DNA from: an uncultured Clostridia bacterium
GTDB lineage: Bacteria; Bacillota; Clostridia; Oscillospirales; Butyricicoccaceae
Reading direction: 5' to 3'
DNA length: 39,587 nucleotides
Assembly (NCBI GenBank): GCA_947856675.1
Contig: CANUCM010000058.1
Span: 1 to 39,587, forward strand
The first letter of the stretch is position 1. Each line of letters starts with the position of its first letter. The position numbers were made by a program, and so were the translations under genes. The notes below the pieces were generated by a model. It had not been told where the DNA came from. It did no database searches and saw only the letters and a list, made by a program, of their open reading frames with translations. Below are positions 1 through 39,587 of the stretch, in pieces.

Positions 1-120
1 GGAAGCGAGCTTGACAAGCTGGTGGGGGTCAGGACGCGCCAGATTCAAAGCAAGCTCCGCAGCGTGCAGACGCTGCCGGAAGCAGAAGCGGCACAGCTGG
101 AGGAGCGGGAAAATGTTTGA
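1..120 (+). CDS. C-terminal fragment of an upstream protein (possibly DUF2130 family)
   Basis: Frame 1 is open from the window edge: GSELDKLVGVRTRQIQSKLRSVQTLPEAEAAQLEERENV*. The stop overlaps the tgt start. Family suggested by the 'GVRTRxIQxKLR.V' ending; weak. Confidence 0.5.
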   Translation, partial: GSELDKLVGVRTRQIQSKLRSVQTLPEAEAAQLEERENV

Positions 121-1243
121 GAGGATAACAGGAGCGGGAAGAGCACGGCGCGGCGTATTTTCCACGGCGCACGGGACGATCCAGACGCCTGTTTTCATGA
201 ATGTAGGTACGCAGGCAGCCATTAAAGGGGCGCTGTCTGCGGATGATTTGCGCGAAATCGGGTGCCAGGTGGAACTGTCCAACACATACCACCTGCATAT
301 CCGGCCCGGTGAGCAGGTGGTTCATGGGCTTGGAGGCCTGCACCGGTTTATGTGCTGGGACGGGCCGATTTTGACAGACAGCGGCGGGTTTCAGGTATTT
401 TCGCTGGCCAAACTGCGGAAAATCACGGAGGATGGAGTACATTTCAATGCCCATACAGACGGCCGGCGTATTTTTATGGGACCGGAAGAAAGCATGCAAA
501 TCCAGTGGGCGCTGGGGTCGGATATCGCAATGGCTTTTGATGAATGCGTGGAAAACCCGGCTCCGCATGATTACGTGGAAAAGTCCTGCGAACGCACGGC
601 ACGATGGCTGGAGCGGTGCCGTGCAGAGCTTTTGCGCCTTCAGACGCGGGAGGATACGGTGAACCCGGGACAGATGCTGTGGGGCATCAACCAAGGCGGA
701 GCGCATTTTGATCTGCGGGTTGAGCATATGAAGCGCATTGCACAGCTGGATCTGCCAGGATATGCCATCGGAGGCCTCGCGGTCGGTGAGCCGACACAGG
801 TAATGTACGATATCATTGAAGCCGTGGAGGAATACATGCCGCAAGACCGCCCGAGGTACCTGATGGGAGTGGGGACGCCGGCCAATATCATTGAAGCGGT
901 GTGGCGCGGCGTGGACTTTTTTGACTGTGTCATGCCGGCGCGCAATGCGCGGCACGGGCATTTGTTCACAAGTAAGGGTGTTATCAACCTGAACAACGCA
1001 AAGTATATTTCAGACAGCGCTCCCATTGATGAAAATTGCGGCTGCCCGGTGTGCCGCAAATATTCCCGGGCATATGTCAGACATTTGCTGCGCTCCGGGG
1101 AAATGCTGGGCATGCGGTTCGGAGTTATGCATAACCTGTATTTTTATAATCAGTTGATGGCGGATATCCGAAAGGCGCTGGATGAGGGAACGTTTGAGGC
1201 GTTCCGGCGGGAGAAGTGTGAAGTGCTGTCCCGCAGAATCTGA
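113..1243 (+). CDS. tgt: Queuine tRNA-ribosyltransferase (TGT)
   Basis: MFERITGAGRARRGVFSTAHGTIQTPVFMNVGTQAAIKG...DSGGFQVFSL...GGLAVGEP...CDCVMPARNARHG; zinc site CGCPVCRKYSRAYVRHL. ATG at 113 preferred over the ORF-track start at 11. Confidence 0.96.
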   Translation: MFERITGAGRARRGVFSTAHGTIQTPVFMNVGTQAAIKGALSADDLREIGCQVELSNTYHLHIRPGEQVVHGLGGLHRFMCWDGPILTDSGGFQVFSLAKLRKITEDGVHFNAHTDGRRIFMGPEESMQIQWALGSDIAMAFDECVENPAPHDYVEKSCERTARWLERCRAELLRLQTREDTVNPGQMLWGINQGGAHFDLRVEHMKRIAQLDLPGYAIGGLAVGEPTQVMYDIIEAVEEYMPQDRPRYLMGVGTPANIIEAVWRGVDFFDCVMPARNARHGHLFTSKGVINLNNAKYISDSAPIDENCGCPVCRKYSRAYVRHLLRSGEMLGMRFGVMHNLYFYNQLMADIRKALDEGTFEAFRREKCEVLSRRI

Positions 1244-1269
1244 AAGTTTGCTTTTTCGCGCATTTCTGC

Positions 1270-1298
1270 TTGCAATTTATAAGGGCAGCCGGTATAAT
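1270..1298 (+). promoter_or_regulatory. Sigma-A-like promoter for yajC
   Basis: TTGCAA (1270-1275), 17-nt spacer, TATAAT (1293-1298), upstream of the yajC SD AGGAGG. Confidence 0.6.
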
Positions 1299-1335
1299 AG
1301 CAATGTTAGCATTTTTTAGCACAGGAGGAAAGAAA

Positions 1336-1677
1336 ATGGGCGATTACACCGCATATATCTGGATAGTGTTGATGATAGCACTGTTCTATTTCATGCTCAT
1401 CCGTCCCCAGAAAAAGAAGGAAAAAGCAGATCGCATGCTGCGCAACAGCTTGAAACCGGGTGATCTGATTGTTACTATCGGCGGGTTTACCGGCCGCGTT
1501 CTGAACGTGAAGGACGATTTGGTCACATTTGAAACGGGTGCGGACAGAACCAAGCTGACGGTAAAAAAATGGGCCATCCAGATGAAGGAAAGCCCCGAGA
1601 GCGAGAATAAGGCTGAAGAGGCTGCTGAAAAGACCGAAAAGGCCGAAAAGCCTGAGAAGACTGAAAAGTCCGAATAA
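1336..1677 (+). CDS. yajC: Preprotein translocase subunit YajC
   Basis: Single N-terminal TM, FYFMLIRPQKKKEKADRMLRNSLKPGDLIVTIGGFTGRV; SD aggaggaaagaaaATG; adjacent to tgt; charged TEKAEKPEKTEKSE tail. Confidence 0.94.
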   Translation: MGDYTAYIWIVLMIALFYFMLIRPQKKKEKADRMLRNSLKPGDLIVTIGGFTGRVLNVKDDLVTFETGADRTKLTVKKWAIQMKESPESENKAEEAAEKTEKAEKPEKTEKSE

Positions 1678-1695
1678 TATATTCTGGAAACCGAG

Positions 1696-1743
1696 CCCTC
1701 TGCATATGTATTTTGTAAAAGATGCAATGCAGGGGGTTTTTTT
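1696..1743 (+). terminator. Intrinsic terminator downstream of yajC, abutting the next ATG
   Basis: CCCTCTGCAT (1696-1705) pairs with ATGCAGGGGG (1727-1736), followed by TTTTTTT. Confidence 0.7.
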
Positions 1744-2160
1744 ATGCTGAAAAGAAAACAAAAGACGGGGGACAGATCGTCCGGCCGGGAAGTGTCGGAG
1801 GCGGCGGTTTCTTTTCGGCGCATTGCGTGCGCGGCAGCGCTGGGACTGGGGGTTTTGCTGATCGTGCTGATGCTGTCGGCGCTGATGATATCCTGGGGCT
1901 TTGTATCGGCGCACAGTATGTATCTGTGCATGATGATTGCCGTGTTCTGTGCAGGTCTGTGCAGCGCTCTGGCGGCAGGCGGGAGCAGAAAGCGGCTGCT
2001 GTCGGCATTGCTGGCCTGCGCATTGCTGCTGGCAGTCCTGCTGGCAGCGGGGGCTGCTTTGTTTGGCGGTGCATTTGCGGCAAAAAATTTCCTGTTGGTG
2101 TTGATTATTCTGCTGATTTCGTGTATGATTGGAAGTGTTATTTCAACCGCAATACGCTAA
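1744..2160 (+). CDS. Small multi-TM membrane protein, TIGR04086-like
   Basis: 138 aa, about four hydrophobic segments, located between yajC and scfA as is typical in Clostridia. Confidence 0.75.
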   Translation: MLKRKQKTGDRSSGREVSEAAVSFRRIACAAALGLGVLLIVLMLSALMISWGFVSAHSMYLCMMIAVFCAGLCSALAAGGSRKRLLSALLACALLLAVLLAAGAALFGGAFAAKNFLLVLIILLISCMIGSVISTAIR

Positions 2161-2174
2161 AAGGAGCATCAGCT

Positions 2175-2318
2175 ATGAAACATGTCAAAACCTTGAATAA
2201 GTCCAATCTGAAAAAAACGGCTGCGGCCGGCGGCTGCGGTGAGTGCCAGACTTCTTGCCAGTCGGCCTGCAAAACGTCCTGCACCGTTGCCAACCAGAAG
2301 TGCGAAAAGCGCAGATAA
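2175..2318 (+). CDS. scfA: Six-cysteine ranthipeptide SCIFF precursor
   Basis: 47 aa: MKHVKTLNKSNLKKTAAAGGCGECQTSCQSACKTSCTVANQKCEKRR; six Cys in the SCIFF pattern; SD aaggag; radical-SAM gene immediately downstream. Confidence 0.95.
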   Translation: MKHVKTLNKSNLKKTAAAGGCGECQTSCQSACKTSCTVANQKCEKRR

Positions 2319-2393
2319 GACAGAAATAAGAGCGGCAGGCACCGAAGTCCGGATGCCTGCCGTTTTTACGCGCAAAGGAGAGAAAAATACAAG

Positions 2394-3767
2394 ATGGTTC
2401 ATTGCTTTGAGCAGGAAGGGATTCGCCTGGCGCTGGATGTGGCCAGCGGAGCCGTACATGTGCTGGACCCCATAGCCTATGAGCTGTGCACGATGCTGAC
2501 CCCGCCTCTGGAAGAGCAATGCCCGGAACAATATATCCGGGCGATGGCCGGAAAAAGCGAGGAGCAGGTACGGGAAGCGTACGAAGAGCTGTATGGGCTT
2601 TACAAGGAAGGGTTTTTGTTTTCAGAGGAAGAAAAGCTGCCCGATTCCCTTATCAAGCCTTCGGACAGCCCGGTAAAAGCGCTGTGCCTGCACGTGTCGC
2701 ACGATTGCAACCTTCGCTGCAGCTATTGTTTTGCCCAAACGGGGGACTTCGGTACCGTACGCTCTTTGATGAACGCCGAGACAGCCAAAAAGGCGATTGA
2801 TTTTGTCATCGAACGCTCGGGAAAGCGGCGGAATATCGAAGTGGACTTTTTTGGCGGGGAACCTCTGATGGCGATGGACACGGTCCGCACAACAGTGGAA
2901 TATGCCCGGGAGCAGGAAAAACTGCATGATAAAAAGTTCCGCTTTACCATTACGACAAACGGCGTTTTGCTGGATGATGAAACAACGGATTACCTGAACC
3001 GCGAAATGTCAAACATTGTTCTGTCGCTGGACGGGCGCAAAAGCGTGAATGACGCCATGCGCAAAACCGTGTCGGGCGGCGGAAGCTATGATGTGGTGCT
3101 GCCCAAAATGCAAAAGCTTGTGCAAAAGCGCGATCCGGATAAGGATTATTATGTGCGGGGTACCTATACCGCAAAGAATCTGGATTTTGTCGAGGATGTG
3201 CTGGCGCTGTACCGGGCGGGCTTTGATCAGATTTCGGTGGAGCCGGTTACGGCTCCTGACGGGTGCGGTTATGAAATCAAGGCTTCTGATCTGCCGCGGA
3301 TTCGGGAAGAATACCACCGTCTCGTCCGCACCATGGCCGAAATGCGGGACAACGGGCAATGGTTTAATTTCTTCCATTTCAATGTGGATCTTGAGCAGGG
3401 GCCCTGCGTCATTAAGCGCCTGCGCGGATGCGGTGCAGGCTGTGAATATGTGGCGGTGACCCCGGAAGGGGATATTTATCCCTGCCACCAGTTTGTCGGG
3501 GAAAAAGAATATTACATGGGCAACGTAAAGGACGGGACCTTCCACCGTGAGCGCGCCAGAGAGTTTGCGGGCGTCAATGTGTACACCCGCCCTGCGTGTC
3601 AGGATTGCTGGGCAAAGTTTTACTGCAGCGGCGGGTGCAGCGCAGCAAACTTCCACGCGCATGGCCGGATCGATCAAAGCTACGAGATAGGCTGTGAGCT
3701 TCAGAAAATGCGTTTGGAATGTGCGCTGTATCTGGCCGCGTATGAAAGCCTGAAAGAAGAAAAATAA
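2394..3767 (+). CDS. scfB: Thioether cross-link-forming SCIFF peptide maturase (radical SAM/SPASM)
   Basis: CNLRCSYC radical-SAM motif, N-terminal peptide-binding-like region, SPASM Cys motifs CGAGCEYVAVTPEGDIYPCHQF and CQDCWAKFYCSGGC; adjacent to scfA. Confidence 0.95.
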   Translation: MVHCFEQEGIRLALDVASGAVHVLDPIAYELCTMLTPPLEEQCPEQYIRAMAGKSEEQVREAYEELYGLYKEGFLFSEEEKLPDSLIKPSDSPVKALCLHVSHDCNLRCSYCFAQTGDFGTVRSLMNAETAKKAIDFVIERSGKRRNIEVDFFGGEPLMAMDTVRTTVEYAREQEKLHDKKFRFTITTNGVLLDDETTDYLNREMSNIVLSLDGRKSVNDAMRKTVSGGGSYDVVLPKMQKLVQKRDPDKDYYVRGTYTAKNLDFVEDVLALYRAGFDQISVEPVTAPDGCGYEIKASDLPRIREEYHRLVRTMAEMRDNGQWFNFFHFNVDLEQGPCVIKRLRGCGAGCEYVAVTPEGDIYPCHQFVGEKEYYMGNVKDGTFHRERAREFAGVNVYTRPACQDCWAKFYCSGGCSAANFHAHGRIDQSYEIGCELQKMRLECALYLAAYESLKEEK

Positions 3768-3775
3768 TGCGCAAA

Positions 3776-3808
3776 AGCAGCTCTTGTTTGCAAGAGCTGC
3801 TTTTTTTA
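3776..3808 (+). terminator. Intrinsic terminator of the scfAB operon
   Basis: AGCAGCTCTTG-TTTG-CAAGAGCTGCT followed by TTTTTTT. Confidence 0.9.
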
Positions 3809-4543
3809 TACCCGAATATACCGGGATGCGGCGTAACCTGTATAACCGTTGTAGGAGACCACGTACCAGTCTTCCCACTGGCCAAGAACGGTAATGCGCG
3901 CGCCGTTGTAGGCTCTGGTCAGAACAGAGGAGGAAAGAGAAGGGCGGCTTCGGATATTCAGTGAGCCGCTGCTCAGCGAAACAACGCCCTCTCTGGCGGG
4001 CTGTGCCGGGACAAACGGAATCCCGAAGTATTCGCACAAAGAAACCACCAGTGTGCGCGCAATCGTGGAGATGTTGTTTTTTATCCAGTTGGCATCCTGC
4101 GTATTGTCGTGGTAGGCAATTTCGACCAAAACGGCTGGGGCGCGCGTTTTGGCCACTTCGCCAATGTCCCGTGTCGGTACGCTGCGCACTTTTCCGGGCA
4201 GCGGATAAATGGTCATGAAATGGCTGACGATGATTTCGGCCATACGCCGGCCCGGTATGCTGGTGGGGTAGTAGTAGACGTCGGTTCCCCGAATTTGTCC
4301 GCTGAGGGAGTCGGGCGCGGCGTTGGAATGCAGTGCAAGGTAGAAATCATATTGCCCGGCATTTGCCTGACGGATGCAGTCGGCGGCAGACATGTTCGGA
4401 GTGTTTCTTCGAAATTGAATACCGCAGGAGCGAAGGTATGGCTCCATGGCATCGGCGATCAGGTTCATGTACTGTTCTTCGTTTCCGCCGGTAATGTAAG
4501 GGTTTCCTTCCTGCGTGGAAGGACTGAGATAAATTTTCGGCAT
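3806..4543 (-). CDS. N-acetylmuramoyl-L-alanine amidase with C-terminal SH3 domain
   Basis: MPKIYLSPSTQEGNPYITGGNEEQYMN...LHSNAAPD...EIAYHDN; C-terminal SH3b LSSGSLNIRSRPSLSSSVL. Start set at the ATG after SD GAGGTGA. Confidence 0.85.
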   Translation of the reverse strand: MPKIYLSPSTQEGNPYITGGNEEQYMNLIADAMEPYLRSCGIQFRRNTPNMSAADCIRQANAGQYDFYLALHSNAAPDSLSGQIRGTDVYYYPTSIPGRRMAEIIVSHFMTIYPLPGKVRSVPTRDIGEVAKTRAPAVLVEIAYHDNTQDANWIKNNISTIARTLVVSLCEYFGIPFVPAQPAREGVVSLSSGSLNIRSRPSLSSSVLTRAYNGARITVLGQWEDWYVVSYNGYTGYAASRYIRV

Positions 4544-4674
4544 GCACAATCACCTCACATAAAAAGATTCATTATCAGGATACGGGCGGGGGAGTGAAGA
4601 CGTGCACAAAAGCCGCATCCGGACATAGACTGGTATTGAAGTCATGCTTCAATTTAAACTCGGGAGGTAATAGA

Positions 4675-5544
4675 ATGCCTGATAAGGTTTCACCCGGCCC
4701 GCTTCACGGAAATCCTCTTCCCAAAGAGGCCGTTTGCATTCACACAAGGAAAGTATATGACAGCTGCCGCGACAAGGAGTGTCTGCAGGATTTGCGCGTA
4801 TACCTGACACGGTGCTCGCAGGCGGTACTGGATGGCGCCATCAATGTAAAGCCGCGTACGGCAGAGCTGCTGTGGGCGTATATCGATGTGGAGCCCATCC
4901 CGTTCAACAAGGGCTTTTACACAGTGGATGTAAAGTACTTTTACAAGGTGACGGCCGACGTGTTTGCCGGAGTAGGGCGCCCGCGTGAGATTACGGGCCT
5001 TGCAACGTACGACAAGCGGACCGTGCTGTTCGGCAGCGAGGGCAGCGTGCGCATTTTCAGTTCGCAGTACGCACCCTGCAATGGCGACATTCAAAACTTT
5101 GAAAAAACCAACCTGCCGATCGCCGTGGTAGAAGTTGTGGATCCCGTGCTGCTGGGGGTTAAGGTCGTGGACGGCCAGGGCTGCGGAGAGTGCGTGATGA
5201 ACGAAATCCCGGAGACCATTTGCGGCTGCTTTGACGATGAGCTGGTCATTTCAGATGATGGCAAGAAACTGTATGCCACTCTGGGGCAGTTCAGCATTAT
5301 CAAGCTGGAGAGAGATATCCAGCTGCTGATGCCTTCGTATGACATTTGCATGCCGGAAAAAGAATGCTCGGGCAGTTCCGATGACCCGTGTGAGCTGTTC
5401 CAGCGGTTCAAGTTCCCGGTGGATGAATTTTTCCCGCCGAAAATCAGCGACATGATCAAGGCAGGGGAGAAGGGCGGATGCGCTGCCCCCTCGCTGAACA
5501 GCTGCGGCTGCTGCCAGTCGGCCAACCAGACCAGGAGAAAATAA
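4675..5544 (+). CDS. Conserved clostridial hypothetical protein, Cys-rich C-terminus
   Basis: 289 aa with good SD (cgggaggtaatagaATG); ...EAVCIHTRKVYDSCRDKECLQDLRVYLTRC... and C-terminal GGCAAPSLNSCGCCQ. Function not recognised. Confidence 0.85.
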   Translation: MPDKVSPGPLHGNPLPKEAVCIHTRKVYDSCRDKECLQDLRVYLTRCSQAVLDGAINVKPRTAELLWAYIDVEPIPFNKGFYTVDVKYFYKVTADVFAGVGRPREITGLATYDKRTVLFGSEGSVRIFSSQYAPCNGDIQNFEKTNLPIAVVEVVDPVLLGVKVVDGQGCGECVMNEIPETICGCFDDELVISDDGKKLYATLGQFSIIKLERDIQLLMPSYDICMPEKECSGSSDDPCELFQRFKFPVDEFFPPKISDMIKAGEKGGCAAPSLNSCGCCQSANQTRRK

Positions 5545-5552
5545 CAGCTTGC

Positions 5553-5587
5553 GGGGCGCCTGCCGGATGCAGGCGCTCCGTTTTGCT
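5553..5587 (+). terminator. Intrinsic terminator
   Basis: GGGGCGCCTGC-CGGAT-GCAGGCGCTCC then GTTTTG. Confidence 0.65.
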
Positions 5588-5659
5588 GCGCGAGTTGCGC
5601 AGTTTACATAAATTAGTTGACATAAAAACTGTCTATAACGCTGATTTTTCTGCAGTCCC

Positions 5660-5688
5660 TTGATTTGCGCAGGCAAAAAAGGTATCAT
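5660..5688 (+). promoter_or_regulatory. Possible promoter upstream of the spoIIM-like gene
   Basis: TTGATT - 17 nt - TATCAT. Confidence 0.4.
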
Positions 5689-5736
5689 AGAAGCCGCGCA
5701 GCCTCCATAAAGATAAACAAAAGGGGGATGCCGCAG

Positions 5737-6336
5737 ATGAAGAATTATGATAAACGAAGGGACGAGCTTTTTTCCCGGTTTATGCCGGTGATTTGCCTGC
5801 TTTCGGCATGTTTTCTCTTGGGGGCGGTACTTGGAAGCTTCTTTGCCGCAGAATTGCCTCAGGATGCCGCACAGTACGTTGAAGTATATGCGGAAAGGGT
5901 TTCGGATGGCTCGGGAACTGCACTGTTTAAAGCGGCGTTTTGGCCTGCTTTTGTCATGCTGGCGCTTGTGTTCTTTGCAGGCTTCGGCAGACTGGGCGGT
6001 TTGGTCATTCCCGCGGTGTTTATTGTACGCGGCTTCTCCATGTCTCTGGGCATCACTGCTTTTGTGCGCACTTATGGCCTTCCTGGGTATTTGCCTGCGA
6101 TAGCGGCAGAGCTGCTGTCCGGGTTTGTTATCACCGGCTGCCTGTTTGTTTTTTCACTCATGACCTTTTCGACGTGTACGGGTGCCGGAAGGCGGGTGGG
6201 AGCGTATCGCCGCACATACGATACAGGATATTATATGGCTGCGGCGGTTTGTCTTGCGATAATTATGCTGGCGGCACTTTTATATGCGTATCTGGTGCCT
6301 CCGTTGGCGCGCGCGGCATTTTTAATTATTTCATGA
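5737..6336 (+). CDS. spoIIM: Stage II sporulation protein M-like membrane protein
   Basis: Multi-TM, ~200 aa; central segment GGLVIPAVFIVRGFSMSLGITAFV resembling SpoIIM; directly upstream of the xerD-like gene. Confidence 0.75.
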   Translation: MKNYDKRRDELFSRFMPVICLLSACFLLGAVLGSFFAAELPQDAAQYVEVYAERVSDGSGTALFKAAFWPAFVMLALVFFAGFGRLGGLVIPAVFIVRGFSMSLGITAFVRTYGLPGYLPAIAAELLSGFVITGCLFVFSLMTFSTCTGAGRRVGAYRRTYDTGYYMAAAVCLAIIMLAALLYAYLVPPLARAAFLIIS

Positions 6337-6352
6337 AAGGCGGTGTCGGAGT

Positions 6353-7243
6353 GTGGAAGCCTTGTTAGAAGAGTTCCGCAGGTATCTCACAACTGAAAAA
6401 CAGGCTTCTGGAAACACTGTGACATCATATCTGCACGATGCGTCGGCCTTTTGTCTCTGGGCAGAGCTGAAGAAGGAGGCCGACTGCGCAAAAGTTCAGC
6501 GCGGCCAGGTTGAGCAGTATTTTACGCTGCTCGAAACCGACGGGAAGTCGACGGCGACCATACAGAGAGTTCGGGCGTCTCTGACGGATTTTTTCAGAAA
6601 TATGCAAAGACGCGGCGTGATTGCGCACAACCCGGTGAAGGGGATTGCGATATGCGCGGCAAAACCCAAGGCTCCGGTTACTCTCAGCATGGATGAAGTG
6701 GAAAGGCTGCTGGCCGCAACCAATAAGGAAACGGGCCCCAAGGGCAGGCGGGACGCCGCGATGCTGGAGCTGCTGTATGCTACGGGCATGAAGGCTTCGG
6801 AACTGATACAGCTCGATGTGCAGGATGTCAATACGCGCATGGGGTTTGTGCACTGCCGCAGTGCGCGGGCAGAGCGTACAATACCGGTTTATCCTGAAGC
6901 GCTGCGGATACTCGATTCGTACATACAGAATGTGCGCATTTACATGGCGGCAGATCCCAGGCAGCAGGCGCTGTTTCTCAACCTGTCCGGGGATCGGATG
7001 ACCCGGCAGGGATTTTGGAAAATTATAAAACAATACGCCGATCTTGCGGGAATACAAAAAGATATTACGCCGCAGATGCTCAGGCATTCTTTTGCATTGC
7101 ACCTGCTTCAAAACGGCGCTGATCTTCATTCCATTCAGCGTATGCTGGGGCATACTGACATCGCGACAACGCAGACCTATGCGCGGCTGTACCAAAATGA
7201 GCTGCAGCAGGCTTATCAAAGATTCCACCCCAAAGCGAAATAG
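6353..7243 (+). CDS. XerD-like tyrosine recombinase homolog with altered catalytic residues
   Basis: GTG start. ALFLNLSGDRMTRQGFWKIIKQYADLAGIQKDITPQMLRHSFALHLLQNGADLHSIQRMLGHTDIATTQTYARLYQ matches XerD architecture; GMKASEL replaces GLRxSEL and TPQMLRH replaces TPHxLRH. Confidence 0.88.
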   Translation: MEALLEEFRRYLTTEKQASGNTVTSYLHDASAFCLWAELKKEADCAKVQRGQVEQYFTLLETDGKSTATIQRVRASLTDFFRNMQRRGVIAHNPVKGIAICAAKPKAPVTLSMDEVERLLAATNKETGPKGRRDAAMLELLYATGMKASELIQLDVQDVNTRMGFVHCRSARAERTIPVYPEALRILDSYIQNVRIYMAADPRQQALFLNLSGDRMTRQGFWKIIKQYADLAGIQKDITPQMLRHSFALHLLQNGADLHSIQRMLGHTDIATTQTYARLYQNELQQAYQRFHPKAK

Positions 7244-7250
7244 GGCGTGC

Positions 7251-7287
7251 AAAAAGCCGCCGGCATTTCCGCGGATGCCGGCGGCTT
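7251..7287 (-). terminator. Intrinsic terminator for the - strand xer gene
   Basis: AAGCCGCCGGCAT (7254-7266) / ATGCCGGCGGCTT (7275-7287); A-run at 7251-7255 gives a T-run on the - strand. Confidence 0.8.
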
Positions 7288-7303
7288 ATGTACTTGAGAT
7301 AAA

Positions 7304-8338
7304 TTATTGCTTGCGTTCTTTACCGGAAGGTTCGGAAGGGTGAAGGGCAGACAAGGGGTTTTTTTCGGCAGCGTCCCGCAGGTTGTCATCCACGACATGA
7401 GTGTAGATCATAGTGGTGTCGAGGTTTTCGTGGCCCAGAACTTCCTTAAGGGTTCGCACATCAACGCCGTTTTGATACATCAGGGTGGCTGCCGTGTGCC
7501 GCAGTTTGTGTGCGGAGCAATGTTTCTGGCTCAGGCCGGCCTGTTTCAGGTGTTTTCCCACGAGCCATTTTACCGTCTGGACGCTGATTCTGTTATGCTG
7601 CTTGCTGATAAACAATGCGTCGCCCGCAGAAGGAGAGGGAGGAAGCCGGTGAGGGAGGTATGCTTCAATGGCTTCAAGGCAGGCGGCATTGAGGTAAACG
7701 AACCGTTCTTTGTTGCCTTTGCCCAACACACGCAGACGTTCGTCGTCACGGCTCAAATCCGAAAGGTTGATGCCGACCAGCTCTGATACACGCAGGCCGC
7801 AGTTTAAAAACAAAGTGAGTATGCAATAATCTCTCTCTTTAAAAGGACCGTCAATGGACTGCAGGAGAGTGAGGCTCTCTTTGAGCGTTAAAAACTTGGG
7901 GAGGCTTTTCCTGGCTTTGGGAGTGTCCAGGCTGACGGTGGGGTTTTCTTCAAAATAATGCTGTTTGTCACACAGGTAGCGGTAAAAAGAACGCAGTGCG
8001 GAAACCTTGCGTGCCCGTGTTCGGGCCTGGTTGCCATAAGAGGTTTTTGCACTTTTGTGAAACCTGGGGCGTTCGTTGGAAACAAACAAAAGATAATCCA
8101 AAAGATCGCTCCGGGTTACCGACCGCACAAAGGCGAGATCAACCGCCTGGATGTCGATGGAATCAAATGCGGTGTCCGGTGAAACGAGCCCGCGCTTTTG
8201 CAGCATGAAACGCAGAAAAGTACGCAAATCTAAAAAATATTCATTGACAGTCTTATGGGAACGGCCCATAATAGTTTCCATGTAGGTAAGGTATTCGCGC
8301 AGGATCGGAGAGGCGTCCTGCCATGGGCTTTTCATCAT
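7304..8338 (-). CDS. Tyrosine recombinase XerC/XerD family (canonical catalytic set)
   Basis: NCGLRVSELVGI, GKGNKERFVYL, CSAHKLRHTAATLMYQNGVDVRTLKEVLGHENLDTTMIYTHV. Confidence 0.92.
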   Translation of the reverse strand: MMKSPWQDASPILREYLTYMETIMGRSHKTVNEYFLDLRTFLRFMLQKRGLVSPDTAFDSIDIQAVDLAFVRSVTRSDLLDYLLFVSNERPRFHKSAKTSYGNQARTRARKVSALRSFYRYLCDKQHYFEENPTVSLDTPKARKSLPKFLTLKESLTLLQSIDGPFKERDYCILTLFLNCGLRVSELVGINLSDLSRDDERLRVLGKGNKERFVYLNAACLEAIEAYLPHRLPPSPSAGDALFISKQHNRISVQTVKWLVGKHLKQAGLSQKHCSAHKLRHTAATLMYQNGVDVRTLKEVLGHENLDTTMIYTHVVDDNLRDAAEKNPLSALHPSEPSGKERKQ

Positions 8339-8375
8339 AATACCGCCTCATTTCACAGAGATAGGAGCGCAGGAT

Positions 8376-8879
8376 ATGCTGTACAAAGGGACGTTGGAAT
8401 CGCCGGTAGGCCCGATACAACTGATTGCTGAAGATCATTATATCATACGCCTGGATTTTTACCAAGGCGGCCTGGAGGACTGTCAAAAATTTTTGCAGCG
8501 GCATTTTGGGCAGGTCAGCTTTACAGAAGGCATCAACCCGGAGCTCATTAAGGCCATTGTGCAGCTGGATGAGTATTTCAGCGGCACCCGCAAAAGCTTT
8601 GATATCAATGTCAAATTGTACGGCACGCCGTTTTATGGAAAAGTGTGGAGTGAGCTTTGCAAAATCCCGTACGGTGAAACCATCAGCTATAAAACGCTGG
8701 CGGAGCGCTGCGGCGTAAGCAAGGGCTTTCGCGCGGTGGGACAGGCAAATCACAACAACCCCATCAGCATCATTGTTCCGTGCCACAGGGTAGTCGGAGC
8801 GGATGGAAAACTCACAGGCTATGGCGGCGGCCTCGATATTAAACGCTTTTTGCTGGACTGGGAAAGCAAAAATAAGTAA
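8376..8879 (+). CDS. ogt: Methylated-DNA--[protein]-cysteine S-methyltransferase
   Basis: IPYGETISYKTLAERCGVSKGFRAVGQANHNNPISIIVPCHRVVGADGKLTGYGGGL. Confidence 0.95.
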   Translation: MLYKGTLESPVGPIQLIAEDHYIIRLDFYQGGLEDCQKFLQRHFGQVSFTEGINPELIKAIVQLDEYFSGTRKSFDINVKLYGTPFYGKVWSELCKIPYGETISYKTLAERCGVSKGFRAVGQANHNNPISIIVPCHRVVGADGKLTGYGGGLDIKRFLLDWESKNK

Positions 8880-8908
8880 GCCTGTTCGGGATACGTTTAT
8901 ACGGCGCG

Positions 8909-8945
8909 GCGGCAGACCGGGTGCATCCGGCCTGCCGCTTTATTT
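8909..8945 (+). terminator. Intrinsic terminator of ogt
   Basis: GCGGCAGaCCGG-gtgcat-CCGGcCTGCCGC followed by TTTATTTT. Confidence 0.75.
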
Positions 8946-8978
8946 TGCCTGGGGCGGGAGGGAGTGTTTTGCACACAG

Positions 8979-9012
8979 TTAATTATACAAAATAAAAGTT
9001 TTGTATAATTAA
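8979..9012. repeat. Perfect 14-bp AT-rich inverted repeat, 6-nt spacer
   Basis: TTAATTATACAAAA-taaaag-TTTTGTATAATTAA in the convergent ogt/permease intergenic region. Confidence 0.9.
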
Positions 9013-9093
9013 AGGGAGGCTGCACGGCGCCATTTTTAGAAATCCCGGGATTCTGCGATGCGTATTTCCGGGTGGCGTTTTCCTTCGGTTTGG

Positions 9094-10278
9094 CTATTCG
9101 TCGCGAATGGCGTCAATGGGATTCAATCTGCAGGCTGCCCACGCAGGAATGATTCCAAATAAAATTCCGCAAACGCCGGCGCCTGCTACCGCACCCAATA
9201 AAATGCTGACGACCCGGGTGTTCAGCCCCAGGATTTGTTTGACCAACTGCAGCACACCGGCGCTGAGCGCTCCGCCGGTCAAGCCGCCGGCAATGCACAC
9301 AATAACGGCTTCCACCAAAAAGCACTTCAGGATATCTTTACGCGTGGCTCCCAATGCCATATATACGCCAATTTCCCGCGTCCGCCTTTCAACAGATGAC
9401 ACCATGGAGTTCATTACACCGATGCCGCCCACAATTACGGAAATCGCGGCAATTCCTGTAATAAAAATTGTTAATACATTAACAATTTTCTTGAACACTT
9501 CTGTGTACCCGCTGAGGTTTTCGTATTTAAACTTGATATCCGGGTTGATGCTGTGCAGGCGCTGTACGATTGTTTCCGCTACCGCCTGTTCGTCTGTTCC
9601 AGCCAGGCAGCTGACGGCAAGTTTGTCGGCAGTGTTCTCGCCCAGCATATTGTCCAATGCGGTATATGGAGTGTAAACCACTGTGGGAATCTGCCCCCCG
9701 ACCAGGCGGTTGAGTCCATCGGTCTGCGGTTCGACGATGCCGATGATTTCATAGGTTTCATAGGCCGAACCGGATTTGAGCAAAAGAGATTTCCCGACAA
9801 TATTTTCGCGCTCGTAAAACTCGACGGCCAGCTGGCTGTCAATGACGGCGACATTTGCGCCGGTGAGAACGTCGTGCGCCTGCAAAGTCCTGCCGTACAG
9901 CAAATGGATGCTCAGCACATCAAAAAGCTGTTCGTTTACACCCAAAATCCCTGCGGACTGTTTTTTATTTCTCAAAGACACCGTTCCGTACTGCATGGCC
10001 AGCGGCATGGCCGCTTTAACCCCCTGAACTTCGCTGAAGATTTCCGGAAATTCTGCAGGGGAAAAAGTAAAACCGTCAGAGTCGGTATACAGCGCAATGC
10101 AGTCGATGCCGGCGCTGTCAATTTCGCGGGTCACGGCAGATTGAGCACTGGTGCTCAGGCCGCTGATAACAGAAACGGAGCAAATTGCGACGCAAACAGA
10201 AAGTGCGCACAACAGGCTTTTTATCCCGCCGCGGCGTACGTTTCCGGCGGAAAGACGGCACAGATCGCAAAAGCTCAT
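9094..10278 (-). CDS. ABC transporter permease, MacB/FtsX type
   Basis: N-terminal TM and MacB periplasmic-core-like region, then three TM segments with GIGVMNSMVSSVERRTREIGVYMALGATRKDILKCFLVEA. Confidence 0.92.
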   Translation of the reverse strand: MSFCDLCRLSAGNVRRGGIKSLLCALSVCVAICSVSVISGLSTSAQSAVTREIDSAGIDCIALYTDSDGFTFSPAEFPEIFSEVQGVKAAMPLAMQYGTVSLRNKKQSAGILGVNEQLFDVLSIHLLYGRTLQAHDVLTGANVAVIDSQLAVEFYERENIVGKSLLLKSGSAYETYEIIGIVEPQTDGLNRLVGGQIPTVVYTPYTALDNMLGENTADKLAVSCLAGTDEQAVAETIVQRLHSINPDIKFKYENLSGYTEVFKKIVNVLTIFITGIAAISVIVGGIGVMNSMVSSVERRTREIGVYMALGATRKDILKCFLVEAVIVCIAGGLTGGALSAGVLQLVKQILGLNTRVVSILLGAVAGAGVCGILFGIIPAWAACRLNPIDAIRDE

Positions 10279-11342
10279 GGCTCACTCTCCTCTACGCTGG
10301 CGACAATCTGCTGCCCGTGGCGAATCTGCTCCGGATGGGACAAAACCAGCTGATCGGCCGTAATTCCGGACAGTACCTCTACGCCCTCATCCAGCTCATA
10401 GCCTGTGGTGATATAGTGCTTGACAGCCCGCCCGGACTGTGCGACCATGACATATTCCTGCTGGGTTTCGTCCTGGGCTACGCACGAGTATGGGACAACA
10501 AGGGCGTTGTTTTTTTTGTCAACGGCGACTTTGACCTGGGCGCTGTACCCTGGAAGCAAAGCGTGATCCTGGTTGGACAGCGTGACATAGACGTCGGTCT
10601 TGATTTCTCCGCTTTGCATAAACGTGCCTGTCTGGCGGCCGTAAGGAAGAATGCTCTCTATGGTCCCGTCAATGGTTTCAGAGCCGGAAAGCGCTTCGAC
10701 AGTCACGGTGCAGGGCATCCCTTCTGAGATTTTGGAAACCGAATCCTCTGCAATTTGCGCTTTAACCTGCATGGTGCTCAAATCGGAAACGCTGACACAT
10801 GGCAGCACACCGCTGACGCTCTGCCCTTCCGAACAGCTGATGGTCATTACAGTGCCGTCAATGGGGCTGGTGAGCGTGTAAGGCTGCTGTATATCGCCTG
10901 AAGAGTCCGTCGACAAGCCCTGTACGGCAGAAGAAACGATCGCCGCCAGCTCTCCGCTGAGTTCGTCACCGGACGAAATGGCGGATGGGTCGAGATTTGA
11001 AACGGCCTGTTGGATTTCGCGGTAAAGCGCGCCTTCGGAATCGGCAGCGGAGCGCACCGGAGAAAGCTTTAGAACGGGCTGTCCTTTGCTGACAGAGTCT
11101 CCGGGATGAACATATATGTCCTCCACAACAGCGGCGCCGCCGGAATACAGGTTGACGCGGGAGAGTTCTGCTGTCGTGCCGCGGAGAATCACATAGTCCG
11201 TGATGGTCATATTTTCGGGCAATACGGCAGAAACAGAGAGAACCTGATTGTTTTCCCGGTATGGGCTGAAACAATACATGCATACAATCAGTGCTGCACA
11301 TAAAAGCACGGTAAAAATCGATTTGATGGCAATCTCCTCCAT
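10275..11342 (-). CDS. HlyD/MacA-type membrane fusion (adaptor) protein
   Basis: N-terminal TM anchor, biotinyl-lipoyl-like segment (VEDIYVHPGDSVSKGQPVLKL ... ISEGMPCTVTVEAL); overlaps the permease start by 4 nt. Start uncertain (see findings). Confidence 0.85.
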   Translation of the reverse strand: MEEIAIKSIFTVLLCAALIVCMYCFSPYRENNQVLSVSAVLPENMTITDYVILRGTTAELSRVNLYSGGAAVVEDIYVHPGDSVSKGQPVLKLSPVRSAADSEGALYREIQQAVSNLDPSAISSGDELSGELAAIVSSAVQGLSTDSSGDIQQPYTLTSPIDGTVMTISCSEGQSVSGVLPCVSVSDLSTMQVKAQIAEDSVSKISEGMPCTVTVEALSGSETIDGTIESILPYGRQTGTFMQSGEIKTDVYVTLSNQDHALLPGYSAQVKVAVDKKNNALVVPYSCVAQDETQQEYVMVAQSGRAVKHYITTGYELDEGVEVLSGITADQLVLSHPEQIRHGQQIVASVEESEP

Positions 11343-11434
11343 TGTGTGTCGCGTAAAAGGGCTGCCATCATATTTTGTATGCTTTGGGCCAAAATATAAC
11401 CGTTGCATCGAACAAAAGGAAGAAGGAATTTTAC

Positions 11435-11623
11435 GTGTCGATTGGGTGCAGTGAAAAAGATTGCATTTATTATCGTGACGGCGAGTGCGGTCTGACGCTT
11501 GCCTGTTCCCCCGGAGAATATAAAAGCGCCGCGTGCGCCTATTTTGTCAAGCGTGCGCATACAACAAAAACGGCATGCGAAGACGGTTCTTCACATGCCG
11601 GAAAAAATATGGAAACATTATGA
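11435..11623 (+). CDS. Small Cys-rich protein (62 aa, GTG start)
   Basis: MSIGCSEKDCIYYRDGECGLTLACSPGEYKSAACAYF...; SD aagaagga upstream; Cys spacing resembles small clostridial Cys-rich proteins. Confidence 0.55.
   Translation: MSIGCSEKDCIYYRDGECGLTLACSPGEYKSAACAYFVKRAHTTKTACEDGSSHAGKNMETL
11564..11600 (-). terminator. Intrinsic terminator of radA
   Basis: CGGCATG-c-GAAGA-cggt-TCTTC-a-CATGCCG; A-run at 11566-11570 gives a - strand T-run just after the radA stop. Confidence 0.75.
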
Positions 11624-12997
11624 GAGTGATTCAAAGGCAGCTTTAAGCGCTTCCTGAATGGTTGCAGCGCCGATGCACTGGATCGCACCCGTGGAAGAAA
11701 GGTCGTTCATACAGGCTTTGGGCAGGATGCATTTTTGAAATCCAAGCCGTGCAAGCTCGGCAATGCGCTGTGAGGCACCGGAAACGCTGCGAATTTCTCC
11801 TGAAAGCCCTACCTCGCCGAAAACGGCAACGTTTTGCGGGACCGGTTTTTCAAGATAGCTGGACGCAATGGCAATGACAACGGCAAGATCGGCTGCGGGT
11901 TCATCGAGGCTGAGTCCGCCCACGACGTTGATGTAGGCGTCGTAGGAGCTGAGCATAAAGCCGGCGCGCTTTTCCAAAATGGCCAGCAGCAGCATGGCGC
12001 GGTTATAGTCAATGCCCGCGGAGGTCCGGCGGGCAGAGCCGTAGGCGGACTTTGTGACGAGCCCCTGCACTTCTGCAAGCAGCGGCCGCGTACCCTCCAA
12101 AACGGCTGTCACACAGCTGCCGCTGGCATTTTCGGGTCTGCCTGAAAGCATGGCGGCAGAAGGGTTTGGGACGACGGAAAGGCCGGTTTCATGCATTTCA
12201 AAAATGCCCACTTCGTTGGTGGAGCCAAAACGATTCTTAATGGCGCGCAGAAGACGGTATGAGGAGTGCCTGTCCCCTTCAAAGTTCAAAACGGCGTCTA
12301 CCATGTGCTCCAAAACTTTGGGACCGGCAATTCCCCCGTCTTTGTTGACGTGTCCGACCAAAATAATGGAGACAGCGTGTGTCTTGGCATATTGCATCAG
12401 GGACAGGGTGCATTCGCGGACCTGGGATACGCTGCCGGGGGTTGCGGCAGTTTGCGGGTTGTAAATGGTTTGGATGGAATCAATAATGACAACGGAAGGA
12501 GAAATTTTCTCGATCGCGGACCAAATACTGTCGAGTTCGGTTTCGGCAAATACATACAGCCGTTCATGGGAGATGTGCAGGCGTTTGGCGCGCATTTTGA
12601 TTTGGGAAAGCGACTCTTCGCCGGTGACATACAGCACCGGGCCGTGTCCGCAAAGACTGGCACAGGCCTGCAGCAGCAGAGTGGATTTGCCGATACCGGG
12701 TTCTCCGCTTACAAGAACAAGCGAGCCCTCGACGAGGCCGCCGCCCAAAACTCTGTCCAGTTCACTCAGCCGGGTGGAAAGCCGCTGCTCCAGCCCGCTT
12801 TCCACCTGTGAAATCGCAATGGGCTGCGAGGCAGTGTGCGGAAAAGTTCTGGATGCAAAGCTGTCCTGCTTTACAGGGACTACCGTTTCTTCTGTCATGG
12901 TATTCCAGTTGCCGCAGGCGGGGCATTTTCCCTGCCACTTTGGAGAATCAAAGCCGCATTCAGAACACACATAGACAACTTTTCGTTTTCCTGCCAT
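11618..12997 (-). CDS. radA: DNA repair protein RadA
   Basis: Zn finger CSECGFDSPKWQGKCPACGNWNT, Walker A SGEPGIGKSTLLLQ, KNRFGSTNEVGIFEM, Lon-like C-terminal domain. Confidence 0.97.
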   Translation of the reverse strand: MAGKRKVVYVCSECGFDSPKWQGKCPACGNWNTMTEETVVPVKQDSFASRTFPHTASQPIAISQVESGLEQRLSTRLSELDRVLGGGLVEGSLVLVSGEPGIGKSTLLLQACASLCGHGPVLYVTGEESLSQIKMRAKRLHISHERLYVFAETELDSIWSAIEKISPSVVIIDSIQTIYNPQTAATPGSVSQVRECTLSLMQYAKTHAVSIILVGHVNKDGGIAGPKVLEHMVDAVLNFEGDRHSSYRLLRAIKNRFGSTNEVGIFEMHETGLSVVPNPSAAMLSGRPENASGSCVTAVLEGTRPLLAEVQGLVTKSAYGSARRTSAGIDYNRAMLLLAILEKRAGFMLSSYDAYINVVGGLSLDEPAADLAVVIAIASSYLEKPVPQNVAVFGEVGLSGEIRSVSGASQRIAELARLGFQKCILPKACMNDLSSTGAIQCIGAATIQEALKAAFESLS

Positions 12998-13010
12998 AAT
13001 TCAAGTTCCC

Positions 13011-13787
13011 CTACTTTTGCTCAAGGTATTGTATGTATCCGCCGGAAATGGCGATGGCGATTTTGGTTTGGTAGGAAGCAGTTTTTAACAGCTCTTCCTC
13101 CTGTGCATTGGATAAAAAGCCGCATTCAATTGTCACTGCGGGAGAATTGATGTTTTTCATCAGCATCACACTGTCGGGAGCCAGCTTGATGCGCCGATCG
13201 TTTTGGGGATCCAGTACGCTGCGCAGGCTGCTTTGCAGGCATTCGGCCAGTACGGCCGAGCGTTCGGTGTTGGGAGAATAAAAGACCTGGGCCCCGTGGT
13301 ATTTTTCCTGTTCAAACTTATTGAGATGGATGCTTAAAAAGTCCAGTTCAGGACTGGATTTGGACAGGCTGAGGCGGGCATTGAGATCGCGGTTTTTATT
13401 TTCGCGGGCGGATGCGTCGGGATTGTATTCCAGGGACTGCTCATCGGTTCGCGTCAGCTTGCCGCTGATGCCGAGAAAGCGGAGAAAAAGCTGGGTTTTT
13501 TGGGCGATGGCCAGGTTGATGCCGGCTTCTTCCGTGCCGTTTTTGGACACGGCGCCGCCGTCCAGGCCGCCGTGCCCTGCGTCCAAAAACAGCAGGTATT
13601 CTTCCGGAGAAATGGCAGACAAGGCCGAGCGATATGCTTCGGGCCGGTGAAAAAAGGCAAAGCAAAATGCGGCAGCCAACAAAATGGCTGCAGCCAGTAT
13701 TAGTACGCGCAGGATAGAACGAAGCCGGATGACATACAAAATGACCACCTCGGCATCACTATATTCCGAAACGGAGGAAAATATCAC
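13011..13787 (-). CDS. cwlD: N-acetylmuramoyl-L-alanine amidase CwlD (germination)
   Basis: [42 protein letters not shown]...LSIHLNKF...[17 protein letters not shown]. True start may be an internal TTG ([12 protein letters not shown]) after SD GAGGTGG. Confidence 0.88.
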
Positions 13788-14350
13788 CCGGGCAGCACGC
13801 CGGTGTGTTCAAGCACAATTTTCAGCCCAAGCAAAATGAGAACAAGGCCGCCTGCAAACTCGGCGCGGGCCTTGTAACGGGTCCCGAAGACGTTGCCGAT
13901 TTTAACGCCGGCCATGGACAAAACCAGGGTGGTAATACCGATGAGTGATACAGCGGGAGCAATTTTTACTTTCAAAAAGGCAAAAGAAATGCCGATGGCC
14001 AGTGCATCAATACTGGTTGCGACAGCCAGCGGCAGCATGGATGCCGGGGTCAGGGAAGCGTCGGTATTGTCCTCCTCCCTGCTGCGGCTTTCCCGGATCA
14101 TGTTAAAGCCGATGACACCCAGCAGAATGAACGCGATCCAGTGGTCATAGGCAGTGATAAAAGATGAGAACTGGCGGCCGAGAAAGTATCCGATAAGCGG
14201 CATGGCGGATTGGAAAATTCCGAAGTACAGGCCGACAATCAAGGCTTTTTTAAAAGAAATCCTGGCCATGGACAGCCCCTTGCAGATGGCTACGGCAAAA
14301 GCGTCCATGGAAAGGCTGACTGCAATGAGAAAAAGCTCGAGCAGACTCAT
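13784..14350 (-). CDS. mntP: Putative manganese efflux pump MntP
   Basis: [26 protein letters not shown]...[16 protein letters not shown]; six TM; ATGA overlap with the next gene. Confidence 0.93.
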
Positions 14351-14697
14351 AGGGGTCCTCCGTGTGTTTTGATATAGTATTCTTCGCCGTTCCACATATG
14401 GCGGGACAGATCGACGCACCCGTCTGAAGTAAAACGGATTCCCTCTTCTTCCAGAAGGATGCGCTGGCGGTTGACTCCGCCGAAAGCAAAGGCCGGGGAT
14501 AATGCGCCAAAACGATTGACTACGCGGTGGCACGGGATGATGCCCGGGCGTGGGTTGACATGCAAAGCATATCCAACCACGCGGGAAAGGCGCGGGTTTC
14601 CCATAAGCCGGGCGATTTGGCCGTATGTGGTGACGTATCCCTTCGGTATGCAGCAGACAATTTCATATACGGTGGAAAAGGTATTTTGCTTTGACAT
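14347..14697 (-). CDS. MGMT-family DNA-binding/alkyltransferase domain protein
   Basis: [69 protein letters not shown] active-site motif, no N-terminal domain. Confidence 0.9.
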
Positions 14698-14720
14698 GGC
14701 AACTGTCCTTTTGCACTGGA

Positions 14721-15758
14721 CTACAAAATCAACATGGCGTCGCCAAAGCTGAAAAAGCGGTAGCGTTCGGCAACAGCCTGGCGGTAAGCCGATAAAATGT
14801 GTTCCCTGGAGGCAAATGCGGATACCAGCATGATAAGCGTACTCTCAGGCAGGTGGAAATTGGTGATAAGGCCGTCGATTCCGCGAAAGCGGTAGCCGGG
14901 ATAAATAAAGATGCTTGTTTCGCCGCTTCCGGCATGGGTGTTTCCTTCATCGTCCGTGACGGATTCCAGCGTACGGCAGGACGTTGTCCCAACAGCAATT
15001 ACCCGTCCGCCATTCCGGCGGGTTTCGTTGATTGTCTGTGCCGCTTCTGGTGAAACGTGGTATTGCTCCGTGTGCATGACGTGGTCGGTAATGAGATCCT
15101 CTTTGACCGGTCGGAATGTGCCCAGCCCTACATGGAGGGTAATGGAAACAACCGAAACACCCTGCATGCGGATGGTATCAAGCAGCTCCTGCGTAAAATG
15201 GAGGCCGGCAGTGGGAGCAGCTGCGGAACCGGCCTCTTTGCAATATACTGTTTGGTAACGATCTTTATCTGCCAGGCGTTCCTTGATGTAATGCGGCAGC
15301 GGCATGGTGCCCAGCCTGTCAAGAATCTCAGAAAAGATCCCTTCATACGAAAAACGGATCATCCGGTTCCCTGTTTCCAAAACGTCAATGACTTCGCCGC
15401 GAAGCTGACCGCCGCCAAAGCTGACCTTGGCCCCGGTGCGCATTTTCTTTCCGGGAAAAACGATGCATTCCCACACGTTTCCGGAGGGGTTTTTCAGCAA
15501 AAGAACTTCCACGGCCCCACCTGTTCCCTCTTTTTCCCCATACAGCCGTGCCGGGAGGACTTTGGTGTCGTTGATGACCAGGCAGTCTCCCGGGCGAAGG
15601 TAGCTGCATATATCATAAAAATGCTTATGCTCCACCTTGCCGGATCGCCGGTCAAGCACCATCATTCGTGAATGATCCCGCTGTTCGATGGGGGTCTGTG
15701 CAATCAACTCCGGAGGGAGCTCGTAATAGTAATCGCTTTTTCTCATTCCGTCTGTCAT
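14721..15758 (-). CDS. queA: S-adenosylmethionine:tRNA ribosyltransferase-isomerase
   Basis: [33 protein letters not shown]...[10 protein letters not shown]...[10 protein letters not shown]...[17 protein letters not shown]. Confidence 0.97.
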
Positions 15759-15761
15759 AGG

Positions 15762-17414
15762 TTAATTCGCAGGACCAACCTGCACTCCTGTAAAATAGAA
15801 TTTTATGATTTCGTCATAGGAAAACCCCAGTTTGGCCATTGCGTTGGCGCCGCACTGACTCATGCCGATATTGTGCCCGGCTCCTGTTCCGCTGATGGTG
15901 TATACACCCGAACCGCTGCCGGAAAGGTCAAGGGCAGAGATCTTTTTGTCTCCGGAAATCACATACAGCCCGGAGCCGTTTAAAGCGGCAGGGGTTTTGT
16001 CAGAGCCGATGGCATAGTATTGACTGATGGACTTGTCAAGCCAGGTGTCGTTGACATACAGCCGGGAGTCGCTGGTGATGGTGTAGCGATGGCTGTTGAT
16101 GCGTTTGGTGCTGGAAGATGTATTCAGACAGGTCCGGGCTTTATCTCCGGAAAAAACCAGAGTTTCCCCGTTTTCCTGGACAAATGTTACCTCGTTGACA
16201 TTGCCGGCCGGGGTAATGCCGCTGGCATAAAAGTCCACGATTTCGGAAACATTGTAGCCTTTGCTTTTTAAAATAGAGGCGACTTCGTCAAGAGTAAGGG
16301 TAAAGCTGTAGGGGCGAAAATCTGTCAGGTACTTGTCTTCCACCGCCTTGAGGTATGGGATGTCGCTGCCCCAGATGTTTTTTACATCTTCTGTCCAGCC
16401 GCCGCTGGAGGCGTGATAAAAGGTCTCGGCCGGCTTTCCCTCATAAGTGATGTACAGGCCGGAAACCGCTTCTACAGCGCTGTCAGAATTGGCGGAGGCG
16501 TTTTGCGTGCCGTAATAGACCTGGCAGTCGGTCGTGTTGCACAGGTCAAATCCCTGGGACTTGTGTTTGCCGATGCTGTTGACCGCATAGGATTTTGCGC
16601 ACAGCGCCTGAGCTTTCAGGGCTTCCACCGGCCAGCTGGGGCTCATTTCGTAAGGAATGACGCCTTTCAGGTAATCATCCATGCTGACGACGTTAATGAC
16701 CGTGATATCATTGCCGCTGACCCGGCTGTACTCAAAGCCGCCGTAGTATGTATGGTTTTTAAACCATGTTTTTTGCGAGTTCGGAAGGATGCCCAGAGCC
16801 TGTCCGCCCATATCCAGTTCAAACAGGATGGTGTTGGTTTCGGTGATAGTGACCGTATAGCAGCTGCGGCTTTCTCCGACGGTTGACGCTGTCGAACCGG
16901 TGATGGAAGAAACCCTGGCAGAGTCTGCTGCAGCTTCAATGGCAGAAGTATAGTTTCCGGCACGGACGCGGTAACCGGCTGAGGTATACGCGACAAAAGC
17001 CGGGATCCCTGCCGAAGTCAGAGAGGCAGCCAGATTTTGCGCAGCGGCCAGTGAAGCGGGCACGGAATCCAGCTGCAGGTGGTAGGCCCCGATGACGCTG
17101 TTGTAAGAGGAAGGTTTGGAATCGTAATACACCTTTCCGGAGCCGATGTAAATATTTTTATCTTTGACAACCGTAAGATAGATTTCGTCGGTCTGCAGCA
17201 ATGGAATGAAATTGCGGCTGCTGTCATAATATCCAAGCTGATATCCGCTTGCCATGCCCGCAACATTTTGAAGGTTGGCGGAGATCATGGCGTTGGTTCC
17301 GTAATAAAGGCCGATCTTCAGGGGGGGATCGGCTTCCAGCGCGCACACGGAGGACAGCGGAATGGCAGAAAACAGGATGGCTGCTGCAATGAAAAGGGCA
17401 AGGGATTTTTTCAT
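15762..17414 (-). CDS. SpoIID/LytB domain-containing protein
   Basis: Signal peptide MKKSLALFIAAAILFSAIPLSSVCA; SpoIID core DYLKGVIPYEMSPSWPVEALKAQALCAKSYAVN...DCQVYYG...GHNIGMSQCGANAMAKLGFSYDEIIKFYFTGV. Confidence 0.93.
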   Translation of the reverse strand: MKKSLALFIAAAILFSAIPLSSVCALEADPPLKIGLYYGTNAMISANLQNVAGMASGYQLGYYDSSRNFIPLLQTDEIYLTVVKDKNIYIGSGKVYYDSKPSSYNSVIGAYHLQLDSVPASLAAAQNLAASLTSAGIPAFVAYTSAGYRVRAGNYTSAIEAAADSARVSSITGSTASTVGESRSCYTVTITETNTILFELDMGGQALGILPNSQKTWFKNHTYYGGFEYSRVSGNDITVINVVSMDDYLKGVIPYEMSPSWPVEALKAQALCAKSYAVNSIGKHKSQGFDLCNTTDCQVYYGTQNASANSDSAVEAVSGLYITYEGKPAETFYHASSGGWTEDVKNIWGSDIPYLKAVEDKYLTDFRPYSFTLTLDEVASILKSKGYNVSEIVDFYASGITPAGNVNEVTFVQENGETLVFSGDKARTCLNTSSSTKRINSHRYTITSDSRLYVNDTWLDKSISQYYAIGSDKTPAALNGSGLYVISGDKKISALDLSGSGSGVYTISGTGAGHNIGMSQCGANAMAKLGFSYDEIIKFYFTGVQVGPAN

Positions 17415-17508
17415 GTTCCACCTCACAGGCACAAAAAAGAGAAAAAAGTCATATCTTATATATTATACAGTAAAACGCCCAAAGGTTCAATCATTTTAAA
17501 GACAACAG

Positions 17509-17537
17509 AGAGCCTCTGTCTTTATGACAGAGGCTCT
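17509..17537 (-). terminator. Hairpin terminator downstream of tyrS
   Basis: AGAGCCTCTGTC-TTTAT-GACAGAGGCTCT, 12-bp perfect stem; weak T-tract. Confidence 0.6.
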
Positions 17538-17543
17538 TTAAAA

Positions 17544-18770
17544 TTATCGGAGCGTGATGCGGTGGAAGGTTTTTTTGCCTTTGCGGATAATAAAATCGCC
17601 GCTGCGGATATCATCGGGGGTAAAAGCCTGCATGGGTGAGGCGATTTTGTTTTCTCCCACAAACACGCCGCCCTGATCCACAAGGCGCCGGCCATCTCCC
17701 TTGGAAGAAATCAGGCCTGCTTTCAGCATGAGGTCGAGAATGGTGAGGCTGCCGGAAGCAAAGTCGCTTTCGTACAGCTCAGTGGTGGGAACGTTGCTCA
17801 AATCAGAAGATCCGCCGAACAGAGCCTGGCTGGCCTGGCGTGCCTTTTCTGCTTCTTCCCCGCCGTGCACCAGCGTGGTCAGCTCAAGAGCCAAAATCTC
17901 TTTGGCCCGGTTGAGCTGACTTCCCTGCCACTGCTCCATGGCGGCAATTTCATCCAGCGGCACATCGGTCAGCATGCGCAGGCAGCGGATGACATCGGCA
18001 TCATCCACATTGCGCCAGTACTGGTAAAAATCGTACGGGCTGGTTTTTTCGGGATCAAGCCACACGGCACCCGCCTGGGTTTTGCCCATTTTTTTGCCTT
18101 CGGAAGTAAGCAGCAGCGTAATGGTCAGGCCGTAGGCATTTTTCCCCAGCTTTCTGCGGATGAGCTCGGTGCCGCCGAGGATGTTGGACCATTGATCATC
18201 GCCGCCGCACTGCAGGTTGCAGCCCACCGTCTGAAACATGTGGTAAAAGTCATAGCTCTGCATGATCATATAGTTAAACTCAAGGAAAGACAGCCCTTTT
18301 TCCATGCGCTGCTTATAACATTCGGCTCGCAGCATGTTGTTGACGGAAAAGCAGGCGCCTACCTCGCGGAGAAGCTCCACGTAATTGAGCTTTAAAAGCC
18401 AGTCAGCATTGTTCAGCATCAGGGCCCTGCCCTCAGAAAAGTCAATAAACTTGCTCATCTGGACCTTAAAGCGTTCACAGTTGTGGCGGATGGTTTCCAC
18501 GCTCATCACCTGCCGCATATCCGTACGGCCGGAAGGGTCGCCGACCATGCCGGTTCCCCCGCCAATCAGAGCGATGGGGCGGTTGCCGGCGCGCTGCATG
18601 CGCCGCATGAGGTTCAGCGCCATAAAATGCCCGACATGCAGGGAGTCGGCGGTAGGGTCGAATCCAATATAGAACGTGGCCTTGCCATTGTTGATGAGTT
18701 CTTTGATTTCCTCTTCATCCGTTACCTGCGCGATAAGCCCGCGGGCCTGCAGTTCTTCGTACAGCGTCAT
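17544..18770 (-). CDS. tyrS: Tyrosyl-tRNA synthetase
   Basis: FYIGFDPTADSLHVGHFMALNLMRRMQ...DFYHMFQTVGCNLQCGGDDQWSNI...KMGKTQAGAVWLD; C-terminal S4-like domain. Confidence 0.97.
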   Translation of the reverse strand: MTLYEELQARGLIAQVTDEEEIKELINNGKATFYIGFDPTADSLHVGHFMALNLMRRMQRAGNRPIALIGGGTGMVGDPSGRTDMRQVMSVETIRHNCERFKVQMSKFIDFSEGRALMLNNADWLLKLNYVELLREVGACFSVNNMLRAECYKQRMEKGLSFLEFNYMIMQSYDFYHMFQTVGCNLQCGGDDQWSNILGGTELIRRKLGKNAYGLTITLLLTSEGKKMGKTQAGAVWLDPEKTSPYDFYQYWRNVDDADVIRCLRMLTDVPLDEIAAMEQWQGSQLNRAKEILALELTTLVHGGEEAEKARQASQALFGGSSDLSNVPTTELYESDFASGSLTILDLMLKAGLISSKGDGRRLVDQGGVFVGENKIASPMQAFTPDDIRSGDFIIRKGKKTFHRITLR

Positions 18771-18795
18771 ACTATAACGTCCCTTCTTTTAAAAT

Positions 18796-19068
18796 AAACA
18801 AAGCCCCCTGCGTACAGGACGCAGAGGGCGAAAAATCGCGGTACCACCTCAGTTTGCACGCCAAATCACTTTGGCTGCCTCATGAAGCACAATCATGCTT
18901 CTGCGCTGTAACGGGCGCGCCCGTGGTCTCCTACCACCGAAGATCGGCTTCAAAAACCCTGCTCACAAAGGTATTTCACGGGGCGGCTTTACCCGCTTTC
19001 ACCGGCCGCGGGCTCTCTGAAAAACCGTATTCCGCTACTTCTTTTGTTCATCGCGTTTTTCGTATAAC
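18796..19068 (-). promoter_or_regulatory. T-box leader (Tyr) upstream of tyrS
   Basis: - strand contains AGGTGGTACCGCG (18837-18849), terminator GCCCTCTGCGT...ACGCAGGGGGC-TTTGTTT (18803-18829), and UAC specifier in GTGAAATACCTTTGTGAGC (codon at 18971-18973). Confidence 0.93.
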
Positions 19069-19086
19069 AAGGGGTATTATATCGGA

Positions 19087-20802
19087 TCAGCAGGGGTTTG
19101 TCAACAGGCTGTTTTTTCGTTCCTGGGCCAGACGCAGCATTTCCCCGGCGTTGACAAGCGCCGCATCCGTAATGCTGGAGCCGGCTGTCAGGCGTGTCAG
19201 TTCGCGGATTCTCCCCTCCTTGTCCAGGGGCTCTACACTGGTATAGGTCTTTCCGCCGCGGGATTCTTTACTGATGGCAAACTGGTGGTCGGCCAGCGCG
19301 GCAATTTGCGGGAGATGCGTGACGCATAACACCTGTCGGGATGCTGAAATACAAAACAGCTTTTCTCCGACTTTGCTCGCCGCGCGCCCGCTGACGCCGG
19401 CATCCACTTCGTCAAACACTGCGGTGACTCCGGCGTCTCCCTGCGAGAGGACGTTGCGCAAAGCGAGCATCATGCGGGAAAGCTCACCGCCGGATGCGAC
19501 TTTGCTGAGCGGCTTCAGCGCTTCCCCGCTGTTGGCGGAAAGCAAAAACCGAACGGTGTCGCAGCCGCGGCGGGAAAAGCGGGTCTGGCCGTGATTCAAC
19601 GAACAGTCGATTTCCACCCCAAAGCGAGCGGAGGGCATGTCCATTTGTGCCAGCTGGGATTCCATCTGGGCGCACAGTGCATTGGCGGCCTCGCTGCGGG
19701 CTGCGTTCAGCTGAAGTGCAAGCTCATACACAACATTGCGTTTTTCGGCGTAGGCCGACTTGAGCTCATCCAGGCTTTCGTCCGCCTGCTGCAGGCTGTC
19801 AAGCTCCTGGTTCAGAGAAGGCAGCAGTTCAGACAGCTGATCCGGCGCAAGGCCGTATTTTCGTTCAAGCCGGGAGAAAAGCTCCAGGCGCTGCTCAATA
19901 CCTTCCAGCTCTCCGGGCGTAAACGCCATGGAAGACAGCAAGGTTGACAGCTCAGAAGACAAATCACATGCCAGGACAGAAAGCTCCGCTGCTCGCTCTG
20001 CAGCGGCAGAAAGCGCGGGCGAATATTTTTCGGCAGAGCGCAGGAGCTTTTCCGCTTCGGCCAGCTTATCGGAAACCCCGGGCTCGTCTTCCGAACCTTC
20101 AAAAATAAATCCGGCGCCGCTCAGCGCCTGCACCAGCTTTTCCGCGTGCACCAGCTCAGTTCTGCGGGACAAAAGATCGTCCTGTTCCCCGCGGCGTATC
20201 TGAGCGGCAGACAGCTCTAAAATCTGCTCCTCCAATTCCGCAGCACGGCGCTGTTTTTCGGCGGCGCTCAAAGACAAAGAACGGATGCGGCGGTTTAAAT
20301 GCAGCAGCTCGTCATAGCGGGCCTGGTAGGATTCCAAAAGCTCCTGAAAGCCGGCAAAGGCATCGAGATATTCAATGTGGAATTGCTCGTCCAAAAGATG
20401 CTGTCCGTCGTGCTGGCCATGGATGTTTACGAGAAAAGAGCCCAGTTCGCGCAGCATTGACAGCGTGGCCGGCTGGCCGTTGACACGGCACAGGTTTTTG
20501 CCGTCCGAAGTCATTTCGCGCTTGATGACAAGGCAGCCATCCTCGGCGGGAACTCCCAGCTCGGCGGCCTTGTGCAAAGCGGCTTCAGGCAGCTCGGAGA
20601 AAAAGGCGCAGACAGAGGCACGGGTCTGCCCTGTTCGAATCAAATCCCGGCTCATGCGGGAACCAAGGACGGCGTTCAGCGCGTCGATGATGATGGATTT
20701 ACCGGCTCCGGTTTCGCCGGAAAGCACAGAAAAACCCGCCGAAAACTCAATGTCGGCGTGCTCAATGACGGCAATATTCTCAATTTGCAGTCGTGAAAGC
20801 AT
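19087..20802 (-). CDS. recN: DNA repair protein RecN
   Basis: MLSRLQIENIAVIEHADIEFSAGFSVLSGETGAGKSIIIDALNAVLG...VASGGELSRMMLALRNVL...VFDEVDAGVSGRAA...CVTHLPQIAALADHQF. Confidence 0.97.
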   Translation of the reverse strand: MLSRLQIENIAVIEHADIEFSAGFSVLSGETGAGKSIIIDALNAVLGSRMSRDLIRTGQTRASVCAFFSELPEAALHKAAELGVPAEDGCLVIKREMTSDGKNLCRVNGQPATLSMLRELGSFLVNIHGQHDGQHLLDEQFHIEYLDAFAGFQELLESYQARYDELLHLNRRIRSLSLSAAEKQRRAAELEEQILELSAAQIRRGEQDDLLSRRTELVHAEKLVQALSGAGFIFEGSEDEPGVSDKLAEAEKLLRSAEKYSPALSAAAERAAELSVLACDLSSELSTLLSSMAFTPGELEGIEQRLELFSRLERKYGLAPDQLSELLPSLNQELDSLQQADESLDELKSAYAEKRNVVYELALQLNAARSEAANALCAQMESQLAQMDMPSARFGVEIDCSLNHGQTRFSRRGCDTVRFLLSANSGEALKPLSKVASGGELSRMMLALRNVLSQGDAGVTAVFDEVDAGVSGRAASKVGEKLFCISASRQVLCVTHLPQIAALADHQFAISKESRGGKTYTSVEPLDKEGRIRELTRLTAGSSITDAALVNAGEMLRLAQERKNSLLTNPC

Positions 20803-20820
20803 GATGCGGGCCCCCGCTTG

Positions 20821-21273
20821 TTATTGAAGCATATCCTCTGCGAGTTTGCAAAATTTCATGGCATGATCGTTGTCGCGCAAAATGATGAGGATTGTGTCAT
20901 CGCCGGCCAGGGTGCCGATAATTTCTTCAATCTTCATGGTGTCGATGGCGTAAGCGGCGGCGTTGGCCATACCGGTCAGGGTGCGGACAATGACCAGGTT
21001 TTGAGCGCGATCGATTTTGATAACACATTCCCGGAAAATATTTTTTAGCCGCGGCATAAAACCGGAGTCGGTGTTCATTTCCGGAGTGGAGTACTTATAG
21101 CCTCCGGTGACCGACGCGACTTTAACCAGCCGCAGCTCTTTGATATCGCGGGAAATGGTGGCCTGCGTCGTGGGGTATCCCACAGCCTTCAGGCGATCGG
21201 ACAGTTCCTTTTGTGTTTTTACCTCGTTGTTCGTAATAATGTCTACAATGGCGGCTTGTCGCTGAAATTTCAT
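20821..21273 (-). CDS. argR: Arginine repressor
   Basis: ITNNEVKTQKELSDRLKAVGYPTTQATISRDIKELRLVKV...GTLAGDDTILIILRDNDHA. Confidence 0.96.
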   Translation of the reverse strand: MKFQRQAAIVDIITNNEVKTQKELSDRLKAVGYPTTQATISRDIKELRLVKVASVTGGYKYSTPEMNTDSGFMPRLKNIFRECVIKIDRAQNLVIVRTLTGMANAAAYAIDTMKIEEIIGTLAGDDTILIILRDNDHAMKFCKLAEDMLQ

Positions 21274-22151
21274 ACGTCTACCCTTTCGTTGGACAGTTTT
21301 TTACGAATGATTTCGTAAAACCCAAGTTCTTTAATTCGGATGAGGGACAATTCTGCCGCTGAGCGGCGGATGACAATGGAATGGCCAGGCTCTACTTCAA
21401 AGGACTGGTAGCCGTCGACAGACAAATGGACGGAGTTTTCCTGCAGAGGGGGTGTAATGCGGATCTCCTTGTCAGCACCCAAAATAACAGACTTGATGTT
21501 GAGCGAGTGCGGACATATGGGAGTAATGGCCATGCAGGCAGAGGAAGGCTCTATAATGGGCCCGCCGGCAGAAAGAGAATACGCCGTGGAGCCCGTTGGC
21601 GTGCAGACAATGACTCCGTCTGCGCTTAAAAACAGAGTTTTTTTGCCGTTTACAAAAACATTCAGCTTGATCACGCGGGAAACAATCCCTTTGGACACGA
21701 CAGCGTCGTTCAGGCCTTCCGCTTCAAACAGGGTTTCCCCTTCTGCGTTGACAACGCGCACGTTGATCATCATTCGGGAGTCAAGCCAGAATGCGCCGCT
21801 GCGTACTTTTTCAATTTCCCACAGCTCCTGCATTTCAAGCTCGCTCATAAATCCCATGGTACCGACATTGATGCCAAGAATGGGCTTCTGATGTAAAGCG
21901 GCCGCCTGAGCCAGCCGTAAAATCGTGCCGTCGCCGCCAACCACAACGGCAAAATCGCACGTTCTAAGCGCTTCGCCTTCGTCGCAGAAAACCGCCTTTT
22001 CGCCGAGCAAAGCGCCAAGGCGGGGCTCGAGGTCTTTGCTCAAAAAGACTTTAAAGCCAAAACTGCGAATAGCCGATACGATTGTAGGCGTAACATGAAG
22101 TGTCTTTTCCCGGGTGGGGTTTGGACGAATCAACACTTTTTCCATTACCAA
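21270..22151 (-). CDS. nadK: NAD kinase
   Basis: VVVGGDGTILRLAQ, GINVGTMGFMSE, DGVIVCTPTGSTAYSLSAGGPI; likely TTG start. Confidence 0.95.
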   Translation of the reverse strand: MVMEKVLIRPNPTREKTLHVTPTIVSAIRSFGFKVFLSKDLEPRLGALLGEKAVFCDEGEALRTCDFAVVVGGDGTILRLAQAAALHQKPILGINVGTMGFMSELEMQELWEIEKVRSGAFWLDSRMMINVRVVNAEGETLFEAEGLNDAVVSKGIVSRVIKLNVFVNGKKTLFLSADGVIVCTPTGSTAYSLSAGGPIIEPSSACMAITPICPHSLNIKSVILGADKEIRITPPLQENSVHLSVDGYQSFEVEPGHSIVIRRSAAELSLIRIKELGFYEIIRKKLSNERVDV

Positions 22152-22952
22152 CTATAACCACCTCGCGTTTTCATGCGCCGCCCGTACCACACTGCAAACG
22201 TCCGGCATGCAGTCCTGATTGCGCATACGGAGCTGAGCGAGAAATTCAATGTTGCCCTCCGGGCCTTTAATGGGAGAATAGGTCAGTCCGCAAACAGAAA
22301 AGCCGATATTCCTTGCGGCGCTGAGCACCGTTTCAATGACTTCGATATGGGTTTCCGGTTCACGGACAACGCCTTTTTTGCCTACTTTTTCCCGGCCGGC
22401 CTCGAATTGCGGTTTAATTAAGGTCAGCATTTGTCCGTCCGGTTTCAGAAAACGGTATGCCACGGGCAAGACAAGCCGAAGGGAAATAAAGGAAACGTCG
22501 CAAACGGCAAGATCCAGCTGTTCGGGGATCTGTTCCTCTGTCACATAACGGATGTTTGTCCGTTCCAGGCAAATGACGCGCGGATCACTTCGCACGCTCC
22601 AGGCAAGCTGCCCATACCCGACGTCTACGGCATAAACTTTTGCTATGCCGCGCTGCAGAAGGCAGTCACTGAATCCGCCGGTGGACGCGCCTATGTCCAT
22701 GGCTGTCAGCCCGCAGGGGTCAACGCCGAAGGTGTCGAGCGCCTTTTCCAGCTTCAGGCCGCCCCGGCTGACATATTTCAGGCCGCCACGCACCTCAATC
22801 AAATCGTCGGGGGCGCACAACAGGCCGGCTTTGTCAGCTTTTTGATGGTTGACATAGACCACCCCGCTCATAATCACGGCTTTGGCCCGTTCGCGGCTGC
22901 TTTGCAGTCCGCGCTCTACCAACACTACATCCAGTCGCTTTTTATCACTCAA
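22152..22952 (-). CDS. tlyA: TlyA family rRNA 2'-O-methyltransferase/hemolysin-like
   Basis: S4 domain KKRLDVVLVERGLQSSRERAKAVIMSGVVYVN; GGLKLEKALDTFGVDPCGLTAMDIGASTGGFSDCLLQRG. Likely TTG start overlapping the dxs stop. Confidence 0.93.
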   Translation of the reverse strand: MSDKKRLDVVLVERGLQSSRERAKAVIMSGVVYVNHQKADKAGLLCAPDDLIEVRGGLKYVSRGGLKLEKALDTFGVDPCGLTAMDIGASTGGFSDCLLQRGIAKVYAVDVGYGQLAWSVRSDPRVICLERTNIRYVTEEQIPEQLDLAVCDVSFISLRLVLPVAYRFLKPDGQMLTLIKPQFEAGREKVGKKGVVREPETHIEVIETVLSAARNIGFSVCGLTYSPIKGPEGNIEFLAQLRMRNQDCMPDVCSVVRAAHENARWL

Positions 22953-24810
22953 CGCCAATACCCTCCTGTGCGGCAGCTGCAATGGCGTTGCCGTCAATCC
23001 CGCAGCGTTGGTACAGCTCGCTGACCTTGCCTTCGCGCACAAACTCGGCCTTTAAATTGATGAGCCGGCAAAATCCCGGGCAAGCCTGGGCTGCGCCCAG
23101 CCGCGCGGCAATTTTCTCCCCCATTCCGCCGGCCTGGATACAGTCTTCTGCAACAATCAGCCGGCCGGTTTTTTGTACGGAGTGAAGAAGGACAGAAAAA
23201 TCATAATCTGTCAAGCTGTTTAGCTTTACGACCTCCGCCGATATTTCCTTACAGGCCAGCTTATCTGCGGCGCTCAATGCTTCGTTGATCATAATGCCAT
23301 AGGAAACAATGGTAATATCTGTTCCAGGTCGGAGAACGGAAATGCTGCGATCAAAGGTGTCTTCGCGCATTTCGCGTTCGCTGCCGCGGGGATAACGAAT
23401 GGCAACCGGAGAATCAAAATCATACAAAGCCTGCCGCAAAGCGCTTTGCAGCTCGGCATGGTTGGAAGGGGCCAGGACGGATATGTTGGGGATACCGGTC
23501 AGAAAGGAAACGTCAAAGACGCCTTGGTGGGTCTGGCCGTCTTCTCCCACAAGGCCTGCGCGATCCACGGCCAGAACCAGATGCGGCTTTTGAAGGGCGA
23601 CGTCGTGGATCAGCTGGTCATAGGCGCGCTGCAAAAATGTAGAATATATGGCGCACACAGGGAGCATGCCTCCGGCGGCAAGGCCGGAAGACATGGTAAC
23701 GGCGTGTTCTTCCGCAATGCCGACATCAAAAAAACGCTCTGGAAACTTTGCTGCGAAACCGGAAAGTCCGGTCCCGGCTTCCATGGCAGCGGTTACGGCG
23801 CAAATTTTTGGATCGTCCAGGGCAAAGGCTGAAAGCGAGGCGCCAAAGACGTCAGAAAACCCGATGCTGCTTTGTTTGCGGGGCTGTCCGGAAACCACAT
23901 CAAAAGCAGAAACGCCGTGAAAACGGTCCGGGCGGGCTTCAGAGCGAAAATATCCTTTGCCCTTGACGGTTTTCAGATGCACCACGACGGGGCGGCGCAG
24001 GTTTTTGGCCTCGTGCAGAAGGTCGCAGACAGCGGATATGTTGTTGCCGTCGGCAGGCCCAAGGTACCGAAAGCCCATGATCTCAAAGATGCTCTCTTTC
24101 AGAAGGGCGACTTTGATGCGGTTTTTCATGGCAGAAATCCAGCGAATCACTTTTTCACCGTTGGAAAAACGGCACAAAAAATGTTTGGCTTTCCACTTTA
24201 ATTTAAAATATCCCGGCTTGCTGCGCATGGTGGACAAACGCTTGGCCAGGGCGCCGACATTTTTGCCAATGGACATTTCGTTGTCGTTAAAGACGATGAT
24301 AAGCGGTTCGCGGGACTGTCCGGCGTCGTTCAGCGCTTCATATGCCATTCCGCCGGTCAGGGCTCCGTCACCGATAACACATACGGTGGCGCAGTCTTCT
24401 CTGTTCAGCCTGCTGGCACGTGCCATGCCCAGTGCTGCGGAGATGGAATTGGAAGCGTGCCCGGAGATAAAGCAGTCGTGCTCACTTTCTTCCGGGCGGA
24501 GAAAGCCGCTCAGGCCGTCAAGCTGCCGCAGGGAAAAAAAGTCCTTTTTGCGGCCGGTCAGGATTTTGTGTGTGTAGCACTGATGGCCCACATCAAAGAG
24601 AATGTGGTCATGGGGTGAAGAAAAAACACGGTGCAGGCCCACGCTGATTTCCACTGCACCCAAATTGGCCGACAAATGGCCGCCTGTTTTTGAAACGCTC
24701 TCTATTAAAAACTCCCGTATTTCCGAGCAAAGCTCGGGGAGAAGCGCCTGGCTGAGACGCTTGAGATCTTCCGGGCTGTTGATTTGATCCAATATGGGAG
24801 TGTTTGCCAT
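22945..24810 (-). CDS. dxs: 1-deoxy-D-xylulose-5-phosphate synthase
   Basis: LSANLGAVEISVGLHRVFSSPHDHILFDVGHQCYTHKILTGR, GDGALTGGMAYEALN, transketolase C-terminal domain. Confidence 0.97.
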   Translation of the reverse strand: MANTPILDQINSPEDLKRLSQALLPELCSEIREFLIESVSKTGGHLSANLGAVEISVGLHRVFSSPHDHILFDVGHQCYTHKILTGRKKDFFSLRQLDGLSGFLRPEESEHDCFISGHASNSISAALGMARASRLNREDCATVCVIGDGALTGGMAYEALNDAGQSREPLIIVFNDNEMSIGKNVGALAKRLSTMRSKPGYFKLKWKAKHFLCRFSNGEKVIRWISAMKNRIKVALLKESIFEIMGFRYLGPADGNNISAVCDLLHEAKNLRRPVVVHLKTVKGKGYFRSEARPDRFHGVSAFDVVSGQPRKQSSIGFSDVFGASLSAFALDDPKICAVTAAMEAGTGLSGFAAKFPERFFDVGIAEEHAVTMSSGLAAGGMLPVCAIYSTFLQRAYDQLIHDVALQKPHLVLAVDRAGLVGEDGQTHQGVFDVSFLTGIPNISVLAPSNHAELQSALRQALYDFDSPVAIRYPRGSEREMREDTFDRSISVLRPGTDITIVSYGIMINEALSAADKLACKEISAEVVKLNSLTDYDFSVLLHSVQKTGRLIVAEDCIQAGGMGEKIAARLGAAQACPGFCRLINLKAEFVREGKVSELYQRCGIDGNAIAAAAQEGIGVE

Positions 24811-24814
24811 AGAA

Positions 24815-25414
24815 TCAACCTCCCCTGCCGATGATTTTTTTGAAAAAGTAAATGACGCGGCCGGCGGCGAACACGACAGAATCGCTGCGGCGGACAGCGA
24901 CGGCCTTGCCGGCGGCTTTTCCGCCGATGGTGGCCGCTGCGATAATTCCGGTGACGGTCAGCGGAGCAAAAACCGGGTGCAGGTTGGTGGAGGACACAAT
25001 TTCCCCGGTAATAAGGGCTCCGGTTGTACCGCTCATGATGCCGCAGATATCGCCGATGACATCGTTGCAAAAGCTGGATACTTTTTCGGCGTTTTTGATA
25101 AGCCAGATGCTTTCGCGGGCGCCGCGGACTTTCCGTGATGCCATGGAATTGAAGGTTTTCAGTTCGGCAGAAGTCGTGGCGACGCCAATGATATCGAACA
25201 AAACGCCGAGCATGACAAAAAAACACAGCACGCTCAGCGTAATATAAATATTGGCGTCATTCAAAGCGGCGGAAGATCCGTAAGAAAATACAACGGACAG
25301 CAAAAAACTGGCAAGCACCATGGTTAAAACAAAACGACCATGATGTCTGCGGCGGGGTTTCCCCGGATGTTTTCGGCTGTGGCCGGATTTATTTTGCGGT
25401 TCGGTGCTACAGAT
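24815..25414 (-). CDS. oapA: OLE-associated membrane protein OapA (CNNM/DUF21-like); probable AUC start
   Basis: Short multi-TM protein directly 3' of the structured RNA and upstream of dxs. ORF from ATG 25321 lacks an SD; the frame stays open upstream to ATC at 25414, preceded by GGAGGAGATCCT. Confidence 0.8.
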   Translation of the reverse strand: MCSTEPQNKSGHSRKHPGKPRRRHHGRFVLTMVLASFLLSVVFSYGSSAALNDANIYITLSVLCFFVMLGVLFDIIGVATTSAELKTFNSMASRKVRGARESIWLIKNAEKVSSFCNDVIGDICGIMSGTTGALITGEIVSSTNLHPVFAPLTVTGIIAAATIGGKAAGKAVAVRRSDSVVFAAGRVIYFFKKIIGRGG

Positions 25415-25436
25415 AGGATCTCCTCCCAGTTGTCAT

Positions 25437-26045
25437 AAAAAAATGTGGCAGCAGGCAAAGTAAATCTTGCGGCTTAGGTTCGGTTGGATTTCCCCCACGT
25501 CTGCCGCTCGTCGCCGATACGGCGGTTTCCCATTAAAGCCGAGGCCGTGCCGTCGCCGGACACGGTACCGAATTGCCACTTAGTCCGCACTGCAATCCCT
25601 TGCCTGCCAACAAGTACAGCCTAGATGTTTTCCATAACAGGTCAGCCGTTTCTTAGTCTCTTTTGCAAACACGGTTTCAAAAAGCAATAGTGCCTTTAAA
25701 GCGGCCGCGATAAAGGCAGGTAGGTCTTTTATTCGCCGTGTTCACTCAAGGCAGGCTACATCTGCACGCAGCAGGGGTCTTCCCCACCACTTTGCAGGTT
25801 TAACCCTGCCCCGTAAAAACTCCGATCAACCGAAACGGTGTTTAGGGTTTCCACAGCAGCAGGTCTCCACAGAAACAGGGTCACATCCGCATGCCATTGC
25901 GGGGCGCCCTGAAACCTTAACCCCCAGCATCCACCCCAATCTGGGCGAGAGAAGCAAACACCAGGGACTTCATCGATATGCCCTTCGACGGATTTTTAGG
26001 CCCGTCCTGGGAAACGGAGACTCTGACTAGGATACTGCGCCACAT
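25437..26045 (-). ncRNA. OLE (ornate large extremophilic) RNA
   Basis: ~600-nt non-coding interval with its own promoter, many nested helices (GNRA-capped hairpin at 25545-25565; nested helix 25668-25674/25736-25742 enclosing hairpin 25691-25718; 3'-domain closing helix ~25447-25460/25598-25608). Located between ispA/PAP2 and oapA-dxs, the described OLE synteny. Confidence 0.85.
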
Positions 26046-26050
26046 TGTTT

Positions 26051-26078
26051 ATTATAGCATAAGCTGTATAAATATCAA
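26051..26078 (-). promoter_or_regulatory. Sigma-A-like promoter of the OLE RNA
   Basis: - strand TTGATA (26078-26073), 16-nt spacer, TATAAT (26056-26051). Confidence 0.75.
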
Positions 26079-26104
26079 GCGGAGTATAATATTTGATAAA
26101 AAAT

Positions 26105-26539
26105 TCATAAAAGCAAACCCAGCACCAGCCCTACAAGGGCGCCGGCCAGGACTTCAAACGGAGTGTGACCCACAAGCTCTTTAAGGTCTTTTTGAAAAAT
26201 ATCCGGAGGGGTTTCGCGCCAGTGATCCATAATATAGTTTAAAATCACGGCCTGGCGTCCTGTTTCAAGGCGTACGCCGGAGGCATCATACATTACGATG
26301 ACGGCAAGCACAGCCATAATGGCAAACTGCGGAGACGTAGTGCCGCACACTTTGCCCACTGCAACGAGGGCGCCGATCACCGTGGAAGTGTGAGAAGAAG
26401 GAAGCCCGCCCGAAGAAAAAAACATACGCAGGCGTATGCGGTGTGTTTTGCAATAATGCGTCAGGATTTTAAGAGCCTGGGCCGAAAACCAGCACACCAG
26501 TGCGACGTCAATAATATAATTTCCCGTGAGAAAGCTGTT
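26105..26539 (-). CDS. Divergent PAP2 family protein (DUF212)
   Basis: MNSFLTGNYIIDVALVCWFSAQALKILTHYC...FFSSGGLPSSHTSTVIGAL...YDASGVRLETGRQA...LKELVGHTPFEVLAGALVG. Confidence 0.92.
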   Translation of the reverse strand, partial: NSFLTGNYIIDVALVCWFSAQALKILTHYCKTHRIRLRMFFSSGGLPSSHTSTVIGALVAVGKVCGTTSPQFAIMAVLAVIVMYDASGVRLETGRQAVILNYIMDHWRETPPDIFQKDLKELVGHTPFEVLAGALVGLVLGLLL

Positions 26540-26554
26540 CATGCGCACCGCCTT

Positions 26555-27439
26555 TCAATGGGTGCGGCCGGCCAGCCAGCTCGCCAGTTCACAGAGAAAA
26601 TCGTGGTCTTCAAACTGCTTTGCGGCGCAGAGTGCCTCTTTTGTCAGCTCGTCGATTTTCCGGCGGCAGCCTTCCAGCCCCAGTGCGGTGACATAGGTAA
26701 TTTTTCCGTCGCGCGCATCGCTGCCGGTGGTTTTGCCCAGGACCTGTTCACTGCCCTCCACGTCGAGCACATCGTCCCTGATTTGAAACGCCAGACCGAC
26801 GCTGCGGGCGTATGTCTCGGCCGCCTGGCACAAAATATCCGGCGCGCCGGCCAGAAGACAGCCGCCGACACACGCGGCTGAAAGCAGAGCGCCGGTTTTG
26901 AGCGCTACCATTTCGGCAAGATATTTGCTTTCGAGCGCCCCTTCTTCCATCTGCAAATCCATGGTTTGCCCGCCTATCATGCCGTAAATCCCCGCGCAGC
27001 GGGAAATATATGCAAGAGCTCTGGCTGCATCGTGCGGAGATTTTGTATCGCACAGGGCCTGTCCCATAACCTCGTAAGCGCGGTTTAACAGGGCATCACC
27101 GGCCAACAGCGCGGTCCATTCCCCAAAGGCTTTGTGGCAGGTCAGGCGCCCGCGCCGCAAATCGTCATCATCCATACAGGGCAAATCGTCGTGAATCAGC
27201 GAATAGGTGTGGATCATTTCAAGCGCGCAGGCAAACGGGAGCGCCTGTTCGGCGCTGCCGCCGCACAGACGGCAAAATTCCATCAAAAGCGCAGGGCGCA
27301 GGCGTTTTCCGCCCCCCAAAAGGCTGTATCGCGCGGCCTCTGCAGTGCGCTGCTGAGGGAGGGTTTCCAGGGGAAAGTAGCCGTTCAGCGCACGTTCAGT
27401 CAGTTGCGCGTATTCAGAAAGCTTTTCTGTTGCGGTCAT
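26555..27439 (-). CDS. ispA: Geranyl/farnesyl diphosphate synthase
   Basis: LLGGGKRLRPALLMEFCRLCGG, first DDxxD IHDDLPCMDDDDLRRG, GGQTMDLQ, second QIRDDVLDVEG. Confidence 0.96.
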   Translation of the reverse strand: MTATEKLSEYAQLTERALNGYFPLETLPQQRTAEAARYSLLGGGKRLRPALLMEFCRLCGGSAEQALPFACALEMIHTYSLIHDDLPCMDDDDLRRGRLTCHKAFGEWTALLAGDALLNRAYEVMGQALCDTKSPHDAARALAYISRCAGIYGMIGGQTMDLQMEEGALESKYLAEMVALKTGALLSAACVGGCLLAGAPDILCQAAETYARSVGLAFQIRDDVLDVEGSEQVLGKTTGSDARDGKITYVTALGLEGCRRKIDELTKEALCAAKQFEDHDFLCELASWLAGRTH

Positions 27440-27678
27440 GCGTTATCGCCTTCCTCTTCGCCAAAGGGAACAGCCTGCGGGCCGTCGGGGCTTTGGACCA
27501 GCAGACGAAGCTTTTGCTCGGCCGTGTCGAGTGTCTGACCGCATTTGCGGATGAGCTGCGTGCCCTCCTCAAACAATGCGAGGCTTTTATCCAGCGGAGC
27601 ATCCCCCTGCTCCAGCGTTTTTACGATTTCTTCCAGACGTTTCATCGCGGTTTCAAAAACAAACTTTTTTTCAGCCAT
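27436..27678 (-). CDS. xseB: Exodeoxyribonuclease VII small subunit
   Basis: MAEKKFVFETAMKRLEEIVKTLEQGDAPLDKSLALFEEGTQLIRKC; between xseA and ispA. Confidence 0.96.
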   Translation of the reverse strand: MAEKKFVFETAMKRLEEIVKTLEQGDAPLDKSLALFEEGTQLIRKCGQTLDTAEQKLRLLVQSPDGPQAVPFGEEEGDNA

Positions 27679-27682
27679 ACGT

Positions 27683-28891
27683 TTATTTTTCCTCCTTTTC
27701 CACCGCCTGCACAACGCATTCAGCCTTGCCGTCGGCAAAGCGAACCGAAAGGCGATCACCGCGGGCGATGTCGCCGGCGCTTTTTACCACTCCCGAGGGA
27801 CCCTGTACCATGGAATATCCGCGTGCCAGAACCTTCAGAGGGCTGAGTGCATCCAGCGACGCACTCAATGCGGCATATTGCTTCCGCTTTTCAGCCAAAA
27901 GCCTGGAAAGAGCACTGTTGATCCTCTGTTCCAGTATCGACAGCAAAAGGTTCCGTTCATTCAGATATTCATAAGGACTGGATAAAATTCGTTTGGAAGC
28001 AATGGCATCGAGTTTGGCACGGCGTTCAGAAATCTGCTGCATGGCAATGCGCGTAATGCGGTTTTGTACATTGCGCAGCCCGACGCGCAGTTCGGCAGCA
28101 TCACAGACGGCGAGCTCTGCGGCGTTGGAAGGAGTGGCGGCACGCACATCGGCGACGAAATCTGAGATTGTAACGTCCGGTTCATGGCCAACGGCGGAAA
28201 TCACCGGGGTCTTGCAGGCAAAAATAGCCCGGGCAACCACTTCTTCGTTAAACGCCCACAAGTCTTCAATGGACCCGCCGCCGCGGCCGGTAATGATAAC
28301 GTCTGCCAGGCGGTGTGAATCCACATAGCCGAGCATGGCGGCGATTTCCTGTGCGGCTCCTTCACCCTGTACCCGCACGGGACACACCAGGACTTCGCAG
28401 GCCGGGAAACGCCGGTTGAGAATCCGGATCATATCGCGTACAGCGGCGCCGGTCGGAGAAGTCACGAGAGCCACGCGGCGCGGGTAACGGGGAAGCGGTT
28501 TTTTCAGTTCTTTGGCGAACAGCCCTTCTTTCAACAGCTGATTTTTCAGCTGTTCAAAAGCGACGTACAAGGCGCCCACCCCGTCGGGCTGCATTTGGCT
28601 GACGTAGATTTGGTACTGTCCGCTTTTGGGGAAAGAGCTGACGCGGCCGTACAGAATGACTTTCATTCCGCCTTCCGGGCGAAAGCGCAGCCGGGATGCA
28701 TCGCTGCGAAACATCACGGCGTTGATGACGGCGCCGTCGTCCTTGAGGGTAAAGTAGTGATGGCCGGAGGAATGAACTTTATAGTTGGAAAGTTCACCGC
28801 ATACACAAAGCTGGCTGAGTACGCCGTCGCTGTCCAGCAGCGATTTGATGTAGGCGGAAAGTTCCGTGACGGACAGGGGTTTTGTGCTCAT
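27683..28891 (-). CDS. xseA: Exodeoxyribonuclease VII large subunit
   Basis: OB-fold LCVCGELSNYKVHSSGHHYFTLKDDGAVINAVMFR; TSPTGAAVRDMI; IITGRGGGSIEDLWAFNEE. Confidence 0.97.
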   Translation of the reverse strand: MSTKPLSVTELSAYIKSLLDSDGVLSQLCVCGELSNYKVHSSGHHYFTLKDDGAVINAVMFRSDASRLRFRPEGGMKVILYGRVSSFPKSGQYQIYVSQMQPDGVGALYVAFEQLKNQLLKEGLFAKELKKPLPRYPRRVALVTSPTGAAVRDMIRILNRRFPACEVLVCPVRVQGEGAAQEIAAMLGYVDSHRLADVIITGRGGGSIEDLWAFNEEVVARAIFACKTPVISAVGHEPDVTISDFVADVRAATPSNAAELAVCDAAELRVGLRNVQNRITRIAMQQISERRAKLDAIASKRILSSPYEYLNERNLLLSILEQRINSALSRLLAEKRKQYAALSASLDALSPLKVLARGYSMVQGPSGVVKSAGDIARGDRLSVRFADGKAECVVQAVEKEEK

Positions 28892-29826
28892 AACATACCT
28901 CCCTGCAATGCGGCCAGCAGCGCCGGGCCGACGGCATTATCCCCTCCCAGCTCCAGGCTGGCAAAGCGGATGTCCGGAGATTCCGGGAGAAGCCGGCGGA
29001 CGAAAACCGAGGCGGAGACGCCGCCGGAAAGCAAAACGGGCAGACCGTACTGCTTCCGGGCGGCCTGGGTAATGCGCAGAACGGTCTGCGCAACCGTGTT
29101 CAGTGTAAAGCGGGCCGTATCAGGCGGCGCCTGGCCCTGGGAAATGGCAGCGTGAAACTGGTTCTCCACGCCGGAAAGAGAAAAATACAGTCCGTCAGCA
29201 CGGACGCGGGAATATGCCGTGTTGTCTGAGGTTTCCGCCAGCTTTTCAAGGTGCGGGCCTGCGGGAAAAGGCAGTCCCAGTGCAACGCCGGTCCGATCAA
29301 TCAGCTGTCCGGCGGAAATGTCTTTTGTGCCGCCGATAATGCGCACATTAAAACGGCCGTGGCCTGCGGGTTCCGACAAAAGCAGCTCGGTGGTGCCGCC
29401 GGAAAGATGCCACGACAAGAACGGAGCTTCGGCCCAGTGCAGGCAGCCTGCAGAAAACAGCGCAGAAGCAATATGGCCTTCCTGATGAGAAAAAAAGCAA
29501 ATGGGTACGCCCAAAGCGGCAGCGGTACTGCGCGCAGCGGACAGCCCGGCCAGAAAACAGGGCATATATGAGCCTTCCTGGCGGCGCGGCCTATCAGAAA
29601 CGCCGACGGCGCCGATATTTCCGCAGTCTCCGCTGCACAGGCGTTCCATCAGCTCGGGAAGCTTTCGCACATGCTGAAAAAGCGCGTCGCTCTGCCGCAG
29701 CCCGAGCGTCCCCTGCGGAACGGGCAGAAGTTCGCCGATATTTCGATACTGTCCGCTTTCGGGATCAAACAGCGCGCAGGAGGTTCGGTAATTGCTGGTA
29801 TCAATCCCGAGCGCCCAGCGGCTCAC
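28888..29826 (-). CDS. TsaD/Kae1-family paralog (O-sialoglycoprotein endopeptidase-like)
   Basis: ALGIDTSNYRTSCALFD, LFQHVRKLPELMERL, HQEGH metal motif, LSGGTTELL, GGTKDISAGQLIDRTGVALGLPFPAGPHLEKLA. Confidence 0.88.
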   Translation of the reverse strand: MSRWALGIDTSNYRTSCALFDPESGQYRNIGELLPVPQGTLGLRQSDALFQHVRKLPELMERLCSGDCGNIGAVGVSDRPRRQEGSYMPCFLAGLSAARSTAAALGVPICFFSHQEGHIASALFSAGCLHWAEAPFLSWHLSGGTTELLLSEPAGHGRFNVRIIGGTKDISAGQLIDRTGVALGLPFPAGPHLEKLAETSDNTAYSRVRADGLYFSLSGVENQFHAAISQGQAPPDTARFTLNTVAQTVLRITQAARKQYGLPVLLSGGVSASVFVRRLLPESPDIRFASLELGGDNAVGPALLAALQGGML

Positions 29827-30269
29827 TGCTGCACTTCCTTTTGAATAAAAGCACCCAGTACGCCGTTGATAAAGGAAGCGGCTTCCTCCGAATCATATTT
29901 TTTTGCAAGCTCAAGCGCCTCGTTGACCGAAGCGGCCACGGGGATCCCCATATACAGGGTTTCATACATGCAAAGCCGCAAAAGCGAGCGCGTAATGCGC
30001 GAAAGCCGGCCCACGTTCCAGCCCACAGCATACTTTTCAATATAGGAATCGAGCTCCGGCAGGTGAGAAATGACACCCTTGACCGCGTCGGTGACATAAT
30101 CAATTTGCGCGGCGGCCGGAAGCTCACTGTACAAATCACATTCAGGGGCCAGCGAGGAAAAGGATTCTCCGGTCAGACGGGTATCCAGCAGCTCATCTGC
30201 TCCCGTATTCAGAAATTCATGAGAAAAAATCAGATGCAGCACAATTTCGCGCGCCGAACGTCTGCTCAT
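29823..30269 (-). CDS. nusB: Transcription antitermination factor NusB
   Basis: MSRRSAREIVLHLIFSHEF...YAVGWNVGRLSRITRSLLRLCMYETLYMGIPVAASVNEALELAKKYDSEEAASFINGVLGA. Confidence 0.96.
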   Translation of the reverse strand: MSRRSAREIVLHLIFSHEFLNTGADELLDTRLTGESFSSLAPECDLYSELPAAAQIDYVTDAVKGVISHLPELDSYIEKYAVGWNVGRLSRITRSLLRLCMYETLYMGIPVAASVNEALELAKKYDSEEAASFINGVLGAFIQKEVQQ

Positions 30270-30346
30270 GTGGGTTCCTCCAATAAAAACTAGATTCCTA
30301 CACATTATACACAAAATCGCGGCAAAAGAAAAGCCTGCTTTCCCGC

Positions 30347-30376
30347 AAAAAAAGAAACGGCCTGCGCCGTTTCTTT
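30347..30376 (-). terminator. Intrinsic (probably bidirectional) terminator
   Basis: AAAGAAACGGC-CTGC-GCCGTTTCTTT with A/T runs on both sides. Confidence 0.8.
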
Positions 30377-30380
30377 TTTG

Positions 30381-30755
30381 TTATTTTTGGAAGGCAACGC
30401 CGGCCACATAAACATTGGACGCCGATACGGGCATTCCGACCATGGATTCCACGGCGTTTTTGACGTTAAGCTGGACATTTTGCGCAACCTCGGTGACAAC
30501 GGCACCGGCCTTAATCAAAAGGTGCACATCAACGGTGCAGGCATTGCCTTCAATGGCAATGCGCACGCCGCGCGGCGCTCCCTTTTTGACGAAGAACTCG
30601 GCCAACTCCGATGTGGGGGTGACGGCGCTCAGGGAATGGACGCCTTCGGTTTCCAGAGCGGCCGTCGCGGCAATGGCTGCGACGACGTCATCGGAGATGC
30701 GGATACTTCCCTGCCCGTCTTCTATAAAATAATACTCTTTGTTGTTTTCGCCCAT
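30381..30755 (-). CDS. Asp23/Gls24 family envelope stress response protein
   Basis: GSIRISDDVVAAIAATAALETEGVHSL...VQLNVKNAVESMVGMPVSASNVYVAGVAFQ. Confidence 0.93.
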   Translation of the reverse strand: MGENNKEYYFIEDGQGSIRISDDVVAAIAATAALETEGVHSLSAVTPTSELAEFFVKKGAPRGVRIAIEGNACTVDVHLLIKAGAVVTEVAQNVQLNVKNAVESMVGMPVSASNVYVAGVAFQK

Positions 30756-30825
30756 GGCACTCACTCCTTGTGTTGCAATGCTATTATTGTACTCCATGGA
30801 CGCGGGGTGCGCAAGATCTATTTTG

Positions 30826-31401
30826 TCATTCTGTTTCAACAATGGTGATCTGATTGGCTTTGACACCTGTTTCGCCGATGACGATATCCTTAATCCGGGC
30901 AATATCTGTTTCCTGCATACCCCCTTCGGGTTTTTGGACAATGACGTTGACGCCGTTGTCGTTGATAAACACAACGCATTCGCTGTAGCCCTTGGCGATG
31001 ACCATGTTTTCAATGCGCGATTCCTTCATCGCGGACTGCGCCATGGCCTGAATGCTGTCGGTGGCAGCCTGTTTTGCGTCTGCGTCGGCACTTTCGTTTT
31101 CTACCGTGACGTTGAGGATGCCGACAGCTTCATCCCGCGCTTTTTGACGGGAAAGACGGGCCTGCGAAAAATAATCGCCGCCGGCGCCGGAAGTCTGCTC
31201 GGCATCAGCCTGCGCATCGGACTCACCGTCTTCGTCGGCGGGCCCGTCTACCAGCTGCGCCTGGCCTAAAATACGGCCGTCGTCCGTGCCGCTGGCTGCA
31301 CTGAAATCCTCGTCATCGCCGCGGTTGTAGCTCCAGTTGAGGTATACCGCAGTGCAAAGCATCAGAGCAATGACCGAGTATATCGCCCCTTTTTTCTTCA
31401 T
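30826..31401 (-). CDS. spoIIIAH: Stage III sporulation protein AH
   Basis: N-terminal TM; C-terminal conserved domain; first of the contiguous spoIIIA series. Confidence 0.92.
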   Translation of the reverse strand: MKKKGAIYSVIALMLCTAVYLNWSYNRGDDEDFSAASGTDDGRILGQAQLVDGPADEDGESDAQADAEQTSGAGGDYFSQARLSRQKARDEAVGILNVTVENESADADAKQAATDSIQAMAQSAMKESRIENMVIAKGYSECVVFINDNGVNVIVQKPEGGMQETDIARIKDIVIGETGVKANQITIVETE

Positions 31402-31418
31402 AACCGTTTTGCCTCCTA

Positions 31419-31958
31419 TTATTTCATTTTTAAAATGGATATACAGTCGGATGAGATGCCGGTGACTGCACGTACCGCTTCGGTCAGGGCAAGGCGCACG
31501 GAAGCGCTGTCCGCACCGTCACAGACAACCACGGCGCCCTGGTACAGAGGCGCTTCCGTACGGACGGCGATGGGTGTGCGCTCGCTTCCCTCAGAAAATA
31601 CCATGGTCTGTTCCCTGTCCGAAGAAAGCTCTGTGCTGCTGTCGCTTACCGAGCTTTTTTCGCTGGAAGCTGTATCATATGCATACACGGAACGGCTGCT
31701 GCTTTTCAGAGTGATCATGACGCGCACCCGCCCGACGCCTTCAATGTGCGAAAGGGTTTCCTCAAGCGAGTCTTCCAAAGCCGGAGTCTGTATCACTTCG
31801 GCCTGTGCATCAGACGTTTCGGGCAGCGCCTGCTCCCCTGCCCGGCCGGACGGCCATGCGGCAAGAATAAGTCCGGCCAGACAGACGAGCAGGACGTACT
31901 TATACTTATTGAAGTTCAGACGGATATATTCCGGCAGCTGCGGCTTTGGAACCTTCAT
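31419..31958 (-). CDS. spoIIIAG: Stage III sporulation protein AG
   Basis: TM near N-terminus; LSHIEGVGRVRVMITLKSSSRSVYAYD...GAVVVCDGADSASVRLALTEAVRAVTGI. Confidence 0.92.
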   Translation of the reverse strand: MKVPKPQLPEYIRLNFNKYKYVLLVCLAGLILAAWPSGRAGEQALPETSDAQAEVIQTPALEDSLEETLSHIEGVGRVRVMITLKSSSRSVYAYDTASSEKSSVSDSSTELSSDREQTMVFSEGSERTPIAVRTEAPLYQGAVVVCDGADSASVRLALTEAVRAVTGISSDCISILKMK

Positions 31959-32449
31959 GATTTCTCCTCCGTTTCTTCAAAAACCTGGCTCTCATCGATA
32001 CCGCACAGCGCCGCGCAGGAAGCGGCGGCCTGATTTCGGCAGTGGGTTTCGGTCTCCGGCCCGAAGGCAAGACGTACGCTCAGCACGGAATAAGCCCCGT
32101 CGTCGCTTAGGGAGGAAAGCACTTCGGCACGGCAAGGGGCGCCCAGCGCCTGCGATTGCGCTTCGATGAGTGCGGCAAGGTTTTCATCGGCCTTGCGCTG
32201 CTGCTCGCCTTTGGATTCTTCCAGGGCCTGTTCGACGGTGTCCTCCAGCGCTTCCCTGTTCCCAAGGACGGAAAAGTCAGGCAGTCCGGCGCCCGCATAG
32301 GGAGACAGGGTGATGACGATCATCACGGCGGCGCAGCAAAGCCGTGCGATTTCGCGCTGCGCCCCTTCCCCGGCAAGCGTCATGATAAGGCAGCATAAAA
32401 CGCCGCCGGCAAAAAAACGTGTCAGCAAAGATGAAATCCATGTGCTCAT
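31955..32449 (-). CDS. spoIIIAF: Stage III sporulation protein AF
   Basis: Two N-terminal TMs; position in spoIIIA operon; 4-nt overlaps on both sides. Confidence 0.88.
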   Translation of the reverse strand: MSTWISSLLTRFFAGGVLCCLIMTLAGEGAQREIARLCCAAVMIVITLSPYAGAGLPDFSVLGNREALEDTVEQALEESKGEQQRKADENLAALIEAQSQALGAPCRAEVLSSLSDDGAYSVLSVRLAFGPETETHCRNQAAASCAALCGIDESQVFEETEEKS

Positions 32450-33528
32450 ACCGGAATCACCACCGTACTTACAACCAGAGCGATAAACTGGACGGCGCAG
32501 CAGGTGCCGAGCAGCCCGAGGGCAATACCGCAGCCGTCGGCAATGCCGTCTACCATTTTGGCAGTTCCGCCCGGAGCCAGGGAGGCTGCGACAAGGCTCA
32601 GTACTTTAAACACAAGATAATGCGTCAGGGCAGAAACAAATGGGGCCAGGCAGATTGCGCAGGCGCCGAGAAAGCCGTAGATGCCGATGGCGCCGCGCAG
32701 GACGCCTGCGCCGGTTAAAATGGCGTCGGATGCATCGGCGACAACGGAGCCGAGCACCGGGACGGCACCGGAGATGGCCGCCCGGGCTGTTTTTACGGCA
32801 GCGGTATCGGCGCCTCCCGAAACAATGCCGGATAAGGTGACATATCCGATGAAGATCATCAGAAAGATTTTGTAAAATGATACGGAGATCCATTTCACAA
32901 AGGCAGCTGTGCGAAGAAGCACCTCCTGGCGGGATATCAGTCCGGCTGCGGTGCAGACGATGTACAAAAAAATAGCGGGAAGAAAGACATGCAGCGCAAG
33001 CTCGACCAGAACGGCGCAAAAAGTGATGGCGGCGGCGGAAGAAGCCACGGCAGACACCGGTTTGCCGGCAACCGCGGTGGTTGCGGCAAAGGCAGGGATC
33101 AGCGCTTTGGAAAACAGGCTGAAGCCTTCGATGGCCTTTTTGCAGGCTTCAAACAGCGAGCCCATGGGAGAAAAACACAGGGCGGCCAGCGCACAGATGC
33201 CTGCAAGCTCGACGGTGCTTTCTGAAAGATTCAGCCCGCATGACCGGGCGAATGCGGCGGCAAGACCTATCAGGGCGCACACGGCAACCATGGAAAATGC
33301 GCTTGCGCAGGCCGAAGCAAGGCGTTCGCGAAAAGCGCTTACGGCGCTGTCAAACAGGCCGCGGAGCCCGCTGTCAAGATCTGCATTTTCCGGGGTCATG
33401 GAGCCAAGGCTGTCCTGAGCCTCCCGGGGAAGAGCGTTTGCGATATCGTTGCAGTCCTGCGCGGCGGCCGCATGCGAAGGAATCGGAATGATGAGCAAAA
33501 GAAGCAGCAGTACGGCGGCGGCTTTCAT
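32446..33528 (-). CDS. spoIIIAE: Stage III sporulation protein AE
   Basis: Signal-like MKAAAVLLLLLLIIPIPSHAAA; long polytopic protein; operon position. Confidence 0.93.
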   Translation of the reverse strand: MKAAAVLLLLLLIIPIPSHAAAAQDCNDIANALPREAQDSLGSMTPENADLDSGLRGLFDSAVSAFRERLASACASAFSMVAVCALIGLAAAFARSCGLNLSESTVELAGICALAALCFSPMGSLFEACKKAIEGFSLFSKALIPAFAATTAVAGKPVSAVASSAAAITFCAVLVELALHVFLPAIFLYIVCTAAGLISRQEVLLRTAAFVKWISVSFYKIFLMIFIGYVTLSGIVSGGADTAAVKTARAAISGAVPVLGSVVADASDAILTGAGVLRGAIGIYGFLGACAICLAPFVSALTHYLVFKVLSLVAASLAPGGTAKMVDGIADGCGIALGLLGTCCAVQFIALVVSTVVIPV

Positions 33529-33541
33529 GGGATTCCCCCTT

Positions 33542-33925
33542 TTAAACCGAGCGCACAAGGCGCAGAGCCTGCTCGATTAAAGGCACGGCACATACAATGG
33601 CGGCGGCAGAGCCGCCCGTTTCCACCAGAGCCGCCAGTGCGCGTTCTCCGGCATCCCTGCACAGTTCACTGCATAAACGCACAGCCAGGCAAATGCCGGT
33701 CACCCGAAGCACCGGGGACAGGATGTCATCACTGAGCCCGGCGGAGTCTGCCAGCGTCTGTATACAGTACACAGCGCGTGCCGCCGCAGGGATAAAAGCA
33801 GCGGAAAGAACGCTGATGCCGCAGAGCGTGAGCGCGATACCCATAGGCGGTGATTTGTCTTTCAGCATGGAAAGGCAAATCAGCAGAAGAATGGCTGCGG
33901 CGCAAAGGCGAATGACGTCATCCAT
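33542..33925 (-). CDS. spoIIIAD: Stage III sporulation protein AD
   Basis: MDDVIRLCAAAILLLICLSMLKDKSPPMGIALTLCG; operon position. Confidence 0.9.
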   Translation of the reverse strand: MDDVIRLCAAAILLLICLSMLKDKSPPMGIALTLCGISVLSAAFIPAAARAVYCIQTLADSAGLSDDILSPVLRVTGICLAVRLCSELCRDAGERALAALVETGGSAAAIVCAVPLIEQALRLVRSV

Positions 33926-33929
33926 GGCT

Positions 33930-34124
33930 TTAAAACCCAAATGTCGATTTGATCATCGAGAACATGGCGCTGATTTCTTCAATTACTATCATCATGACGA
34001 CAATCAGGCCGGCAAGGGTTGTCATCATGGCCTGTTCTTCTCTTCCCGAGCGAACCAGCAGCTGGTTCAGCACGGCCACCAGAATGCCGATGGCGGCGAC
34101 TTTAAAAATTAAATCCACCTGCAT
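33930..34124 (-). CDS. spoIIIAC: Stage III sporulation protein AC
   Basis: 64 aa: MQVDLIFKVAAIGILVAVLNQLLVRSGREEQAMMTTLAGLIVVMMIVIEEISAMFSMIKSTFGF. Confidence 0.96.
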   Translation of the reverse strand: MQVDLIFKVAAIGILVAVLNQLLVRSGREEQAMMTTLAGLIVVMMIVIEEISAMFSMIKSTFGF

Positions 34125-34136
34125 GATGAGAGCCCT

Positions 34137-34649
34137 TTATACGGCAGCAAGCGCTATCATGATGCCGGCTGTGACGCCGACAGCCCGGTACAGCTTCCCC
34201 TTTTGGCCGGCTTCATCCTGAGCCTGCCGCAGCGCAAGCTCCAAACGGGAAAGTATTCCGGAAAGCCTGTCAGCCTGCGTGGCAGCATCGTAACGGCCCG
34301 CAATATGGGATACCGAGCAGATCCATTCAATTTCGTCCCGTTTGAGTGAAAAGTGGCGCAGCTCAGAGGACGCGCGATCGCAGGCTAGGGAAAAGCTGCA
34401 GCCTTTTTCGGTCATCATATGCAAAACCGTGCGGTAAAAACTGGCGGCAGCCCCCGGGCATTCCCGGATAATCAGGGGAAGGATGTCAGGCAGAGGTGAA
34501 CGGCGAAACACAATTTCGGCCTGCAAAAGCTGGGTCGCGCCCAAAAAGCTCTTCAGCGCGGCCACGCGGGTTTTAAGCTGGCTGTTCATGGAAAAACCGA
34601 CCACAGAGCATGAGCCCGCGATAAGAATCATTCCCAACAGTTTGATCAT
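34137..34649 (-). CDS. spoIIIAB: Stage III sporulation protein AB
   Basis: MIKLLGMILIAGSCSVVGFSMNSQLKTRVAALKSFLGATQLLQAEIVFRRSPLPDILP. Confidence 0.94.
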   Translation of the reverse strand: MIKLLGMILIAGSCSVVGFSMNSQLKTRVAALKSFLGATQLLQAEIVFRRSPLPDILPLIIRECPGAAASFYRTVLHMMTEKGCSFSLACDRASSELRHFSLKRDEIEWICSVSHIAGRYDAATQADRLSGILSRLELALRQAQDEAGQKGKLYRAVGVTAGIMIALAAV

Positions 34650-35544
34650 CCTTCATTTCTCCTTCCGTCAGCAAACGATAGCTTCTTTGTCCGTTGTCCA
34701 GCGTAATTTCAATGATGTGCCGAAAAATGCCCTGCTTCAGCAGTGTTCGGTACGCCGGGCGCAGAGCCAGTTCGGCGGCATTCCGGGCATGCAGCGTGGT
34801 CAAAAACCGGCAGCCCGTGTAAGAAGCGGCAATGAGTGCGCGGGCATCGTCTTCCCCGGTGATTTCGTCCAGGGCAATGACCTGCGGGGACATCGAGCGA
34901 AGAAGCATGGTCAGCACTTCCCTTTTCTGTCCGCCGGACATTACATCGCACAGACCGATGTCAAATTGCGGCTCACCGTCACGGCAGGCGGCAATTTCCA
35001 TCCGCTCATCGGCGATGCACACGGTGAGGCTTTGTGAAAGCCCGCGGGCCATATCGCGCAGCAGCGTGGTTTTCCCGCCCCCCGGGGGCGCAACAATCAA
35101 CGTACTTTCAAAACCCTGGCGGCAGCAGCGGGCACGCAAGTCTTCCGAAATGCCGATAAACTGCCGGGCAATCCGCAGGTTGCAGGAAGAAAAAGAGTGA
35201 AGGTTGAACACAGCTCCCTGTTGGGCAGAAGCTTCCCCGCACAGCCCGAGCCGGTGCCCTGAAACCGAAGTGAGAAACCCCTGCCGGATTTGTTCCAGAT
35301 ATGTATGCACAGAGGATCTGGTTGCACGCTGCAGAAGCTCGTCAAGCTCGTCCTTTGTGACGCAGTCCGCCAGCCGGAAATGCAGCCCTGCCCCGGCGGC
35401 ATAAAAAGGCCGCCCCACACGCAGGCGAAACTCTTCGACGAGTCCGCGCTGTTCCGGGGCGATGGAAAAGGCTGCCCGCCAAAGCCGCTCAGGCAGCAGG
35501 CCGGCCGCCGTCATAAATTGTTTGTTGGCTTCATTGCAGTTCAT
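34573..35544 (-). CDS. spoIIIAA: Stage III sporulation protein AA (ATPase)
   Basis: Walker A IVAPPGGGKTTLLRDMARGLS, RLGLCGEA, QVIALDEITGEDDARALIAASYTGCRFLTTLHA; SD GGAGGAGATTGTATG. Confidence 0.96.
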   Translation of the reverse strand: MNCNEANKQFMTAAGLLPERLWRAAFSIAPEQRGLVEEFRLRVGRPFYAAGAGLHFRLADCVTKDELDELLQRATRSSVHTYLEQIRQGFLTSVSGHRLGLCGEASAQQGAVFNLHSFSSCNLRIARQFIGISEDLRARCCRQGFESTLIVAPPGGGKTTLLRDMARGLSQSLTVCIADERMEIAACRDGEPQFDIGLCDVMSGGQKREVLTMLLRSMSPQVIALDEITGEDDARALIAASYTGCRFLTTLHARNAAELALRPAYRTLLKQGIFRHIIEITLDNGQRSYRLLTEGEMKDDQTVGNDSYRGLMLCGRFFHEQPA

Positions 35545-35625
35545 ACAATCTCCTCCGTTTTGCACTGCCTGACGGTTTGTCCCGTTGCTGTTACAGTATA
35601 TTGCCGGAGCGGGTGTATTATGACA

Positions 35626-35651
35626 GCAAAAAAGCCGCCCCGAAGGGCGGC
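35626..35651 (-). terminator. Intrinsic terminator of ligA
   Basis: - strand GCCGCCC-TTCG-GGGCGGC followed by TTTTTTG. Confidence 0.85.
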
Positions 35652-35664
35652 CTGAAGTGCAGGG

Positions 35665-38366
<2,702 letters not shown>

Positions 38367-38440
38367 GGGCGGCAGCCTCCTTTCTGCAACATTTTATTCG
38401 CAAAGCGAAAAATATGTGCAGAAAAAAGCTGCCGCAAGGA

Positions 38441-38476
38441 AAAAAGCGCGCCGTGCACAGGAATACACGGCGCGCT
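38441..38476 (-). terminator. Intrinsic terminator of the S1-type gene
   Basis: AGCGCGCCGTG / CACGGCGCGCT with A-run on + (T-run on -). Confidence 0.75.
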
Positions 38477-38492
38477 GAAGCAAGGCATGCGC

Positions 38493-39587
38493 TTACGCCT
38501 CGGCGGAATCCTCCGGATCTTCCTCGGCAGAAGGCTGGGCGGCGGGCTCCAGCAGAGCACGGATGCTCAGAGAGATTTTCTTCTTTTCGCTGTCGATATC
38601 AATGATCTTGGCGTCAACCGTTTCGCCGATGGTCAGAACTTCTTCGGGACGGCCGATGCGGCGGTTGGCAATCTGCGAAATGTGAATCAGGCCGTCAACC
38701 CCGGGCATCACTTCGGCAAAAGCGCCGAAAGGCATGAACTTCACGATTTTCACGTTGGCGGTATCGCCCACTTTGTAGGCGGCTTCAAACTTGGTCCAGG
38801 GGTTGTCGCTGGGCAGACGGTAGCCAAGCGAGATCTTTTTCTTTTCGGTGTCCAGTGCGATGACATACACTTCGACCTGCTGGCCAATTTGCAGAACGTC
38901 GGAAGGATGCTTGACGCGGTTCCAGGACAGCTCGGAAATGTGGACCATGCCGTCGACACCGCCGATATCGACAAAGGCGCCGTAGCTCGTGAAGGACTTG
39001 ACAGTGCCGGTGTACTTGCTGCCGACTTCGATGGTCTCCCAAATCTTGTTGGCGGCTTCACGGCGCTGTTCGGCCAGCAGAGCCTTAATGGAGCCTACCA
39101 CGCGGCGGCGCTGGCGGTTGACTTCGGTAATACGGATCTTCTGCGTGGTTTTGAGCAGGGGATCAAAGCTGGCTTCGCGGGGCAGCCCGGTCTGGCTGGC
39201 CGGGATAAACACGCGGATGCCCAGAACATTGGCGACAACGCCGCCCTTGTTCTGATCGACAATTGTACCGGTCATCGGCTCCTTGGTCTCAACAGCCTGC
39301 TCCAGCTTTTCCCAGTTGTGCACGGCGTCCAGACGTTTTTTGGACAGCATGACAAGACCTTCCACATCATTGACGCGCATAACATAGGCTTCGATTTCGT
39401 CACCGACGTGGATGTTTTCAGCGATGTTGAAAGCCGGGTCATCGCTCAGCTCAGTCGTGGGGATATAGCCGGCCTGCTTCACGCCCAGATCAACATGGAT
39501 ATCGGTGTTATTGATCTGGGTGATGATACCCTTAACCTTTTCTCCTGTATGTAAAGTTTTGAGAGATTGCTCCAGAAGTTCCTCGAA
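38493..39587 (-). CDS. rpsA: 30S ribosomal protein S1-type protein, 5' end outside the window
   Basis: Repeated S1 domains (GSKYTGTVKSFTSYGAFVDIGGVDGMVHISELSW; GDTANVKIVKFMPFGAFAEVMPGVDGLIHISQIANRRI). The frame stays open past the ORF-track start to the window edge (EELLEQSLKTLHTGEKVKGIITQINNTDIHVDLGV). Could be the S1 part of an IspH-S1 fusion. Confidence 0.92.
   Translation of the reverse strand, partial: FEELLEQSLKTLHTGEKVKGIITQINNTDIHVDLGVKQAGYIPTTELSDDPAFNIAENIHVGDEIEAYVMRVNDVEGLVMLSKKRLDAVHNWEKLEQAVETKEPMTGTIVDQNKGGVVANVLGIRVFIPASQTGLPREASFDPLLKTTQKIRITEVNRQRRRVVGSIKALLAEQRREAANKIWETIEVGSKYTGTVKSFTSYGAFVDIGGVDGMVHISELSWNRVKHPSDVLQIGQQVEVYVIALDTEKKKISLGYRLPSDNPWTKFEAAYKVGDTANVKIVKFMPFGAFAEVMPGVDGLIHISQIANRRIGRPEEVLTIGETVDAKIIDIDSEKKKISLSIRALLEPAAQPSAEEDPEDSAEA

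Follow-up and report, generated by a model that had tools for sequence, protein, structure and literature searches.

OLE is a bacterial stress RNA of about 600 bases that is known but poorly understood; few bacterial RNAs whose biochemical function is unknown are as large or as well conserved. The window analysed here, a stretch of 39,587 nucleotides from an uncultured member of the Butyricicoccaceae (Clostridia), contains about 600 nt that an initial annotation had described as free of any credible coding sequence and had assigned to an OLE RNA gene, naming a search with the OLE covariance model as the check. Two questions arise: is this interval a genuine OLE RNA gene, and where does translation of the adjacent gene for its protein partner OapA begin?

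The OLE RNA gene and its surroundings

An Rfam scan of the whole window matched OLE (RF01071) to positions 25429–26059 of the reverse strand over the complete model (1–616), with 478.3 bits (E = 1.8e-137) against a gathering cut-off of 50. The feature is a genuine full-length OLE RNA gene, present as a single copy in the genome of the host MAG; since the whole model is matched, it belongs to the full-length class and not to the shortened variants 1 and 2 [PMC11332333]. The limits first proposed, 25437–26045, are about right and probably delimit the transcript (from ~26045 to 25437), the model limits being slightly wider. No credible open reading frame fills the interval; the single frame of at least 60 codons that overlaps it (25978–26184, forward strand, 68 aa) was judged mechanical.

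The individual signals named in the initial annotation were recovered as well. The GCGA-capped (GNRA) hairpin CCGTGTCCGGCGACGGCACGG lies at 25565–25545 in the 3' domain, the hairpin TGCCTTTA...TAAAGGCA with its enclosing AACACGG/CCGTGTT helix and the closing helix GGCAGGCAAGG/CTTTGCCTGCTGCC all correspond to paired columns of the OLE model, and the U7 tract ends at 25437 within the 3'-terminal CCACATTTTTTT (25437–25448, reverse strand). The terminator scan found no simple hairpin followed by a U tract on the same strand at the OLE 3' end, because what precedes the U tract is the RNA's own long-range closing helix. Upstream, a promoter-like site (TTGATA-16-TATAAT, 26078–26051, reverse strand) agrees with the consensus in 11 of 12 positions and is the sole such site within 25300–26200; shuffled sequence yields 0.7 such sites on average, so that the match by itself says little.

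The gene order nusB, xseA, xseB, ispA, DUF212, OLE, oapA, dxs, tlyA, nadK, argR, recN fits the published setting of OLE, as the initial annotation had anticipated (xseA and xseB were assigned by order and sequence resemblance only). On the reverse strand, ispA (polyprenyl synthetase, PF00348) occupies 26555–27439, the divergent PAP2 gene (DUF212, PF02681) 26105–26548 and dxs, likewise assigned by Pfam, 22945–24810. Apart from OLE, the only Rfam family detected in the whole-window scan was T-box: a leader scoring 123 bits at 18821–19060 (reverse strand), located directly upstream of a tyrS-like gene (17544–18770).

Pairing within the RNA was assessed by aligning 26 OLE sequences from the host family, transferring the model pairing from the row of the window and counting pairs. 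Changes on both sides were found in 82 of the 156 base pairs, and standard pairs occupied 87.9 % of the cells. In 500 shuffles the observed value was not attained for a single measure, and pairing fell to ~39–44 % when the partner strand was slid by 1–3 columns. The covariation is far beyond chance, no shuffled or slid control coming near it. The loop GCGGCCGC (25701–25708, reverse strand), with a palindromic GGCC invariant across all 26 sequences, falls where the OLE cryo-EM structure has the L9.3 kissing loop, which forms dimer bridge B3 [PMC12286853]. In its full model match, gene order, adjacent oapA, P7–P9 and P13 elements and GGCC dimer loop, the RNA resembles OLE of H. halodurans and C. 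acetobutylicum; it differs in coming from an uncultured Clostridia MAG of gut type, not from a classical extremophile, and in the start codon of oapA, which by sequence is probably AUC.

That the interval is some other structured RNA or merely a long oapA leader, as its place immediately ahead of oapA in the same orientation might suggest, can practically be dismissed, since the full OLE model is matched and no second family exceeds its threshold in the interval, and since in the related genus g10 (L019, L017, L095, L111) the usual ole-oapA tandem is broken, OLE remaining behind ispA while oapA lies with dxs ~20 kb away on the same contig (G050) or on a different contig (G036), which rules out the leader.

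OLE was found in 30 of the 61 sampled genomes and in 9 of the 15 genera of the host family; named relatives include an uncultured Clostridium MAG and Candidatus Pseudobutyricicoccus lothianensis, the latter from chicken. Within the host genus two of four genomes carry the RNA, which is therefore dispensable for the lineage. This patchiness, together with the small size of the host MAG (1.54 Mb, 84 % complete), would suit a copy that has decayed or lost its function in a reduced genome. Such decay is very improbable, given that all helices keep pairing (comparison with the sister locus L002 shows 7 pairs with both sides changed, 7 with a single side changed and 3 broken), that oapA is intact save for its unusual start and that OapC is present. 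With 2,822 OLE hits already counted in GTDB Bacillota [PMC11332333] and 8,585 non-redundant sequences gathered [PMC12286853], the OLE gene of the window adds a member and not a class. The earlier view of it as a useful extra data point is fair, yet the point is a modest one among thousands of known sequences, patchy as OLE is within one genus, and the start pattern of oapA matters more.

Three side observations concern distribution. Locus L100 (genome G010) has oapA and dxs without an adjacent OLE, none being found in the genome under stricter filters. At E <= 0.001, 292 of the 399 genomes sampled across the phylum have an OapA-type match, a larger share than published numbers of OLE would lead one to expect. 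The idea that the Mg2+ transporter MpfA takes the place of OLE in sister genomes devoid of the RNA was also considered, but a CNNM protein of ~420–475 aa occurs in six of six genomes, with or without OLE, and so does not discriminate.

OapA, its partners and the start of oapA

The gene following OLE had been expected to be oapA, and its identification holds on the basis of family and synteny. Its frame (24815–25414, reverse strand) matches the CNNM-type membrane domain PF01595 weakly (E = 5.9e-6, slightly under the Pfam cut-off), and its product shares 82 % and 59 % identity with the proteins encoded behind OLE in L002 and L006, respectively. Two invariant aspartates, four residues apart, are common to 14 diverse OapAs; from their identical spacing we infer that they correspond to D100/D104, which were mutated in the OapA of H. 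halodurans [PMC9723947].

A search for OapB and OapC, likewise suggested at the outset, succeeded for the latter in the host genome, where an OapC (YbxF, L7Ae-like) orthologue is encoded between rpoC and rpsL; its best PDB matches are YbxF and the B. subtilis-type L7Ae-like protein (E = 1.2e-12). OapB was not found in the host MAG, which is 84 % complete and misses infA and its region. A homologue of this KOW protein is encoded between map and infA in the sister genome G017, its sole PDB match being the structure of OLE-associated protein B (7k9b, E = 1.4e-6).

Between the last stop codon and the first membrane helix, the oapA frame of the window contains no ATG, GTG or TTG, and the only CTG of this stretch sits upstream of the Shine-Dalgarno sequence GGAGGAG (25420–25426, reverse strand). 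Oriented by this motif, translation appears to begin at a weak, non-canonical AUC (25412–25414, reverse strand), which would yield a protein of 199 aa retaining the basic N-terminal tail seen in relatives. The arrangement is kept in the sister L002 (GGAGGAG and ATC) and in L006 (GAGGTGA and ATC), the tail itself having diverged. An in-frame ATG of L002 precedes the Shine-Dalgarno sequence and has none of its own; in L001, L002 and L006 alike, the frame offers no standard start with a Shine-Dalgarno sequence, and a strong, well-spaced one stands before AUC.

If the AUC were coincidental, oapA would have to start internally at ATG 25321, the first standard start of its frame. This is unlikely: ATG 25321 has no preceding Shine-Dalgarno sequence, a start there would drop the basic N-terminal tail present in relatives, and motif and AUC are retained in L002 and L006 despite divergence of the tail. 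Local RNA folding gives no added support to the AUC start (z-score -1.28, not significant), and occlusion of the oapA start by local RNA structure was rejected on the same value.

Non-canonical start codons are classically exemplified by infC, and in the host genus this gene, too, has an apparent AUC start, behind AGGAGGTG. Two infC matches were found in the host MAG (contigs G000:C94 and G000:C19), which may reflect strain mixing or a second copy.

Start codons of oapA across order and phylum

The starts of oapA were surveyed across the order and the phylum with dxs and ispA from the same loci as controls, each gene being counted once. Among clear standard calls, UUG accounted for 113 of 191 oapA genes, 6 of 54 dxs genes and none of 25 ispA genes, relatedness among the genomes making the p-values of the larger comparisons optimistic; after thinning at 70 % identity, it still accounted for 48 of 92 oapA against 1 of 16 dxs genes (p = 7e-4). 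UUG is thus the commonest oapA start among the 191 confident standard calls. A bias of the start caller towards UUG is not indicated, because the same caller gives mostly ATG for dxs and ispA.

Further non-standard candidates came to light. In genus g20 of another family, AUU stands behind a strong Shine-Dalgarno sequence in L158, L140 and L148, the last having an additional ATG that directly abuts the motif; L228 carries AUC and L278 AUU. Altogether, AUU or AUC starts recur in three families beyond that of the host. Two other candidates were discarded, the one in L276 because it lies within the 3' end of OLE and the one in L103 because its frame seems shifted compared with L192. Genome G091 has two oapA-like genes on different contigs (L141/L194 and L148/L196), with a strong Shine-Dalgarno sequence and AUU in one only.

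Weak starts are apparently a wider habit of oapA that has so far gone unreported: no earlier report of the pattern was found in the literature on OLE RNA, the claim to novelty being provisional with OLE papers in subscription journals outside the scope of the search. Automated annotation will overlook the gene, or place its start wrongly, in genomes where it begins with AUC or AUU.

A possible translational restraint on OapA supply

In the published model, OLE has its own promoter, forms an RNA dimer, is bound by OapB and OapC, is localised to the membrane by OapA and plays a broad role in stress [PMC9723947, PMC11332333, PMC12265935, PMC12286853]. Transferred to the present locus, the RNA would be transcribed from its own promoter and fold into a dimer; OapC would bind its kink-turn and OapB P12.2/P13, as borrowed from work on H. 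halodurans and Clostridium; two or more OapA molecules would anchor it at the membrane; and the particle would tune responses to Mg2+, cold, alcohol and carbon-source stress. The amount of OapA would in part be set at translation by the pairing of a strong Shine-Dalgarno sequence with a weak start codon (AUC in this case, UUG in the majority of relatives), a combination expected to throttle synthesis at initiation and to keep OapA output low relative to the abundant RNA. We consider it highly probable that a full-length OLE gene, the published particle and an OapA amount partly set at translation together describe this locus.

OapA output may further depend on the stringency with which IF3 and bS21 control initiation. 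In its extended form, this proposal places oapA under a conserved restraint by weak, IF3-sensitive starts (UUG generally, AUC or AUU in several lineages), such that OapA supply and membrane assembly would report on initiation conditions; we regard it as tentative and rather doubtful. It would tie OLE to translation, given that OLE RNA contains a Shine-Dalgarno mimic to which the initiation protein bS21 binds [PMC12054373]. Precedents are Streptomyces sigR, a stress-response gene with an IF3-repressed GUC start on which the stoichiometry with its partner depends [PMC5472188], and S. aureus ccpN (AUA) and cvfC1 (AUU) [PMC13009471]. Like oapA, these genes and infC combine a strong Shine-Dalgarno sequence with a conserved non-canonical start; that of oapA differs in being deduced from sequence.

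Weak UUG starts are common in Clostridia, and the comparison made here is one with dxs and ispA. There is about an even chance that the weak starts merely mirror a low dosage need of a membrane protein and carry no regulatory meaning, even though dxs and ispA of the same loci mostly start with AUG and four families show recurrent AUC or AUU starts, which are otherwise rare. This passive explanation is at least as likely as throttling of OapA in response to IF3 or bS21. Should the oapA pattern hold, it would offer a cheap, testable handle on the protein supply of the OLE particle and a possible link to translation.

Downstream, the oapA stop codon is separated from the dxs start by a gap of 4 nt (24808–24817, reverse strand), and because of this short distance translation of dxs is perhaps coupled to that of the weakly started oapA.
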